DNA of 64,000 nt. Source: Natrialba sp. SSL1 (GTDB lineage: Archaea; Halobacteriota; Halobacteria; Halobacteriales; Natrialbaceae). The number at the start of each line of letters is the position of its first letter. The stretch's first letter is position 1. The stretch spans positions 1 through 64,000 of the forward strand of contig NZ_MASN01000011.1 of NCBI RefSeq assembly GCF_001861355.1. Reading direction: 5' to 3'. Made by a program: the position numbers and the translations under genes. Positions 1 to 64,000 of this stretch are shown piece by piece. Below the pieces are notes generated by a model, which searched no databases, was not told the origin of the DNA, and saw only the letters and a program-made list of their open reading frames with translations.

Positions 1-55
1 CTGTTGAACGCTTCCTACGAGAGAGTACCGAAATCAGCCCGGGCTAAACACATAC
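1..55 (+). mobile_element. End of an insertion sequence (rest lies outside the window)
   Basis: Positions 8-55 match 10623-10670 closely (same length, ending in the shared string GCTAAACACATAC), so this is a repeated mobile-element end. It abuts the broken end of a sulfatase gene, which runs leftward into it and stops a few codons later at a TAG inside the element. The transposase of this copy is not in view. The family is not identified. Confidence 0.6.
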
Positions 56-910
56 AAGAATTGAATCTGCCTGTAAGAGTGCCCCATCATACAACGACTC
101 TAAGGCCTTGATTCGATCCCATCCGGTTCCATCGAGTAATTCAGATATTTTGGGTTTATTCTCATTTTGGACGGTCCAAGTTTTGTCCTCACCCCATTGA
201 TTAAATTGGTTTTGGGGTTTGTACGGGGAATGAGTATCCATCAGGTTTATACAAGCGGCCCACGGGCCTTCTTGTCTTGTCTTCCACTCAAGAAAATTTT
301 GGGTGAATTCACCTCCATGGATCTCCCTATATTTAGAATCAGGATTATCAATAAAACTTTCAATTCTTGCAGTACTGGACAAAATTTGCTCACCCCCACA
401 ATTTACCAATGATTTTAATTTCTTATCATCACGAAGACTTCTCCTTGTATGACCACCGATTCCAGATATGCCATTTTCTGCTCCCGGGTAATAGGCATCT
501 TCGAAGAGCGGAGTAAATTCTTTTAGTCGCTCGCTTATTGGGTAATTTGGTTGGGAAATATAGTCAAAACAATCGCTAAGGTTTGAAGCAGATGAAATGA
601 TCCTGTTATTAGTAAAAAGTCCTGTCGAATACTCAGAAGATGACTGCAATTCACGCCATATTGTTTTATCAGTATCAATTTCCGCGGTATGATGAATTGC
701 GTCATGTTCTTCTACGTGCCTGCCAGTGAATATACTGACGTGACTTGCGATACTGTGTATACTGGGTGCTCTTGCTTGCGTATAGACTGTTGCCTTCTCC
801 GAGAATTCTTCAAGAAACGGGGTGGTTTCTCGTTTATATCCGTACAAACTCATGTTTTTTGCACGCGCAGAGTCAAGAATTATAAGTAAAATGTTCGGGT
901 TTTCAGTCAT
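44..910 (-). pseudogene. Sulfatase, 3' truncated by an insertion element
   Basis: The N-terminal 285 or so residues of an alkaline-phosphatase-fold sulfatase. It opens with the strand NILLIILDSARAKNMSLYGY, the usual first metal-binding strand of haloarchaeal sulfatases, followed by the substrate-loop segment HSIASHVSIFTGRH and later MDTHSPYKP. The reading frame runs to YDGALLQADSIL, where the family normally continues for another 130-200 residues, but here enters the repeat at 1-55 and ends after three foreign codons. The start at 910 fits a conserved N-terminus. It probably once modified sulfated polysaccharide, in keeping with the glycan genes downstream. The C-terminal metal-binding half is lost, so activity is unlikely. 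Confidence 0.8.
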
Positions 911-1274
911 CGTACCCGGAATTCCTACGAGAATACAAAAAACTTCTTATTTAGAAAATGAGGTTTGCTTACATAATTAATTTTGATTATATATGGTGAA
1001 GAGTCGGTCTTATTCACTCCCTACTTGCTCACAGCGTGACCCAATTGGGCACGGGGTCACAGAACCCCTGGTTTCGGTTTCTTCCCCATGCTCCTGATCA
1101 GATCTCAAACCAAACTGCTCGTGGAGTCAAATTTCATCTTATAACCTAATCTTTCGAGTAGCAGCTGTCGGCGGTTAGTGCCGGATAAGGGTGACTATCA
1201 CCTTACTTATCACCCGTCTGTATCGTCTTTGCATCGATCCTCGCTTGCATTGATATTCAACAGGTACAGCTGGA
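911..1274. other. Intergenic region between sulfatase remnant and IS4 relic
   Basis: No gene is supported here. The first 100 bases are AT-rich and probably contain the promoter of the leftward sulfatase gene. The rest probably includes the decayed 3' end of the IS4-type element at 1275-2240, but I could not identify terminal repeats. Confidence 0.4.
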
Positions 1275-2240
1275 TCAGATGCGCGTGCCGTTCGACAGTG
1301 TGTGAACATCGTCGGCGCAGTCTCGCTTTTTTGCGTCCAGTTTCTGGAGTTCGTCGACGGTAACCCGGCACATCAGTAACAAGAGTGCTGCCATGATGAG
1401 CAGCGCCTCGATGATGTAGGCATCAGTGGTGTTGATCACATCCAAGCCGAACCGTGATTTGAATTCTTTGAACAGCAGTTCGATCTCCCAGCGCACCCGA
1501 TATCGCACAGCTCTATCGGGCGCGCGGTAGTTGTCACTGTCCAGATTCATCAGGTACAGATGGGACTCGTCGCTGTCGTCGTTGCGAACCCCGACCAATC
1601 GGAAGGTTCGGGTCGTGCTGGCGCCCAACCCTCGTTTACGGTCGAACGAGAGCGTGATCTGTACGTCGATTTCCTGTCGCTGCAGATCGTCGAGAACGGC
1701 CTGCAGCGGTTGGCCTTCTAGCGGAAAGCTGTTCCCGCACCACGTACGGAGTTCTTCGACGATTTCGAAGTTCGTGTTTTCTTTGACGCGAGAAACAAAC
1801 ACCCATCATTGGAGTCAATGCCGTCGATCAGCCAGAAATCGTAGTATCCGAGGTCAAACAGGATGAGGGTGCCAGCTACCCACTCTTCGGTGGGTAGCTG
1901 GCTCCGTTCATGGGTGCTCGCGTCGGTTGTCTGGAATCGCGTTGGAAGTCCAGTCGAGAGCGATTCGGTGAGATGGAGTTTCGCCCCGGCATGGTCGTCA
2001 TCGAGAATCTCTCGACGGAGTGCGACAAACCCCGGTTTGAACCACCCGTGAAACTTTGCATACGAGAGTTCGTCACAGTCAGCCATCTCGACTTAGCGTT
2101 CGAGAAACACCTGAATGGTTCGGTCAGGTCCGGCAGCGAAGTCGAGTGAAAGCGTGTAAACAGGGCGACGACGTCGAGTTTCCGCTCTCGATGGATGAGA
2201 TTCGTTGCGCGAGCATAGTCAGGTGTTCGGAATGTGCATC
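1275..2240 (-). pseudogene. IS4-family (ISH8-like) transposase, multiply frameshifted
   Basis: A decayed DDE transposase. The C-terminal part carries a perfect IS4 YREK signature (Y-x2-R-x3-E-x6-K, in YRVRWEIELLFKEFK). The middle part contains MADCDELSYAKFHGWFKPGF. The frame breaks near 1800, between the segment ending DGIDSNDG and the segment beginning FVSRVKEN. An in-frame TAA lies just upstream of MADCDE, and another shift near 2145 separates it from a segment reading RKLDVVALF. With at least three lesions it cannot make a working transposase. ISH8-type proteins are usually over 400 residues, which the combined pieces approach. The end near 2240 is approximate. Confidence 0.8.
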
Positions 2241-2382
2241 AGCGAGCGCTGTGCATCGGTTAACTACAGCGGCAACTGAGAAGAAAATTGGTGATGCCGG
2301 TTCAACTCACCACTCGAAGATATCCAGCATTCATTCCTATCAGACTCTATCAGAAAATAGAGTAGCTGAGCGGAGATATCTC

Positions 2383-3624
2383 TCATGAGTCGGCGTTCCG
2401 CCGCCGCGGAACGCCTATGTCACGGGTACCTCCTTGCGGACAATATTCAGTAAACGTCCGCGCAGGCACGCGTGGCTTCAACCGCTGGTCAATGTCGAGG
2501 CTGACCTGCACCAGCAGGTCAACGAGCAGCCACATATCGTAGAGGATCACCGCAAACCCGAAATAGAACACTCGCACGGCAGTGTTCCGAGAGGTCGTCC
2601 ACGCGAGAAAATCCTTGATCGACTGATAGCTGTTCTCTATACCCCACCTACGGGCGTACCGCCGCATCACGTCCCCGACGATCGACACGGTCGCCATTTT
2701 GTAACACCACGAGTAGGATTTGCTTGGTGGCGCACCTGTACTCATCTGGAACTCGTCACGATCACCGTAGTAGGCGATATAGGTGATATCGATCGCCACA
2801 TCAACGTGGCGATCGATCGAGTAGTACCGCTCAGCAGCCCACATCATCGTCCCAATCGCCCCGTTGACCATCGAGGCGATGGAGATCGCCTCGAGTTGCT
2901 TGATGTAGTGGAGGTGCGTGTCGCTGTCAGGACCACCGTTCTCACGAGTTGTTTCCTCGTCAAAGATGCGGCTCCCTTGGTTGGCAGCAGTCCCAGTCAA
3001 CCCGAGGTAGCTCTGGAGATCGAGGAACGCGGTATCGTCATACCGCGTTCCGTCGGCCGGTCGATCAAGGTCAATTGCCGGAAACACGATCTGACAGAGG
3101 GCCTCTGTGACGTCCTTTGCTTTTCCTGTGACGTAGCGCTGTTCCGAGCGGTTAGAGAGGTCACTCTTGTCCTCAGGTTCGAGCGCACGCATCCCGAGTG
3201 GGTTGCCCATCTCGTGGGCAACCCCAAGGATACGCTCAGCAGACGTTTGGACGAACGTCTTGAGTTGGTCGGAAAACCGGGTGCGCCACGCACGACCAAG
3301 CGTGGTCCGACCCGGTGCAGCCTTGTCTGGAGCGAAGTGGTCGGGATCGAAGCCGAGCGTGCGGGCACGCTCGGCTTCGGCGAGGTACTCATGAAGTTCC
3401 TTGGTCGTCAAGCCAGCGAGTTTCTTGCAGTAGAACGCTCGCACCATCGGTTCATAGTCGTAGCGAGCGGTCCACTCGGGTTCGTTAGCTTTGTAGACTG
3501 AGACCTCGTTGAAGTCAAATGCACGGACCACCGTCAGGAGGTCCGTGTCTTCATGGATCGATTCGGCGGCCTGGCGTTCGAGCCGTCTGATAGCCGGCTC
3601 GAACTCGAATGTCTTCTGTGACAT
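2383..3624 (-). pseudogene. Haloarchaeal DDE transposase with internal in-frame deletion
   Basis: One open frame of 413 codons with recognisable ends: an N-terminal half (FEFEPAIRRLE, DLLTVVRAFDFNEVSVYKAN), a first catalytic strand VDVAIDITYIAYYGDRDEF, and a C-terminal RRYARRWGIENSYQSIKDFL with the conserved glutamate. In this family the segment ending TVSIVGD is normally followed by more than 100 residues holding the second catalytic aspartate before the RWGIE segment. Here TVSIVGDV joins directly to MRRYARRWG near position 2670. The frame survives but the catalytic middle is missing, so the protein should be inactive in cis. Start chosen at MSQKTFEFEP; an upstream ATG at 3645 is possible. 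Confidence 0.75.
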
Positions 3625-3707
3625 CCTTTCGTACTCATCGGTCAACCCGAGTTAGTCCCGCGTCTCATGCACACAATCTGTCGTTCCGAACTCCTGAAAC
3701 TAATACT

Positions 3708-3925
3708 CAAGATAACTTTTGAAAGTCAAGGAATTGCTTAGTCCATTTTCCAGCGAAACCCACACGGTCAGTCAATTTATCGAAGGCAGTACTAACGAGA
3801 GCGCGGTATTCTGCCACGCTCTCGACGATCAACGGCGAGGTTTCCACTTCAGACTCTTTCAGACCGATTCAATTGAGTTGAGATTTGGTGATCCAACCGG
3901 TAAGAACACAAAATTGATACCAAGC
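3708..3925 (-). pseudogene. IS630-family transposase, C-terminal fragment
   Basis: Translating this strand gives VFLPVGSPNLNSIE, the third catalytic motif (glutamate) of IS630-type DDE transposases. An in-frame TGA follows where tryptophan is expected, then after a one-base shift SPLIVESVAEYRAL and DRVGFAGKW to a natural stop. Only about 70 residues remain. The same protein family is represented by the relic at 9528-10339, whose C-terminus reads SPLIMESVAKYRALL. No N-terminal part is present here. Confidence 0.7.
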
Positions 3926-4477
3926 TAGGATGCCCGTTTGCGCGTATACTCACATGTGTGCGAGAACCCACTGAAGAGTACTGACGACGATTCAAGCTCA
4001 CACTCGACAATCAGTATTTCGCCACGGTCGAGGACCTTTCGATCAGCAATCTAGTCAGATCTCACCGCTAGGAATCTATCAGTAGCTCTGTTTATGAGTA
4101 TAGTACGTCCTTGGTTTGATTGAGTTCCGAAACGAGTATGCGTCAACGATCAACTAGTTGGTCCACGCTTAGGTGGGTGTTAGATCCTTCCGAACCGTGG
4201 ATAGCTAGCTTGTATCTTCTGAACCCGTATCTGCAGAAATGAGGCGAAGAAGCACAGAGTTAATCACTCAGAATAAAATGCGCTGGACTTGAAGAATTCG
4301 TTTCGTAAGCTATTGGTGATGAAAATGAAAGAGCCAACCGCAAAGTTCCCATATATAAATTGCATATGTCTCATTGATTTTCCTGACAAAACACCAGTCA
4401 TTGAGTGGCAATCAAAAGAAAACAACTAGTAGGAATGATGGCGCATGTCTAAAGTAGATGGATGATTAGGATCAAAT
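3926..4477. other. Intergenic region upstream of the glycan genes
   Basis: No coding potential is supported. Base composition falls from mixed to clearly AT-rich towards the right. A TATA-like string (CATATATAAAT) near 4350 could belong to the promoter of the nucleotide-sugar dehydrogenase operon starting at 4478, which would leave a leader of about 100 bases. Confidence 0.35.
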
Positions 4478-5764
4478 ATGCATAGACAGGAATCAGATTT
4501 CAGGAAGATCGGTGTTGTAGGACTCGGATATGTCGGCCTGCCGCTTGCTCTTTCATTGGTTAAAAGTGGGTATGAAGTTACGGGAGTTGATGTGGATAAA
4601 GAACGAATAAAGGCATTACGCAATGGTGAATCATATATTCAAGATGTAACAGATGAAGAAATTTGTAATGGATTGAAGAAAGGGCTTTTTCCAACAACCA
4701 ACTATAACGAACTTGCTGAGGTGAATGGAGTATCAATCTGTGTACCGACACCACTGCGGAAGTCAGGTCAACCAGATGTCTCGTTCGTAGTTGATGCAAG
4801 CAAACGGTTAGCTTCAGTATTAGAAAAAGACTCTGTTGTTATTCTTGAAAGTACTGTTTATCCTGGTGCAACAGAAGAAGTTGTTGCAGAACACCTCTCT
4901 AAGAATGACTGGACGGTAGGTGAAGACATTTATGTGGCTTTCTCCCCGGAAAGGTTAGATCCAGCAAACGAACAATACACAATGAGAGACATTCCAAAAG
5001 TTGTTGGTGGTGTTACTGAATCCTGTGCGGATCACGCTATTGCTCTATATGAACCCGTATTTGACGAAATTATTAGAGTCAACGATAGTACTGAAGCAGA
5101 GTTTGTGAAATTATTAGAAAATACTTTCCGTGGCGTTAATATCGGTCTCATAAATGAACTATCACTTGCAGCCAATCGAATAGGCGTTGATATCTGGAAC
5201 GTTATTGACGCAGCATCAACAAAACCGTTTGGCTATATGCCTTTTTATCCTGGGCCGGGCCTTGGAGGCCATTGTATTCCTGTTGACCCAAAGCATCTTT
5301 CTTGGAAGGCCAAACAAAAAGGACTCGAAACACGGTTTATTGATCTAGCAGACCGGATCAACCGGAAAATGCCCGAGCACGTTGTGTCTAGAGTCTCCTC
5401 CTTACTTAATGAAAGGGGAATACCTGTTCTTGAAGCAAACGTTCTTGTTCTTGGAGCAGCTTATAAGCCAGATGTATCTGATACACGCGAATCTCCTGCT
5501 CTTGACATTATCGAATTACTTCAATCAAAAGATGCGAACGTCCAGTACCATGATCCTCATGTTCCTGAAATTAAGACATCTAAATGGGAATATGAATCTA
5601 GACAGTTCACAGAGGATTTATTACGTAAGCAGGATTGCGTTATAATTGTGACCGACCATACAGTAGTTGATTATAAGATGGTTGTCGAATGTGCATCACT
5701 TGTTTTTGACACCCGAAACGTTATTGAGGAGTCTCCTGAAAAATCAAGTGTCTATAAAATCTAG
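4478..5764 (+). CDS. UDP-N-acetylhexosamine / UDP-sugar 6-dehydrogenase
   Basis: A 428-residue nucleotide-sugar dehydrogenase that oxidises the C6 hydroxyl of an NDP-sugar to a uronic acid with two NAD+. Residues 10-35 form the Rossmann NAD-binding site (GVVGLGYVGLPLALSLVKSG). The central helical domain carries FSPERLDPAN, and the catalytic cysteine lies in GPGLGGHCIPVDP. The C-terminal UDP-binding domain has VLVLGAAYKPDVSDTRESPA. The GPGLGGHCIPVDP form is typical of the WbpA/WecC/TviB group acting on N-acetylated sugars rather than plain UDP-glucose dehydrogenases, so that substrate is inferred. It is first in a tightly spaced operon with a GT4 transferase (5-base gap) and a polymerase-like membrane protein. 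It is much richer in A+T than the chromosomal genes after 37 kb, suggesting horizontal transfer. Confidence 0.9.
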   Translation: MHRQESDFRKIGVVGLGYVGLPLALSLVKSGYEVTGVDVDKERIKALRNGESYIQDVTDEEICNGLKKGLFPTTNYNELAEVNGVSICVPTPLRKSGQPDVSFVVDASKRLASVLEKDSVVILESTVYPGATEEVVAEHLSKNDWTVGEDIYVAFSPERLDPANEQYTMRDIPKVVGGVTESCADHAIALYEPVFDEIIRVNDSTEAEFVKLLENTFRGVNIGLINELSLAANRIGVDIWNVIDAASTKPFGYMPFYPGPGLGGHCIPVDPKHLSWKAKQKGLETRFIDLADRINRKMPEHVVSRVSSLLNERGIPVLEANVLVLGAAYKPDVSDTRESPALDIIELLQSKDANVQYHDPHVPEIKTSKWEYESRQFTEDLLRKQDCVIIVTDHTVVDYKMVVECASLVFDTRNVIEESPEKSSVYKI

Positions 5765-5769
5765 TTAAT

Positions 5770-6855
5770 ATGGCCCATATCTCACTATTCACAGCTAATA
5801 TGTCTGGAGGAGGTGCAGAAAAAATAATACTGAATATAGCAAAGGAACTGAGTAACAGGGGTCATGATGTAGATCTAGTCTTGGTAAATGCAACCGGCCC
5901 CTATATGCAGAACATACCTGATTGCATTAACATAATTGATTTTGGATGTAGTCGCACACTTTATTCCCTTCCAAAACTTGTTATTTATCTAAGAGATGAA
6001 TCACCTGACGCACTCTTAGCTACTCTAAATCACGCAAACCTTGTTGCTATTTGGTCGAAAATTATTTCCAGAACGCCTTCCCAATTGTTGATTCGTCAAT
6101 CTGACATCCCGTCAAAAAACACATTAGATAGCAAAAAAGAACAGGTAATACACAAACTGATGCGGATATTTTACCCCTACTCAGATGAGATAATAGTGAT
6201 GTCAAATATGGGCAATGAGGACCTTTCTAGTAATTACTCCATCAACGATGATAAAATTAGTATCATACACAATCCAGTTAATGTGAAAAATATACTGGAA
6301 ATGAAAGAGGAATCTGCTGGAGTTCCAGATTTTAACAGTGAATTTGTTATTTCATCTGCTGGGAGATTAGCGGAGGAAAAAGACTTCTCAACATTAATAG
6401 AATCGTTTTATTATTTACAGCAATCATTAGATGTGGAACTAGTGATTTTAGGTGAGGGCGAGAAACGAGATGAGCTCGAACAACTAACTAATCAACTTGG
6501 AATTGAGGAACAAGTTTCTTTCCCTGGGTTTGTAGACAACCCATACAAGTACATAAGTAGATCTGATGTTTTTGTGTTGTCGTCTAAATGGGAAGGCTTT
6601 GGTAATGTGTTAGTTGAGGCTTTGGTTTGTGAGACTGCTATTGTTTCTACAAACTGTCCAGGAGGACCTAATGAAATACTCCAGAAGGGAAAGTATGGTA
6701 AACTAGTACCAGTTGGTGACAGTGAGGCATTAGCGAAAGCGATCCAAGAAAGTTTATTTTCACCAATTGATAAAAATCATCTTCAGGATCGTGGCATGGA
6801 TTTTTCGATAGAAAGTAAAGTTGATGAGTATGAGCAACTATTATTGGAGTCATGA
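5770..6855 (+). CDS. Glycosyltransferase family 4 protein
   Basis: A 361-residue GT-B glycosyltransferase of the GT4 (WaaG/RfaG-like) group, expected to transfer a sugar from a nucleotide donor to a lipid-linked or polysaccharide acceptor at the cytoplasmic membrane face. The N-terminal domain begins with ISLFTANMSGGGAEKIILNI, a glycine-rich acceptor-side loop. The C-terminal donor domain starts near residue 195 (SAGRLAEEKDFSTLIESF) and has the E-x7-E motif EGFGNVLVE followed by TNCPGGPNEIL. The gene follows the sugar dehydrogenase after 5 bases and overlaps the next gene by 4 bases, so all three are probably cotranscribed and coupled. Donor and acceptor cannot be read from sequence. AT-rich like its neighbours. 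Confidence 0.88.
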   Translation: MAHISLFTANMSGGGAEKIILNIAKELSNRGHDVDLVLVNATGPYMQNIPDCINIIDFGCSRTLYSLPKLVIYLRDESPDALLATLNHANLVAIWSKIISRTPSQLLIRQSDIPSKNTLDSKKEQVIHKLMRIFYPYSDEIIVMSNMGNEDLSSNYSINDDKISIIHNPVNVKNILEMKEESAGVPDFNSEFVISSAGRLAEEKDFSTLIESFYYLQQSLDVELVILGEGEKRDELEQLTNQLGIEEQVSFPGFVDNPYKYISRSDVFVLSSKWEGFGNVLVEALVCETAIVSTNCPGGPNEILQKGKYGKLVPVGDSEALAKAIQESLFSPIDKNHLQDRGMDFSIESKVDEYEQLLLES

Positions 6856-8156
6856 TTGATTTGATAACGCTATATATTATATTCCCTGCATCCATTCTGA
6901 TTTGGGTCTTTCTTTGTATCTACAGACCCAGCACATCCTTTATAATAATAATCACGGGAACACTAACATTAAGAGATTGGCTTTCGATTGATATGACTGG
7001 ACAAAATGATTTTGTTAGTCTATTTGATGTTTTGTTCTTTTTATTTGTGTTAATATTAATTTTATCAATCTTAAAGAATAATAAGAACATTTTCTTGCCA
7101 AAGGATGATTCCCTCTTGTTGATGTTGATGTTGTATTTATTAATAGTCATTTCACTCCCCTTTATTGGAGTTGTTTTTCACGGATATGGATTTTCTAGAG
7201 TAACACCAAGTATACGATACTTCCAGTGGTTTCTCTTTCTGCCAATAGTAGTTTATCTGTATGTCTATGAAGGGTTAGAGCATGAACATATTATTCTCTC
7301 CCTCGGTATTGCTGCAGTTTCTCAAACAGGATATGGACTATTACAATATATAGAACATTATGAAATGATATCGAGTCTCCCACATCATACTCTGCTTGAA
7401 GCTCATACAGATCGTACAGACTACAACACGCGGTCAATAGGTTTTTTTCGAAATCCAAATAGGTATGGTATCTTAATGTCTTTCTTTGGGCTTATATTCT
7501 CTTCTCTTTATATACAAGGTCGGAAATGTCCCTTCCTATATCTAACTCTTGTATCTCTTTTAGGAGTGGTTCTTTCTGGTTCAAGAACCGCCTTAATTGC
7601 TTTTTTAATTCCATTAATAGTATATTTTATATTTTTATTTGGGAGACTACAGTCATTGTTCAAGTTCACAACAATAGTTGCTATTCCAATCCTTGGTATC
7701 GTGTTTCTATCCAGCGAGTATATTTCTGGAGGTCGTTTTTCTGAGATGTATTTATTACTCAGGGGAGATATAAGTGAGGTAAGCACGTTAGTAGCGAGAT
7801 TCGAAAATTGGAATGCAGCTATTGATGCATACCAGACGCATTCACCCACTCTAGTTTTCCGTGATGTCACTGGCACACCCACTGATAATTATTACCTCTC
7901 GATATTAATTCAAGCGGGATTCATTGGTCCAATTGTGATAGTATTGATGTATTTGTCAATTATACTATGGAGTTTGCGTATACACTTCAACCAGCAGAAT
8001 GTTTATTCGGATATTGTCATAGTAATAACTTTATCAATATTATTGGCAAACCTAACGATGTCTGCATTCGCATCACCCTTCACCCAGATTCTATTCTGGA
8101 CATATCTAGGCTTCCTTACGGCCACTGTTCAGGCAAACGCTCAAAAAAATAAATAG
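6852..8156 (+). CDS. O-antigen ligase/polymerase-like membrane protein
   Basis: A 434-residue integral membrane protein with about ten or more hydrophobic segments across its length. Residues near 195-240 read GFFRNPNRYGILMSFFGL and then LSGSRTALIAF, the pattern of the Wzy_C / WaaL (O-antigen ligase) family, in which the large outer loop contacts the undecaprenyl- or dolichyl-linked glycan. It probably polymerises or ligates the glycan built by the upstream transferase. The ATG overlaps the preceding stop (ATGA), indicating translational coupling. Function as polymerase rather than ligase is inferred only from operon context. Strongly AT-rich. Confidence 0.82.
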   Translation: MIDLITLYIIFPASILIWVFLCIYRPSTSFIIIITGTLTLRDWLSIDMTGQNDFVSLFDVLFFLFVLILILSILKNNKNIFLPKDDSLLLMLMLYLLIVISLPFIGVVFHGYGFSRVTPSIRYFQWFLFLPIVVYLYVYEGLEHEHIILSLGIAAVSQTGYGLLQYIEHYEMISSLPHHTLLEAHTDRTDYNTRSIGFFRNPNRYGILMSFFGLIFSSLYIQGRKCPFLYLTLVSLLGVVLSGSRTALIAFLIPLIVYFIFLFGRLQSLFKFTTIVAIPILGIVFLSSEYISGGRFSEMYLLLRGDISEVSTLVARFENWNAAIDAYQTHSPTLVFRDVTGTPTDNYYLSILIQAGFIGPIVIVLMYLSIILWSLRIHFNQQNVYSDIVIVITLSILLANLTMSAFASPFTQILFWTYLGFLTATVQANAQKNK

Positions 8157-8299
8157 AGGGTGTCATAGAATCGTTCTTATAGTGTGATGATCGTACTTCC
8201 CGAATTGCTCTCGTGTTCGTAGTTGGTGATAGTGACGACGAGTCGCAAGTACCTGCACTCATACGTGGATGCGGCCTCGGGCGCAAATATAGTGGCTAA

Positions 8300-9512
8300 G
8301 TGTAGCTTCAACAGTGAACGTCTAACGTATCTTCTCTGAGCGCGTCTCTTACTGAATGGGAGGGAAGAAATACATTGTTGAGTTCAGCGATGAAGACCGC
8401 AAGGACGCTCGAATGGTTCACCTCTACCGGGGAACGGAGAGCCCAAGACAACACACGCGCACGTATCCTACTGAAAGCTGACGACGGGCTCACTGATGCG
8501 ACAATCAGTGAGCACGTCGGCTGTCATCCCCAAACCGTCCACAACACACGCAAAGACTACACTGAACGAGGGATTGCGGCGATTCATCGCCGCAAACCCG
8601 ACCGTGAGTACGAACGCAAGCTTGACGGAAACGCCGAAGCCCACCTCATCAAACTCGCCTGCAGCGAACCGCCAGAAGGACACTCTCGATGGACACTCCA
8701 CCTCCTTGCCGACGAACTCGTTACCCTCGACGAGATCGACTTCGAGTCGATCTCTCATGAGGCCGTCCGACAGCGGCTAAAAAACGCCCTGAAACCGCAT
8801 CTCTCCAGCTACTGGGAGATACCTCCAGAACAGGACGCTGACTTCGTCTACTGCATGGAAGATGTTCTCAACCTCTACCACGAACCGTACGACGAGAAGC
8901 GTCCAGTCATCTGATTTGACGAATCTAGCAAGGCTCTACGAGGACACGAACGCGACCCGCTCCCGGTCGGGCCGGGAGCGGTCGCCCGTTCCGATCACCG
9001 CTACAAACGCAACGGGAAACAGCGAATACACCTCTCGACAGAACCGTTGACTGGCTGGGTAAACGTCGAAATTACCGAGAAGAGGCGGACAACAGAATGG
9101 ATCGACCGAATGGTCGAGCTCGCAGATATTCACTACCCGGATGCGGACTGCATCCGGGTTGTGATGGATCAACTCAACACCCACAAGCCTGCTGCCTTCT
9201 ACCAGTTCTTTCCACCAGATTATGCTCAGGCGTATCTTGATCGGTTCGAGTTTCACTGCACTCCCAAGAGAGGAAGCTGGCTGAATATGGACGAAATCGA
9301 GATAGGTGTCCTCAAACAACAGTGTCTTGATCGCCGGATCTATCACACAGCGACCCTCCGAGCGGAGGTCGCTGCGTGGCAAAGGCGTCGAAACACGACC
9401 AATCGTCCTATCGACTGGCAATTTACTACTGACGACGCCCGGATCAAGCTACGCCAGCTCTACCCAATTGAGATTGAAGAGGATCTACATATTCAGACTT
9501 GAAGCTACACTA
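8300..9512 (+). mobile_element. IS630-type insertion sequence with near-complete ends
   Basis: The ends are inverted repeats: GTGTAGCTTCAA at 8300-8311 and its exact complement TTGAAGCTACAC at 9501-9512. Both ends are flanked by TAA (8297-8299 and 9513-9515), consistent with the TA target duplication of IS630/Tc1-type elements. The element is 1213 bp and contains one transposase frame. It inserted immediately downstream of the membrane protein gene ending at 8156. Confidence 0.85.
8356..9502 (+). pseudogene. IS630-family transposase with frameshift and TGA stop
   Basis: All three catalytic positions are preserved: FDE after the stop, VMDQLNTHKP for the second aspartate, and GSWLNMDEIEIGVL for the glutamate. 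The N-terminal HTH is in ISEHVGCHPQTVHNTRKDY. Translation should begin at 8356 (MGGKKYIVEFSDEDRKDA), but a one-base shift near 8430 moves into the frame ERRAQDNTRARILLKAD. At 8912-8914 an in-frame TGA interrupts PVI-FDESSKALRGHE where a cysteine codon is usual. Otherwise the frame is intact to 9502, so the inactivation looks recent. The element could move only with a transposase supplied in trans. Confidence 0.85.
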
Positions 9513-9527
9513 AGGGGAGTTATGAAG

Positions 9528-10339
9528 CTGGAGTCTATGTCTGGATATATCTGGAGGCCATCCGTTACTCAGTGAGGGTGATCTCGATTGGCTCCTTACG
9601 GAGTCTACTGACGACAAGCTCACCGAGAGGATGATTTTTATCAAGCGGTTCGACAAGGGCATGACCTTGGAGGACGCTTTCGAAGACATCGGCAGGTCCT
9701 CCGCAACAGGAACAGACTGGGCTCGTCAGTGGAACAAAGGTGGTCTCGGACTGTTGATGCTGGACTTCGGGGACGGCAGGCACCCGAAGCTCGGCGCAGG
9801 CCAACGAAAACGTCTCCTGAAACCCCTCCGTGAGGGCCAACCGTGGAAGAAACAGGAAATACAGTATCTCATCAACAATGAATTCGACGTAGAGTTTCAT
9901 CCGGTCTACCTCACCACCTTCCTTGATGAACTCGGTCTCTCCTACGCAATTCCCCGGACGAAGTGCCCATCACGGGCAGAGAACGCCGAGGAGATGCTCG
10001 ACGAACGCGTCGCTAACGATCGAGAAAGGTATTGGGAACAACTGTCCGAGGTAGTACCACTACAGGCACCAGCTGTCGACAGATGGAGGAGGGCTATTCC
10101 CAGAACTTAGCTAATCCATTACCGACGCGTTCGTCGGGGAGTCTGATGAGCCGTACAACAAACGAGACGGCGACAACGAAGAAGGATGGGTTGTTGACGA
10201 ATACATCTGTACCGACGGTGGAACCGTACCGAATTTCTGAGAGAACCTCAAATGGGAAGCGTCACCGTTGATTATGGAGAGCGTGGCAAAATACCGCGCT
10301 CTCCTCACCAAAATCTTCGAGAACTCACGACTCGATTGA
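9528..10339 (+). pseudogene. IS630-family transposase lacking its catalytic core
   Basis: A second IS630-type gene, of a different subgroup from the element just upstream. The N-terminal HTH region is open from 9528 (DLDWLLTESTDDKLTERM, MTLEDAFEDIGRSSATGTDW) through a winged-helix region ending ENAEEMLDERV. A shift then leads into DEPYNKRDGDNEEGWVVDEY and CTDGGTVPNF. Directly after this the sequence jumps to LKWEASPLIMESVAKYRALL, the extreme C-terminus. The segment that should hold the second aspartate and the glutamate is missing. It belongs to the same family as the fragment at 3708-3925. The 5' end is truncated at the boundary with the element ending at 9512. Confidence 0.72.
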
Positions 10340-10622
10340 GTTTTGCAGCCTCGTAGATTGACGATTACCTTGGTGGATACCATCAGAAGTTACGCTAGGC
10401 ACTATACGTCCACCGACTCGTCGAAGTGCTCTTGCTCAACCTCTTCGATTCGTTGTTCAAGTTGCAAAATCGGGAGAGCAACTCGCCCTTGTTGAGACCC
10501 CCTCCGTTCACAGATCCTACCTTCCAGTACAGACAGCGGGGCAACAGGATGCGATCCACGACGGAACCCATCCCCGAAGATCATCACGAACCTCTGCTGC
10601 TAGTTCATATAACCCGCCTTGT

Positions 10623-10670
10623 GCGCTTCCTATGAGACGGTGGCGAAATCAGCTCGAGCTAAACACATAC
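10623..10670 (+). repeat. Copy of the insertion-element end found at 8-55
   Basis: 48 bases that align without gaps to positions 8-55, both ending in GCT(A)AAACACATAC. A shorter version of the terminal string, AAAACACATAC, recurs at 11168-11178. The sequence between 10340 and 10622 shows no convincing gene and may be the decayed interior of the same element. Confidence 0.55.
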
Positions 10671-10778
10671 GTCTCATGTAAGGCCTTCTCGCCCCTTTCT
10701 TGGTAGGGTAGATCTTGTCATGAATACCGTAGTGGGTGTGGGATAATCTTCTGACGTGGTTGAATATATTTTCGTGGC

Positions 10779-11030
10779 ATGATAGAGAGTGAGGTCAAGG
10801 ATCGGTTTGCCGTAAAGACAGCTTCTTCACGACGGGTACGGAGCCACAAAGGGACGCGTCTGGCCAAGCCGCGTCCCTGTCCCCACTGTGGAAAGGCCGA
10901 CTACTACAAGCACGACGCCCGCTCTCTCCGGTTCGACATCCTCATCACTGAGGACGGCTTCGAAGACGTAACAGTCTCTATCAAGCGGTACTGGTGCAAG
11001 CAGCGTAAAACCAGTTGATGTAAACATGGC
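10779..11030 (+). pseudogene. Zinc-ribbon transposase-like fragment
   Basis: About 80 codons encoding a zinc ribbon: CPHCGKADYYKHDARSLRF followed after about 30 residues by KRYWCKQ. The second knuckle should have a further cysteine, but a one-base shift intervenes. The continuation in the next frame reads KPVDVNMAGLFYES, which looks like the natural continuation, and then loses resemblance. This is the N-terminal remnant of a larger protein, most likely a transposase-like protein common in haloarchaea. That family assignment rests on my recollection of similar sequences and is tentative. Confidence 0.45.
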
Positions 11031-11227
11031 CGGACTGTTCTACGAGTCAAGTGTATCAATAGGGGTGGTACCAGCGCGTCGAATTCCTTCCCCCTCGGCT
11101 GTTTCGTGCTCTCTTCACGAGGCCACCCAATATCGTACTTCCCACCACTACCCTATACAGCACTGAGAAAACACATACGGCAAATATAAGTTATAGGTCT
11201 ATAAGAGTCATAAGCTGAGGGAACCCA

Positions 11228-12451
11228 ATGTCAAAAAAACTCGCATACCTCGTTTCCCAATTCCCTTCGTTCTCAGAAACATTTATTCAGAGAGAAGTTT
11301 CTCAGCTATCTGAAGAGGGATACGACCTTCATATTTATTCTCTTAAAACGCCAAAGGAGGTCGAATCAGAGATCAATATAGACGATGCGGAATGGTTGGA
11401 TAACTGTATATATAGTAGTTTATTGTCAACACCAATAATTAAGTCAATCATGAAAAGTGTTATTTTATTTCGACTATCCCCAATAATTGTCTTAATTCAG
11501 GTCCTCTGGCAACTACGGCGAACCCCAATTGAAGCAGTTAAAATAATTGTAATATTCCCAAAAGTACTTCATTACTCTGCCTTAATACATGACTCAGAGA
11601 TCAGTCATATTCATGCACATTGGGCTACTGTACCCACTACTGTTGCGTATATGATATCAAAAATCATTGATGATATTTCATATAGTTTCACAGGCCACGC
11701 TTGGGACCTTCATAGCGATAATACTAACCCAAAGTTTTTAAAGGGGAAAATACACGAGTCCGAATATGTTATATCATGTACGAAATATAATGTTGATAAA
11801 CTGAACGAAAGAGCTGATGATAACACCCCAATCTACCTTAATTATCATGGTGTTCAACCAGAAGGATACAAAAACACTAGAGAAAGGTCAGAACAGACAT
11901 ATTTTGTAGCTGGGGGCAGATTTGTTGAAAAGAAGGGGTTCGGGGATTTGGTGAGATCGTTGGCAAGAGTAAGGGAAGAAAAAGGTTATGAGATACCGAC
12001 AATTTTGTTTGGAGATGGACCTCTAAGAGAAAATGTAGAAAGGTTAGCAGATGATCAAGGGTTAGAAAAAGTGTATTTTGTTGGAAGAATTGAGCATGAT
12101 CAAGTTAAAAAATATCTTAGCAATGCACAAGCCTTTGTTGCACCGAGTGTTGTCGCAGAGAATGGCGATATTGATGGTATACCTAATGTTATCCTCGAAT
12201 CATTTGCATCTGCGACACCTGTAATCGGGAGTAATCTATCTGGAATACCAGAGGCGGTAAAGCATAATGAAACTGGTTGGCTAATTGAACCAGGAAGTGC
12301 CAGAGACTTATCAAAATGTTGCATTGAAGCTTGGGAGTCTCCCAAACGATGTGATGACCTAGGAAAGAATGGTCGGGAACTTGTAGAAGAGAACTTCGAC
12401 ATCACAAACAATATAAATGAGTATATAAATATTGTTGAAAATGAATTATAA
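11228..12451 (+). CDS. Glycosyltransferase family 4 (WcaL/AmsK-like)
   Basis: A 407-residue GT-B glycosyltransferase similar in layout to the colanic-acid transferase WcaL. The N-terminal domain starts KLAYLVSQFPSFSETFIQRE, the typical opening of this subgroup, and includes HIHAHWATVPTTVAYM and FTGHAWDL. The C-terminal domain begins near residue 230 (VAGGRFVEKKGFGDLVRSLA) and has an acidic-x7-E motif in DGIPNVILE. It probably adds a sugar to the same polysaccharide as the 4.5-8.2 kb operon, from which it is separated by transposon relics. A TATA-like AT-rich stretch at 11178-11200 lies 30-50 bases upstream. AT-rich, so probably acquired. Confidence 0.87.
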   Translation: MSKKLAYLVSQFPSFSETFIQREVSQLSEEGYDLHIYSLKTPKEVESEINIDDAEWLDNCIYSSLLSTPIIKSIMKSVILFRLSPIIVLIQVLWQLRRTPIEAVKIIVIFPKVLHYSALIHDSEISHIHAHWATVPTTVAYMISKIIDDISYSFTGHAWDLHSDNTNPKFLKGKIHESEYVISCTKYNVDKLNERADDNTPIYLNYHGVQPEGYKNTRERSEQTYFVAGGRFVEKKGFGDLVRSLARVREEKGYEIPTILFGDGPLRENVERLADDQGLEKVYFVGRIEHDQVKKYLSNAQAFVAPSVVAENGDIDGIPNVILESFASATPVIGSNLSGIPEAVKHNETGWLIEPGSARDLSKCCIEAWESPKRCDDLGKNGRELVEENFDITNNINEYINIVENEL

Positions 12452-12459
12452 TATGACAG

Positions 12460-12585
12460 TACTGTGTGGTTAGCGAGGTTTAGGAAGAGATCAGGTTGTA
12501 GAACTAGTTTGGCTATGCCGCTTGCAGGCTTGCTCAGCATGTACTACGCAATCAAATTTAATGAGTTTTATGGTTCTCAAAGTTG
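12460..12585 (+). pseudogene. Decayed 5' fragment of an IS6-type element
   Basis: Starting just after the glycosyltransferase stop, the sequence GTTAGCGAGGTTTAGGAAGA and its continuation align with the start of the IS6 element 240 bases downstream (12712 onwards), through GCTTGCAGGCTTGCTCAGC versus CTCGCAGACCTGCTTAGC. Only the first ~110 bases are recognisable and no frame survives. It is an older, more diverged copy of the same type of element. Confidence 0.55.
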
Positions 12586-12698
12586 GTGCTTATAAGTGTG
12601 CCTGCTAATCTCGAACTTGGTACTCATATCACACCACACTATCGTCTATGCAGTATATTATATACTTGAGTCTGAATATGTGTTATTTTCTGTGAGAG

Positions 12699-13372
12699 GG
12701 CACCGTCTAGTTAGCATGGTTTGAGAAGCGAGCAGGTCGTAGAGTTGGTTTGGTCACGCAGCTCGCAGACCTGCTTAGCGAGTCATACGCGGCGGAATTT
12801 GATGAAGTTTGGGAGCGTCGCCGTCCGGTTCCATGCGACTGGGTGTTCGCTTCGAGAGACACAAGCGATCTGGCATTGGGTACATCGGCTGGCTGACAGC
12901 GTACCAGACCCGCCAACGGCTTCGCCGTCGCGGGTCGCAATTGATGAAACCGTTATCAAGATTAACGGCGGCTGGTCTTGGGTATACGCTGCAATAGACC
13001 TAGACTCAAAACTCATTCTCGACGTTGCAGTGTTCGGACGTCGCGGCACCGATCCAGCTGCTGCGTTTCTGCACCGATTGACCGAGAAACACGATCTATC
13101 CAATACCGTGTTTCTCGCTGACGGCTATGGATATCTGACTGACCCCTCCCGATTAGGATTGAGCGGTCAGCTCGATTACGTTGAGCGAAACCTAATCGAA
13201 AAGAGGTTTTGCACATTGAAGATGAGAGTTGACCGCTTTCACAATTCTTGGTGGGCAGTCGGGCGAGCGTCAGAGAATGGCTTGAACAGTTCGTACACTA
13301 CTATAATACACAACGACCGCACCAGTCACTCAACAGACAGACGCTAGCGAAGGTGCTAAACTAGACAGTGTC
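12699..13372 (+). mobile_element. IS6-family (ISH15/ISH29-like) insertion sequence with 8-bp target duplication
   Basis: The element starts GGCACCGTCTAGTTAGC and ends GCTAAACTAGACAGTGTC, an imperfect inverted pair. It is flanked by perfect 8-bp direct repeats TGTGAGAG at 12691-12698 and 13373-13380, the duplication length typical of IS6. Its length of 674 bp is a little short for the family because of deletions inside the transposase gene. Confidence 0.85.
12720..13365 (+). pseudogene. IS6-family transposase, frameshifted and partly deleted
   Basis: The N-terminal part lies in one frame (QLADLLSESYAAEFDEVWE). The frame then shifts to AVRFHATGCSLRETQAI. About 15 residues appear deleted between two QAI strings, joining directly to WHWVHRLADSVPDPP. 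The catalytic core follows: first aspartate in VAIDETVIKINGGWSWVYAA, a second segment FLADGYGYL, and EKRFCTLKMRVDRFHN. A last shift after NSWW is needed to reach the true C-terminus (GSRASVREWLEQFVHYYN and a TAG near 13362). The gene is inactive, though the element ends are intact. Confidence 0.82.
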
Positions 13373-13428
13373 TGTGAGAGTAAAACAATAGCCCCCCTCA
13401 ATAAATACAACATTATGGTGAAACTTAG

Positions 13429-14250
13429 TTATATTATATCAGGGTGGTTTTTTGGAACTTGATTAGGAAGTGAGTTCTTTTTGAATGCCTGATCTCGGAC
13501 ATGTTGCCATTTCTCATGGCGTACTCTTATTCTGATAGGTATTTGGTCCAAATCTAAAATTTTTGCTATATATAAACGGTGTTGTCCGTCATTCCAGAGT
13601 AATTCACCTTCTCTGGATATGTCAACAGTAACTTCTCTAAATTCTGGAGGGTACTTTAGTTCTTTTTCTGAGAAGAAGGGGGACATATTATCTCTTATCG
13701 AATCCAATTCTAATTGTGATTTATATCCATTGATTTTTATGTCATCAAATATGTCATCAAGATTTTCTAAGCTATTTTTAAACTCAAGCACTGAATTAAC
13801 ATCCCTTCTGCTTTCCCCTTGTTTAATTCTTTCTACCGAATCCTCATAGTATTTTGTATTTTCCCACTTCACACCCTCTTTGTACCGACGCATCATCGAT
13901 TCATAAAAATAACCTGTGTTTTCTAAGGGAATTGTCTCTTGGTCCCAATCACCACCCACAACACCTGTTCTAACTAATCTGTTTACTTTTGGTTTTATTT
14001 TAGGTCTTTTTGTTATCGATTTTGGATCCACATTTATTACCTTAAAGGGATAGAGAGGAGAACTATATTTTGTCCCGTATCGTAATTTAGTTGCTGTACG
14101 TATATGAGACCGAAAAACTGTGTACCAAATGGACCTAGCGGCATAACAAACCTGGCTGTAACCCATGAGGTGACAACATAGAACTTGGGTTAAAAACTTC
14201 ACTATATGGCGAAAATAGACATACCAGCGACTGAATGATTGTCGGTTCAC
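13429..14250 (-). CDS. DGQHR-motif hypothetical protein (ParB-like)
   Basis: A 273-codon AT-rich frame. Residues 70-85 (PFKVINVDPKSI) and 230-265 (LLWNDGQHRLYIAKILDLDQIPIRIRVRHEKW) are the recognisable parts. A D-G-Q-H-R box followed by a helix and I-P-I/V strand recalls ParB/sulfiredoxin-like folds, and similar proteins occur in polysaccharide loci of haloarchaea; the function is unknown. The first 20-40 codons overlap a decayed IS630 transposase on the same strand (14190-14335), so the natural N-terminus may have been replaced by element sequence. Alternative starts exist near the GYSQ segment. It may be a truncated gene. Confidence 0.55.
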   Translation of the reverse strand: MNRQSFSRWYVYFRHIVKFLTQVLCCHLMGYSQVCYAARSIWYTVFRSHIRTATKLRYGTKYSSPLYPFKVINVDPKSITKRPKIKPKVNRLVRTGVVGGDWDQETIPLENTGYFYESMMRRYKEGVKWENTKYYEDSVERIKQGESRRDVNSVLEFKNSLENLDDIFDDIKINGYKSQLELDSIRDNMSPFFSEKELKYPPEFREVTVDISREGELLWNDGQHRLYIAKILDLDQIPIRIRVRHEKWQHVRDQAFKKNSLPNQVPKNHPDII

Positions 14251-14335
14251 TCATTGTGTAGAGTCGCTGGGAATTGTCCCATCGCTGTGCGGGTGCGGGG
14301 TGTTGAAGAACCCAACCGTGCTACTACCGCCAGTC
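14190..14335 (-). pseudogene. IS630-type transposase fragment
   Basis: Read on this strand, the sequence gives STVGFFNTPHP, then after a one-base shift QRWDNSQRLYTMSEPTIIQS. This corresponds to the segment between the zinc-ribbon-like part and the second catalytic aspartate of the IS630 subgroup also seen at 9528-10339. Nothing recognisable follows. It overlaps the start of the DGQHR gene. Confidence 0.5.
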
Positions 14336-14369
14336 CGAATATTGTCGTCAACTGCCCACCTCTGTCGCT

Positions 14370-14440
14370 GTCGTCCTCAGACTGTTTTTGTGGTTGAACG
14401 ACTTGTAGATCGTACTGTAGTCCGGCAGCTCGCCCCAATC
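14370..14440 (-). pseudogene. IS5-type transposase fragment
   Basis: About 24 codons, DWGELPDYSTIYKSFNHKNS, resemble the N-terminal region of haloarchaeal IS5-type transposases (usually ELPDYTT-x-x-K-x-F). It is joined to the IS630 fragment at 14190-14335, so this is a junction between two unrelated element remnants. The match is short, so the assignment is tentative. Confidence 0.4.
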
Positions 14441-14589
14441 TATAGTAGCCACTGTAAGTCAATGCGTACCTGATCGCACGACGACTGTGCGATTAGTGTG
14501 TGACTATTTGTACTTGTTATTATAGGCCAAGCACGTCACGAACCTCAGCAATTTACTTGAGCCAGTGAGTTCACCCCAAGCAGGTAACT

Positions 14590-14882
14590 GCGTTGTATGG
14601 GTTGCGGTGAAATGTGGAGTTGCTGTTCCAGGAGTTGAGATCGCTGTACGGACTAGAAAAGTTCAAGACGTACGATTCACTAATCGTAGAGCAACCCGTA
14701 ATAGCGGCTCTGCTGACGCTGGTGGTTAGTGGTGCCTTGCTAGGAGTGTTTCAAGAGCTGTTTCCGCGGAAGTGCTGGGCAAAGATCTTCGATCGCTCAT
14801 CCAACTAGTCCTCGAAGAGTTCCCTCGGTCGCTTGGGTATACACCGCCGAACCTATCAGAGTGGTGTTCTGTGACAACCATG
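14590..14882 (+). pseudogene. IS4-type transposase, C-terminal fragment
   Basis: From 14614 the frame reads VELLFQELRSLYGLEKFKTY and then IVEQPVIAALLTLVVSGALL, the region that follows the YREK arginine in haloarchaeal IS4 transposases. A shift near 14808 leads to LVLEEFPRSLGYTPPNL, the usual C-terminus. The N-terminal and catalytic parts are gone. It is distinct from the IS4 relic at 1275-2240. Confidence 0.65.
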
Positions 14883-15086
14883 ATATAGAGATCAAACCTT
14901 ACTCAGCGAACGAGTGCTGAAACCTCCATGCGGGAATCCAGTGGTTGATCGAATACCAACGATACTATTATAATCGAGATCCTGGAATCAAGCGTTAGAT
15001 GGCCGAAATCTGCCGAGGTGGTGCAGACCTGGTACTTTATATTCATTGTTGCGGAATGATCGGCTAGGTTTAGAAAGTCAATATCA

Positions 15087-16895
15087 TCATCTACCGCTTG
15101 ACTGAATAGAATATAACTCGGCGTACTGTCCATTATTGTCGATTAGCTCTTCATGTGTGCCAGTTTCAATAATCTCGCCGGACTCTACAGTGTAGATTTG
15201 GTCGGCATTTTTCACTGTGGACAGCCGGTGTGCAATCCCAACCATTGCGTACTCTTGATCCATACTCTCGATAGACTCTTGCACCTGCTGTTCTAGATTC
15301 GAGTCAAGGTCGCTTGTTGCCTCGTCAAGCACCAGTACTTCCGCGTTCTTCAACAGTGCCCGCCCCAGTGCCACTCGCTGTTTTTGTCCACCGGACAACC
15401 GAACTCCGTTGTCACCGAGTTGCGTCTCGTAACCGTCGGGTAGTTCCTTAAGGAATTCGTCCAACTTCGCCATTTCACAGACCCGATCGATCTCCGCATC
15501 GCTTACGTCCCGATTACCGATTGTCAGGTTGTACCGTAGCGTGTCGTTGAAAATGAAAGGGTTCTGACGCACGACCGCGATCTTCGACCGCCATTCGTCA
15601 ACGTCCATCTCGTGGATCGATCGACTGTTCGCCCGTATCTCTCCCGAGTCCGGTTCGTACATCCGCGCCAGCAGTGAGACAACCGTCGATTTCCCGGCAC
15701 CCGACTGGCCGACGAAGCCGATGAATTCGCCTTTCTCGAACTCGAGTGAAACGCCTGAGAGGGCCTCTTCGTCTTGTCCCTGGTACGAGAAGTGAATATT
15801 GTCAATATTGATATGTTCGATTTCCGTTGGCACCGGTTCGTTCGCAGTGCTGGGTTCTCGGCTTGCTTCGAGTTCCTCAATGAACTGCTGCGTGCGAACG
15901 AGATGTGGTAGATTATTCTCTACCCTGTAAGCCAACTTGTTCACCTGGCTTGCCTTCGGCCCAAGACGGAACATCGCAAAAAGGAAGATACCGAGCGCGC
16001 TGAGTGACATGTCCGCAAAGGTGATTGCGAGGTAAATCAACACAAAGACCGACACCGCAGTTAACAGGTTGTAGAAACTGTTAATCCCCTGTTCATTCCG
16101 CCGGAGCTTGATACTTGACTGGGCGAAGTTGTTTACCGAACTGAGGAAGTCATTGTACAATTCCGATTTCAAGTCAAAGAGCTTAGTGTCGCGAATCCCT
16201 TGTGTTCCGGCCTGTGCGGCTTCCTGTAGACGCTCGTTTGCCTCCGCAACTTGATCTCCGAGTTCGTAACCCGGCTCAAGGACGCGACGGAATAGCACCG
16301 AAAACCCGCCGAGGAATACGAGTGCAAACAACGTTAGAAATGGTGCGAGAACGAGCGCAACAAGTAGATACATCAGAGCTAGAAGTGATTGTTCAATCAA
16401 GTCTACGACGTACTTGACCGTTCGACCAGCGTACTCCGCCTGCGTCACGATCGCGTTCAGGATATCGTCGGATCCTTCCCGGTCGAAATATTCAATCCGT
16501 GCGTCGAGTGCGTTGTCGAACGCCTGCTTCTGAATCTCGCGCGTATAGTCGATCACCAAGGCCTCTCGCATCCAGCGGACGAAGAACGTCACCGTCCACC
16601 GGACAGCCAACACGACACTCACACCGGTTACCACGAGACCGAGCGTGAATGGAATTCCGAGGAAGTCGTAGGCCATCACGAACAACTCCATGACTCCATC
16701 GGCTTCCGCAGCAGGATCACCAGGAGACTGAACGATCTCCACGATGGGCATGATAAAACCTAATCCGACACCTTCTAGCAACGCAGCAAAGACACCACCA
16801 AAGATAATTGCAACTACGAGCTTGGGGCGATATTGCGCAACACGAACGAGTGCGCGCAATTGCTCACGTCGACTTATCGTCTCCCCGTCAGTCAT
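15087..16895 (-). CDS. ABC exporter/flippase, fused permease and ATPase
   Basis: A 602-residue half-transporter with an N-terminal six-helix membrane domain (residues about 25-330) and a C-terminal nucleotide-binding domain with Walker A GQSGAGKST, signature LSGGQKQR, Walker B VLVLDEATSDLD and a switch histidine in IAHRLSTV. It resembles MsbA/PglK-type lipid or lipid-linked-oligosaccharide flippases, and its place at the end of the glycan island suggests export of the lipid-linked glycan. Start chosen at MTDGETISRREQLRAL (16895); the frame stays open to 17051, but that extension lacks family resemblance. It probably acts as a homodimer. Confidence 0.85.
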   Translation of the reverse strand: MTDGETISRREQLRALVRVAQYRPKLVVAIIFGGVFAALLEGVGLGFIMPIVEIVQSPGDPAAEADGVMELFVMAYDFLGIPFTLGLVVTGVSVVLAVRWTVTFFVRWMREALVIDYTREIQKQAFDNALDARIEYFDREGSDDILNAIVTQAEYAGRTVKYVVDLIEQSLLALMYLLVALVLAPFLTLFALVFLGGFSVLFRRVLEPGYELGDQVAEANERLQEAAQAGTQGIRDTKLFDLKSELYNDFLSSVNNFAQSSIKLRRNEQGINSFYNLLTAVSVFVLIYLAITFADMSLSALGIFLFAMFRLGPKASQVNKLAYRVENNLPHLVRTQQFIEELEASREPSTANEPVPTEIEHINIDNIHFSYQGQDEEALSGVSLEFEKGEFIGFVGQSGAGKSTVVSLLARMYEPDSGEIRANSRSIHEMDVDEWRSKIAVVRQNPFIFNDTLRYNLTIGNRDVSDAEIDRVCEMAKLDEFLKELPDGYETQLGDNGVRLSGGQKQRVALGRALLKNAEVLVLDEATSDLDSNLEQQVQESIESMDQEYAMVGIAHRLSTVKNADQIYTVESGEIIETGTHEELIDNNGQYAELYSIQSSGR

Positions 16896-17387
16896 TGTAT
16901 GTTCGATACATGCAGCAGGTGTTATATCCGTTGGTCTCCGGCTGACAAGCAGATTGATAAGTAGTCCGGTGGCACTTTCTGGACTATTTTCCTCAACACA
17001 ATTTGGTTGAAATCGACGGAATAGTACTAGTCGTCTGATTCTTCGATACATGTGATCCTACTACCACTGGTTTTGTAGCAGCCAGGCTTCTCGTTGATGC
17101 TCTCAAGCAGTTCAGCGGTACTATGGATATCCACTCGTCGAGGTGTCGAGTACACCACACACGCCCAGAACAAATCGCGGTCAATACGGGGCGAATCCAG
17201 CGGCAAGTGCGTGAAAGCGAACGATTTGGAATACTAGATCTGTCCACAAGAGGTGGTCTCCCAAGATGGGAGCATTCATGGATAGTACAGTCTACCCGAC
17301 GAACCTGCTTCCCGAAAGAATCCTAAAACGCTATCGAAACGTAACTAAGAACTTAAACACCTGTTTGTGAGCCCTCAAGCATGCCTT
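16896..17387. other. Intergenic region, glycan island to mobile region boundary
   Basis: No convincing gene. It contains the promoter side of the ABC exporter on the left. A perfect inverted repeat CTCCCA-AGA-TGGGAG at 17258-17272 lies about 115 bases beyond the end of the regulator gene at 17388-17651 and could be part of its terminator or an additional binding site. Confidence 0.35.
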
Positions 17388-17651
17388 TTACGCCTCGTTG
17401 CACTCCAGTTCACTTGCGTCGAATTCGCCCTCAAGATAGCCTTCGCCAGTATCGGTTATCCGATAGAGACCCTGTCCCAGATTCTCTACTAAGCCGTATT
17501 TCGCCAATTCTCGCAACCGTTCACCAACATATTTTCTGTGCCGACCAATCTTGTTGGCTACGTGAACCGGCTGTTGATTGCCGTTATCGCGAAGAGACTC
17601 AAGAATCGCGTCATCAGTTGAAGGGTTCATCCACTCAGCCGGTTCTCGCAT
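17388..17651 (-). CDS. Winged-helix regulator (phiH1-repressor-like)
   Basis: An 87-residue DNA-binding protein starting MREPAEWMNPSTDDAILESL. The winged helix runs from residue 10 to 75: DNGNQQPVHVANKIGRHRKYVGERLRELAKY... contains the recognition helix, and GLVENLGQGLYRITDTGEGYL forms the wing. Small proteins of this type are common in haloarchaeal viruses and integrated elements as PhiH1-like repressors. It is divergent from the seven-gene operon starting at 17790, and the two identical palindromes between them are the obvious candidate binding sites. Start chosen because homologues of this type begin at MREPAEWM; a start at 17684 is possible. Confidence 0.75.
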   Translation of the reverse strand: MREPAEWMNPSTDDAILESLRDNGNQQPVHVANKIGRHRKYVGERLRELAKYGLVENLGQGLYRITDTGEGYLEGEFDASELECNEA

Positions 17652-17723
17652 ATGCTGTTTCGAGGTACTATAGCTACGTCTCATAACCCTACCGGTTACT
17701 TCTGGTCACTCTCCGTAACAAAA

Positions 17724-17736
17724 TTCCCATTGGGAA
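17724..17736. promoter_or_regulatory. Operator-like palindrome 1
   Basis: TTCCCATTGGGAA, a perfect 6-bp inverted repeat around one base. The surrounding ATTCCCATTGGGAAG (15 bases) recurs exactly 37 bases downstream. It lies just upstream of a TATA-like box (GATATAAG, 17737-17744) for the rightward operon. Confidence 0.7.
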
Positions 17737-17760
17737 GATATAAGTACGAATAGTCTAATA

Positions 17761-17773
17761 TTCCCATTGGGAA
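17761..17773. promoter_or_regulatory. Operator-like palindrome 2, at the predicted transcription start
   Basis: The second identical TTCCCATTGGGAA. With the TATA-like box at 17737-17744, transcription would start near 17766, inside this site, with the ATG at 17790. A repressor bound at both sites would cover the promoter. The divergent winged-helix gene is the likely source of the repressor (inference). Confidence 0.7.
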
Positions 17774-17789
17774 GCACATCTGAGCTTGT

Positions 17790-18302
17790 ATGAGTTCAGA
17801 AGTAGCGGATCGGTGGTGCAACACCGGATCCGCGAAGTGCCTCCGCAAATCGCCCCACGGAAGCATGTACGCAAACGATACAAGAGACCTTCAAGGTCCC
17901 GGTCGACCAGACGAATCACCCAAGAATGCACCCAGATGGACCACACTCAAGGCCACCAGCCGCGACCTCCTCATCGCGATCGCATGCCTCGAACGAACGG
18001 CCGACCCCATCACCGCAACAAAACTAAAACCGCGACTGGAACGCTGGCATCCCGACCTCGAGTACAGCCAACTCCACGCCGACCTCCGGAGTCTCACAGC
18101 TGCCAACTTTCTCACCGAACAGCCGGCCGCGAGCAGCTACCACCTAACCGAGGACGCCATCCAACTCCTCAAGACGTATGCACACTACCTACACCAACTC
18201 ATCCACGACCATCCCGCTACGGTCACGATCACCCTCGAACAACCAGTCACGCCGGGTGACCTCGAACGCGCCTATTGCAAACTCACGGGGGACTACCGAT
18301 GA
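17790..18302 (+). CDS. Winged-helix-like protein, first gene of coupled operon
   Basis: A 170-residue protein. The first ~55 residues are polar and poorly structured. Residues 60-140 look like a winged helix: RDLLIAIACLERT, then TATKLKPRLERWHPDLEYSQLHADLRSLTAANFL and a strand YHLTEDAIQLL. It ends near a proline-glycine stretch. I do not recognise a named family; a DNA-binding or adaptor role is inferred. The start at 17790 is 24 bases after the predicted transcription start; an internal ATG at 17865 is an alternative. Its stop overlaps the next ATG (ATGA at 18299), the first of a chain of such overlaps. Confidence 0.65.
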   Translation: MSSEVADRWCNTGSAKCLRKSPHGSMYANDTRDLQGPGRPDESPKNAPRWTTLKATSRDLLIAIACLERTADPITATKLKPRLERWHPDLEYSQLHADLRSLTAANFLTEQPAASSYHLTEDAIQLLKTYAHYLHQLIHDHPATVTITLEQPVTPGDLERAYCKLTGDYR

Positions 18303-18745
18303 TCGACTCCATTACGATCCGGTGGACCCCGATCGGAGGCCTCCCACGACAGGTTACCTTCGAACCTCATGACGACGGCTGGCTGCGTATCGAAAGCGAG
18401 TGGAACGGCAGCTACTGGCGAGAGTGTGGCTCCGAACCAGTCACCGCCAGCCCAATCACTGATCCCACAGACAGCCCACCAACACTCGAGGAACTCATCG
18501 ACGACAGCCGCAACACCTGGGACCAGAACGACCCAACGGTGCTGACGTTCTCACCGACGAGCGAAGTCGTCGCTGCCGTCAACGGCGACCTCCGGTACCG
18601 GAGTCCACAACAGGACAGCTGGAACACTATCTCGAAAGCGGACCTCGAGAGCCATCTCCGAACAGCGGGCTATCCAACCACACAGCTCATCTCGGAGACG
18701 CCGTACGACCGCACAGACTTGGCCCAGCGAGGTGCGAACCGATGA
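18299..18745 (+). CDS. Hypothetical protein, paralogue of the protein at 19039-19758
   Basis: A 148-residue acidic protein of unknown function. Its core is repeated in the C-terminal two thirds of the protein at 19039-19758: SITIRWTPIGGLPRQ here versus SIILQWTPTGRPPRR there, LRYRSPQQDSW versus LRYREQDDDRW, and ISETPYDRTDL versus LSETPLGREHF. The family is unrecognised. It overlaps both the preceding gene (ATGA at 18299) and the following gene (ATGA at 18742). It lacks the N-terminal coiled coil of its paralogue. Confidence 0.65.
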   Translation: MIDSITIRWTPIGGLPRQVTFEPHDDGWLRIESEWNGSYWRECGSEPVTASPITDPTDSPPTLEELIDDSRNTWDQNDPTVLTFSPTSEVVAAVNGDLRYRSPQQDSWNTISKADLESHLRTAGYPTTQLISETPYDRTDLAQRGANR

Positions 18746-18978
18746 CGGACCACCGACTGTACCCATCACCAACGCGAGCACCGCCTGGACCAAGCATCGA
18801 CGAAGATGACGAAGAGGCCGAGCTCGAGAACGAAGCACTACTGAGAGCAATCTGCTCCCAACCTGGTGTTGAACATCTAACGCCCGACGAGGACGAAAAT
18901 GCCGAGGACTTCTACGATGACCTCGTGTCGAACGTGAGTGCCGATTCAACGACATCACTGGAGGAACAGGATGACTGA
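18742..18978 (+). CDS. Small acidic hypothetical protein
   Basis: A 78-residue, extremely acidic, proline-containing protein (SIDEDDEEAELENEALLRAI, then TPDEDENAEDFYDDL). It has no membrane segment or known motif. Such acidity with few hydrophobic residues suggests a disordered or DNA-mimic-like protein, but that is only a possibility. Its ATG overlaps the upstream stop and its own stop lies inside the next small ORF, so it is part of the coupled operon. Confidence 0.55.
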   Translation: MTDHRLYPSPTRAPPGPSIDEDDEEAELENEALLRAICSQPGVEHLTPDEDENAEDFYDDLVSNVSADSTTSLEEQDD

Positions 18979-19042
18979 GATGCTACGCCCAACACAGCGA
19001 GCACACACCAAACAGCCCAACTGGACGGAGGACATCCAATGA
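18971..19042 (+). CDS. 23-residue ORF in the coupled operon (first of two)
   Basis: Starts ATGACTGAG inside the end of the upstream gene (8-base overlap) and ends TGA overlapping the ATG of the next gene at 19039. It encodes 23 residues (MTEMLRPTQR... ending NWTEDIQ). Nothing in the sequence proves translation, but its position keeps the chain of coupled starts unbroken and its length equals that of the ORF at 19755-19826. It may serve as a translational relay or leader rather than as a functional peptide. Confidence 0.45.
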   Translation: MTEMLRPTQRAHTKQPNWTEDIQ

Positions 19043-19758
19043 ACGACGACCTTCAGGAGTATCTTACGGCGCTTGAGGATATTGACAGCCAGATCGATCA
19101 CCTCCTCGAGGAGCTCAAGGAGACCGATGAACTCGAGGTCACGCTGCAGGCGAACCTGATACAGACACTGCGACAAACACGCTCGGAGATGGATCCGGCT
19201 CTGCTCGCCGTCCGAAAACACTGCGATGCACCCGCTACACCCGGTGACGACTCAATAATCCTCCAGTGGACACCCACTGGACGGCCGCCACGACGGGAAA
19301 TTCTTGAGCCTACCCACGGCGGCGATAGCTGGAGCCGTCGCCTCCTTGAGTGGGACGGCACAGGCTGGCGACCATGCAGCCGAACTGAGGTCGACGACGT
19401 CGCAATCCGCACGCCAACCGAAACACGCCACCGCAATCCGAGTGATCCACTTCTTCTTGAGGTACTACTCGAGAAGCTTCGTGGAACCTGGTCCCAGCCT
19501 GACCCGCCGGCGCTTGTCTTCGATGCCAACACCGAGAACGAACAGGGCATCCTCGTGGCCGTCGACGATGAACTTCGCTACCGCGAACAAGACGACGACC
19601 GATGGTACGACATCAAACCCGAGGTGCTCACCCACCATCTCCAAAAGCGGGGCCAGCCGACGCTGCAGTCGCTGTCAGAGACCCCACTGGGTCGAGAACA
19701 CTTCACAGCGAGTCCGCTCACAGACCACACCTCACGGTCGGACTCGAGGTCACGATGA
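19039..19758 (+). CDS. Coiled-coil protein, paralogue of the 18299 protein
   Basis: A 239-residue protein. Residues 1-65 form a helical, probably coiled-coil region (LQEYLTALEDIDSQIDHLLE and on). Residues 75-230 are homologous by eye to the 148-residue protein at 18299-18745. No catalytic motif was found. It begins at an ATGA overlap with the 23-codon ORF and ends in an ATGA overlap with the second 23-codon ORF. The tandem paralogue pair interrupted by two small genes suggests an old duplication. Function unknown. Confidence 0.65.
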   Translation: MNDDLQEYLTALEDIDSQIDHLLEELKETDELEVTLQANLIQTLRQTRSEMDPALLAVRKHCDAPATPGDDSIILQWTPTGRPPRREILEPTHGGDSWSRRLLEWDGTGWRPCSRTEVDDVAIRTPTETRHRNPSDPLLLEVLLEKLRGTWSQPDPPALVFDANTENEQGILVAVDDELRYREQDDDRWYDIKPEVLTHHLQKRGQPTLQSLSETPLGREHFTASPLTDHTSRSDSRSR

Positions 19759-19826
19759 ACCACCAAGACGCGCTCACACTCAGAGCAAGCGACGACCACC
19801 CAACAACCCCATCCCGCACGCAATGA
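19755..19826 (+). CDS. 23-residue ORF in the coupled operon (second of two)
   Basis: A 72-base ORF with ATGA overlaps at both ends (19755 and 19823), exactly the length of the ORF at 18971-19042. It encodes MNHQDALTLR... ending TPSRTQ. The peptide sequence is not similar to the first one. It directly precedes the nuclease-like gene. Conservation of length and position without clear sequence similarity supports a coupling or spacing role, but this is inference. Confidence 0.45.
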   Translation: MNHQDALTLRASDDHPTTPSRTQ

Positions 19827-20875
19827 CAAGCGACGACACTCCGATCCCGAACGAATACTACGAGCAGTTGGCCCCGCTTCGTGAGACTGTCGAGGCGATT
19901 CGCCACACGCTGTGTCAAGAGTACCGCGACGATGAGGAACTCCTGGCAGCTGTCCGCCGGCAGTGTTATTTCCTCCAGCAAGCACTCCATGAGGCAACGT
20001 CGTTGCTTCCTGCAGCCGAGCCTGGGGCTGAATGCACGGCTCCGGACAGCCCCGATCCGTACGATGACTACGAAGACGGCATTCGCCGTATCGAATCTCG
20101 CCTGAGCAACTGTCTCGACTACGCGAAGGCTGAACGCGCTGCGGACTATCGCTACGGTGAGTCCCCAAAAGACAAAATCGAAAGCGCGATCAAGGCAACA
20201 CTCTCCCTCCGAGAGGTTCTGCCGGACCTCGATCCTGATGACAGCTACATCGGCAAGTTCGGAGCCTCGCGTATCAGAACCAACGCCTCCTTCGACCACG
20301 TCCATGGCCGTGATCAGGGCGATGGTCGGTGGCTTGAGTACCAACTACAGCGCGCACTCCGACGCTGGGGCTATAAGAATATGGCCCGGCAGACACTCTT
20401 CAGCCTCGAAATCGACGTCGTCGCCGTCCGCGAAGAGAAACAACACCAGCCAGATGACTGGATCGTTGCCCAGTGTAAGGATTGGTCGACCAAGACCATC
20501 ACCCCTGGAGATATCTTCCGTCTGAGTACGGTCGCCTTTGCCTGCCGTGCAATGCCGGTACTCTGTCACACTACCGAGTTGACCGACCGGGCTGAAACCC
20601 TGGCCCGCCAACTCGAGATTCGTGTCCTCGACCTTGACGACCTCGAGCGTGCAGAACTACCCGCTCCACGGATCGCGAAGCCCGACCCGGATCTCGATAA
20701 GTGGGGAGCTGAGTATCGCGTCCGCGAAAACCGGGGGACACTCCCCGTAATGCTCCGACCGGAACCCGGCAAGCGATTCAGCTACGTCCCCGGCTTCAAG
20801 CCCGTCGGCTATGGCTCACAGTACGAGCCCATCGACGACGAAGACGAGGACACACACCCGGCTGCCGGCCACTGA
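19823..20875 (+). CDS. Mrr-like restriction endonuclease-fold protein
   Basis: A 350-residue protein. Residues 1-110 are helical. Residues 168-275 look like an Mrr-type PD-(D/E)XK nuclease: E172 in WLEYQLQRALRRWGYKN, D198 in LFSLEIDVVAV, and Q217-x-K219 in DWIVAQCKDW, matching the E...D...Q-x-K pattern of restriction-endonuclease-like proteins. Such proteins cut DNA, often foreign or modified DNA. The C-terminus (280-350) is rich in D, P and Y and is unassigned. Start chosen at 19823 because it overlaps the upstream stop (ATGA); the frame is open further upstream but overlaps other genes. No methyltransferase is nearby. It may be the effector of the operon (inference). Confidence 0.75.
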   Translation: MTSDDTPIPNEYYEQLAPLRETVEAIRHTLCQEYRDDEELLAAVRRQCYFLQQALHEATSLLPAAEPGAECTAPDSPDPYDDYEDGIRRIESRLSNCLDYAKAERAADYRYGESPKDKIESAIKATLSLREVLPDLDPDDSYIGKFGASRIRTNASFDHVHGRDQGDGRWLEYQLQRALRRWGYKNMARQTLFSLEIDVVAVREEKQHQPDDWIVAQCKDWSTKTITPGDIFRLSTVAFACRAMPVLCHTTELTDRAETLARQLEIRVLDLDDLERAELPAPRIAKPDPDLDKWGAEYRVRENRGTLPVMLRPEPGKRFSYVPGFKPVGYGSQYEPIDDEDEDTHPAAGH

Positions 20876-21007
20876 GCCCCTAGTCGGCTCACACGTCCAC
20901 ACCCGGTAACCGTCGTCGCTTTCGACCGAACGTGCGCTTCTCCAGCGCAGTGTCACAGCAGCGACCGCTACGTACCGATTCGATCATTGATTCCCGTCCC
21001 ACCAACG

Positions 21008-21865
21008 ATGTCTTCACCCACTCCCACGACGACTGCACAGCTTCCAGACCACCTCGACGAACGCCTCGAAGCTCTCGAACAGCGTATTGCCGACCTCGAG
21101 TCTCAACTCGAGTCCAAAGACGACCACATCAGTGACCTCGAAGCGCGGCTGGCTGCCAAGGAAGACCGCATCATCGAACTGGAAGCCACACTTGATCACG
21201 CCACACAACTCAAGACGGTCGATCAGGAGTGCAATCGCCTCGAGAAAGCGACTGCAGCAGCGCTGAACAAAGCGACCGCGAACAAGGAGCGCGTGACGGA
21301 ACTGCAGTCACGCGAACTCGAGAAGGGAGCCCATCTCCGTGAAGAGACAGTCGACGAACACGCCGTCGACGTTCCCAATGGACGACTCGAGCGGCTGACC
21401 AAAGACGACGGCAAGACCTACTTCCGACTGCCCGAGAGTGCAGACCCGCTTGATCGCGGCGACGTCTCGCTTGCCTACGGCGACCTCTTGCCGATTCAGC
21501 AATTAGCACGAATGGACGAAGAGATGCGTCGATCAGCAGCGAACGCGCTCCCAACGCGGTTAGCGGCGAGGTTGTGGCAGGCCCGGAGTGACGACAGTGT
21601 CGGTGACAATCCCTGGGAAGCCGGCTGCAAAGACATCGCCGAGTACATCAAAGCAAGCGATCTCAAACACTGGATCCGTCGGCAAGAACAGGGAATCAGT
21701 GAGAGCTACGCGAAGAAGTTGGTCTCGAGGGTGATCGATGCTCTGCTGGATCTCTCGAAGCATCGGGTGGCTGTTCGCAAACGAACAGAGCGCAAGAACG
21801 GACTCGAGTATACTGAGCGGCGGGTAGTGCTTCCTACTGATGTCGAGATTCCAGGTGAAACGTAA
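21008..21865 (+). CDS. Coiled-coil protein with C-terminal helical DNA-binding-like domain
   Basis: A 285-residue protein. After a short Thr/Pro-rich leader, residues 20-110 form a long coiled coil with repeated heptads (LEQRIADLESQLESKDDHIS, LEARLAAKEDRIIELEATL). Residues 155-270 are globular (IQQLARMDEEMRRSAANALP, then IRRQEQGISESYAKKLVSRV) and resemble a helix-turn-helix or winged helix. Proteins of this layout occur on haloarchaeal plasmids and integrated elements; partitioning or regulatory roles are possible but unproven. It sits 132 bases after the nuclease gene and ends with an exported-looking motif of no clear meaning. Start chosen at MSSPTPTTTA; a GTG/ATG 21 bases upstream is possible. 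Confidence 0.7.
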   Translation: MSSPTPTTTAQLPDHLDERLEALEQRIADLESQLESKDDHISDLEARLAAKEDRIIELEATLDHATQLKTVDQECNRLEKATAAALNKATANKERVTELQSRELEKGAHLREETVDEHAVDVPNGRLERLTKDDGKTYFRLPESADPLDRGDVSLAYGDLLPIQQLARMDEEMRRSAANALPTRLAARLWQARSDDSVGDNPWEAGCKDIAEYIKASDLKHWIRRQEQGISESYAKKLVSRVIDALLDLSKHRVAVRKRTERKNGLEYTERRVVLPTDVEIPGET

Positions 21866-22264
21866 CAGCCGGTGACAGCTGGTGTCCTCGGACAACCGGG
21901 GACAGTGGGGAAGACGTGACCTCGAGAGAGGGGTCATGAGTCTCTGAGAAGCTAAACTCACAGGACGAACGCGGGTGTACGAGGGTTGGGTACCGGTAGG
22001 TGTAGCACTCGAGTGGTCGTCGGTGGTCACAATGACGGACAGCTGGTAGCGGATATCCTGAAGACAACAGCTGTCACTGGAGACATCCACGTTCCGCTAA
22101 TTAGCTTATTACCGCCAAAGGAAGAGTAAGAAATCGAAACCGCGACGCTCCGCGACGCCTCTACAAACGCACACATATCTAATAATACACTTACATAACG
22201 ATAACATGGATGAAATTTTCTGTGAATTACGGTGGTGGGGGAAGACCACGGCCAAAGGACAGCA
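21866..22264. other. Intergenic region between two convergent coiled-coil genes
   Basis: No gene is supported. The left part has repeated short strings (GACAGCTGG, twice) and GC-rich inverted segments (for example CCTCGG-ACAA-CCGGGG near 21887). The right part is AT-rich. It probably contains the transcription terminators of the two facing genes; a replication or maintenance function is possible but unsupported. Confidence 0.3.
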
Positions 22265-22858
22265 TCAGTTCCCCCCTCCGTCACCTTTGGCACTAATAAG
22301 CTTCTTATACAAATCGTCCCGGTCTAAATCGACCTCAACAGCTCGTGCCAGGGGCTTTGGAATGTCCCGTGATTTCACGGTGATGGCTTTGTCCCCGTTT
22401 TTTGTCGTTTCCTGGAAGCAAGCCCATTCGGAGGTTAGTTCGATCCACGCATCTTTGACCGACTGGTAGGCCAGGACCATGTCCGGTTGCGCCATCTTTT
22501 GGACATCGCTGACCATGAGTTGGCGACCTCGAGCCGGACCGCCAACAGCGGATCGACGGACCAGTTCATTTCGCGTAAGTCGCTTTGCTCGTTCAACCTT
22601 TGGTTCAGCGTCTGGATCGTGTCCTGCGCTCGCGACCACCATTGCCTGCTCGGCGAGCGTCTCGAGTTCGTCTACCCGGTCACGAAGCGACTCAATGTCG
22701 TGTTCACGCTCGAGGTCCTCAAGGCGGCTGTTTGTGTTATCTTTCCACAAACTCATTCCGTTTCGCCACTGCTCTATATCCGTGAGTCGCTGCATGAGCT
22801 GTTCGACACCGTTCTCATCAGTCCCTTCAGCTGTGTCTGGTTGTGATGGACTACTCAT
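22265..22858 (-). CDS. Coiled-coil protein with conserved C-terminal domain
   Basis: A 197-residue protein. Residues 15-75 are coiled-coil (VEQLMQRLTDIEQWRNGMSL, HDIESLRDRVDELETL). Residues 95-190 form a conserved-looking globular domain: KRLTRNELVRRSAVGG, VSDVQKMAQPDMVLAYQSVK, WACFQETTKNGDKAITVKS. Its layout parallels the 285-residue protein at 21008 and suggests an HTH domain. Start chosen at MSSPSQPDTAEG, which overlaps the upstream gene's stop by 8 bases, so the two genes are coupled. Function unknown; plasmid- or virus-type regulatory protein is the best guess. Confidence 0.7.
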   Translation of the reverse strand: MSSPSQPDTAEGTDENGVEQLMQRLTDIEQWRNGMSLWKDNTNSRLEDLEREHDIESLRDRVDELETLAEQAMVVASAGHDPDAEPKVERAKRLTRNELVRRSAVGGPARGRQLMVSDVQKMAQPDMVLAYQSVKDAWIELTSEWACFQETTKNGDKAITVKSRDIPKPLARAVEVDLDRDDLYKKLISAKGDGGGN

Positions 22859-23465
22859 TGAATTTCCACCCCTTGAGGTAGCGCCCTTCGGTCGTGGTTT
22901 CAACATCAAAGCAACCAGCGAGCGCCCGACCGGTCCAAGTGCTATTCGGTTCCATCATGTCGGTTGAATTCTGCCACCATACTAGAAATCGCTCGGCAAA
23001 AACCGATACCCCGAGCTTCCTTCCGGGTGCTTCCTCAAGTTCACTCTCGACAAAGCGCTTAATCATTCGCTGATGGCTGGTAGAGCGAGATGTTCCTTTC
23101 AGGTCCACTGCAGTGTGCTTGGTTCGGTCTTCGCCATAGCGAATTGTGATACGCACGCTGTATAGGATGCCTTCGCCGGTGAGTTGATCGTACAATTCTT
23201 CGGCATTAGTTTGCGTCGGGACCGTAATGACGTGATCATCAGCAGACTGCGCTTCATCTGTCCGCAGGTGGTTGATTACAACCGCGGTAGGCTGGTCTGT
23301 GCCATCAATCAGAAAGTGACGGTCGTCCGTTCGCAGTTCAATCTTTGCCATTGATTGCTCAAAATGTCTCTCTGTGACACTTGTCTCAGAGCCGGCGATT
23401 TGAGCCGCCGCCTGCTCGAGCAGTTCTTTGTGCGTCTTCGCTTTGCTATCTGTTGAGTGGGTCAT
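22851..23465 (-). CDS. Protein with the shared C-terminal module (module A)
   Basis: A 204-residue protein. The N-terminal part (1-130) is an alpha/beta domain of unknown type (AVVINHLRTDEAQSADDHVI, YSVRITIRYGED). The C-terminal 65 residues form a module also present in three proteins at 24.8-29.9 kb: helix MIKRFVESELEEAPG, then FAERFLVWWQNS, WTGRALAGCFDV and YLKGWKF. The pattern F-x3-F-x2-W(Y/W), G-R-A-(L/V) and a final G-W-x-F resembles the winged-helix tail of plasmid and viral primase-helicase proteins (inference). It is divergent from the membrane protein gene at 23701. Confidence 0.7.
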   Translation of the reverse strand: MTHSTDSKAKTHKELLEQAAAQIAGSETSVTERHFEQSMAKIELRTDDRHFLIDGTDQPTAVVINHLRTDEAQSADDHVITVPTQTNAEELYDQLTGEGILYSVRITIRYGEDRTKHTAVDLKGTSRSTSHQRMIKRFVESELEEAPGRKLGVSVFAERFLVWWQNSTDMMEPNSTWTGRALAGCFDVETTTEGRYLKGWKFNE

Positions 23466-23700
23466 GCCCAGCAAGTGATACAGCCCCCTTGATCAGCCCA
23501 GTAGCGCGTTGTCTGGTGATTGGATGAAAGTCATGTAAGAAATCCTCCTAGTGTATGAAAATCGAAGGACGTAGGGGGGACACTGCCACTTTGAAATCAA
23601 ACACGTTGAGTATATCCCTACCAGACACTGCAAAAGACTAATATACAAGGACCAATCGTCGGTAAAGCCAGATCCCGCATCGGCCGGAATTACTTCAAGT

Positions 23701-24747
23701 GTGGATGTCTTTTTCCAAACTATGTCTGAAGGCCAATCTACACCAGACAATCCTCCGAACCATGGGTGGGAACTCCCAGACTATCTCCAACAGATATTGG
23801 CCAATAGTTACTCAACGTTCGCCAGGGACGAGAAACACGACGAATTTTACTATCAGAACTTGGGAGAGCCATCACTCGTGGTCCGGATCCTGTATGTGCT
23901 GCATATTTCAGAGTCTCACACACCAGAGACAGGCGTGAAATTAGCGACGATACGATCGAAAATAGGGAAACTATATGGAACATCTATTGACGACACCCAA
24001 TTGCAGAAACCGATCTACCGCCTCAACGAAAGGACTGTAATCGGGAAGACCAAAGATGGAAATGAGAACGTCGTCTGGTTGGTCAACCCATACGCTGGGA
24101 GAGATCCAGTCTCTGCGACGGGGCTTCCTGTTTCGGTCACAACCCGCCAACAGACTGTTAAACAAAAAACGGTCTCGAAGGCAGATTCATCGTCGACAGT
24201 GGCCAACGCAGCGTCAGAGAGTAAGAGTTCAAATGTAGAACAAGCGCTATCCGAGACTGGTGGGCTGAACGATGGTGCCAGGAACAAGAAGAAACAAGCA
24301 CGGGCAGAAGCCAACCCACTCCAAACTGTCGGGACATCACACGCAATCAGTGAAGCGGTCGAGTCACTACACGGTCAGCATAGTACGGGAACCAGTAAAG
24401 ACGATGACTCGGACACAGGCTACTTGCACGATGACGCACCGTCCGAAGGACCAGACAACCCCATCGACGTTGTTGGACAGACAGTTCTACCAATCCTACA
24501 GATTCGGGCGAACGGTGAAGCGCTCCGAGATGGGGTCACTGTGTCTGGAAAGAACGAGTACTTCGAAGGGGCATTTGATGCAGGACTTCTCTTTGTCTTC
24601 GTTTTGGTGAGTGGTATTCTCGGGGCGATATATGCACCAATCGCTGGACTTGCATTGGTGCTGTTTGCTGGCTTCTGGCTATCGGTAAGTTTGGTTGCTA
24701 CCGGCTGTGGTGCTGCAAAAGAATGGACAGCAGTTCCAGTGCCGTGA
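23701..24747 (+). CDS. Winged-helix-like protein with C-terminal two-helix membrane hairpin (module A)
   Basis: A 348-residue protein. Residues 50-125 look like a winged helix (SLVVRILYVLHISESHTPE, then IDDTQLQKPIYRLNERTVIG and a wing ENVVWLV). Residues 130-270 are a long polar linker rich in S, T, K and D. The C-terminus has two hydrophobic helices: FDAGLLFVFVLVSGILGAIY and IAGLALVLFAGFWLSVSLVA. The protein at 30007 has the same order of parts. A 2TM hairpin behind a regulatory domain is a common layout for membrane effectors of anti-phage systems, but that function is inferred. An alternative start lies at MSEGQSTPD (23722). Confidence 0.7.
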   Translation: MDVFFQTMSEGQSTPDNPPNHGWELPDYLQQILANSYSTFARDEKHDEFYYQNLGEPSLVVRILYVLHISESHTPETGVKLATIRSKIGKLYGTSIDDTQLQKPIYRLNERTVIGKTKDGNENVVWLVNPYAGRDPVSATGLPVSVTTRQQTVKQKTVSKADSSSTVANAASESKSSNVEQALSETGGLNDGARNKKKQARAEANPLQTVGTSHAISEAVESLHGQHSTGTSKDDDSDTGYLHDDAPSEGPDNPIDVVGQTVLPILQIRANGEALRDGVTVSGKNEYFEGAFDAGLLFVFVLVSGILGAIYAPIAGLALVLFAGFWLSVSLVATGCGAAKEWTAVPVP

Positions 24748-24779
24748 TGAAGGCTTTACTTCCACGAGGGGGTACCCTC

Positions 24780-27131
24780 TCACTCAGATTCGTCGTCGAC
24801 GAACGAGAGATCTGGTGATAGAAGCCCCTCCGAGAACCGGAACGTCCGACCAACTAGCGTCTTGTTGTGGTCGTCTGAGTCATCGACATCGAAGTAGGCC
24901 CGGAGCGCTCGACCAAACCAGGTCTCGTTTGGCTCCTTGAGATCGGTCTGTGTCCGGTACCACGACTTAAATCGCCGCCGTAGCTTCGGAATCGGGATCT
25001 CAGCGTCCTGTTTTTCGACTGTGACAAGCTCAACGAAGGTCTTTGTTGCTTCCTCATAGCGAACCGAGTCGTTTTCGTGGGGCCGCTCCCACTTCGGGGG
25101 CTTGTCGAAGATGGTGAATCCATTTTCCGACTCAAATTCGACGGTCGTGTTCTCGAGGAACTCGAACCGAGGTGCGACGCATGGGAGCCGGATATAGGGA
25201 TAGCCGCTTGCAGCCGCGCGTTTGCTCTGTCGCCGTCGCAAGATTTCACCGCCACTCGTTTCGAGGACCCACTCGTTGCCATCTTGCCGGACCCGAGGCG
25301 TGTGGAAGACGAATGAGCCGGCAGGTGCTTCAGCATCGCCTTCGGCGAGGATAGTTCCACCCTCACCAACCAACTGCAGGCGATCATCAGGCGTTAACCG
25401 CCAAATAGCTTCAGTCTGGTCACGAGGCAGAAGATACCAAACTTCTTTGTCCTGATGTGCTGCTTTGTCAAGGTTGTAGAGGATCGTCCCCTTTTCGTCA
25501 GTGCGTTTGAACGGCATACTGACGGGCCCCTTTTTGGCTTCATCAGTCAGTGACCACAGCTTGCTCTCTGCGTCACGCCGTGTTTCGGTAATGATATGCA
25601 CAGGATGATCGTGGTGAACAGCCCGTGCAAGGTTCGTGATGAGTGCAGATGGCTTCGTTTTGTTCTCGACTTCAACCTCGTGGAAGTGGATGACACCTTC
25701 GTTCTCACTCACGATATCTGGACGCGATTCCCCCTCGAGATACTGCGTTTCGGTTGGGTCCTCACCTGAGATGTCGATGTCAGCATCGAGAACGTCCTGG
25801 TCGACAGCGATAATTGTATGGCCGTGTCGGACCAGAAAACGAACTCGGCTATTGACGAGTTCCTTGTGTGGCAGCGATTCTTCGTCGGAACTATCCACCA
25901 CTGTGGTCGTATCACCGGCTTCTTCAACGCCATAGGACTGCCGTGTTCCAGGGATCTCAGCATCGAGGCTCGTAGTGTGGTATTCAGGGGCGTCAGTAGT
26001 GGCAAGCCCGTCAAAGGAGTCTGCGTCGAAATAAGACGGCGAGATAGCTAAAAAGTGCAGCAAGTTGGCTTTCGAGACCGGAAGACGACCGTAGACGCCA
26101 AAAAGTTCGCTGTAGCGATCGTCGCTGTATACTCGTCCGGAAAGTAGTGCCCGATACTCGGGATAGCCGGCTGCAAGGTCTTCGATAGAGCCTTGGCGGA
26201 GGCTCATCTCATCGAACTGTTCGAGCTTCGAAGGATGGCTCGTTTGTTGGTTGGCGTATCGCCGGTGTGGTCCGATCGGGAGTCCCCAGTTGTCACTAGC
26301 TGGCCCGGGGGCGTAGCTCGAGATACGATATTGGTCTTGTGCAGCGAGGTGTGTTTGGAGGTCAGATTCAGTGACGATTCCGTGACCAGTCCCAAACGGA
26401 GCGAGCCGTGACGTAACGAGGTAGTCGTGTGAGTCCGATGAGCCCGCCTTCGTTACCAGCGACTGGTGGAGATAGGCGATCCGGTCTTCGTTGAGGTCTC
26501 GGACGAGGTTAGCAGTCAGTGCTTTTCGCGACGTTTCGACGGGGTCAAGCGTCAGGTTTGGCGGGATCAAGAGCCGACTTGTCGGCACCGGCATCTCGCC
26601 GAGCGGTGCGAGATTGAGCGTACAGATCTGCGCGCCAATTCGCCCATCGAAGTGGTCGTTGACGATGTTTTTGATTCGCTGTGCTCGGGTGTCACCGTTG
26701 TCGCCGCTGGTTGAAACTGGTTGATCGGAATCAGTATCCGGCTCCATTTCATCACTGTCGGACTCCGCATCGGGAGCACCATCATCGGTGTACTCTGCAA
26801 GATCCACACTGACCTTGCTCGATGTAGACTCCTCCGCCGCTGAGTCACCGTCGTCGTCTTCGTCCGGAGTCTCGATGGCCTGATTGTGGGTGAATGTGTT
26901 GCTGTGGCCGATAAGGAAATACTCCTGCTGTACTTTTCCTGGCCACGTCAACAACTCAAGCAGATCGATTCCATGCTCCTCGAGGACGTCTTCTGCGACA
27001 TCGTTGAGTTCCTGGATCTCTTCAAGTCGCTGCTTCGGATTGGCATGGCCCGGGAACACTAGTCGAACCGCACCAAGCCGACAGTACCGGAATCCGTCGT
27101 TCTGGTCGATATAACGTGCTACTGAATCCAT
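24780..27131 (-). CDS. Large protein with candidate PD-(D/E)XK nuclease domain and shared C-terminal module (module B)
   Basis: A 783-residue acidic protein. The N-terminal part (1-90) is alpha/beta (RLGAVRLVFPGHANPKQRLE, GHSNTFTHNQ). Residues 90-150 are a very acidic linker, followed by LNLAPLGEMPVPTSRLLIP. Near 425-515 is a nuclease-like stretch: FLVRHGHTIIAVDQDV, RPDIVSENEGV, then HEVEVENKTKP, that is D...E-x-E-x-E-x-K, compatible with a PD-(D/E)XK core. Residues 710-770 match the shared C-terminal module (RRRFKSWYRTQ, WFGRALRAYFDV, GRTFRF). The 716-residue protein upstream is a diverged paralogue without the catalytic residues. Start chosen at MDSVARYIDQ. Family unrecognised; nuclease activity is a prediction. 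Confidence 0.65.
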   Translation of the reverse strand: MDSVARYIDQNDGFRYCRLGAVRLVFPGHANPKQRLEEIQELNDVAEDVLEEHGIDLLELLTWPGKVQQEYFLIGHSNTFTHNQAIETPDEDDDGDSAAEESTSSKVSVDLAEYTDDGAPDAESDSDEMEPDTDSDQPVSTSGDNGDTRAQRIKNIVNDHFDGRIGAQICTLNLAPLGEMPVPTSRLLIPPNLTLDPVETSRKALTANLVRDLNEDRIAYLHQSLVTKAGSSDSHDYLVTSRLAPFGTGHGIVTESDLQTHLAAQDQYRISSYAPGPASDNWGLPIGPHRRYANQQTSHPSKLEQFDEMSLRQGSIEDLAAGYPEYRALLSGRVYSDDRYSELFGVYGRLPVSKANLLHFLAISPSYFDADSFDGLATTDAPEYHTTSLDAEIPGTRQSYGVEEAGDTTTVVDSSDEESLPHKELVNSRVRFLVRHGHTIIAVDQDVLDADIDISGEDPTETQYLEGESRPDIVSENEGVIHFHEVEVENKTKPSALITNLARAVHHDHPVHIITETRRDAESKLWSLTDEAKKGPVSMPFKRTDEKGTILYNLDKAAHQDKEVWYLLPRDQTEAIWRLTPDDRLQLVGEGGTILAEGDAEAPAGSFVFHTPRVRQDGNEWVLETSGGEILRRRQSKRAAASGYPYIRLPCVAPRFEFLENTTVEFESENGFTIFDKPPKWERPHENDSVRYEEATKTFVELVTVEKQDAEIPIPKLRRRFKSWYRTQTDLKEPNETWFGRALRAYFDVDDSDDHNKTLVGRTFRFSEGLLSPDLSFVDDESE

Positions 27132-27167
27132 CGTGTTGAGACGCTGCTTCGGGGGTGTGTTTTGCAA

Positions 27168-27364
27168 TCAATACTACAGGACTCACGCCAGTGAGTTCGC
27201 AGAATCGAGACGGCGGTGTGACTACCGTGAGACCACCCACTCATGAGTGGTGGCTCTGTCGTCGATCCACGGAGAAACATCCCCTTCGTGGATGCCAACC
27301 GCTCGCTATCGTAGCGTGAGCAAGTCGTGTTTGGTGTTTTACGTCTGTCGTTCATTGTTGTCTG
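27168..27364. other. 197-base gap between the two module B paralogue genes
   Basis: No convincing gene. A 78-codon frame on the minus strand (27119-27355) starts 10 bases after the upstream stop and overlaps the next gene, but its product is basic and serine/arginine-rich, unlike neighbouring proteins. A near-perfect hairpin (CCACCCACTC-ATGAGTGGTGG, one-base bulge) at 27232-27252 could be an RNA processing or termination signal. Confidence 0.35.
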
Positions 27365-29515
27365 TTAGCTGTTCGAATCGGTGCTTTGGGGCGACGCACA
27401 GCCGTGTGCAATGGCTTCGGTCTGAAGCCACCAGCGTCGGTTCTCCAGAACAGCCGGTCGACCTCGTGCATCCGTCCGTACGGCAACCTCACTCGGGAGC
27501 AAGCGTGTGAGCATCCCCAGAAACGGAATTGGCTGCGTTGAGACACTGGCATACCACTGAACAAACGCCTCAAGAAATGCCGAGGCTTCGCCGTCGGCCC
27601 CTCTCGAGATGGGGACCGTGTAGGTCTCGATGAACCGCTTGAGAGCACACTTGAGATGGTGCTCCAGTGGCGACAGTGCCTGTTCGTCGTCCCAGCTCTG
27701 GGAACGGATCGGTTCGATGAGGTCACTATCGCGTCGGTATGTGACCGTAACGCCAGCACAGAACAACGGCTGGACCGGCAGCACTGGTCGACGAACAAGC
27801 CAGTAATCGTCTCGGCAGGCAGCAAGCGATGAGACCGTCTCGAGGGGATACCCCTCCTGATGCAAGACGATGTGTGAGTCACCGCGTTGGAGTAGCTGTG
27901 GTGTGTCGTACGAATACGACGAGAGTGGCTCGCTCACTGGGCCAGACCCAAGACACCGATCCCCGGCAGACAGTGCTTGCTGCGTTCCACCGGAGACGCT
28001 CCAATACGGCTCTCCAGATCCACGTTCGGTGATGAGCAGCCCACCAGAGTCCGTACCAACGACGTCAGGGACGGTGTACAACTCGACAGTGTGTGGCCCT
28101 CGGCGAGCAGCGTACGGCACTGCAAGTACCCTGCGGGCCCACTGAGCGGCTTCCTCTGTGGGTGTGACGACAAGCAGGTACGAGTCAGCTCGCACTGCCG
28201 CGTTCGCCACCATGATGAGTTCTCCTGCAGTCTCGACGGCCGTTGTCGACGTCTCGTCGTTCGGGTCAACTACGACGACCGGCCCATCCTCATCGAAAGG
28301 GTTGCCCCGGAAGTGGGGCGCTCCAAGCGACCGCTCTTCGAGTTGGTCCGCGTGGCTGTTGTGCTCTTTTAGCCACCCCGACGTGAACTCCGTGAGAGAC
28401 ACATCGGGTTGGATACCGAGTTGGGTCATCGCCGGATGGGGGCCAGCAAGCACATCGTCGTGGGTAGTGCCCGCAGCCTCCCGGTGGACGGTCTCGCGAA
28501 TAAGCCGCGGTGGAAACTGCGTCAGTCCCGCCGGCCAGTGAGAGCCGTCGTAGGAAGGGACACCATCGAGCAGCCCTGTGAGTGTGTCAGCCGACAGCTC
28601 CAGCGTCGGTTCGACGGGCAACGCTTCGTATGGCCCACACGCTGGTTGGCCATCCAAAAGCGCTGCGTACTCGTGAGTGCTGTCTCGGAGTCGAAGCGCT
28701 TCCAGGGCCGTCTGGGAGGCCTGGAGTCGGGTGTCGTGTTCACCATCGTCGGTGGTGGTCAGGCCTGGAGTCTCGGTCTGATCGCTTCCGTCGACACCAG
28801 TTGTCCAGTAGTGATCGGCCAGACGCCGACTCGACGTGATCGATGAAGGACCGACACGAGCAAGTGAGCATGCTGGAGGCTCCTGAATGGAGGCTGCAAG
28901 CCCGTGGCGACCAACTGGCCGGTTCGGTGCCCCCAGTTCGGCCACACGAATTGTCGCCGAAAACTGCGACGAGGACGACTGTGGCTGTAGCAGCAACTGT
29001 GACATTGCTGGCACACCACGATCGTGGATGTTGGCGAAGACATCTTGAAGGAACGACTCAAGCGCCGACGATGATGGTGGATCGTCGGTTACAACCAGTC
29101 GACTCGTCGGCATCGCAGCACTCCCGATGAGATCCAGCACGAGCGTTCCCTGTTCGACGCCAACCCAGCCAGGGAGTGTCTCTTCAAGCGCCTGCGCGAA
29201 GACATCGCCCCCAACAGCCCGTTCCATGGAATCGGAGCCTGCAACACCACGACCGGTGTTGTGTGCAAAACTGTTGCTCCCATGAACCGCTACCGTCGTC
29301 GTTGTCGGCGTTGTGATCAGAAGTATCTCGACCGAATTGAGTTCTGGAACCACGTGTGTCGCAGCGGTAATCGCCTCGCACAGCTGTGGCGAAAGCGAAT
29401 ACTCCAGCCGAAACGACGGGTCATCGATACCAGGCAGACAACAGTGAACGGCCCCATGGCGGGCAACCATCGGCGTCACACTATCGTCCGACATTGAGCG
29501 GGGCGATTGGTCCAT
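27365..29515 (-). CDS. Paralogue of the 783-residue protein, catalytic residues absent (module B)
   Basis: A 716-residue acidic protein that aligns by eye with the downstream gene product at several points: HGAVHCCLPGIDDPSFRLE versus LGAVRLVFPGHANPKQRLE, GSNSFAHN versus HSNTFTHN, LIGSAAMPTSRLVV versus LGEMPVPTSRLLIP, EYAALLDGQ versus EYRALLSGR. The region corresponding to the nuclease core (PVVVVDPNDE onward) lacks the D...E-x-K residues. The C-terminus (AFLEAFVQWYASVS, RRWWLQTE) is a weaker version of the shared module. It lies 52 bases downstream of the 95-residue gene. A structural or regulatory partner of the active paralogue is likely (inference). Start at 29515; 29494 and 29470 are possible. 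Confidence 0.65.
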   Translation of the reverse strand: MDQSPRSMSDDSVTPMVARHGAVHCCLPGIDDPSFRLEYSLSPQLCEAITAATHVVPELNSVEILLITTPTTTTVAVHGSNSFAHNTGRGVAGSDSMERAVGGDVFAQALEETLPGWVGVEQGTLVLDLIGSAAMPTSRLVVTDDPPSSSALESFLQDVFANIHDRGVPAMSQLLLQPQSSSSQFSATIRVAELGAPNRPVGRHGLAASIQEPPACSLARVGPSSITSSRRLADHYWTTGVDGSDQTETPGLTTTDDGEHDTRLQASQTALEALRLRDSTHEYAALLDGQPACGPYEALPVEPTLELSADTLTGLLDGVPSYDGSHWPAGLTQFPPRLIRETVHREAAGTTHDDVLAGPHPAMTQLGIQPDVSLTEFTSGWLKEHNSHADQLEERSLGAPHFRGNPFDEDGPVVVVDPNDETSTTAVETAGELIMVANAAVRADSYLLVVTPTEEAAQWARRVLAVPYAARRGPHTVELYTVPDVVGTDSGGLLITERGSGEPYWSVSGGTQQALSAGDRCLGSGPVSEPLSSYSYDTPQLLQRGDSHIVLHQEGYPLETVSSLAACRDDYWLVRRPVLPVQPLFCAGVTVTYRRDSDLIEPIRSQSWDDEQALSPLEHHLKCALKRFIETYTVPISRGADGEASAFLEAFVQWYASVSTQPIPFLGMLTRLLPSEVAVRTDARGRPAVLENRRWWLQTEAIAHGCASPQSTDSNS

Positions 29516-29567
29516 ACAAAAATTGGAAGCGATGCGGCTGTGTCTAGTGGTTAGCGGCGTCTATGCT

Positions 29568-29855
29568 CTAGCTGAACGCCCAGCCGAGGAGGTGTTTCCC
29601 GTCTGGGGTTTGTTCGGTCTCCAGTCCGGACGCTTGCACCGCTCGCCCAAACCAGGGTGTAGCTGGTGGCTGGTCGTCGCTGTGCTTCTGGTACCAATTG
29701 CTGAAGTCGTCGTAGAAGTGTGCGAATTCGATCCGCGAATCCGGAGTTTCCTCGAGTTCTTCGTCAAGGTACTGTTCTAGCGCTTGCTGGTACACCACTG
29801 GACGAGAGTTGCCAACCGCGATTTCTCCGTCGTTGGTGTGGGTATTCTGGCTCAT
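29568..29855 (-). CDS. 95-residue protein consisting of the shared C-terminal module (module B)
   Basis: After a polar start (MSQNTHTNDGEIA) the whole protein is the module found at the C-terminus of the 204- and 783-residue proteins: QALEQYLDEELEETPDSRIE, FYDDFSNWYQKH, TPWFGRAVQAS and HLLGWAF. It is the closest match to the tail of the 204-residue protein (LDEELEETPD versus VESELEEAPG). A stand-alone copy suggests that the module binds DNA or mediates assembly, perhaps as an autorepressor of the operon. It is the first gene of module B and is divergent from the membrane protein gene at 30007. Confidence 0.7.
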   Translation of the reverse strand: MSQNTHTNDGEIAVGNSRPVVYQQALEQYLDEELEETPDSRIEFAHFYDDFSNWYQKHSDDQPPATPWFGRAVQASGLETEQTPDGKHLLGWAFS

Positions 29856-30006
29856 TGTTGGTCGATTACTGTGTGATCTGGATTCGATGCGTCTGCGTTC
29901 TGCGGGCGGGTGGTCGTCCGGGGCAGATCACCTCAAAAAGTAGTTGGGAGAGGGGGGCCTTACCACATCTCGAACCATTGGTTATTGTTAATGACTCAAC
30001 AAATAT

Positions 30007-30762
30007 ATGAGGGAGGAATCAGAATATATACGGGTGAAACGAACAGAAAAAGAAGAAAGTCAAACGGAGTCTGCCTATACCGGTGAGACAAACCTCAATC
30101 GCCCTTGGGAACTTACTGAGGCGGTGCTCCCAAAATGGGTCACCGAAAACTACGACCTCTCAACGATCTTTCCAACTCTACGGACGGCCAAAGGCGGGAT
30201 CACAGCTTACAGATACGAGGGCCTGAAACCGCTTACCGTATTTTGTATCTTGCAGTATCTACAGGTAAAAGAGGACAGACGAATGTTCTCGCTGGAGAAT
30301 CTGGCAAACGCACAGGAGAAATTCAAGGAAGACGCATTCCGGAACCCTGCAAACGATCTAGCAGAGCACGGCGTCGTAGAGAAGGAAGGAGAGGGCACAC
30401 ACCTCTATGGGCTGCCAAAGCACAAAGACGTCGCCCCACCATTCAAAGACGACGTTGAGTTCCAAATCAAGCCAACGGAGGCAACCAGAAACGAAGCCCC
30501 ACTCAGTATCTTCCCACTCCCGAGCATTTCAATTTCGACAAGGCAGTGGTTGAACCAGGATTGGTGGAACATCGGCTACACTCTGACAGCAGCGGGATCC
30601 GCTCTGTCCTTGCTCTTTGCGGCGACACCAGTATTCGGTGGCTTCACCCCAGACCCCATTGTAATGGTATCACTCTGGGGTATCCTCTCGCTAGGCATCG
30701 CAATGGCAGTGGTCAGCTGTCTTGAGCACCTGCGCTTTGGCTACGATCTCGCGACTCTGTGA
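30007..30762 (+). CDS. Winged-helix-like protein with C-terminal two-helix membrane hairpin (module B)
   Basis: A 251-residue protein with the same order of parts as the one at 23701. Residues 75-140 resemble a winged helix: GLKPLTVFCILQYLQVKED, FSLENLANAQEKFKEDAFR, NDLAEHGVVEKEGEGTHLYG. A short polar linker follows, then two membrane helices: IGYTLTAAGSALSLLFAATP and IVMVSLWGILSLGIAMAVVS. The linker is shorter than in module A. It is divergent from the leftward module B operon with 151 bases between starts. A membrane-acting effector controlled by the HTH part is a reasonable hypothesis but not shown. Confidence 0.68.
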   Translation: MREESEYIRVKRTEKEESQTESAYTGETNLNRPWELTEAVLPKWVTENYDLSTIFPTLRTAKGGITAYRYEGLKPLTVFCILQYLQVKEDRRMFSLENLANAQEKFKEDAFRNPANDLAEHGVVEKEGEGTHLYGLPKHKDVAPPFKDDVEFQIKPTEATRNEAPLSIFPLPSISISTRQWLNQDWWNIGYTLTAAGSALSLLFAATPVFGGFTPDPIVMVSLWGILSLGIAMAVVSCLEHLRFGYDLATL

Positions 30763-31195
30763 GTGTTGACGTCTTCTGCGACTTGACTTGAGAGATTCTT
30801 CTGTTGGCCTTCGCCTGTACCTTCTGTAACCAGGGGTCGAGCACAAGTTATGAGCGCCCGACTAAACCAGCAATGAATCTACAAGGTATCTGTACTTTGC
30901 CATACGTATAGAGAGTATAAATACAGACAGATATTTGATGTGAAACACAGGGCGCTGTTATTTCGACAGTGTACTACCGCCGAAGAGGAGAATACGATAG
31001 CGAGTATTTGGTGGAGAAAGTGATCATCATAGCTAAACCAGCTCAGTCTAGATCGATCATCAAAAGTGTAGTATATGGTATGGGAGAGTAGCGCAAGTGT
31101 CGTATACTACTCCTATACTACTATTCATCCTACCATGAGCTAGGGTGTAGAGGCCCCATCCCAGACTACACTAAATCGCAAGACGTGGCCTGGGT
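30763..31195. other. Non-coding region left of the 715-bp element
   Basis: No gene is supported. The region is AT-rich and contains a hairpin with 8-bp arms (GTAGTATA at 31068-31075, TATACTAC at 31103-31110) and several TACTAC strings similar to the tips of the terminal repeats of the adjacent element, as if older element ends lay here. Confidence 0.4.
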
Positions 31196-31231
31196 CATAC
31201 TACTCAAAACCGATTGGATATAATAATAACA
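31196..31231 (+). repeat. Left terminal inverted repeat of the 715-bp element
   Basis: 36 bases complementary to 31875-31910 with two mismatches, both around the eleventh to thirteenth base. It begins CATACTACTCA and ends TAATAATAACA. Confidence 0.8.
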
Positions 31232-31874
31232 CTCTCTTTGTAGTTGGGACTAGCCAAACGGGGACCTTATCTTACTTTCCTGAGGAGTCACTGCCTGCTG
31301 GGACTCAAGGGAAACTACCCTGGCCGGTGGGAAGGCTATCATCCCAAGTGGATACTTTTCGGTCCTACTCGAGACGAAGCCTGCTGTCCAATGGTTTCGT
31401 AGCTGCCCGAATACCCATCATAATACTGTTGCTATCAGAAGTTGTCTTCATAATAGTTCTCAGAATGATGGGTCTAATAGTGGCCCACTTTCGGTTGAGG
31501 TCAGGTTCAAAAGCCAACTCAGTGTTGGCTGGCCCCCATGGGAACCATCTGGAGTTTCGATGGGAATCAGTATCGACCTGGCACGGATGGGACTCGAGTT
31601 GGGTCAGGGAATCTACCGCTGGTCGGAGATGGAGTGTGAATCTGTTACCAGCAGTTCCCAAATTCAGTCTTCCAGTCCCGGGATTGGACTCGGGTAATCA
31701 AACGTGTACTCGAGTACCGCCCACCATCAGGACAGGCAAGTTCTAGAACGAATTAGATAGTTTCTACCTGTAGTTGGGGTCTCTGTCTTCTGGGTGGCAA
31801 TTTCTTACTCCTTGTTGGCCTGGATGCCTCCGTGCTGGATTCCACGTGACCGTTTGTACGTTACTCAGATCGGT

Positions 31875-31910
31875 TGTTATTATTATATCCAATCGGTGCT
31901 GAGTAGTATG
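31875..31910 (-). repeat. Right terminal inverted repeat of the 715-bp element
   Basis: Inverted partner of 31196-31231 (34 of 36 positions). It is followed immediately by a GC-rich hairpin and T-run at 31911-31932. Confidence 0.8.
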
Positions 31911-31932
31911 CCCCGGCCCCGTCCGGGGTTTT
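31911..31932 (+). terminator. GC-rich hairpin followed by T-run
   Basis: CCCCGG (31911-31916) and CCGGGG (31923-31928) are perfect complements around a 6-base loop, followed by TTTTA. It has the form of an intrinsic terminator for rightward transcription. It directly abuts the end of the right terminal repeat, so it may instead be part of the insertion target. Confidence 0.45.
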
Positions 31933-32199
31933 ACTATAGAATAGATGGATTTTAGCCACACTAAGAAGTGATTATCACATACTACTGGATTCTAGTATGT
32001 ATCTGTAGTTCAGATTGGCCAAGAAAGACACAATTGTGAGTTACAGTCCCGAGTTTCTGCTGTAGTAGCCAACTCCACCTTTGTCACGCGAAAAGCGTAT
32101 CCGTCGATCCAACTCTGGCTTGACCTGGCAGCAAGTGACTGACGAGACGTACTCACCATTGACATCACGAATGGACGACACAGTACTCTCTTGGCAGAC
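31933..32199. other. Non-coding region upstream of the MntA/HepT pair
   Basis: No gene is supported. A small hairpin with 7-bp arms (CATACTA at 31978-31984, TAGTATG at 31993-31999) again echoes the element tip CATACTAC. Confidence 0.3.
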
Positions 32200-32208
32200 A
32201 GTATAAGG
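32200..32208 (+). promoter_or_regulatory. TATA box of the mntA-hepT operon
   Basis: AGTATAAGG, with its TATAA starting about 30 bases before the ATG at 32232, the spacing expected for a leaderless haloarchaeal transcript. Confidence 0.5.
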
Positions 32209-32231
32209 CGGTCCAACACGTACCCCAACGT

Positions 32232-32675
32232 ATGCGAGGCGACGCTCCGGAGTCAGATGGCAGCCTCACTGGCGTCGATCTCGAGGGCTTTCGATCGGTG
32301 TTCGCTGATGCCGACGTACAGTATGCTGTGCTGTTCGGATCGCACGTAAGCGGAACAGCGTCACCGGCGTCGGACCTCGACGTTTGCGTTCGGTTTCCAG
32401 ACGACTGTACTCGGCACGAACGATTTCGGCGGCGCAATCAAATCGATAGCGAGCTCCAGTCGTACGCCGAGATGTTCGTCGATGTCAGTGATAGACAGGC
32501 GGTACCCGATACCGTCGCGCTGAACGCGCTTCGAGATGGGTGGCTGGTGTACGGCGACGAGGAAACGAAAGCGGCAGACGAACGACGCCTTACACAGCGC
32601 GTCGAGGACTCCCACGAACAGCGCACGCGACAGCGACGCGAGTTCATCGACCGACTCGCTGCGGGAGATGTCTAA
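32232..32675 (+). CDS. mntA: MntA-like nucleotidyltransferase antitoxin
   Basis: A 147-residue minimal nucleotidyltransferase. The active-site signature G-S-x3-G-x5-S-D-x-D is complete in GSHVSGTASPASDLDVCV, so the enzyme should be active. In type VII toxin-antitoxin pairs MntA neutralises the HEPN toxin by adding AMP groups near its active site. It overlaps the HEPN gene by one base (TAATG), the usual arrangement. The C-terminal ~40 residues are highly charged. A TATA box 30 bases upstream suggests a leaderless transcript of both genes. Confidence 0.85.
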   Translation: MRGDAPESDGSLTGVDLEGFRSVFADADVQYAVLFGSHVSGTASPASDLDVCVRFPDDCTRHERFRRRNQIDSELQSYAEMFVDVSDRQAVPDTVALNALRDGWLVYGDEETKAADERRLTQRVEDSHEQRTRQRREFIDRLAAGDV

Positions 32676-33097
32676 TGGTCGACGAAGAAGTAGTTGGAGA
32701 CCGGCTTGCGTTGATCAATCAGTACACGAACGAATGCAAGGAGATGAGCGATGGTTCCAGAACGGAGTATCTCGAAGATGTCGTTCTTCAGCGTGCTGTC
32801 GAACGGTCATTGATGAACGCGATCCAATCCTGTATCGATCTGGCGAGTCATATCCGGGCTTCCGAGAACCTCGGGACCGCCGAAACCTCACGTGAGGAAA
32901 TCGAAGCGCTCGTTGAGGCCGATATTATTGCGGCCGAAACTGGGTCGAAGCTCGCGGAAGCTGTCGGTTTTCGAAATCACCTCGCCCATCGGTACGGGGA
33001 TATCGACCACGACCTCGTGTACGATGTGTTGCAGGAGGATCTCGAGTGGTTCGACCGGTTTCAGCAGGAGGTTGCAACGTGGTTTCAAACTAGGTAG
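32675..33097 (+). CDS. hepT: HepT-like HEPN toxin (DUF86)
   Basis: A 140-residue helical HEPN-domain protein. The RNase motif R-x4-H is present in FRNHLAHRYGDID, the exact form seen in DUF86/HepT toxins, including the tyrosine that is the AMPylation target in studied HepT proteins. It probably cleaves RNA when not modified by MntA. The start at 32675 overlaps the mntA stop; the frame is open further upstream but only within mntA. Intact, so this pair is likely functional. Confidence 0.85.
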   Translation: MVDEEVVGDRLALINQYTNECKEMSDGSRTEYLEDVVLQRAVERSLMNAIQSCIDLASHIRASENLGTAETSREEIEALVEADIIAAETGSKLAEAVGFRNHLAHRYGDIDHDLVYDVLQEDLEWFDRFQQEVATWFQTR

Positions 33098-33274
33098 CGA
33101 GGCGGATTCCCCGCCCCACGGTTGGCAGGGTGGAAACGCCGCGTTGTGAGTGATGTTGATTCCCTATAAATAACAAGAACAGCACTCGAGACCGTTGTAC
33201 AAAGCGATGAAACAGTATCGGCCAGCGAAAATTGCGTAGAAACGGGTATCCAGTTACAGATGAAACGATAGCGT

Positions 33275-33550
33275 ATGACCACGGAAGTAAAGATCCACGA
33301 GGACGCGAAATCGCGGCTCGAGGAACTCCAGGCGGAGATCCGACTCCAGACGGGACGGAACGTCACGCAACAGGAACTGGTGACTCGTCTCATCGACGAG
33401 GCGTACGAATCACGCAGTGACGTGATCAATTCGTTCCGAGACTCGTCAGTACCCCTTTCGGAAGACGAGAAAGAAGCGATGCGTCGTGATCGGTTCCGGT
33501 CGGGCGTCGAAACGGACGAGAGCGACATCGACGACGGACTCGACGGATAA
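33275..33550 (+). CDS. VapB-like antitoxin, orphan
   Basis: A 91-residue protein with a predicted strand-helix-helix start (TEVKIHEDAKSRLEELQAEI, VTQQELVTRLIDEAYESR), typical of ribbon-helix-helix or similar dimeric antitoxins of VapBC pairs, followed by an acidic tail. The gene directly downstream is a broken PIN-domain toxin (33554-33715), so this antitoxin is now alone. It may still bind its own promoter or neutralise related toxins. Confidence 0.65.
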   Translation: MTTEVKIHEDAKSRLEELQAEIRLQTGRNVTQQELVTRLIDEAYESRSDVINSFRDSSVPLSEDEKEAMRRDRFRSGVETDESDIDDGLDG

Positions 33551-33553
33551 CGA

Positions 33554-33715
33554 TCTGTATCGGTACCAGCCTTCTCGATGCGGAGCAGGAACTGGGTGCC
33601 TCGAGACACGGCGCGGCGAGGACAGCGCTCAAGGCAGTCTACGACGGCGAGTTCGGTCACCCAGACAGCAGTGGTGCATACGTGCGAGCGCATATCCGCA
33701 CCTTCACAGTAGGAA
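33554..33715 (+). pseudogene. VapC (PIN-domain) toxin fragment
   Basis: Read from 33554, the sequence gives ICIGTSLLDAEQELGASRHG, then TALKAVYDGEFGHPDSSGAYV. The second segment is characteristic of haloarchaeal PIN toxins near the first helices after the catalytic aspartate. The first catalytic position reads GT instead of DT, and the remaining two thirds of the protein are absent. It directly follows the antitoxin gene. A short inactive remnant. Confidence 0.55.
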
Positions 33716-33751
33716 AAACAGTTATTTGTGAGACAGACGTCTCACACAGTA

Positions 33752-34033
33752 ATGAGCACTGACACCAGTGGTGACGGTAACGGCAACGGGACCACCAAGA
33801 TCGATGTCCGGGTTCCAAACAGGCTCCTCAAGAAGATCGACGAGGAGTACGAGCGTCGGGGGTACACCTCGCGGTCGGAGGCGGTCCGCGACGCACTCCG
33901 CGACTGGATTGATCCACCAGCAAGACTTTCCGATGAAACGCTCGAGGAACTTGTAAAGAGCCGCGAGCAGCGAAAGCAGGGTGAAACGCAATCTGCTGAT
34001 GATGTTCGTGATCGCCTCGGCGTAAATGACTGA
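33752..34033 (+). CDS. Ribbon-helix-helix (CopG-type) antitoxin
   Basis: A 93-residue protein. Residues 15-55 are a clear RHH domain: TKIDVRVPNRLLKKIDEEYE and GYTSRSEAVRDALRDWI. The C-terminal tail (LEELVKSREQRKQGETQ) would bind the toxin. The gene overlaps a RelE-like toxin frame by 8 bases, the usual arrangement, but that toxin carries a stop. Start chosen at MSTDTSGDG because the upstream extension lacks similarity. It probably autoregulates from the 5' region, where GAGACAGACGTCTC at about 33730 forms an imperfect palindrome. Confidence 0.75.
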   Translation: MSTDTSGDGNGNGTTKIDVRVPNRLLKKIDEEYERRGYTSRSEAVRDALRDWIDPPARLSDETLEELVKSREQRKQGETQSADDVRDRLGVND

Positions 34034-34394
34034 CGTCGAGTACACTGAACAAGCGATTGGCCATCTCGAGAACTGAGACCCGCAAGTCGCCGATCGTGTA
34101 CTGAACAAAGCTGATAAGGCGACTGACTGGACCGAACATCGACTCGAGCGTCTTTCCGGCTACCCATATTATAAACTTCGTGCCGGTAACTACCGAGCGA
34201 TCATCTCCTGGGATCGCGACGACGATATTCTCATCGTCGAGGCAGTCGGTCACCGGCGGAATGTGTATGATCGACACCTCCCCCATGATGCCTCTGGAAA
34301 CGAGATCACTGGAACCAGAATTGACGATCCCGTAGAGTGGGACAGACGGTCGTTGGAGAAGGCTCCCGTCCAGTTCGCAACCCTATATGGATAA
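34026..34394 (+). pseudogene. RelE-family toxin interrupted by TGA
   Basis: Starts MTDVEYTEQAIGHLEN, then an in-frame TGA at 34074-34076 where a residue before DPQVADRVLNKADKA is expected. After the stop the frame continues with the RelE core HRLERLSGYPYYKLRAGNYR and LIVEAVGHRRNVYDR. Everything except codon 17 looks sound, so inactivation is by a single codon. The toxin must be silent unless the stop is read through or translation restarts downstream (for example at GTG near 34098). Confidence 0.75.
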
Positions 34395-34597
34395 ATCAGT
34401 CAACTGAGTTGCGTCATTCGGTTCCGTTCTCACTCGCTTCGATCCACTCGTCACGATTCTCCGATATCTAGGCACTGTATGGAACGTACGTCCCCATCAA
34501 TCGTTTCATCCGGTCGTAGTTCTCCACAAATGGCGACTATGGAAACTTGCGCTGAACGTGTCGTAGCCGATGACGACATCGCCTCGGTTGTAGCCAT

Positions 34598-34942
34598 CTA
34601 TTTGCCCTCAACCGCGTGCTCCTTCCATTCTTCGGGATCTTCGGACCCATATTGCTCGTTTAGTCGTTGAACGGTCTTGTGGAAGTCATACGCATCACGG
34701 ACGCGGTCCATATCCCCAATCGCCCAGTATTCCCCCTTATGCCGAACCAGGTTTGCATCCTCCAGACGACTCAGGACAGTACTGACTGAGCCCTTCTTCA
34801 CTCCTGTTCCAGCAGCTATTTCGGAGGGTGTGCACGCCTTGTCATCGTTTCGGGCCAGATACGTGATGATCCGCTCTGCGTTCGTCTCTCCTTTGAGTTC
34901 AGTGTCAGAGTGTTCGTTGAATGTCTCGATATCAATCGGCAT
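34598..34942 (-). CDS. MarR-type winged-helix protein, antitoxin-like
   Basis: A 114-residue protein: MPIDIETFNEHSD, then a winged helix from residue 18 (AERIITYLARNDDKACTPSE, GVKKGSVSTVLSRLEDANLV, HKGEYWAIGD) and a helical tail DAYDFHKTVQRLNEQYGSED. In haloarchaea such genes usually precede a PemK/MazF-like toxin. Here the downstream sequence gives only a scrap (YNRGDVVIGYDTF at about 34560-34595) before frames close, so the toxin seems lost. Start chosen at 34942 from the typical N-terminus; the frame is open to 35035. Confidence 0.65.
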   Translation of the reverse strand: MPIDIETFNEHSDTELKGETNAERIITYLARNDDKACTPSEIAAGTGVKKGSVSTVLSRLEDANLVRHKGEYWAIGDMDRVRDAYDFHKTVQRLNEQYGSEDPEEWKEHAVEGK

Positions 34943-35289
34943 ACTTGTCACTAAGATATTTTGAGTCATAACTATACTCTTATCATCAGTGTCACTACAT
35001 AACTGATGTAAGCACATCGGTTCTCGGAACACCATACTCAGTCACATCGTGTGAGACAGTTCTTGGGGTGTAGACAGAAATTACGATTTCCAAAATCGTA
35101 ATTTCCAAAACTGAGGTGGGTGAGCCTGCGCCCCCGCGGGAAAAGTGGGAGGCCGATGCTGAGAGTGTGACGCGTCTGGAACCTGACGAATGACAGAGAT
35201 CAACACAGCAACCGAGACGATCAGACCAGCCATTTCGATAGCTACCGCACCCCAACCGTAATTCTCATAGAGCGTCAACGTTGTCGGGG
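34943..35289. other. Intergenic region with a 13-bp-arm inverted repeat
   Basis: No gene is supported. A perfect inverted repeat spans 35077-35105: GAAATTACGATTT, three bases, then its exact complement. The string ATTTCCAAAA is also repeated directly around it. It lies 135 bases upstream of the winged-helix antitoxin gene and could be an operator or a terminator for transcripts from the right. Confidence 0.6.
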
Positions 35290-35448
35290 ATGTCACACCA
35301 GAGCCGTCTCGAGAACGATGTCTACGAACGCATCAAAGCGACCAAGCGTGATGACGGGTCGTTCAGTGACGCCGTAGACCGACTCATCGGCGGACGGTCG
35401 CTCCACAATCTCCGCGATGTCTCCAATGACGCTGAATCGGCTGCGTGA
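35290..35448 (+). CDS. 52-residue VapB-like antitoxin, orphan
   Basis: MSHQSRLENDVYERIKATKR, then DDGSFSDAVDRLIGGRSLHN: this is the typical short haloarchaeal VapB form (LDDDVYERIKARKR...SEAIERLIGG). It starts at 35290 and ends TGA at 35448. No PIN-domain toxin follows; the next 70 bases contain at most a C-terminal scrap. It is the fourth antitoxin-type gene in 2.2 kb. Confidence 0.65.
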   Translation: MSHQSRLENDVYERIKATKRDDGSFSDAVDRLIGGRSLHNLRDVSNDAESAA

Positions 35449-35536
35449 GTGGCTGGCCCTTGCTGCGGGTGACATCGATCACACGTTTCGCATTCCAGCA
35501 ATGTAATTCGACGACTCGATACAGTGACACTCCGTC

Positions 35537-36496
35537 CTATACGGGCGAAACGTAACCCGAGATGCGGGCGTCATGGTCCCAGTAGTCCGGGTAGAAGTCG
35601 AAGTCCCGGTACTTTGCGGAGTACTTGAACTTCCCGTGCCCGAGTACGCGGTACTGAGCCGGCGGCTCCAGCCCCATGCTGACGAAGCAATCGCGGATTT
35701 GGCAGACGAGAGTGTGGCCGACGTGGCGACGGAACTGCTCCCGGGTAAAGCCCATCGGAAGGGTTTCGATCCGAGCGTCAGGCTCGCGATCGATTGGGTC
35801 CTCGCCCTCGATAGTTTTGTAGCCGTCGGGCTCGCTGTACATCGTGTCGAGCCCGGAGACGTCCGCGATCGTCAGATCAGTGAACGAAACGTCGGGGTCG
35901 AACTCGTCGTCGGTCTGGTCGGTACCGCCACCGATGAGTGACCGAGCTTTGGCGACGAGTCCCTGGCCTTGCGCGTCGACGAGTTCCTGAATGGTGTCTT
36001 CTCCGAGGACATCAACCGCTGGGCGCTGCAGTTGCTCCTGAATGGCGTCGAGATCCTCCGCCAGGTAGATATTTTGCTTGTAGACGATGAACTCCTCGTT
36101 GTAGACATCGTTCGGGATGTCGAGCACCGGCATCACGTCCGATCGCTCGTGACTGGCCATCTGCTCGTACAGCATTCCGAAGTACTCGTCGAACTGCTCA
36201 TCCTCAAGGTCAAGGACAGCCATCAGGGCAGCCGCGATGCGGTCGGGGTTGTCCGGATTCGGGACCGTGTCGTAGCCCGTCTCGCGGTAGACGTGCCAGC
36301 GGGCGAAGCGGCGGGCCTGAGAGAAGCTTTCGTCTTCTTCGAAGGTACGGTCTTTGGGATCGTCGGGATAATCGTCTGCTTCATGACCCAATATTTCCCC
36401 ATCTTCCTCCATCACGATGAGGTGATCGTACCCATAGTTGTCAACTAAGGTAACTGCCAGTCCTTCCTCAAACTCCCCCTCAAATGTTGCATCCAT
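35537..36496 (-). CDS. Hypothetical protein coupled to the DUF4157 gene
   Basis: A 319-residue, very acidic soluble protein with no membrane segment and no motif I recognise. Notable stretches are DESFSQARRFARWHVYRETG near residue 55, ALMAVLDLEDEQFDEYFGML near 90, and a C-terminal aromatic region YRVLGHGKFKYSAKYRDFDF. It starts 2 bases after the stop of the DUF4157 gene, so the two are cotranscribed and probably work together, for example as effector and immunity or carrier protein; this is inferred from position only. Confidence 0.6.
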   Translation of the reverse strand: MDATFEGEFEEGLAVTLVDNYGYDHLIVMEEDGEILGHEADDYPDDPKDRTFEEDESFSQARRFARWHVYRETGYDTVPNPDNPDRIAAALMAVLDLEDEQFDEYFGMLYEQMASHERSDVMPVLDIPNDVYNEEFIVYKQNIYLAEDLDAIQEQLQRPAVDVLGEDTIQELVDAQGQGLVAKARSLIGGGTDQTDDEFDPDVSFTDLTIADVSGLDTMYSEPDGYKTIEGEDPIDREPDARIETLPMGFTREQFRRHVGHTLVCQIRDCFVSMGLEPPAQYRVLGHGKFKYSAKYRDFDFYPDYWDHDARISGYVSPV

Positions 36497-36498
36497 CG

Positions 36499-37701
36499 TT
36501 ATTTGATGACTTTTTCTCGAATCGAGCTAGTGATCGACTGATCGCCTTTACTCTCCGCGTCGTATTGCTCTTCCTCGTCTATTTCGTCCCCGGAGAACCG
36601 CTCTTTGGCTCGGTCCCAGAGGCTTTTCGCACCAGTACTGGCGGTACCGACACCGACGGCCATCAGGCTCGCGGCCATCGCGGGGGCGGCCAGTTCCGGA
36701 TTCATCGCAGTCTCGGAAAGCCCCTCCTGAAGGGCAGGTTCCATACCCGCTCGGCCGAGCGCGATGGCTCCGGCTCCGATGCCACCGGCGGCGAGGCCAG
36801 CGGTTTTCTCTCCCAGACCGGAGTGGACCTCGTCCTCGAGGGAGGTCAGCGAGGACTGGGTCTGTTCGATGGTCTGACTGTTTTCACTGACCTGCTCGCG
36901 AAGCTCGCTGACCTCGTCGACGAGGTCACTGATTCCCTTGTAGTTGTTCTCGACGCTGACCTCAGCAGGAGTCCGCTGCACGTGTACGTCCGTCCCCATC
37001 CGATTGACCACCAGCGGGCCCTTACCGGAGAGTGCCTGCTTCGCCGCCTCGTCGGCTTTCCGTTCTAACTGCGGATCGGGATCGATCTCCAAATCTGCAC
37101 CCTCCTGGGGCATCATGCTGATTGTCGCACCGCCATTCTGCTGTTTGACGTGCGCCAGCTCGTGGGCCAACAGATGCTGTCCCTCCGGACTCTCGGTATC
37201 GTACTCGCCCGAATTGAATACAATATCGTTCCCGCAGGTGAACGCCTTCGCGTCGATCGCCTCAGCCGCTTCGGCGGCTTTCGCACCAGTATGAACACGG
37301 ACGTTCGAGAAATCGGCGTCCATGCGCTCCTCGAGTGCACGCTGAATCGGACTGTCCAACGGCGTCCCTCCCTGACCGAGCACGTCAAGGACTGTGTCGG
37401 GAACCTCCTCCTGCGTGGTATCGGTCCCCTCGAGTGCACGCTGAATCTGTGCGTCGGCACCAGTGGGTAGCGGCTCGAAGTCGGGCGTGTTCGACCCGGC
37501 CATCGCGTTGAATCCTTCAGGCTGGCCGGTCAAGGCGTTGATATCGTTGCCGATGCCCTGATCGACTGCCGCGGTTCCGGTCAGTGGCCCACCCTTCTTC
37601 GATCGAGTCGAACTCGAGGAGCGACGTTTCGTCTGTGATTCTGTCGACTCGTCGGCGTCGGTCGACTTCGATGCTCGTTTGCGTGTCCGCTTTCGTCCCA
37701 T
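36499..37701 (-). CDS. DUF4157 (eCIS core domain) protein
   Basis: A 400-residue protein. The first 35 residues are basic and polar. Residues 110-190 are a DUF4157 domain: two IQRALE boxes (86-91, 119-124), then DADFSNVRVHTGAKAAEAAE, DAKAFTCGNDIVFNSGEYD and LLAHELAHVKQQ with the metal motif HELAH (180-184). DUF4157 proteins are associated with extracellular contractile injection systems, where the domain marks cargo or acts as a peptidase. Residues 240-285 are coiled-coil, and 300-355 are rich in Gly/Ala with hydrophobic stretches that could insert in a membrane. No eCIS structural gene (sheath, tube, baseplate, AAA ATPase) is in this window, so the partner machine must be elsewhere or absent. 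Confidence 0.8.
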   Translation of the reverse strand: MGRKRTRKRASKSTDADESTESQTKRRSSSSTRSKKGGPLTGTAAVDQGIGNDINALTGQPEGFNAMAGSNTPDFEPLPTGADAQIQRALEGTDTTQEEVPDTVLDVLGQGGTPLDSPIQRALEERMDADFSNVRVHTGAKAAEAAEAIDAKAFTCGNDIVFNSGEYDTESPEGQHLLAHELAHVKQQNGGATISMMPQEGADLEIDPDPQLERKADEAAKQALSGKGPLVVNRMGTDVHVQRTPAEVSVENNYKGISDLVDEVSELREQVSENSQTIEQTQSSLTSLEDEVHSGLGEKTAGLAAGGIGAGAIALGRAGMEPALQEGLSETAMNPELAAPAMAASLMAVGVGTASTGAKSLWDRAKERFSGDEIDEEEQYDAESKGDQSITSSIREKVIK

Positions 37702-37921
37702 CTACCGACTCACCACGTTGACGGTCGTGGATTCCCGGCAGTGGGTACCAGTCCAGCGACTCATTTTGTTAGAATTTGTAGTAGTATATCTTAATAGTTA
37801 CCGTTCTACCACTGAAATAGTCAGCCAATCTCCGTCGAGACGGTCATCGAAGTCGAGACGGCGGTACTCGTGCAGGCTCGAACACAACCTCCAAGTAACG
37901 GATCCGAGAGTACGAAGACGA

Positions 37922-38428
37922 ATGCGCTTCGCAGTTCGACTCGGTATCACCCTCGTCTTACTCCTCACTCTACTGGGCCTCGGCATCCACTACGGAGCCA
38001 CCTACGACGAGAACTGGCCCCACCCCTCCGGTGACCAGCTCCAGGAGGACTACGGCGAGTTCACCGGCGACCACCAGCTCGTCTTCGGCGAGGTACAGTC
38101 CATCTCCGAGGACACGATGACGATTCACGTCACCGACTCGGCTGACGAGGTCGCGGCCGAACTCGAGATCACCCACCACGACGCCACCGACCGGGTCGAC
38201 CCCGGCGGACTGGTCCAGGTCTACGGTGTACTCGAGTCCGACCGCACGATGGCGGCCGACGAACTGGTTGTCGTCAACGAGGACGACACAGCCGAGCAGT
38301 ACAAACTCCTCACCTCAATCGTCGGCGTCCTCCTCGCAATTGCCTACTTCTTCCGCTATTGGAAACTCACCCTCACCAAGTTCGGCTTCGAACCACGACC
38401 AAACAAAGAGGAAACACAGGATGACTGA
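37922..38428 (+). CDS. Membrane-anchored OB-like protein
   Basis: A 168-residue protein. An N-terminal signal anchor (FAVRLGITLVLLLTLLGLGI) is followed by an extracellular or lumenal beta-rich domain (residues 50-125: LVFGEVQSISEDTMTIHVTD, GGLVQVYGVLESDRTMAADE), reminiscent of an OB fold, and a second membrane helix (LTSIVGVLLAIAYFFRYWKL). The next gene overlaps its end by 8 bases, so the two are coupled. Specific function unknown. Start chosen at MRFAVRL, directly before the hydrophobic helix. Confidence 0.7.
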   Translation: MRFAVRLGITLVLLLTLLGLGIHYGATYDENWPHPSGDQLQEDYGEFTGDHQLVFGEVQSISEDTMTIHVTDSADEVAAELEITHHDATDRVDPGGLVQVYGVLESDRTMAADELVVVNEDDTAEQYKLLTSIVGVLLAIAYFFRYWKLTLTKFGFEPRPNKEETQDD

Positions 38429-38927
38429 ACTCCTCTCACACGTCCTCATCGCGTACGCGCTGTTCACCGTCGCGAGCTGGCGACTCGAGTGGCTCACGAA
38501 ACGCTGGGTTGCGATCGGGATGATCGGGGCCCTCCTCCCGGACCTCAACCGGATCGGCATGTTCGTCGATGACGCCACCATCGAGACGACTCTGGGCGTC
38601 CCCTTCGGGATCGACGCACTCCACACGCTTGGAGGAGTCATCCTCCTCTCCGGTATCGGCGCGCTGGTCCTCACGGAAGCCCACAGACGCGCCTTCGGCG
38701 TCCTCCTCGCAGGCGCACTCTCACACCTCCTCACGGACGGCCTCAAAGCCTACGCGGACGCCGAAGCCGGTGCCTGGCTCTACCCGTTCACGTGGTACCG
38801 TCATCCGACGCCAAATCTGTACGTCTCTGCGGACCAGGGCGTCCTCCTCGTCACCGGACTCCTCGCAATAACAGTCTTCCTCGTCGACTACCGACTCACC
38901 GCCACACAGTCACCCACAGATCCCTGA
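38421..38927 (+). CDS. YdjM/DUF457-type membrane-bound metal-dependent hydrolase
   Basis: A 168-residue membrane protein. It contains a helix with the conserved LLPDLNRI, the box GIDALHTLGG and the later SHLLTDGLKAYADAEAGAWL, with histidine and aspartate residues spaced as in the YdjM-like family. Four hydrophobic segments are visible. Biochemical substrates are not known. Overlaps the upstream OB-like gene by 8 bases, and overlaps the convergent glycosylphosphotransferase gene by 32 bases at the 3' end. Confidence 0.72.
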   Translation: MTELLSHVLIAYALFTVASWRLEWLTKRWVAIGMIGALLPDLNRIGMFVDDATIETTLGVPFGIDALHTLGGVILLSGIGALVLTEAHRRAFGVLLAGALSHLLTDGLKAYADAEAGAWLYPFTWYRHPTPNLYVSADQGVLLVTGLLAITVFLVDYRLTATQSPTDP

Positions 38928-40338
38928 CCACGCCCCAGCACTGGCGGATCACGAGCTTCAGATCCAACCAGAACGACTGGCGGCGGATGTACTCGAGATC
39001 GTATCGCAGTTTCGTCTGAGGATCGGTACTCTTTGCACCGTTGACCTGCGCCAACCCGGTCAGCCCCGGCTTGACGAACCAGCGCTTGCGCCAGGCGGGA
39101 GCATCTTCCTCTAACAAGACCTCCTCTTCGGTCCAGGCGGCACGCGGTCCGACGACGCTCATATCGCCGCGCAGAATCGACCACAACTGTGGTAATTCGT
39201 CGAGATGCGTTTTCCGTAAGAAACGCCCGACGCGCGTAATCCGGTCGTTCTCTGTATCAGATGAGGGCACGGCAGACTCTCCTTCGGGAACCATGGTTCG
39301 GAACTTATAGACGGGAAACGTCTCTCCGAAACCAGCCGTACGATCTTGACTGTACAGTACTGGTCCCGGACTATCGAGTTTGATCGCGAGCGAGATCGCC
39401 GCGATCAACGGGATAGCCAGAAACAGTCCGGCAAGTGCGAAGACCACGTCAAAAACGCGCTTGAAGAGGTGATCCATCGGGTCCCACGGCTCGATTTCGA
39501 CCTCGACGAGTTGGCCAATGGTCCCATCCGTCGCCAGCACGCGGTCGGCATACTTGCGATGAACACGGACGTCCACGCCGTGGTCGTGACAGGCATCAAG
39601 CGCACCAAAGAACTCGGCACGGTCGGCGTGCCGGAACGCCAGGACGACAGTATCGATATCGTACTCTAGCAACACCGTTTCGAGGCGTGAGAGTCCGCCG
39701 ATACGTTCGAGACCACCGAGGTGATTAAATGGAGCATCGGCTGACGCGGTCTCCCCACTCTGCTGAAGGGCGAGTCCGCCGTCCGCAGCGGGTTCCCCAT
39801 CACGGTGGAGCGAAAGCACTGACGGACAGAGATAACCGAGGATCGGCATCGAAATCGACGCCGAAATCCCGTTCATCTGCTCGAGGTCGTCACCGACGAG
39901 TAACAGTCGGTCGGGATCGCGAGTCGGACGGCGACGGATCCAGACGAACCAGAGCGGGAGCACAGCCGTGAGCAGTCCGATTGTCATGACGAGTGTCGCT
40001 CGCGGGAGTCGGTACGACCAGTTGAAGTAGCCCAGTGATGCGAGTGCAAAGCCGGCAACGAGTACGCGTTTCTGGGTGAGAAAAATCGTATCTAGCACAC
40101 GGCGGGGCCTGGGCTTGTACAGTGGGAGCAGACAGCCAATAACTGCGAGTACTGTCAGTAGTAACGCCCAGGAGAACGCCCCACCAGAGAGCACTATTAC
40201 CTCAAGCCGGTTGAACACCGGTATGTGGGTCGTGAAGAGCAACTGCATCGTCGGATGGTTCGCAACCGCAAGTGCGATTGTCGTGAGGGCAACGACACCA
40301 GCGACACTCGCCAGGCGGTACTGCCAGCCAGTCAACAT
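38896..40338 (-). CDS. Polyprenyl (dolichyl) glycosylphosphotransferase
   Basis: A 480-residue enzyme of the WbaP/WcaJ-like bacterial sugar transferase family. The N-terminal part has four membrane helices (residues 8-130), then a cytosolic CoA-binding-like domain. Near residue 295 comes VFALAGLFLAIPLIAAISLA, followed by KLDSPGPVLYSQDRTAGFGE, YKFRTM and LRKTHLDELPQLWSILRGDM, which are the catalytic-domain signatures. It transfers a sugar-1-phosphate to dolichyl phosphate as the first step of a surface glycan. It stands next to the AglB-like and AglF-like genes, so it probably starts the glycan of that pathway or of the 4.5-12 kb island. Confidence 0.85.
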   Translation of the reverse strand: MLTGWQYRLASVAGVVALTTIALAVANHPTMQLLFTTHIPVFNRLEVIVLSGGAFSWALLLTVLAVIGCLLPLYKPRPRRVLDTIFLTQKRVLVAGFALASLGYFNWSYRLPRATLVMTIGLLTAVLPLWFVWIRRRPTRDPDRLLLVGDDLEQMNGISASISMPILGYLCPSVLSLHRDGEPAADGGLALQQSGETASADAPFNHLGGLERIGGLSRLETVLLEYDIDTVVLAFRHADRAEFFGALDACHDHGVDVRVHRKYADRVLATDGTIGQLVEVEIEPWDPMDHLFKRVFDVVFALAGLFLAIPLIAAISLAIKLDSPGPVLYSQDRTAGFGETFPVYKFRTMVPEGESAVPSSDTENDRITRVGRFLRKTHLDELPQLWSILRGDMSVVGPRAAWTEEEVLLEEDAPAWRKRWFVKPGLTGLAQVNGAKSTDPQTKLRYDLEYIRRQSFWLDLKLVIRQCWGVVRDLWVTVWR

Positions 40339-40568
40339 TCACTCCATCCCACACCCACGGATCGTATAATAGATTTCATGATATCTTGTGAACATATGTG
40401 CCGGAAAGATAGAGACTCACTACGGAGGAGACGTCTGTTATAACAGTGATTCCGGTATTTCGTACTATCCCAGCCAAAGACACACACCTGATAGGTAACC
40501 CACTAAAGGCTATCGAGCAACTCAACTCCGAGGAAAGACAGCAACAGACCAGACCGCACATCCAGACA

Positions 40569-43031
40569 CTACGACATCGAGACTGACTCGCCGTTTTCCA
40601 CGTCGTCCATCGAGACCTCGAGGTCACTGTCGCCGATGGTGTACTCGCCGGGGTACGGCACCGTCACGGCAAACGAGTCGTCTTCGTCGACCGTCACCGT
40701 CCGTTCGTACGTGAACGTCTCGTCCGAGACGCTGACCTCCGTCTCGAGTGATAGCTCCTCGCCGGCCTCGCCAGAGCCGGTAATCGTCGCGCCGGGGACG
40801 ACGGCGAAGGCGGAGGCCTCCTCATCGAGGTAGATGGCCTGGTAGTGTGCCAGTCCGTCGGTCTCGTTCCCGCCAGCGCCGTGGTTCTCGTGGAGTTGTG
40901 TCTGTGCCGTCTCAGCCGGCATCTCGGATGTCCCCGGCATGACGACGTAGCCAACTCGGTCCTCGAACTGATCGTACCAGTCGTCCGGATCACTTGCGGT
41001 CCGGAACTCGTCGAAGTTGTTCGCAGCGTACCCGTAGTTACGAGCCTCTCCGTTCACGAAGTAGTTGTGCATCCGGTTATCGCCCCACAGGCTCAGAACG
41101 AAGTTGTCGGGATACTCACGGTCGGTTTCGAGTGCGTGCTCCTCGATCGCGACCGTCGCCGCAACTTCGGCGTCTCCGTGGGCAGTCTGGGCGCTCAGCG
41201 ATGGGACGAAGAACAGACTCATGCCACAGACGAGCAGGGCGATCCAGGCGAGCGTCGCGAGCTTTCGCCAATCGCGGGAAACGATAATGCTCGGCTCCTG
41301 ATCGCCGCCGTCGGCTGCAGTCTGCCGGGCGCTGGGTGAGCCGCCACGATCCGCCACATCGCCTTCTCTGAACGGACGCGGCAGCCGAGCGAGGTCGACC
41401 CACGCGAGGAGGTAGACGAGAGCGAGACCGCCCAGAACGGCCATCGGGATGGCGAGCTGTGCGGCGAATCGAACCTGGAACACGGCCAGGGCGAGCCAGA
41501 ACAGCGTGTAGACGGACAGCAACAGCCACGCCGGCTCGTATCGGCGACTGACGACCCAGATCGCCCACCCGAGGACGATAATTGCGAGGTAGAACGTCGC
41601 GCCGAGCTGAGCGAGCGGTTCGAGGATGATCGAATTCTCCGTCGCGAACAGCGACCGGAGCTCTGTCGCACCGTGGTGTTCGCGGGAGAAGACGTCGTCG
41701 GCTCGCTCCCGTAATCGAGCCCACTCAGCGGACCAGAGCGATCGGAACGCTGCGAGAGCCACACCGGTGAGCAGCACCTGGAGCCCGACGAACACGCTAA
41801 CCGGAACCGCGTGGTCGACTCGTCGCCATCCCTCACCAACCACAACGACGCCGAGTGCACCGGCCACGACGAGCGCCGGAACGACGGCGATGAACGACTC
41901 GTGCCAGCCCCAGCGGAGGTGTAAGAACGCGGCGAGAAGAGCACTCACGACGAGCCCGCCGATCAGCGGTCCGTTCGCGAGCACCGGCGACACGTCCTCG
42001 CGAGCGTCGAGTGCAGCCTTCGTGCCGACGTAGCCGGCTGCCGGGATGTACATCAGAATCGAACCACCCCAGGCGTGTGCCGAGAGTGCGAGCGCCACGC
42101 CGAACGTGACGGCGGCGAGCCAGGCCCACGGCGACCGACAGTGGCCGAGCACCGCTTCGCGTGTCGTCGGTGCGGCCGTCCGCCGCCGTCGGAGGTCCAT
42201 CGCCAGCCACGCGAGCCCCAGCAGCGTCACGCCGAGCCAGAAGTACTGGTAGAGCCGGTGCTCGAGAAAGCCCACGCCCGAGTAGACCGCGTGGACGGGC
42301 GTCAGCGCAAGCAACACGACGGACGCGACGCCGACCCGAACGTCGTCCGCCACGACGACAGCCAGCCAGTAGATGACGACACCCAGCGCCAGCGTCGAAA
42401 CCACAGGCAGCCAGGCAGCGACCATATCAGCCGCCCACTGATCGCCGCCGAGCAGTTCCGCGAAAAACCAGTTCGAGGCGTGGGTGAGCGGCCGTATCCC
42501 GCCTGCGCCGTCGGGCATCGACGTCACCACGCCCCAGTCGGTCACGCCATCCGACTCAGCGAGGAACTCGTTCATCCAGTAGCGGTAGTAGTACGGATCG
42601 TTCCCCGGCGAGACGACGTACTCGTCGCGAAACACCGAGCCGTAGTTCACCAGCCGCATCACGAACAGGAAGACGAGTGCGCCCGCGAGTGCGCCGGCCG
42701 CCCGCCAGTCGACGGTCACGATCTCGCTGAGATCACGCGAGACCGATGTGGACTCGTCCTCATCAGCGAGTTCCTCGCCGCTCAGTCCCGCTTGTACGCC
42801 CTCACGGCTCGAGACGCGGTACTCGTCGTCGTCCTTGACGACGATCCCGCGGGAAACGAGTTCGCCGAACGTCCCGGAGTCCAGCGGCAGATCCGCAAAC
42901 GCCCACGTCTCGTGATCGTCGTCGACAGCGAGGACGGTCTCGAGTGTCGCTGCTCCGTCGTCGTACTCCTCGACGAACGACGCTGCTGCGTCGGCAACTG
43001 CGTGGGGAGCCGGGTCGTCGGCGTCGGCCAT
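40569..43031 (-). CDS. STT3/AglB-like oligosaccharyltransferase, divergent
   Basis: An 820-residue GT-C enzyme. Residues 1-80 form a soluble, acidic, winged-helix-like extension. From about 105 there are roughly a dozen membrane helices. The first outer loop carries the metal-binding pattern SPGNDPYYYRYWMNEF, and a later loop has GVGFLEHRLYQYFW. The periplasmic-side domain starts near 620 and has LSLWGDNRMHNYFVNGEA in the place where classical AglB has the WWDYG motif. It should transfer a lipid-linked glycan to asparagine, but the altered acceptor motif suggests a distinct subclass or substrate. Directly downstream of an AglF-like gene. Confidence 0.8.
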   Translation of the reverse strand: MADADDPAPHAVADAAASFVEEYDDGAATLETVLAVDDDHETWAFADLPLDSGTFGELVSRGIVVKDDDEYRVSSREGVQAGLSGEELADEDESTSVSRDLSEIVTVDWRAAGALAGALVFLFVMRLVNYGSVFRDEYVVSPGNDPYYYRYWMNEFLAESDGVTDWGVVTSMPDGAGGIRPLTHASNWFFAELLGGDQWAADMVAAWLPVVSTLALGVVIYWLAVVVADDVRVGVASVVLLALTPVHAVYSGVGFLEHRLYQYFWLGVTLLGLAWLAMDLRRRRTAAPTTREAVLGHCRSPWAWLAAVTFGVALALSAHAWGGSILMYIPAAGYVGTKAALDAREDVSPVLANGPLIGGLVVSALLAAFLHLRWGWHESFIAVVPALVVAGALGVVVVGEGWRRVDHAVPVSVFVGLQVLLTGVALAAFRSLWSAEWARLRERADDVFSREHHGATELRSLFATENSIILEPLAQLGATFYLAIIVLGWAIWVVSRRYEPAWLLLSVYTLFWLALAVFQVRFAAQLAIPMAVLGGLALVYLLAWVDLARLPRPFREGDVADRGGSPSARQTAADGGDQEPSIIVSRDWRKLATLAWIALLVCGMSLFFVPSLSAQTAHGDAEVAATVAIEEHALETDREYPDNFVLSLWGDNRMHNYFVNGEARNYGYAANNFDEFRTASDPDDWYDQFEDRVGYVVMPGTSEMPAETAQTQLHENHGAGGNETDGLAHYQAIYLDEEASAFAVVPGATITGSGEAGEELSLETEVSVSDETFTYERTVTVDEDDSFAVTVPYPGEYTIGDSDLEVSMDDVENGESVSMS

Positions 43032-43139
43032 TAGCCACTACGTTTGCGTGGGAGCGGATAAAGACTGTGAGAAAACACGTACCTGTACCCGTACCCGTAC
43101 CCGTTCAACGAGTGGCAGTGAAAACAGTCCTCGGTCGGC

Positions 43140-43913
43140 TCAGTCAGTCTCGAGTTCCGGCGCACCAACCGACGACCCGGGGACCTCCGCTGGTGGGACC
43201 GCTTCCCCCTGCAGGAACGCCGTCGCCTGATCTCGGTCCTCGGGATAGCCGACGTCGACGCGCCAGCCCTCCATCCGGATCGCGTCGATCGTTCGCCCGG
43301 ACTGGATCAACAGATCGATCGCGTCCGAGAGTTCGTACTCGCCGCGGTCGCTCGGCTGAACGAGCCGACACGCATGAAAGATCGCGGGCGTGAACGTGTA
43401 GAACCCGGTCATCACGAGATTCGACGGCGGGTCGTCGGGCTTTTCGACGACCTCGACGATTTCGCCGTACTCGTTCGTATCGAGCACGCCGTAGCGCGAG
43501 GCTTCCTCGTAGGGCACCTGCTCGACCAGGAACGCCGCATCTGCGCGATCTTCTTGCTGGCGGGTCACCACGTCGCCGAGGTTCGACCGGAAGACGTTAT
43601 CGCCGAGCATCAGCATGAACTCGTCCTCGACGAGCGACTCGACCTGGAGGATGGCGTGGGCGAGACCCAACTGCTCGCGCTGGTGGGCGTAGGTGATCGG
43701 CACGCCGCGGTACTCGTCGTTGTAGCGGTTGATCAACTGCTCTTTCAGGTGGCCGACGACGACGAGCAACTCCGTCGCACCGATCGCGATGAGGTTGTCG
43801 AAGACGTCCTCGATGATCGGCCGCCCGTCGACTTCGACGAGCGCCTTCGGCTTGTCGTCGGTGAGCGGCTGGAGGCGAGTCCCCTTTCCGGCTGCGAGAA
43901 CGACCGCTTGCAT
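43140..43913 (-). CDS. aglF: AglF-like sugar-1-phosphate nucleotidyltransferase
   Basis: A 257-residue NTP-transferase with the signature MQAVVLAAGKGTRLQPLTDD and the lysine box KPKALVEVDGRPIIE, then LMLGDNVF (metal aspartate) and VVEKPDDPPSN. It forms NDP-sugar from sugar-1-phosphate and NTP, and is most like glucose-1-phosphate uridylyl- or thymidylyltransferases such as haloarchaeal AglF. It supplies the donor for the glycan handled by the AglB-like protein 109 bases downstream. The start at 43913 is clear from the signature; the frame is open upstream but only as non-coding sequence. The gene symbol is by similarity. Confidence 0.8.
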   Translation of the reverse strand: MQAVVLAAGKGTRLQPLTDDKPKALVEVDGRPIIEDVFDNLIAIGATELLVVVGHLKEQLINRYNDEYRGVPITYAHQREQLGLAHAILQVESLVEDEFMLMLGDNVFRSNLGDVVTRQQEDRADAAFLVEQVPYEEASRYGVLDTNEYGEIVEVVEKPDDPPSNLVMTGFYTFTPAIFHACRLVQPSDRGEYELSDAIDLLIQSGRTIDAIRMEGWRVDVGYPEDRDQATAFLQGEAVPPAEVPGSSVGAPELETD

Positions 43914-44151
43914 AGACACTGCCCACTTCGAACCGGGATAAATAGCCACCACCTGTCCATGCTGGATGCCCGCCAAATTGCCGCGTGCACTCGGATGTGC
44001 AGCCGACACTAGGACGACCAGTGAACAGTCACACTTGGCGACGGATTTCCCCTCTGAAAGTGCGACACCACCCTCGACTCGACGGTGACGGTACTGAAAC
44101 GAGAGTCCTAGTACTAGCGTCTCCAGACTAGTACTAGACTGACTACGATCG

Positions 44152-45756
44152 CTACTCCGCGGACCCCGAACTCGAGTTCCCACCCTCACCGGCAATCTCT
44201 CCCAGCAGTCGCACCTCGTCTTCCTCGGTGATGTGATCGGCGTCGAAGCAAGCGCGGAGAACTTTGTGTGCGAACTCGGGATCAGCGAGACAGCCCTGGC
44301 GGTCGGACGACGCAGAACGGACGGTGGACTCGAGTGACTCGAGTTGCTCGGCGAGTGCGGCGATGTCAGTGGCGAGGGTGTGGGTGTCGATAGTGGCGTT
44401 GGTCTCTGGGTTGGTAGTGGTGGTGGCGTTGGTCTCTGGGTTGGCAGTGCTAGTGACGGTAGTTTCTGTGTTGGTGCTGGTGGTGTCGACGGTGCCTGCA
44501 CCCGCGTCTGTGCCCGACTCTGTGGAATCTATGCCGGGTTCCAGTCTCACTTCCTCCTCCGACTCGGAACCTGCAACGGAGTCGGTCGTCTCCTCCGGTT
44601 CGTCAGCCCGTGTCTGTGTCTCCTGGCGGTCGAACCGACGCGATTCGGACGTGTTTCCGGTGGATTCTTTCTCGCTGTGTTCGCTCTCATCCCCATCCCC
44701 ATCCCCAGCCCCAGCATCAGACTCAGGCTCTGGCTCAGGCTCAGACTCGGATGTAGACGTAACTACTCGCTGTCCGGTCCCATCGCCAGTCGACCCGACA
44801 GCCGCCGACCCAGAGCCAGCAGCGTCGCTGTCCACAGGCTCCGTCCCACTCTCGGTCTCGCTTTCTGTCTCGGCTCCATTCCTGTTCCCGTTTCCGTTCC
44901 CGTTTTCGTTCCCGTTCCCAGTCACCGCCGATTTCTGCTCGGACTCGAGTACCCCCTCGCCATCCACATCATCTGCAGCGCTGGAGTCGGACTCGCCAGC
45001 ACCCTCCCGATCGCGAGCCGTCTCGACTGCACCGTTCTCGTCGTCGAACAGGTTCGAGACGAACTCGCGTCGGCGCGACCACTCGAAGCCGTCGATCGAG
45101 TTCACCCGCTGGCTGATCGTCGCGCTGGTGACGCCGAGCGTCTCGGCGAGTGCGGCCTGCGTTGCGTCGGGCCGGGCGGCGATCTCCTGGAGCGTCTCGC
45201 GCTGGCGTGGCGTCAGTGCTGTCGGATCGGTCGGTGCGTCGGGTGTCGAGTCCGTCGAGTTGTCGGTGGTCATCGTCGAATCGTCGGCTGTGTCCGAGGT
45301 CGTTGATGCGTCGGCTGTTGGTGCGTCATTCATAGAAACAGGCGTCTCCCCCGCATCGTCGTTAGAATCTCGGTCGGTGGGTGGATCTGCAATGTGCTGG
45401 TTCTCGTCTTCGTCTGCGCTCGCTTCCTCCTCTGTGCCCGCGGCTACATCTCCCTCGTTGCTCACACCCACTTCCTCATCCTCACCCTCACGCTCGTCCC
45501 CATCCTCTCCGTCTGCCTCTGTCGCTCCCTGTGACGCCGACCTGTCCTCGTCACCCTCTTCGTTCCCGGTAGCGCCACTGCTCGTGCTCGCAGTACTCTC
45601 GGCTGTCGTCTCGCCCGGATCACCGTACTCCTCGAGTACCTGCTCGACGATCGAAACGGTTGCACCGCTGACCTCGTCGGCGAGTTCCTCCAGCGAGGCG
45701 TCCGGTCGGGAGGCGGCAACGTCGAGGACCTTCTTGTGGAGGATGGCACGGGGCAT
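44152..45756 (-). CDS. Two-HTH protein with long low-complexity acidic linker
   Basis: A 534-residue protein. Residues 1-45 are one HTH-like domain (MPRAILHKKVLDVAASRPDA, LEELADEVSGATVSIVEQVL). After an extremely acidic Glu/Asp/Ser/Thr linker, residues 190-240 form a second HTH (TPRQRETLQEIAARPDATQA, ALAETLGVTSATISQRVNSI). A further ~220 residues are low complexity with Gly-Asn and Thr-Asn-Pro repeats, ending in a helical segment with LADPEFAHKVLRACFDADHI. It is conserved in haloarchaea, probably as a regulator; its target is not known. Start chosen at MPRAILHKK because homologous N-termini begin there. A perfect 9-bp-arm dyad lies 72-98 bases upstream. Confidence 0.72.
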   Translation of the reverse strand: MPRAILHKKVLDVAASRPDASLEELADEVSGATVSIVEQVLEEYGDPGETTAESTASTSSGATGNEEGDEDRSASQGATEADGEDGDEREGEDEEVGVSNEGDVAAGTEEEASADEDENQHIADPPTDRDSNDDAGETPVSMNDAPTADASTTSDTADDSTMTTDNSTDSTPDAPTDPTALTPRQRETLQEIAARPDATQAALAETLGVTSATISQRVNSIDGFEWSRRREFVSNLFDDENGAVETARDREGAGESDSSAADDVDGEGVLESEQKSAVTGNGNENGNGNGNRNGAETESETESGTEPVDSDAAGSGSAAVGSTGDGTGQRVVTSTSESEPEPEPESDAGAGDGDGDESEHSEKESTGNTSESRRFDRQETQTRADEPEETTDSVAGSESEEEVRLEPGIDSTESGTDAGAGTVDTTSTNTETTVTSTANPETNATTTTNPETNATIDTHTLATDIAALAEQLESLESTVRSASSDRQGCLADPEFAHKVLRACFDADHITEEDEVRLLGEIAGEGGNSSSGSAE

Positions 45757-46139
45757 CCGATTGTGACTGCTGTGCGCCCGGGTAGCTCTCGGTGATGATG
45801 TCGAGTTGCTCATTCTCACCAGTGGACCGATGTCAGTTAACGCATCTGACATCGACCGACCCGTTATAACTTTCTCAAATAAAAGACATATACAGCGTAT
45901 TCTGACAGTCAAGCTGCTGTGGGTAGTATGATGCTTTGTTCACAGCGTCAGTGCAAGACGGTCCGAACGAGTGTCGAATAAACTGGCAACGTGACAGTCG
46001 GGCAGCAACCAGCGGCCTCTCACCTCGTACAATAATATAAATGCCAATATTGGTGACGATTTAGCGACAAGGTTTTCAAATGGCTGATACGCCTGTATTA
46101 CAATAAAACCTAAGTCGTCGTAGAAAGCATTCCTTTACA
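45757..46139. other. Divergent intergenic region
   Basis: No gene is supported. It separates the two-HTH gene from the HTH-MNT gene. The left third holds the dyad at 45828-45854 and AT-rich TATA-like strings (TTTTATTTGAG on the minus strand near 45880). Confidence 0.4.
45828..45854. promoter_or_regulatory. Inverted repeat upstream of the two-HTH gene
   Basis: CGATGTCAG (45828-45836) and CTGACATCG (45846-45854) are perfect complements separated by 9 bases. It lies between the probable TATA region and the start codon and could be a binding site for autoregulation. Confidence 0.5.
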
Positions 46140-46832
46140 ATGAAAACGTACCCGAACAGTACATCAACTGACAGGACACGGATAGAAGTCGATATACCAC
46201 CGCAAAGCGGTGGATTATTCAGAAGCGAGGCCACTGACGATATCCTTCTCTTTTTATCAAGGCATCACGACGAATCGTTCTCCATAACGGACATCGCAGA
46301 GACAGTCGATTACACGCGGCCAACGATTACAAAAACGGTCGACATCCTCTCTGACAACAACCTCGTCGTCGAGGAACGTGATGGGACCCGGCGGCTCGTA
46401 CAGATCAACCGCGACCGGTTGACGCAGCCAGACGAACCCTATCTTACTATTCCACAGTCAGAGTTCCACGCTCCGGTGAAGGCGGCAACGGAGGAGTTGT
46501 TGGACGAACTCGATGATGTTCTAGCCGTCGTCCTCTACGGAAGCGTCGCCCGCGGGGAGGCAGATCGCCGCAGCGACATCGACCTCTGGGTGTTAGTGCG
46601 TGAGAACAGGATGGGCAACCAGCGACGGGCGAACCGTGTCAGACAATCGCTCGAATCGGATTCGTTCGATGCGAACCGCTACGCGTTCGAGATCGATGTC
46701 GAGGGTCTGCAAGCCATTCCGAACTATGCGAGCGAACTTCGAGAAGTCCTTCGTGACGGTATCGCTGTCCACCGAACTGACGAGTTCATAACTGTCCGGA
46801 ATATGATTCTGCACGGTGATGGCGATGAGTGA
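46140..46832 (+). CDS. HTH-MNT nucleotidyltransferase antitoxin
   Basis: A 230-residue fusion. Residues 30-85 are a winged helix (DDILLFLSRHHDESFSITDI, TVDYTRPTITKTVDILSDNN), probably binding its own promoter. Residues 105-220 are a minimal nucleotidyltransferase with the complete signature GSVARGEADRRSDIDLWVL. In haloarchaea these are paired with HEPN proteins as antitoxin. It overlaps the HEPN gene by 8 bases. Unlike the mntA at 32232 it carries its own DNA-binding domain. Confidence 0.8.
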   Translation: MKTYPNSTSTDRTRIEVDIPPQSGGLFRSEATDDILLFLSRHHDESFSITDIAETVDYTRPTITKTVDILSDNNLVVEERDGTRRLVQINRDRLTQPDEPYLTIPQSEFHAPVKAATEELLDELDDVLAVVLYGSVARGEADRRSDIDLWVLVRENRMGNQRRANRVRQSLESDSFDANRYAFEIDVEGLQAIPNYASELREVLRDGIAVHRTDEFITVRNMILHGDGDE

Positions 46833-47331
46833 CCCGAACGTTGTTAGGGAGGCACTCAACGCAGCCATTGATGCGTTCAACGAGGAAGGTTACGGCATTC
46901 CGACGCGGGAACCGGAAATCGACACGGACGCTGACTGGAAAACACAACTCACCAAAGGCTGTCGTCTCCTCGCTGTTGTCAAGGAAATAGAAAGTGGCGA
47001 GTACTATACCGCTGTCGTCGAACTGTGCTTCGGCATCATCGAACGGTCATTGGAGGCGTTTGCCATCGTGGAAGGCAGCGATGAACTGCGCGACTTCCAG
47101 ACCGATTCACACGATCGGTGTTATGATCAAGCGGCGCGGTTCGGCCTCTTTACACGGGAGCTGACACATGAGCTCAAAAACCTGTATGGGAATAACCGGA
47201 CGGACAGCTACTACGGCGGCCGCCATCCAACGAAACGGCAAGCCGAAACGATGCATCGATTAGCCCGTACAATTCATCAACACGTTACCGACCAGATTCG
47301 TGAGGGCGGCGTCTGTAACTGTGATCAGTGA
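46825..47331 (+). CDS. HEPN-domain toxin
   Basis: A 168-residue helical protein. The region KGCRLLAVVKEIESGEYYTA, VELCFGIIERSLEAFAIVEG fits HEPN helices, and NNRTDSYYGGRH near residue 125 is the likely motif region (R followed by Y/H), although the classical R-x4-H is not clear. It is probably an RNase toxin held in check by the MNT protein encoded just upstream (8-base overlap). Starts at 46819 and 46825 are both possible; 46825 gives the compact N-terminus MSDPNVVREALNAAID. Ends GVCNCDQ, with two cysteines of unknown relevance. Confidence 0.7.
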   Translation: MSDPNVVREALNAAIDAFNEEGYGIPTREPEIDTDADWKTQLTKGCRLLAVVKEIESGEYYTAVVELCFGIIERSLEAFAIVEGSDELRDFQTDSHDRCYDQAARFGLFTRELTHELKNLYGNNRTDSYYGGRHPTKRQAETMHRLARTIHQHVTDQIREGGVCNCDQ

Positions 47332-47399
47332 CTATATTGAGGAGACATTAAACAGTAGCTTCACCCGTTTCTGATCGATCACTGCTCCGACATCCACTT

Positions 47400-48233
47400 T
47401 TAGGACCGCAGACCCGCAACCGGTGGCCCAATGAATCGCCAGACGAGCGGAAAGGCAAACCCGACCACCGCGCCGAAGCCACCCAGGACGACCAGCCCGA
47501 ACACGTGCAGATACGGCACCGGCCGGGAGAGGTCCAGTACAACACGCATCCAGATCGGGACCGCGAACGCGACAACCACGAGCCAGACACCGAGCCCATA
47601 CCAGACGCCAAGCACCAGCGACGGCCCCGGCCGCAGCACGTACCAGCGCCTGTTGAGCACCGAGACGCCGCTCGCGAACCCGGCACTCGCCACCACACAC
47701 CCACCGATGAGCACCAGCCAGCCCGCGGCCGTACTCTCACGGCCCACCAGTTCGGCGACCAACTCGAGTCGCCCCGTCCAGACGAGGGTCCCACCAACGA
47801 CGAGCGCGCCGAGGAGGCCCGCAATCCCGGCGGCGTAGCCGAAGACGAGCGTTCGCGCCAGCAGGCCGTACCGCGGCGGTCGCCCGCGGCTATCACGGTC
47901 GCCGACAGCGGTTGCAGCGGTGAATACGGCAACAGCACAGACGAAGGTCACGACCGAGGCGGCGATGCTCAGGAGCTCGCGCGTGTCGAACGGCGGCTGG
48001 TCGAGCGTGTAGTGGAACGCAAAGAGGTCCGCCCAGCGCGAGTCGTGCATGGCCGTCAGTTCGGACTGGAACACGGGAGTCACGTAGTGAACGTCCGGGA
48101 ACAGCCCCCAGAGCCCGCCGAGGACGACCAGCCAGAGGTGGCGGCGCGTGAGATAGCCACGAAGCGCAAGTGGTCCCGCTGCGAAGAGGACGAGCGTCGC
48201 GCCGGCGAGAAAGTGAGTCAGTGCGGGAGCCAT
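47400..48233 (-). CDS. Polytopic membrane protein of unknown function
   Basis: A 277-residue protein with about seven hydrophobic helices. The N-terminus MAPALTHFLAGATLVLFAAG, then LWLVVLGGLWGLFPDVHYV and the histidine-containing segment FAFHYTLDQPPF, recall membrane-bound metal-dependent hydrolases of the DUF457/YdjM type, with conserved His and Asp near helix ends, but this is weak. The start at MAPALTHF is preferred; upstream starts at 48251 and 48263 are possible. No clear operon partner. Confidence 0.6.
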   Translation of the reverse strand: MAPALTHFLAGATLVLFAAGPLALRGYLTRRHLWLVVLGGLWGLFPDVHYVTPVFQSELTAMHDSRWADLFAFHYTLDQPPFDTRELLSIAASVVTFVCAVAVFTAATAVGDRDSRGRPPRYGLLARTLVFGYAAGIAGLLGALVVGGTLVWTGRLELVAELVGRESTAAGWLVLIGGCVVASAGFASGVSVLNRRWYVLRPGPSLVLGVWYGLGVWLVVVAFAVPIWMRVVLDLSRPVPYLHVFGLVVLGGFGAVVGFAFPLVWRFIGPPVAGLRS

Positions 48234-48384
48234 GTCACGCGATACCTTCATTGCTGTATCCACCCGGACAGCACAGACGACCGCCGAATGGACAGTCCAG
48301 AATCACCCGACGTTACTGCTGCCGGAACGATAAACGGCAGGGAAGCCTGTCACGTTCGCAGAATCGTCGTCAAGCCGCCGCGTC

Positions 48385-49521
48385 TCAGACTGGCCAGTAC
48401 TCCCCGTGTGCCTCACGGATCTTCTCGAGTGCATCGACGAGCGGCTCCGTGTTCTCGTCGAGCCACGCGTAGGGATCACCCTCACCGTACTCGGGCAGGT
48501 CGTGTGTCTCGCCGGTCGCGCCCTCGAGTACCCCCAGCGTCGCAAACGCCAGGTGGCTGATCTGGTAGCCGCCCTCCTGGAGAATGAGATACTGGCCGTC
48601 AGTCACCGTCGAGGCGAGTTTCGCGGCGCGCGAGCCGAGCATCCGGAAGCCATCACGCGAGACGAGGTTTCGGCCGAGGGGATCGGATGGGCCGGGGTCT
48701 TGCCCGGCACTGTAGATAAGCAGGTCCGGGTCGTAGTCGGTCACGATGGGGTCGACGAGGCGGTCGAACACGCGCTCGTAGCCCTCGTCGCCGGTCCCTG
48801 GCGGAACCGGTGCGTTGACCGTGTACCCCTCGCCGTCGCCGACGCCGACCTCCTCGAGGCCGCCGGTCTGTGGATGGTACGTCGGATCCCAGGCCCCGTG
48901 GTCGTTGTGAACGCTCAGAAAGAGCACGTCGTCGCGGTCCTCGAAGATTTCCTGCGTCCCGTTGCCGTGGTGGACGTCCCAGTCGACGATTGCGACCCGG
49001 TCGACGCCCGAGTCAGTATCGAGTGCGTGCTGGGCTGCGATCGCAGCGTGGTTCAGGAAACAAAAGCCGTCGGCGCGGTCGCTCTGGGCGTGGTGGCCGC
49101 TGGGTCTGGCGAGCGCGTACGGGACCGACTGGGAGTCCTCAGCAAGCGCGTCGTCCGTTGCGGCGAGGGCTGCACCGGCGGCATGCTGTGCTGCTTCGAA
49201 CGTGGCATCATTCATGGCGGTGGTGGTGCCGTCGATATACCCGCCGCCGTCATCGGCGAACGCCTTGAGCCAGGAGACATACTCCGGATCGTGGACGCGC
49301 TCGATCGCGTTCTCCGGTGCAGGGTCCGCGGTCGTGAACACTCCATCCCCAAACGTGGAGGCGATGATCTTCCTGATGTTCTTGGCCCGTTCAGGCTGGT
49401 CCGGATGCGGTTCGTCGGACGCGAGAAACGGCATCGACGGGAGTTTGAAGGCACCATCCGGTGGGGCGTGATCGAACGTTCGCGGGTGCCAGTAGACTGA
49501 CAGCGACGTATCGTTGCTCAT
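48385..49521 (-). CDS. Histone-deacetylase family / acetylpolyamine amidohydrolase
   Basis: A 378-residue zinc amidohydrolase of the class II HDAC/acetylpolyamine amidohydrolase family. The active site is intact: RPSGHHAQ (tandem histidines), DWDVHHGNGTQ (metal aspartate and histidine), a second metal aspartate in SAGQDPGPSDPLG, and GGYQ with the transition-state residue. It removes acetyl groups from lysine or from acetylated polyamines. It lies 175 bases downstream of a complete Pot-type ABC transporter operon, supporting a polyamine role, but protein deacetylation is possible. Start at MSNDTSLSVYWHP; the frame extends 11 codons further. Confidence 0.85.
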   Translation of the reverse strand: MSNDTSLSVYWHPRTFDHAPPDGAFKLPSMPFLASDEPHPDQPERAKNIRKIIASTFGDGVFTTADPAPENAIERVHDPEYVSWLKAFADDGGGYIDGTTTAMNDATFEAAQHAAGAALAATDDALAEDSQSVPYALARPSGHHAQSDRADGFCFLNHAAIAAQHALDTDSGVDRVAIVDWDVHHGNGTQEIFEDRDDVLFLSVHNDHGAWDPTYHPQTGGLEEVGVGDGEGYTVNAPVPPGTGDEGYERVFDRLVDPIVTDYDPDLLIYSAGQDPGPSDPLGRNLVSRDGFRMLGSRAAKLASTVTDGQYLILQEGGYQISHLAFATLGVLEGATGETHDLPEYGEGDPYAWLDENTEPLVDALEKIREAHGEYWPV

Positions 49522-49696
49522 AGAGAGTATAGTACGAGTGAGAATAGCAACCACTATGATAATACCGGTCAGTCCCAGATCTGGTTGGGTCGTTGACTGC
49601 TATTCAAAGATCTGGGTGTGTAGTGAGTGGTGGTTCACATGCCACAGAATCTCTGCTGAGGAAGGGGTACAAAACGGAAACGGAAAACGTCGGTGC

Positions 49697-50515
49697 TCAG
49701 CGCATCGTAATGCGCTGAACGTTCGTAATCGCCAGTGCCAGCAGAATCATTCCGATCGCAACGAGCAGGAAGACGACACTGATCACGTTCACTTCCGGGG
49801 ACGCTTCGAACCGGATCTGGTTCCACAGGTAGATTGGCAGCGTCTCCGTTCGTGTATCCCGAACGAAGTAGGTGTAGACGAACTCGTTGAACGAGATCGT
49901 AAACGCAAGCAACCCGCCTGCCACGATGCCGGGCAGGATATTGGGAAGTCGAACGTTGACGAACACGTCGAGTTCGTCCGCCCCGAGGTCCTTCGCGGCT
50001 TCCTCGAGGGTCTCGTCGAACCGGAGCATCGTCGGAATGATGATCAGTGCGGCGAACGGAATCGTCCGCACGACGTGTGCGATAACGACGCTCCAGAAGC
50101 CGGTGCCGACGTTGATGACGCCGAAGAACAACACCATCGCCACACCGACGACGACCAGCGGGACGATGATGGGAAGTGTTACGACCAGCTGGATCATCCC
50201 CTTCCCGGGGAACTCGTACTTCGCAATCGCGTACGAGAGGATGGTCGCGAGGACGACGGTGATCAGCGTCGCGATGACGCTCACCTGCAACGACGTAAAG
50301 ACCGCATCGATCGCGGCGTCGTTTTGTAGGAACTCGCGGTACCAGTGAAGCGTGAGTTCGTCCGGTGGGAACGCAAGCGCGCGGTCGGCCGCGAACGACA
50401 TCAGCGTGACAATGCCGATCGGGATCCAGAGCAACGCAATGACCACCCACATGAGACCGAGGCCGATTGTACGACCACGTCGGTCAACGAACCGCTCGAT
50501 TGTATTCGGAATCAT
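49697..50515 (-). CDS. potC: Polyamine-type ABC transporter permease (PotC-like)
   Basis: A 272-residue inner-membrane permease with six helices and the EAA-loop segment EEAAKDLGADELDVFVNVRLP, typical of the spermidine/putrescine PotC group. It pairs with the PotB-like permease, whose stop overlaps its start (ATGA). Substrate assignment to polyamines rests on family resemblance and on the neighbouring deacetylase; other Pot-like transporters import different organic cations or thiamine. Confidence 0.8.
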   Translation of the reverse strand: MIPNTIERFVDRRGRTIGLGLMWVVIALLWIPIGIVTLMSFAADRALAFPPDELTLHWYREFLQNDAAIDAVFTSLQVSVIATLITVVLATILSYAIAKYEFPGKGMIQLVVTLPIIVPLVVVGVAMVLFFGVINVGTGFWSVVIAHVVRTIPFAALIIIPTMLRFDETLEEAAKDLGADELDVFVNVRLPNILPGIVAGGLLAFTISFNEFVYTYFVRDTRTETLPIYLWNQIRFEASPEVNVISVVFLLVAIGMILLALAITNVQRITMR

Positions 50516-51453
50516 TGGGTATCACTCCGTCGGGTGACGACGTCGCCAGCACCGAATTTCACGGCGATGAGTAGCATCAACACGACGAACGCGGAGACGA
50601 TAACGCTCAGCGCCGAGCCGAACGGCCAGTTGAACGCTTCGGTGAACTGGTTCTCGATCACCATTCCGATCATCAGTTGGTCAGTCCCCCCGAGCAACGT
50701 CGGGGTGACGAACGCACCGAACGTGGGGATTGCGACGAGAATGATCCCGCCGATAACGCCGTTTTTCGTCATGGGGAGCGTCACCGTGAAGAACGTCTCT
50801 ATCGGTCCCGCACCGAGATCCTTCGCTGCCTCGATCAGGTTATCGTCCATGTTGGTCAGCGACGCGTAGAACGGCAGCGTCGCGAGCGGAAGCCAGACGT
50901 ACGTCAGGCCGAGCAACACCGCTGTGTGGGTGTACATGATCCCGCTTGGTTCCTGTGCAAGCCCGGTGACGAGCTGCATCCAGTCGAGCAGGCCATCCCG
51001 GCTGAAGATGTTGATCAGTGCGTACATCCGGACGATGTAATTCGTCCAGAAGGGGAGGATGACCAGCAACAACAGTAGTGTCGTCCGCTTCGAGAAGCGG
51101 GCCATACTATAGGCAAGCGTGTACCCGAGGACAACGACGAGTGCCGTCGTCTGGACCGTTAGCACCGTCGTTCGCCAGACGACCCGCAAGTAGAGATCCG
51201 TCGTCACGACGTTCAGGTAGTTCTCGAGTGTCAGCGATGCGGGTGGCATACCGTCGTGGAACGATAGCCAGACCATGTACAGCAGCGGCAGGATGAAGAA
51301 CAACAGCAGCACAACCGCTGGAAGGCCAACCAGAACGAGAAGGCGTGCACGTGGACGGTCTCGGAACGCATCGAGAATCCGGCTGAGGTACTGCCGGCTT
51401 CGCTGCCGGACACCGCTGGCAGTCGATTCTGAGTCGGGAGTCGTTGTCGACAC
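50512..51453 (-). CDS. potB: Polyamine-type ABC transporter permease (PotB-like)
   Basis: A 313-residue permease with a ~30-residue soluble N-terminus, six membrane helices and the EAA loop in IEAAKDLGAGPIETFFTVTL. It forms the heterodimeric channel with the PotC-like protein. Its start lies 3 bases after the ATPase stop and its end overlaps the potC start. The opening helix ARLLVLVGLPAVVLLLFFIL is characteristic of PotB. Confidence 0.8.
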   Translation of the reverse strand: MSTTTPDSESTASGVRQRSRQYLSRILDAFRDRPRARLLVLVGLPAVVLLLFFILPLLYMVWLSFHDGMPPASLTLENYLNVVTTDLYLRVVWRTTVLTVQTTALVVVLGYTLAYSMARFSKRTTLLLLLVILPFWTNYIVRMYALINIFSRDGLLDWMQLVTGLAQEPSGIMYTHTAVLLGLTYVWLPLATLPFYASLTNMDDNLIEAAKDLGAGPIETFFTVTLPMTKNGVIGGIILVAIPTFGAFVTPTLLGGTDQLMIGMVIENQFTEAFNWPFGSALSVIVSAFVVLMLLIAVKFGAGDVVTRRSDTQ

Positions 51454-51456
51454 GAT

Positions 51457-52560
51457 CTATCCCTCGAGTTGGACGGCGTGCTCATCTCGAACAGAGACGT
51501 TCTGTCCACCGTTGAACAAGAACGTCTGTTCGGCATCCCAGGTGAGTGCAACAGTATCTCCGATTTCGAAGCTGTCTGTCTCCGTTTCAACCTGGAACAC
51601 TTCCTGGCCGATATCGACAGTATACACCATCTCGTCTCCGGCGTAGATATGGTTCGTCACTGTTCCAGACATGATACCGCCGTTGCTGGGAGGAACGAGA
51701 TCAGCATGTGATGGCCTGACACCAATATCGATCGTATCGCCGTCAGAAACGGCACTCGTGTCGTCGTACGGGACTGTGACGGCCGTCTCGTCGATTTCAA
51801 CCTCGATCGTATTCTCACTCTGATCGACGGCTGTTCCCGTGACGGCGTTGAGATCGCCCATGAACTGGGCAACGAACCGTGTCTCAGGCCGGTCGTAGAT
51901 GTCCTGAACCGAGCCCTTCTGCTCGATACTGCCCTCGTTCAGGATCACCATCCGATCGGAGATCGACATCGCAACCTCCTGATCGTGCGTGACATAGAGG
52001 AAGGTGATGCCGGTCTCCTCCTGGATCCGCTGCAGTTCGAACTTCATGTGCTGGCGAAGCTTTCGGTCGAGCGAGGCAAGCGGCTCATCGAGCAGGATAA
52101 TAGAGGGTTCGTTGACGATCGCCCGTGCAAGGGCAATTCGTTGTTGCTCGCCACCACTCATCTGATCGATGTCTCTGTCACCGTAGCCGCTGAGTTCGAC
52201 GACTTCGAGGATATCTTCGATTCGCTTTTCTCGCTCTTCGCGGCCAACACCGCGGCGTTTGAGACCGAACGCGATGTTTTCTGCAACTGTCAGGTGGGGG
52301 AACAACGCCAGATTCTGGAACACCATGTTGGTGTCTCGTTCGAACGACGGCACGCCAACGACGTTCTCACCGTTGATCCGAATGTCTCCACTCGTCGGGG
52401 ATTCGAATCCGGCAACCATTCGTAACATCGTCGACTTCCCTGAGCCGCTCGGACCCAGAATGGAGACGAACTCCCCGTCTTCGACCGCAAACGAAGCATC
52501 CTCGACAGCCAATACATCATCGTATTCTTTCCGAACGTTTTCGACTTGTAAAACGGACAT
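51457..52560 (-). CDS. potA: Polyamine-type ABC transporter ATPase (PotA-like)
   Basis: A 367-residue ATPase. Walker A GPSGSGKST, Q-loop in MVFQNLALFPHL, signature MSGGEQQR, Walker B IILLDEPLASLD and switch region VTHDQEVA are intact. A C-terminal TOBE-type domain (residues 240-367: AQFMGDLNAVTGTAV, IGVRPSHADL) regulates activity. Start chosen at MSVLQVENVRKEYDD (52560), 20 bases after the binding-protein stop; the upstream open frame is spurious. Highly conserved, so confidence in function as the motor is high. Confidence 0.87.
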   Translation of the reverse strand: MSVLQVENVRKEYDDVLAVEDASFAVEDGEFVSILGPSGSGKSTMLRMVAGFESPTSGDIRINGENVVGVPSFERDTNMVFQNLALFPHLTVAENIAFGLKRRGVGREEREKRIEDILEVVELSGYGDRDIDQMSGGEQQRIALARAIVNEPSIILLDEPLASLDRKLRQHMKFELQRIQEETGITFLYVTHDQEVAMSISDRMVILNEGSIEQKGSVQDIYDRPETRFVAQFMGDLNAVTGTAVDQSENTIEVEIDETAVTVPYDDTSAVSDGDTIDIGVRPSHADLVPPSNGGIMSGTVTNHIYAGDEMVYTVDIGQEVFQVETETDSFEIGDTVALTWDAEQTFLFNGGQNVSVRDEHAVQLEG

Positions 52561-52579
52561 GAGTGCAAAAGCGTAGTAG

Positions 52580-53722
52580 TTAGCCAGCGACGACAGTCGT
52601 CCAGATTTCGTCGTACCGGTCGAGCGTCTCTTCGTCGAGCGGTTCAACAAAGATCAGTTCGTCAGGGTCGAGCCAGTCAGCAAACGCTGCTTCCTCTTCG
52701 GAGACGACCTGCGTAAGTTCGTCCTCGAGGTTCTCGATCGGTGGCACGTACCCCATCTCTGCGAACAACTGGACACGAGAGGAGATCTGGCCGCCGTGTT
52801 CGATCCATGCAGCGCTTGCACGAGGGTTTGGCGCACCGGTTGGAATGACGAAGTTGTCGTACGTGTACATCATTCCCTCCTCTGGGACCGCGTAGTCGAT
52901 CGGTGCGTCGTTGAGGAACTGTGCCATCCACGTCCGACCATCACGCAGCGGGCCGACGACGACCTCTTCGTCGATGAACATCTCCATCGCAGACGAGAAC
53001 TCGTTCCAGTACGTGACGTTGAGGTCACGCTGTTGCATGAGCACCTCTTCGATCTCCTCGAAGTCGTCCGGGTCGTTTGGATCCTGGCCAGTGTACAGTG
53101 CTGCAATACGACAGGACACCTCCGGCCAGTCCTCCATGAACATCATTCCGGCGAGGTCCTCGTCCCATAGCACACCCCACGAATCCGGCGGGCTGTTGAA
53201 ATACTCGGTATTGTACGTCAGCGACGGCTGCATAACGATCGACTCAGGAATCGCGTACACCTCTCCATCTCTGCTGTAGTATTCCTCTGCGTCTTCTCTT
53301 GCGAGCGGATCGAGGACGTCCCAGGCTTCCATCTGCTCGACAGGGAGTGGCTCCAAGTAGTCGTTGTCCATGGCTCGGACGACCCACTCGTTTGTCGCAC
53401 AGATGTTGTCAATCTCGTCGTTACCAGCCTCTAGCCGAGAGTACCACTCGCTGGGCCCGGAGTACGCCTGTGAATAGACCCGATCGATTCCCTCGTAGCT
53501 CTCCTGAAACTCATCGGTGTGCCAATCAACCCAGTCCGTATACCAGTTCCAGACGTTTACTTCGGACTCGTACTCTTCGACGGGGAACGACTCGATCTCG
53601 ATTGGGCGAACGTGTTCGATATCGTCCCCGCCTCCAAGACACCCAGCGAGGGCTGCTGCACCCACACCACCGGCAGCCCCAAGGACAGACCGTCGGCTTG
53701 CGTGATTGCCATCATATGCCAT
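52580..53722 (-). CDS. potD: Tat-exported substrate-binding lipoprotein (PotD-like)
   Basis: A 380-residue extracellular solute-binding protein. The N-terminus MAYDGNHASRRSVLGAAGG has the twin arginines, followed by a hydrophobic stretch and the lipobox LAGC, so it is exported by Tat and anchored as a lipoprotein, as usual in haloarchaea. The mature part is acidic with a bi-lobed binding protein pattern (VNVWNWYTDWVDWHTDEF, VYAIPESIVMQPSLTYN). It is the first gene of potD-potA-potB-potC, followed by the deacetylase. Start at 53722; a TATA-like box lies 22-30 bases upstream, so the transcript is probably leaderless. Confidence 0.85.
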   Translation of the reverse strand: MAYDGNHASRRSVLGAAGGVGAAALAGCLGGGDDIEHVRPIEIESFPVEEYESEVNVWNWYTDWVDWHTDEFQESYEGIDRVYSQAYSGPSEWYSRLEAGNDEIDNICATNEWVVRAMDNDYLEPLPVEQMEAWDVLDPLAREDAEEYYSRDGEVYAIPESIVMQPSLTYNTEYFNSPPDSWGVLWDEDLAGMMFMEDWPEVSCRIAALYTGQDPNDPDDFEEIEEVLMQQRDLNVTYWNEFSSAMEMFIDEEVVVGPLRDGRTWMAQFLNDAPIDYAVPEEGMMYTYDNFVIPTGAPNPRASAAWIEHGGQISSRVQLFAEMGYVPPIENLEDELTQVVSEEEAAFADWLDPDELIFVEPLDEETLDRYDEIWTTVVAG

Positions 53723-53743
53723 ACTTTTGGATCTAACCCAAGG

Positions 53744-53752
53744 TTCATAAAC
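53744..53752 (-). promoter_or_regulatory. TATA-like box of the pot operon
   Basis: GTTTATGAA on the minus strand, with its TTTATGA about 29 bases before the ATG of the binding-protein gene. The spacing fits a leaderless haloarchaeal promoter. Confidence 0.45.
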
Positions 53753-54031
53753 CCACCGGAGGGTGGCAATAATAATCAAGTTTAATCTCAACAGACCACC
53801 CATAATGGAATGGAATCCAACAATTATTCACATAACTAAACACCACCTTATTTGACGCCACCAGTCCATTCGATCGGAAGAACACTACAGGCAGACAGTG
53901 TGGCTGCTGTTACTGGCAGGCAAGAGAGACAAGATTAGTGAGAGATTCCACCGAGAGAGATCGAAATGGGTAGTGACGGGGAGATTATAACAGAACTGAT
54001 AACCACTCACTCATAGAATAGTAGACAAAGT

Positions 54032-55285
54032 ATGGAGAGTAATTTCAAATCTTTCACCGAAGAACTCCTATCGTTCCGTACAGAGTCCGGCAACGAACTA
54101 CCAGCCCAGCAGTGGATTCGTAGCCAGCTAGATGCATTTGGATTTGAGACCCACGAGTGGACAGCAGATCCGGACCTCCTTGCGAGCCATCCATCGTTTC
54201 CATCAGACCCGGCTACAATAGAGACCGCAGAACGGCCATCTGTGGCCGGCGTCGTTGAATTGGGGAATCCTGATGAAGGCCAAACAATCGTTCTCAACGG
54301 CCACGTAGATGTCGTCCCCGCCGAGAAAGACCAGTGGGACACTGACCCGTTCACACCAACGTGGGATGGCCAGAAGCTGATTGCGCGTGGCGCTGCAGAC
54401 ATGAAATCTGGCCTGAGTGCCTGTCTCTTCGCTGCAAAGGAACTTGTTGAGCGGAACACGGCCGAAGAGGAACTGAATGGGCGTCTCGTCGTCGAAAGTG
54501 TCGTTGGCGAAGAGGAGGGTGGGATCGGTGCAGCAATGGCCGCACTATCGAACCCGTATCCGTTCGAGCGAGATGCAGCAATCGTCGCTGAACCAACAGA
54601 GCTAGAACTGGTCACAGCAGTCGAGGGCTCGGTGATGCTTCGCCTGGAACTCGAGGGGAAATCTGCCCATGCGGCGACACGGTGGCGTGGGGAATCAGTA
54701 CTGCCGCACTTCGAGCGAATTCGAACGGCGCTCCGAGAACTGGAGACAGAACGGTCACTCGCCGTTACACACCCGCTCTACGAGCAGTTTGAGACACCGT
54801 GGCCGATCTCAGTTGGAACCGTCCAGGCCGGGTCGTGGGCCTCTTCGGTTCCGGCGACGCTCACCGCTGAGATCCGAGTCGGTGTTGCACCCGGTGAAAC
54901 GGTTTCGGAGGTGGAATCGATCGTACGTGATCGGATCGACACTGTGGTTGACGGTGACGACTGGCTTGAAGCACATCCGCCATCGCTCGAACGGTTTTCA
55001 GTCCAGTTCGAACCGGCGTCTGTTTCCCACGATGAGCCCATCGTCCAACACTTGCAAGCGGGGATGGAACAGAACGGGCTCGCAGATACCACACCGAAAG
55101 GCGCAACGTACGGAGCGGATTCAAGACACTATCAGGCCGCAGGGATACCGACTGTTCTCTTTGGGCCCGCCTCAATTGACAATGCACACTTCCCGAACGA
55201 GTGCGTTCACTGGGATGCTGTCGAACAGAGCAAGGATGTCCTTGTCGACACGCTTGCGGCTCTCTTCGGGGGAGAACACGCCTAA
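54032..55285 (+). CDS. M20-family amidohydrolase (ArgE/DapE-like)
   Basis: A 417-residue zinc peptidase/deacylase. Metal ligands are visible: the histidine in LNGHVDVVPA, the aspartate in GAADMKSGLSA, the catalytic glutamate in VVGEEEGGIGA and a late histidine in NAHFPNECVHWDA. The inserted dimerisation domain lies at about 185-290. It removes acyl groups from an N-acyl amino acid or similar substrate. It is divergent from the pot operon (309 bases between starts), so it may act on an acylated amine or amino acid related to that uptake system; this is inferred. An 11-bp tandem repeat follows the stop. Confidence 0.82.
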   Translation: MESNFKSFTEELLSFRTESGNELPAQQWIRSQLDAFGFETHEWTADPDLLASHPSFPSDPATIETAERPSVAGVVELGNPDEGQTIVLNGHVDVVPAEKDQWDTDPFTPTWDGQKLIARGAADMKSGLSACLFAAKELVERNTAEEELNGRLVVESVVGEEEGGIGAAMAALSNPYPFERDAAIVAEPTELELVTAVEGSVMLRLELEGKSAHAATRWRGESVLPHFERIRTALRELETERSLAVTHPLYEQFETPWPISVGTVQAGSWASSVPATLTAEIRVGVAPGETVSEVESIVRDRIDTVVDGDDWLEAHPPSLERFSVQFEPASVSHDEPIVQHLQAGMEQNGLADTTPKGATYGADSRHYQAAGIPTVLFGPASIDNAHFPNECVHWDAVEQSKDVLVDTLAALFGGEHA

Positions 55286-55299
55286 CAATACGACGCAAC

Positions 55300-55335
55300 C
55301 AGCCACGAATCAGCCACGAATCAGCCACGAATCAG
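55300..55335 (+). repeat. Three tandem copies of an 11-bp repeat
   Basis: CAGCCACGAAT is repeated at 55300-55310, 55311-55321 and 55322-55332, followed by CAG. It lies just after the stop of the M20 gene. The units are perfect, so the expansion is recent. Confidence 0.9.
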
Positions 55336-55446
55336 ACCAACAGTTCGAAGAATTAACGTCGCGGCGCTCGTATCGACTCGCACGACGATGGTCCAGCGCT
55401 ACCAGCGAGACGAGATGCAGGCAGTTCGAGTACCCATCCGCCACCC

Positions 55447-56148
55447 ATGAGTCGGAACCTTGGCGTCACCGAACTCCTCCGAAACACCCTCCCGGAGTGG
55501 ACCGTCCCGATCTTCGAGGTGACGGCACTGCTCGGCGACGAGTTCGTCGTCGTTGGTGTACTCGGTCTGTTCGCGATTTCGGGGGCCTCCCAGGCTGCAA
55601 GCAGCGACACCGACAGACTGCTCCCGGATCGAACCGCGTTCGTCCTGGCAGTCGTCCTCGGTGGCCTCGCGCTGACGCTGGTGCTCAAAACGGCGTTTGG
55701 CTCCCCCCGACCGCCGGAGTCGCTTCAGGCGGTCCCACGCGAGAGCAACGGCTTCCCGAGTGGTCACACGATGGCCGCGACGGTCCTCTGGGGAGCGCTC
55801 GCAATCTGGAGCCTGCAGTCGACGGCCCGGCGACGAACAGTGGCTGCTGCCAGCATCGTCGGGCTCGTCGCCTTCTCGCGGCTCGCACTCGGCGTCCACT
55901 TCCTCGTCGACGTGTTGGCTTCGGTCGCGTTCGGACTTGGCTATCTCTACCTCGCCGCACGGCTCACCAACGAACAGCCTGCGCCCATGTTCGCCGGTGC
56001 AATCGGTCTCGGCACAATCGCGCTCCTCATCACCGGCGGCGAGACGGACGGCTGGCTCGCCTTCGCGGGCTGTGTCGGCGGCGCTGGGGCGTGGTGGGCA
56101 ACGACCCAGCCACGTGTACAAGAGCTCTGGACCTCGATTACGGAGTGA
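55447..56148 (+). CDS. PAP2-superfamily membrane phosphatase
   Basis: A 233-residue membrane phosphatase with about six helices. The three PAP2 motifs are intact: K-x6-R-P in KTAFGSPRP, PSGH in GFPSGHTMAA, and S-R-x5-H-x3-D in SRLALGVHFLVD. It hydrolyses a lipid phosphate or pyrophosphate at the outer membrane face; recycling of dolichyl pyrophosphate is one possible role in a genome with lipid-linked glycans, but the substrate is not known. The N-terminus begins MSRNLGVTELLRN. Confidence 0.82.
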   Translation: MSRNLGVTELLRNTLPEWTVPIFEVTALLGDEFVVVGVLGLFAISGASQAASSDTDRLLPDRTAFVLAVVLGGLALTLVLKTAFGSPRPPESLQAVPRESNGFPSGHTMAATVLWGALAIWSLQSTARRRTVAAASIVGLVAFSRLALGVHFLVDVLASVAFGLGYLYLAARLTNEQPAPMFAGAIGLGTIALLITGGETDGWLAFAGCVGGAGAWWATTQPRVQELWTSITE

Positions 56149-56174
56149 CGAACACGAAGTGGCCTGCTACTCGT

Positions 56175-57017
56175 CTACTCGTACTCGTCTTCTCGAGTAC
56201 CGTCCTCCGAAACTGACGAAGAACCACTCTCGTCGGTTCCGGACACGCCATCCGCACCGATGTCCCCATCTGTACGATCTGCAGCAGAACCATCTCTCCG
56301 GTGCTCGGCCAGCGCCTCCTCGATCGTTAGCTCACCCGCCGCAACCCGGCGTGCGAGCACCTCGTCGATCGCCCGATTCGTCCGACTCTGTTCGCGCGAC
56401 CGATCCTTGATTACCTGCAGTTCTCCTGCTGTCGGCTCGATGTCCCGTGCGTCGACCACCTCGCCCTCGAGTCGGGCGATGTTCACCGCAGCCAGCACGT
56501 CCTCCATGCCGCGGCCGCCGGTGCCGAGGTACGGCGTCGTCCCTGTTTCGTCGACGAGTTCGACCTGGACCCCCTCGAGTTCGTTGACGAGTTTCGAACC
56601 CTGGAGGCGTGCGCCGTCACCGATCCGGACGACCGGGTCGGGCGCGTCGCTCACCTCGCGCTGGATGACATCGACGGCGTCGGTGAGCGGGACCTGAAAC
56701 GCAGCGACGACCATCTGGCCGGCGAGGACGGCGATACCCGGTTTCCGGCCTGGGTCGACGCCGACGATGGTTCGACCGCCAGCGCCTCGCACCGCAGTCA
56801 GCGCCTGGTCGACCGCACGCCGAGGATCCTCGGGATCGGCGACGATGGTCTGGCGGCCCTCGAACTCGTCGGCGGAGCCTGCGCCCGTGATAACGACGGC
56901 CGTCCGCTCCGGGAGCTCGGCGTCCGGCTCGACGGTCGTGAACTCCGTGCCACGGTCCCGGAGCTCGTTGACCACGCCGTGGTACACTTCGAAATCCGCT
57001 GTCGCGACGACGATCAC
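56175..57017 (-). CDS. RNase H-fold (RuvC/YqgF-like) protein adjacent to radB
   Basis: A 280-residue protein. Residues 1-80 are an alpha/beta region (VIVVATADFEVYHGVVNELR). Residues 85-190 look like an RNase H fold: TIVGVDPGRKPGIAVLAG with the first acidic residue, then PVVRIGDGARLQGSKLVNEL and an aspartate in ELVDETGTTPYLG. The C-terminus (200-245) is helical and the tail acidic. The adjacent divergent gene is radB, which suggests a DNA-repair link. Start chosen at a GTG (57017), because a TATA-like TTTATT lies 24-30 bases upstream; an upstream ATG at 57125 is open but would overlap that promoter. Confidence 0.65.
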   Translation of the reverse strand: MIVVATADFEVYHGVVNELRDRGTEFTTVEPDAELPERTAVVITGAGSADEFEGRQTIVADPEDPRRAVDQALTAVRGAGGRTIVGVDPGRKPGIAVLAGQMVVAAFQVPLTDAVDVIQREVSDAPDPVVRIGDGARLQGSKLVNELEGVQVELVDETGTTPYLGTGGRGMEDVLAAVNIARLEGEVVDARDIEPTAGELQVIKDRSREQSRTNRAIDEVLARRVAAGELTIEEALAEHRRDGSAADRTDGDIGADGVSGTDESGSSSVSEDGTREDEYE

Positions 57018-57040
57018 ACGCTGTCTTCGCCGCGGGGGCG

Positions 57041-57047
57041 AATAAAC
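57041..57047 (-). promoter_or_regulatory. TATA-like box deciding the start of the RNase H-fold gene
   Basis: TTTATT on the minus strand, preceded by CACG, about 25-30 bases upstream of the GTG at 57017. It lies inside the longer upstream frame, arguing that the shorter start is used. Confidence 0.45.
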
Positions 57048-57133
57048 GTGTTCGACGGCTCCGTCGGCCAGCCACGCACCCCGCGACGGTCGGCTTTCGG
57101 GGCCTTTTTGCCCGAACAGGCCCAACTACGGCC

Positions 57134-57991
57134 GTGAACGACGCGGCACTTCCGATCGGTTGTGGGCCGGTCGACGAGCTACTCGGTGGGGGTTTCGAAC
57201 GCGGGACCGTGACACAACTGTACGGTCCGCCAGCCGCGGGCAAGACGAATCTCGCGCTCTCGGCTGCCGTCGAAACGGCCGCTAACGGCGGCACCGTCGT
57301 CTATATCGACACCGAGGGGGTCTCCGTCGACCGATTCGATCAGCTGCTCCGCGCACGCGTCGGCAACGCTGGGGCCGACACTACCACTGCTACCGACAGT
57401 GATCCCCCCGTTGCGAGAGACGGCGGGGCTGGGGCCGGGAACGGGAACGGCTCGGGACCCGAATCTGAGCGCGAGACACTCGAGTCCGACCCAGACTCGA
57501 GCGACCCAGAGTCCACGCCGGATGTCGAAACCGTCGCCTCGCGAATCGTCATCGAGGACGCACTCGACTTCGAAGAGCAGGCAGAGGCCGTCCGCGACGC
57601 CGAGGAGTTCGCCGAACGTGCAGATCTGATCGTCCTCGACAGTGCGACCGGCTTCTACCGCCTCGAGCGGACTGGTGAGGGGAGCGACGGCGAGGCGCTG
57701 CGAAGCGTCACCCGGCAGGTGACACACCTGCTCTCGCTTGCGCGCAAGCACGACCTCGCGGTCGTCCTCACGAATCAGGTGTTTTCGGACCCGGAATCGG
57801 ACCGGACGCGCGCCCTCGGTGGCAACACCCTCGAGCACTGGACCGGCGTCGTGCTCCGACTGGACCGGTTCCGTGGTGGCAAGCGCCGGGCGACACTCGA
57901 GAAGCACCGCTCGAAGCCGGTGGGTGAGAGTTCGCAGTTCCAGATTACGGATTCGGGCGTCGACGGTGGGGCGGAGTCGATGTCGCGGTAG
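57134..57991 (+). CDS. radB: RadB recombinase paralogue
   Basis: A 285-residue RecA-family ATPase. Walker A GPPAAGKTNLALS and Walker B LIVLDSATGFY are intact; LTNQVFSDP and LGGNTLEHWTGVVLRL are typical of RadB, which supports RadA in homologous recombination. Residues 80-130 are an unusual, very acidic and glycine-rich low-complexity insert (GGAGAGNGNGSGPESE, DPDSSDPES), absent from the usual ~225-residue protein. GTG start at 57134, divergent from the RNase H-fold gene. Intact and probably functional. Confidence 0.87.
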   Translation: MNDAALPIGCGPVDELLGGGFERGTVTQLYGPPAAGKTNLALSAAVETAANGGTVVYIDTEGVSVDRFDQLLRARVGNAGADTTTATDSDPPVARDGGAGAGNGNGSGPESERETLESDPDSSDPESTPDVETVASRIVIEDALDFEEQAEAVRDAEEFAERADLIVLDSATGFYRLERTGEGSDGEALRSVTRQVTHLLSLARKHDLAVVLTNQVFSDPESDRTRALGGNTLEHWTGVVLRLDRFRGGKRRATLEKHRSKPVGESSQFQITDSGVDGGAESMSR

Positions 57992-58137
57992 TGGTGTCGT
58001 GGTCTGTGCAGTGATGGGATCGAGACCAGAACAGACAGTGGGACGGGGGCAGGGCAGTACGGAACCAACGGTCCCACGAGCGAACCACGCGACGCGAAGA
58101 CGCACCGCTTTTGTTGTGAGACGAGAAGAAGTGACCG

Positions 58138-59388
58138 ATGAGTGAACGCGCCGAGGACGGACCGACGCCGCCCTCGGAACGGATCGTCGCCCTCGATGCG
58201 CTGCGCGGAGTTGCCTTACTCGGGATTTTGCTCGTCAACATCTGGCTGTTTTCGATGCCGGAGGCAGCTCTGTCGAACCCAACGGTGCATGGCGATTTCA
58301 CGGGTGGGAACTACTGGGCCTGGTTCGGCACGCACGTTTTCGCCCAACAGAAGTTCATCACGCTGTTCACGCTGTTGTTTGGCGCCGGAATCATCCTGTT
58401 CACGCAGAGTGTGCGGTCAAAATCGACGGAGCACGCTGCGACCGTGCTGTCGGCGCGTCGCTTCGGCTGGCTCGTGCTGTTCGGACTCGCCCACGCCTAC
58501 TTGCTGTGGTACGGCGATATTCTCGTCGCGTACGGGGCCTGCGCGTTCGGCGTCCTCGTCCTCCGTGATCTGCCCGCACGAACGCTCTCGGCCATCGGTA
58601 TCGGACTCATCGCCGTACCGTCGCTTCTCGAGATACTGGCGGCGCTAACGGCAGACCCCAGTGTGGTCGCGGACACGTGGCGGCCAGCCGAGTCGGTCCT
58701 CCGTGCTGAGATCGAGACGTACAGAAGCGGCTGGATCGAACAGTTCGATCACCGTGCGTCGACGTCGTTCCGACGCCAGACGACTGACTTTGTCGGCTAC
58801 ACCGCCTGGCGCGTCGGCGGCGTGATGCTCCTCGGGATGGCGCTGTTCAAGTGGGGCGTGATGACGAACGAGCGCTCCGCACGATTCTACGCCCGGCTGG
58901 CGGCCGTCGGCGCTGTCAGCGGCCTCGCCGTGGTCTTGGCCGGCGTCGCGTACATCCACGCTCACGACTGGGGCGTCGAGGGTGCGCTCCTCTGGCGACA
59001 GTTCAACTACTGGGGCAGCCTCCCGCTCGCCGCTGCCTACCTCGCGCTCGTGATGTGGTACTGTCAGTGGCGACCCGACGGCCTCGCGACCCGATCGTTC
59101 GCCGCCGTCGGTCGCACCGCGTTCAGTAACTACATCCTGCAGACGGTGCTCGCCACGTCCATCTTCTACGGGCACGGTCTCGGTCTGTTCGGCACGGTTA
59201 CGCGGGTCGAACTGCTCGCCATTGTCGTCGCCATCTGGGCGGTACAGGTACCGCTGTCGGTGCTGTGGCTGCGGTACTTCCGGTATGGGCCGATAGAGTG
59301 GCTCTGGCGGGCGCTGACGTACAAGTCGAAACCGCCGCTTCGGGAGTCCCGTGCTGGGTCGGACACAGCGGAGCGAAGCGATGGGTAG
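58138..59388 (+). CDS. DUF418 (YeiB-like) membrane protein
   Basis: A 416-residue protein with about ten membrane helices. The opening RIVALDALRGVALLGILLVN, then KFITLFTLLFGAGIILF and the C-terminal half (GRTAFSNYILQTVLATSIFY, WLRYFRYGPIEWLWRALTY) match the YeiB/DUF418 family, related to acyltransferase-3 membrane proteins. A role in modifying a surface or transported molecule is likely, but the substrate is unknown. No operon partner is evident. Confidence 0.85.
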   Translation: MSERAEDGPTPPSERIVALDALRGVALLGILLVNIWLFSMPEAALSNPTVHGDFTGGNYWAWFGTHVFAQQKFITLFTLLFGAGIILFTQSVRSKSTEHAATVLSARRFGWLVLFGLAHAYLLWYGDILVAYGACAFGVLVLRDLPARTLSAIGIGLIAVPSLLEILAALTADPSVVADTWRPAESVLRAEIETYRSGWIEQFDHRASTSFRRQTTDFVGYTAWRVGGVMLLGMALFKWGVMTNERSARFYARLAAVGAVSGLAVVLAGVAYIHAHDWGVEGALLWRQFNYWGSLPLAAAYLALVMWYCQWRPDGLATRSFAAVGRTAFSNYILQTVLATSIFYGHGLGLFGTVTRVELLAIVVAIWAVQVPLSVLWLRYFRYGPIEWLWRALTYKSKPPLRESRAGSDTAERSDG

Positions 59389-59414
59389 TGCAGAAACCGG
59401 TCGGACCTGGCCGA

Positions 59415-60278
59415 TCAGAGGTCAGTCGTCCGGAATCGAAGATAGCTCGCGACGATCGGCAGCACGATCCACCCGAGCAGGATGAGGAGTGCGACGGCCG
59501 GCTGTTCGTAGACCGCCGGATTCTCTGCAGTTGTGTGGATGCCGATATCGGCCAGTTCCGGTATCGCCGCAAGCAGGTTACTGAACGCAGCCATCGGGTT
59601 CAACGCGCTGAGCACATCACCCCAGGCGGGCGTCGTCTCCGGCATCTGGAAGCCCGAGAGGACGTAGATCGGGACGATCGACCAGAGCTGGGACATGAAG
59701 ACGAAGTACACGAAGATCGCGGTAAACGACGCTCGCGTCGTCGTTTGGGACACGGTCGAGATCGACACTGCGATGGCAGTAAACGTCACCGTGAGGACGA
59801 CAACCGCGAAGACACCCGCGGCCACCCGGGTAGGATCGATCGAGACTCCGAACAGGGCAGCGATCGGAATTGCGACCGCGAACGTGGTGAGCGCCGCCGT
59901 CGTAATGACGGCCGTTCGGCCGATGAGCGTCCCCAGGACGACCACCCATCGCGAGAACGGCAGGCTGAGCAACACCGTCAACGCCCCCGTCGACCGCTTC
60001 TCGACGAGCGTCGGCGCGACCACGCCGAGCGCGACCAGCGGCACGAGGAACAGAAGGGGACCGAGTAGTTGCGGCATCAGTTCGACGACGAACTCTCCTT
60101 CTCGGTTCGCCCAGCGCTGAGCCGTCTGCCCGCCAGCGTAGGCGAGTCCACCACCGACGAGCGCGAAGATGGCGATCAAGACGTGCGCTTGACGCTCGCG
60201 AACCGAATCCTGGATATCCTCACGAGCGAAGAGCAACAGTCGCTCGGCAAACCCCGGCAGACTCCCTGGCTGACTCAT
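59415..60278 (-). CDS. ABC-2 type transporter permease
   Basis: A 287-residue membrane protein with six helices (for example VLIAIFALVGGGLAYAGGQT and LVPLVALGVVAPTLVEKRST), typical of NosY-like ABC-2 permeases. The VEKRSTGALTVLLSLPFSRW loop is characteristic. Start chosen at MSQPGSLPGFAERL (60278), overlapping the ATPase stop (ATGA). It forms an exporter with the ATPase; the substrate is unknown. Confidence 0.83.
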   Translation of the reverse strand: MSQPGSLPGFAERLLLFAREDIQDSVRERQAHVLIAIFALVGGGLAYAGGQTAQRWANREGEFVVELMPQLLGPLLFLVPLVALGVVAPTLVEKRSTGALTVLLSLPFSRWVVVLGTLIGRTAVITTAALTTFAVAIPIAALFGVSIDPTRVAAGVFAVVVLTVTFTAIAVSISTVSQTTTRASFTAIFVYFVFMSQLWSIVPIYVLSGFQMPETTPAWGDVLSALNPMAAFSNLLAAIPELADIGIHTTAENPAVYEQPAVALLILLGWIVLPIVASYLRFRTTDL

Positions 60279-61207
60279 GCGCCACCTCCGGTCACCGTCG
60301 CGAAGAGATCCTCCAGCGACGGATCCGTCGTCGAGACGTTCGTCACCGTCGCCGACGAATCGTGACACGCTGCGATGACCGGTGCTTTCGCACGATTCTC
60401 GCAAGCCACCTGAATCTTCGTCCCGTTCGTCTCCACCGAGGCGACGCCATCAATTGCAGCAATGCGGTCGGGTGTTCCGTTCGGCACCTGCGAGCACTCG
60501 AGTGTCACCCGCGCAGTCCCGCCGATGGTTTCGCGCAGGCGGTCGATGCTGTCGACGGTGACGAGTTCGCCGCCGTCGAGGATGCCGACGCGGTCGCAGA
60601 CGGCCTCGACCTGCTCCAGGATGTGACTCGAGAAGAAGACGGTCGCGCCGCGGTCGTTCTCCTCGCGGACGATGCGGCGCATGGTGCGTGCGCCGTTGGG
60701 GTCGAGGCCGGTCGAGGGTTCGTCGAGGACGAGCAGGTCGGGTTCGCCGACGAGGGCCATCGCGAGCATGAGTCGCTGGGCCATCCCCTTCGAGTACTGC
60801 TCGACGGGGTAGCTGTCGGGGCCGAGCATGTCGACGCGCTCCAAGAGATCTTCGGGGTTGTCGGTGGTGCCTTTGGCTTCGATGGCGAGTTCGACGTGTT
60901 CGCGGCCGGTGCGCTCGCCGACGGCGTCGTAGCCGTCGGGGAGGACGCCGGTCCGTTCCCGGATGTTGACGCTGTTGGTCTGGACGTCGTGACCGAGCAC
61001 GCGGACGGCACCGCTGGTCGGCTGGACGTAGTCGAGCATGATGTCGATCGCGGTCGACTTGCCGGCCCCATTGGGGCCGAGAAAGCCGAATATCTCACCG
61101 TCTTCGACGGCCAGATCGACGTCGTGGAGGGCGGTCACGGAATTGCTACGAAGAAGTCCGCGTCGCTCGTAGCGTTTCGTGACGCCGCGCAGTTCGATGG
61201 CGGCCAT
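60275..61207 (-). CDS. ABC-2 type transporter ATPase
   Basis: A 310-residue ATPase. Walker A GPNGAGKSTAID, signature YSKGMAQR, Walker B LLVLDEPSTGLDP and switch FFSSHILEQ are intact. A C-terminal ~80-residue domain (RVTLECSQVP, IAAIDGVASVETNG) is typical of drug/Nos-type exporters. It pairs with the permease overlapping its stop. Substrate unknown. Confidence 0.86.
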   Translation of the reverse strand: MAAIELRGVTKRYERRGLLRSNSVTALHDVDLAVEDGEIFGFLGPNGAGKSTAIDIMLDYVQPTSGAVRVLGHDVQTNSVNIRERTGVLPDGYDAVGERTGREHVELAIEAKGTTDNPEDLLERVDMLGPDSYPVEQYSKGMAQRLMLAMALVGEPDLLVLDEPSTGLDPNGARTMRRIVREENDRGATVFFSSHILEQVEAVCDRVGILDGGELVTVDSIDRLRETIGGTARVTLECSQVPNGTPDRIAAIDGVASVETNGTKIQVACENRAKAPVIAACHDSSATVTNVSTTDPSLEDLFATVTGGGA

Positions 61208-61383
61208 ACAGCAGAGGCCACAGCCATCGCTAATAGACTTTGTGTTTAGCTGTCAATTCCAGCAGCCCGTTTCTGTCTGGCTGAAAGGCGTGAGAGCGCT
61301 AGCGTCGGCGACGATAGAATTGGTGATTAAAACACGATACGAGTTCGAAAGAGATCCAGTACGAGTTCGGAAGTCGCTCGAGA

Positions 61384-62592
61384 TCAGAGACCGGAGACCG
61401 TCTCGAGTGCATCGATTCGGCCGGCACCCGTCTCAGGATCGCCGCGGCCGTTGCCCGTCGCACCGCGTTCGATCGCGTTTTCGACCTGATTTGCGTTAGC
61501 GTTCGGGTCGAGTTCGCGGACGAGGCCGACGAGTCCGGCGACCTGTGGGGCGGACATGGAGGTCCCAGACGCGCTCGCGTACTCGGCACCGGGAAGCGCC
61601 TCGTTGTTCGGGTCGAACGTAGAGAGGATCCCCTCTCCAGGCGCACCAACCGAGATTTCGTTCGCGCCGTAGTTCGAAAAGTCTGCGAGTTCGTCGGCTT
61701 CCGTGGTCGCGCTGATGGACGACGCACGGGGGATACTTCCCCAGAGACTGATCCAGCCGCCCTGCTGGAGGTTCTGACTGTCATTGCCCGCGCTCACGAC
61801 GACGGACGTGCCCCGCTGGGCGACGCTTCGAACGACACGCTGGCGAGCGATACGATACCCCTCCTGGTTCTCCTCGGATGGCTGTGGCGGGCTGCCGATG
61901 CTCATGTTCACGACATCGAGGCCCTGTGCTGCGGCGTGGTCAAGCGCGAGGAGGGTGTCACCCACACTGGCGAGGAGAGGCCCTTCCGATGGAAACACGC
62001 GAAGTGAGACAATCTCTGCGTCCGGTGCGACACCGGTCACGCCTTCAGCCCCGGTCGCAGCCGCAATGCCGGCCACGTGAGTGCCGTGGTACTGCACGTC
62101 GCCCGTGTGCGCCGACTCCTCCCAATCGGTGAACGTTCGACTAGCGTCGGTGTCGACGTTCCCCAGATCGGGGTGGCCGTCGTAGACACCGGTGTCGATG
62201 ATACCGATCCGCGTCCCGTCTCCTGTCGCGTGCTCGTGTGCGTCGGACGCGTTGATCAGATCTTTGTCCCACTGCTCGTCCTCGAGTTCACCCGCTGGGG
62301 CCTCGGTTGGCTCGTCGGCAACGTCGAGTTCGTACGTGAAGTCCTCGAAGGCGCCGTTGACACCGTTGACGCTCGTCGGATCTGCATCTTCGGAACCAAG
62401 GACGAGGTAGACGTTCGCGTTCGTGATTTCGTGGACGACCGTGAACCCCTCACGCTCGAGTTGCTGTGGATTCCCACCAGCGACGACGTACTGCACCTGT
62501 TCTTCGTCCGCTGCTACCGTTCCGACCGTGAGCAGTCCGAGCCCTGCTGCCGTTCCAGCCAGTACCGTTCGACGTGTGGTGTTGTCTGCCAT
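61384..62592 (-). CDS. Tat-exported subtilisin-like protease (halolysin type)
   Basis: A 402-residue S8 protease. The signal has NTTRRTVLAGTAAGLGLLTV, a twin-arginine type. A propeptide follows to about residue 115. Catalytic residues are clear: aspartate in IGIIDTGVYDGHPDL, histidine in YHGTHVAGIAA, and serine in SGTSMSAPQVAGLVG. It lacks the long C-terminal domain of some halolysins. Secreted and folded before export, then processed. Start chosen at MADNTTRR (62592). Divergent from nothing obvious; its target is general extracellular protein. Confidence 0.87.
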   Translation of the reverse strand: MADNTTRRTVLAGTAAGLGLLTVGTVAADEEQVQYVVAGGNPQQLEREGFTVVHEITNANVYLVLGSEDADPTSVNGVNGAFEDFTYELDVADEPTEAPAGELEDEQWDKDLINASDAHEHATGDGTRIGIIDTGVYDGHPDLGNVDTDASRTFTDWEESAHTGDVQYHGTHVAGIAAATGAEGVTGVAPDAEIVSLRVFPSEGPLLASVGDTLLALDHAAAQGLDVVNMSIGSPPQPSEENQEGYRIARQRVVRSVAQRGTSVVVSAGNDSQNLQQGGWISLWGSIPRASSISATTEADELADFSNYGANEISVGAPGEGILSTFDPNNEALPGAEYASASGTSMSAPQVAGLVGLVRELDPNANANQVENAIERGATGNGRGDPETGAGRIDALETVSGL

Positions 62593-62759
62593 AACACACC
62601 ACACTTGCCATCAGCTATGGTTATAGCTATCCAGAGAGTTCAGGTAATGAGAAAGTGAGGGACAGTTATACTTGTTCCCGATAGGTGACGGGGCGCCACG
62701 ACTCTGCACGACTCACCATCAGCACGCGAAAAAAGTCCGAAAAAGCGACGTCACAGCCC

Positions 62760-63917
62760 TCAGAGTTCGTTCAGCTTCCGAAGCAACTGCCCACGGTACT
62801 CCTCGTCGCTCGTCACGCCCTTGACCTCGAGGACGTTGCGCTCGAGTTTGTCGAGTGCGACGCGGAAGGCGTTCTCCGCGCCGTAGCCCTCGCCCGTGCC
62901 GGCGACCTGGCCCTTGTTCGTTCGGAGCCGGATCTGGCAGTGGACGAGCGGCGTCCCTCGGAGCTTCTCCTTGTGCTCCTTGAAGCGGACGTGAGCGTGG
63001 ACCACCTGCATATCTGCGTACTTGTCCGAGACGTCCTGGATGCTCTCGACGATCCCTTCTCGAGTAATCGTGTCGAGCAGGGAGATGTTGGTGATCTGAA
63101 CGTCCATCCGCTCTTCCTCGGTGAACGTGAGCGCGCGCAGGACGTCCGTCTTGGTGATGACGCCGATGACGACCCGGTCGTCGTCGTCCGGCGTGACCAT
63201 TAGTCCCGCAAAGTCCTGTCCGAGCATCGTCTCGACGGCCTCCTTTGCGGTGGCATCGAGCGTGGTCGTCTCGACCGGACTGTTCATGATGTCGTAAATC
63301 GGCACGTCGAGCAGGCGCTGCGAATCGCCAACCCGGTCGCCCGTCGTCATCGTGTGGTTCTTCCGGATGACGAAGTCCGCGATGTCGTGGGTCGTCACCA
63401 CACCGGTGAGGTAGCCGCTGTCGTTCAACACCGGAATCCGGGAGATGCCGTTCTCACGGAGGTGGTTGATCGCCTTGCCGATGCCGTCGTCCTCCTCTAA
63501 GGTCACCGGGTCGGAGGTGTAGATGTCCTCGACGGTCAGCGTGTCGAGGTTCTCGAGTACTGCCTCGAGAATCGCGTCGTCGGTAATGACGCCCCAGAGC
63601 TCGTCGTTCTCGAACACCGGTGCGACCTTGGAGTTGCTCTCGATGAGTACACGTGCGGTTTCGCGGACGTCCTCCTGGCGGTCGACTTTTGGTGCCGGCG
63701 AGTTCCGGCTTGGCTTCGTCAGTGCCGCGACCTTGGCGTCGTCCTCGACGTGAGATTGGAGGACCTCCCGCTCGCTGATGACGCCCTCGTAGTCCCCGTC
63801 GTTCGTGACGATAATTCCCTTGGGGTTGCCGTCTTCGAACGTCGAACGGACTTTCCCCATTCGCGTTCCGACATCAACCTCGATGTAGTCCTGGGTGGCG
63901 ATATCAGCGATATTCAT
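62760..63917 (-). CDS. Four-CBS protein with ribosome-hibernation-like C-terminal domain
   Basis: A 385-residue protein. Four CBS domains are recognisable by their strands: GIIVTNDGDYEGVISEREVL, DELWGVITDDAIL, SRIPVLNDSGYLTGVVTTHD, and RVVIGVITKTDVL. From about 285 the fold changes: a helix-strand segment MQVVHAHVRFKEHKEKLRGT, then VHCQIRLRTNKGQVAGTGEG and AENAFRVALDKLERNVLEVK resembles the S30AE/HPF fold of ribosome hibernation factors. A combination of nucleotide sensing and ribosome binding would fit a translation-control protein. Start chosen at MNIADIATQD. The gene lies near the left side of the radB region, as in other haloarchaea. Confidence 0.78.
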   Translation of the reverse strand: MNIADIATQDYIEVDVGTRMGKVRSTFEDGNPKGIIVTNDGDYEGVISEREVLQSHVEDDAKVAALTKPSRNSPAPKVDRQEDVRETARVLIESNSKVAPVFENDELWGVITDDAILEAVLENLDTLTVEDIYTSDPVTLEEDDGIGKAINHLRENGISRIPVLNDSGYLTGVVTTHDIADFVIRKNHTMTTGDRVGDSQRLLDVPIYDIMNSPVETTTLDATAKEAVETMLGQDFAGLMVTPDDDDRVVIGVITKTDVLRALTFTEEERMDVQITNISLLDTITREGIVESIQDVSDKYADMQVVHAHVRFKEHKEKLRGTPLVHCQIRLRTNKGQVAGTGEGYGAENAFRVALDKLERNVLEVKGVTSDEEYRGQLLRKLNEL

Positions 63918-64000
63918 CCTTGCGAATGGGTGTACTGCGTCAAGGGTTTTGAACATACCGCACGTTTTGGCCGGGTGGGGACACGAGCAACCGTTTTGTC

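Follow-up and report, generated by a model that had tools for sequence, protein, structure and literature searches.

The window, i.e., the whole stretch of 64,000 nucleotides of the Natrialba sp. SSL1 contig NZ_MASN01000011.1 that was analysed (the genome carrying it is 4.58 Mb in size), encodes an unusual relative of the archaeal oligosaccharyltransferase (OST) AglB. The gene lies between those of a polyprenyl glycosylphosphotransferase (PGT) and a sugar nucleotidyltransferase; these genes and the features of the protein are as follows.

38896–40338, minus strand: PGT (PF02397, TIGR03025 family)
40569–43031, minus strand: STT3/AglB-like membrane protein without WWDYG, 820 aa; open reading frame with an ATG start, 142 bits to TIGR04154
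40644–40793, minus strand: AglB_L1 peripheral domain (PF18079), residues 747–796; E 2.7e-9, 37.4 bits, cut-off 23.6
41064–41093, minus strand: SLWGDNRMHN, residues 647–656, aligned at the place of WWDYG
41661–41663, minus strand: Glu457, which corresponds to the TIXE glutamate in external loop 5
42255–42272, minus strand: second metal motif, GFLEHR, residues 254–259
42582–42602, minus strand: first metal motif, NDPYYYR, residues 144–150 (GND as in AfAglB)
42780–43007, minus strand: N-terminal soluble, winged-helix-like domain by AlphaFold2 model, residues 9–84, conserved in 30 sequences
43140–43913, minus strand: AglF-like sugar nucleotidyltransferase (NF041313, 418.7 bits, cut-off 400)
44152–45756, minus strand: acidic protein with a helix-turn-helix stretch (PF13412), occurring in 9 of 41 neighbourhoods that were compared

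The coding score of the frame at 40569–43031 is strong. An assembly error or a pseudogene is ruled out for this copy, as the frame is open and the aligned relatives share the motif that stands in for WWDYG. Broken copies were seen in other genomes, with three stops in G081 and split genes in G080 and G276. AglB_L1, near the C-terminus, is the sole Pfam domain above its cut-off, and a Pfam search did not list the protein under STT3 (PF02516) even at E 10; the member from Halobacterium salinarum passes the latter model (29.4 against the gathering cut-off of 24.5). With the NCBIfam model of archaeosortase A-associated OSTs (TIGR04154), the Natrialba and H. salinarum proteins score 142 and 141 bits, respectively, both below the curated cut-off of 450. 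A sequence search of the PDB with the window protein yielded no relative at E < 0.1.

Two further observations concern the remainder of the window. A protein with an eCIS_core domain (PF13699, 115 bits) is encoded at 36499–37503 on the minus strand, some 3 kb away from the STT3-like gene and next to a gene at 35537–36496 for which there was no Pfam match. The codon model that fits the 35–64 kb part gives low scores for the genes at 1–34000, which suggests a stretch of different origin.

The AlphaFold2 model, calculated on an alignment of 53 family members (A3), has a mean pLDDT of 90.7 and a pTM of 0.83. Its best solved match, at Foldseek E 5e-22, is the AfAglB structure 7e9s, which contains peptide and dolichol phosphate, and the two agree with Z 34.2 and 4.3 Å over 655 residues, the C-terminal domain included. 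The predicted protein has, over residues 106–820, the STT3-type GT-C membrane fold with a C-terminal globular domain. Bacterial PglB and the DPY19, PMT, and ArnT enzymes share the GT-C core, but their structural similarity to the model is lower (Z 19–24).

Metal binding in AfAglB involves Asp47 of the GND motif as well as Asp161 and His163 of the Asp-His-His motif; Glu360 of TIAE lies nearby, and the Ser/Thr site is formed by WWDYG and DK/MI (accessible part of PMC8342417). The DPYYYR loop pointed out in the initial annotation is indeed present, as part of NDPYYYR, and its residues N144 and D145 are invariant (53/53). The second motif follows the pattern D/E-H-H/R/Q/N: at position 257, 44 members have D and 9 have E; H258 is present in 53/53; and position 259 is occupied by H in 36, R in 9, Q in 6, and N in 2. 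For this second motif a correction is needed, as the clade of the window protein reads EHR (residues 257–259) in place of the Asp-His-His of AfAglB. Both E457 and R521 are invariant (53/53), and around E457 most members read IAE, compared with TIAE in AfAglB. Since D145, H258, and E457 are invariant and position 257 is always acidic, the catalytic set appears to be kept, most fully outside the EHR clade.

The sequon-reading part is different. There is no WWDYG anywhere in the window protein, where VLSLWGDNRMHNYFVN occupies residues 645–660, and WWD[Y/F]G is found in 0/25 and 0/53 aligned members (profile A1 of 25 members and A3, respectively), as opposed to WWDYG in 21/21 classical AglB proteins used as controls; hence the replacement reported in the initial annotation extends to the whole aligned family. 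A conserved DK was sought in residues 694–705 of the 53 sequences and none was found. Instead, the pattern S.W..[NS]R..N is matched by 25/25 members of A1 and 48/53 of A3, the remaining five being near variants, and the new signature comprises S/T647, W649 (52/53), R653 (53/53), Y655 (50/53), and N656 (53/53). Judging by these alignments, the replacement of the Ser/Thr-reading WWDYG by SxWxxNRxYN is a conserved family trait and not a chance event. We do not file the protein as AglB, because WWDYG, DK, and a TIGR04154 score over the cut-off are all missing; still, it most likely works like AglB.

The N-terminal extension of approximately 80 residues, also noted earlier, is real and conserved, and is missing in classical AglB in the joint alignment. 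Nine positions, F45, D51, S52, G53, F55, G56, E57, V59, and Y71, are invariant in 30 sequences, and AlphaFold2 predicts helices at residues 9–22, 26–39, and 52–60 followed by two strands and a helix at 76–84. Foldseek gave no match at E 0.001 for this domain. Winged-helix chains top the list of structural matches, yet the best of them reaches Z 6.3 (2.7 Å over 74 residues), and none is clearly above background; hence the description "winged-helix-like" is fair, but this fold is not proven. In two loci (L167, G254 C1:1130164–1132203; L166 in G315) the match begins at profile position 101–103, and these members therefore apparently lack the N-terminal domain.

A classical AglB is encoded in the same genome (G000:C52:242601–245264); it has WWDYG and scores 890 bits with TIGR04154. 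Both genes are present in 7/7 Natrialba genomes, with AglB spanning two frames in one of the six others; hence it is not the case that the AglB proteins of this genus all lack WWDYG and serve as the sole OST. More broadly, the unusual protein was found in 68/125 genomes of the family searched (E 1e-10 or better), and classical AglB over the cut-off in 117/125. Profile A1 matches 230/391 Halobacteria genomes at 1e-10, 215 of them strongly and 15 weakly (1e-10 to 1e-23), as counted from the listed matches. The named genomes with a member, for which 80 loci were kept of 135 confirmed relatives, include H. salinarum DSM 3754, Haloarcula, Halorubrum, Natrinema, Halorussus, and Natrialba; NCBI labels some members just "STT3 domain-containing protein". 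One genome rated 100% complete (G067, locus L101) contains the unusual protein, and its best TIGR04154 match is at 1.3e-22; possibly, it has no classical AglB at all.

We constructed a maximum-likelihood tree, without an outgroup and hence giving no root position, from 26 A3 members (out of 53) and 14 control AglB proteins (out of 21); the two groups are split at 100/100 support by long branches. The unusual proteins form a distinct haloarchaeal clade separate from AglB, and the second AglB-type enzyme suggested in the initial annotation is borne out by the coexistence of the two genes. Very long, fully supported branches between the groups rule out a recent duplication of the genome's own AglB. 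We found no description of this family in the literature on a second archaeal OST, in a search that covered mostly papers outside subscription.

The genomic neighbourhood also sets the two groups apart. PGT relatives occur in 25/39 loci of the unusual gene and in 0/21 classical aglB loci (p 3e-7), epimerases in 20/39 and 1/21, AglF-like relatives in 14/39 and 1/21, ABC exporters in 12/39 and 0/21, GT4 glycosyltransferases in 11/39 and 0/21, and UppP in 7/39 and 0/21 (p 0.08), respectively. AglB was found in 2/39 loci of the unusual gene. Among the 80 named loci, 43 contain a PGT and 13 UppP, and one neighbouring UppP was confirmed as PF02673 (BacA). PGTs of this kind yield polyprenyl-diphosphate sugars, and UppP cleaves the diphosphate remaining after transfer. 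The presence of a PGT and sometimes UppP beside the gene therefore points to a diphosphate-linked donor, which the neighbouring PGT is likely to make, although it could instead serve exopolysaccharide synthesis. In the window, an ABC exporter is encoded at 15087–16895 on the minus strand, with the same Pfam domains (PF00005 and PF00664) as the exporter that is found near the gene elsewhere; it is possibly a lipid-linked glycan flippase.

A second kind of linkage is to genes of S-layer glycoproteins. The H. salinarum DSM 3754 member (L171, 9998–12319) and the gene of the S-layer glycoprotein (TIGR04216, 1181 bits) are 3.3 kb apart. The member is clustered with the genes of GlmS, a pair of nucleotidyltransferases, and a PGT, and the arrangement in Halobacterium sp. 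CBA1126 (L170) is similar. A full-length member was found in 4/13 Halobacterium genomes, and TIGR04216 over its cut-off in 5/13, i.e., in the same four and one more. Distances were measured in 30 of about 41 genomes having both genes, namely those with coordinates listed for both. A TIGR04216 gene is found no more than 10 kb from the member in 7 of them and no more than 25 kb away in 10, compared with approximately 0.24 and 0.6 expected under an assumption of independent 3.3 Mb genomes that related genomes violate. In one genome (G175), a fragment of a second gene copy (C1:214025–214496) is situated between two S-layer genes, about 48 kb from the intact copy. No TIGR04216 S-layer protein was found at 1e-60 in 7/7 Natrialba genomes.

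Presence of the gene is also associated with asparagine at the beginning of the mature S-layer protein. With mature N-termini predicted from sequence by cutting at the A-X-A nearest to 18 residues after an M-[VI]-x-S anchor, Asn at position 1–2 was observed in 13/30 genomes with the gene and in 1/20 genomes without it (Fisher p 0.0035; genus-stratified permutation p 0.003), in a test that is largely post hoc, as the idea arose from a first parse by eye and by pattern and the rule was then changed. These 50 genomes are those with a parsable S-layer signal peptide; 12/76 rows were unparsable and dropped, genomes G142 and G337 with S-layer fragments only were left out, and the class without the gene includes genomes whose sole match was weak (1e-10 to 1e-14) and was attributed to classical AglB. 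When Asn is allowed up to position 3, the counts are 19/30 and 3/20 (stratified p 0.02), and the earlier rule of cutting at the first A-X-A, which cut Halorubrum signal peptides too early, gave 10/33 and 2/20 (p 0.10). In Halorubrum, Asn at 1–2 was seen in 6/6 genomes with the gene and 0/7 without; out of these 13, three were searched after the hypothesis had been formed, and all fitted, whereas a fourth was not parsable. Genus g60 is opposite (0/4 with the gene, 1/4 without), and Asn at 1–2 is absent in 17/30 parsed gene-bearing genomes. Because of this opposite genus and because many gene-bearing genomes have other S-layer types, the acceptor probably varies.

The gene-bearing genomes provide 14 S-layer proteins with Asn at 1–2, 11 of which have no Ser or Thr at +2. 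The different acceptor envisaged in the initial annotation is thus supported indirectly, by the loss of the Ser/Thr-pocket motifs with retention of the catalytic ones, by the linked S-layer genes, and by N-terminal asparagines mostly without Ser/Thr at +2. In DSM 3754, the predicted mature S-layer protein starts with ANAD.

According to the accessible part of PMC2952790, Asn-2 of the H. salinarum S-layer protein carries a repeat-unit glycan that is built on a diphosphate carrier and is blocked by bacitracin, the glycan is still added when Ser-4 is replaced by Val, Leu, or Asn, and a single OST gene was found in the species. Whether AglB handles the Asn-2 glycan was left as a question (in the part of PMC6591318 accessible to us), and a novel OST has been proposed for the H. 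salinarum glycan (PMC3871713, likewise accessible in part). A diphosphate donor and a relaxed sequon, as proposed here, would fit such a transferase, and the species has a member near the S-layer gene and a PGT; the link is a genomic one, with the member seen in DSM 3754 and the Asn-2 work presumably done in R1/NRC-1.

We consider it rather probable, from motifs, predicted fold, and genomic context, that the protein is a second STT3-superfamily OST, separate from AglB, which uses a diphosphate-linked donor, has a relaxed need for the sequon, and modifies asparagines of surface proteins. Like archaeal AglB (AfAglB-L, 7E9S; the AglB proteins of Haloferax and Halobacterium; TIGR04154), it has the first metal motif, a counterpart of the second that varies within the family, the loop-5 glutamate, and the AglB_L1 peripheral domain; unlike them, it lacks WWDYG and DK and has an N-terminal winged-helix-like domain and linkage to PGT and S-layer genes. 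The EHR of the window clade, at the place of the metal ligands Asp and His of AfAglB, counts against this assignment, as do the gene-bearing genomes without Asn at 1–2, the opposite trend in g60, and the negative TIGR04216 search in Natrialba. An STT3-fold GT-C transferase acting on something other than protein asparagine, i.e., a lipid, an exopolysaccharide chain (acting as polymerase or ligase), or, in the case of an O-oligosaccharyltransferase, a Ser/Thr hydroxyl, appears unlikely. Such a function would agree with a fold common to GT-C enzymes of many acceptors (ArnT, DPY19, PMT), with the assignment of the neighbouring PGT to the exopolysaccharide family TIGR03025, and with the disappearance of the sequon-reading hallmark, but it does not sit well with archaeal AglB being the best structural match, C-terminal domain included, with the retained AglB_L1 domain, or with the S-layer linkage and the Asn association.

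It is also distinctly unlikely that a second OST transfers a different glycan and still reads Asn-X-Ser/Thr, through a re-shaped pocket. While the conserved S/T647, W649, R653, and N656 could build an alternative pocket, and 3/14 S-layer proteins with Asn at 1–2 do have Ser or Thr at +2, the other 11 do not, the H. salinarum Asn-2 sequon tolerates replacement of its serine (PMC2952790, accessible part), and the mature protein of DSM 3754 is predicted to begin with ANAD. A non-catalytic relative, aiding AglB or sensing lipid-linked glycans via the winged-helix-like domain, is very improbable: the N-terminal domain looks regulatory, and EHR replaces Asp-His-His in the window clade, but the catalytic Asp and Glu are present in 53/53 members, the third residue of the second motif is His in 36/53, and aglB is nearby in just 2/39 loci.

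No member of the family was found in three genomes (g46), which we take to be Haloferax-like from their S-layer N-terminus. An OST other than AglB has been postulated for the Agl15 (low-salt) pathway of Haloferax volcanii, the glycan of which is reported on dolichol phosphate in the accessible part of the sources, unlike the donor suggested here. Since the g46 genomes lack a member and the glycan is on dolichol phosphate, the unusual family is probably not the Agl15-pathway OST, and this assignment was put aside.

Returning to a second OST with a relaxed sequon, its best reading is an enzyme that would act on S-layer N-termini in at least some lineages. The neighbouring sugar-phosphotransferase would start the glycan on polyprenyl diphosphate at the cytosolic side, the completed diphosphate-linked glycan would be flipped outward, and the STT3-type enzyme would transfer it onto a surface-protein asparagine, with UppP, in some genomes, recycling the used carrier. 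While the catalytic site of metal and glutamate appears to be kept, we propose that replacement of the WWDYG and DK pocket by SxWxxNRxYN would allow the choice of acceptors without the need for Asn-X-Ser/Thr. More tentatively, the family may represent a widespread haloarchaeal sequon-independent N-OST that attaches diphosphate-linked repeat-unit glycans to the N-terminal asparagine of S-layer proteins, and may include the missing Asn-2 enzyme of Halobacterium.

A natural STT3-type enzyme with the catalytic site and without the sequon reader would show how these two functions come apart. A second relative of AglB is common in salt-loving archaea and has so far been overlooked. It provides a concrete candidate gene for the transferase of the Halobacterium Asn-2 repeat-unit glycan, and may explain a decades-old puzzle of how the surface coat of Halobacterium is decorated.
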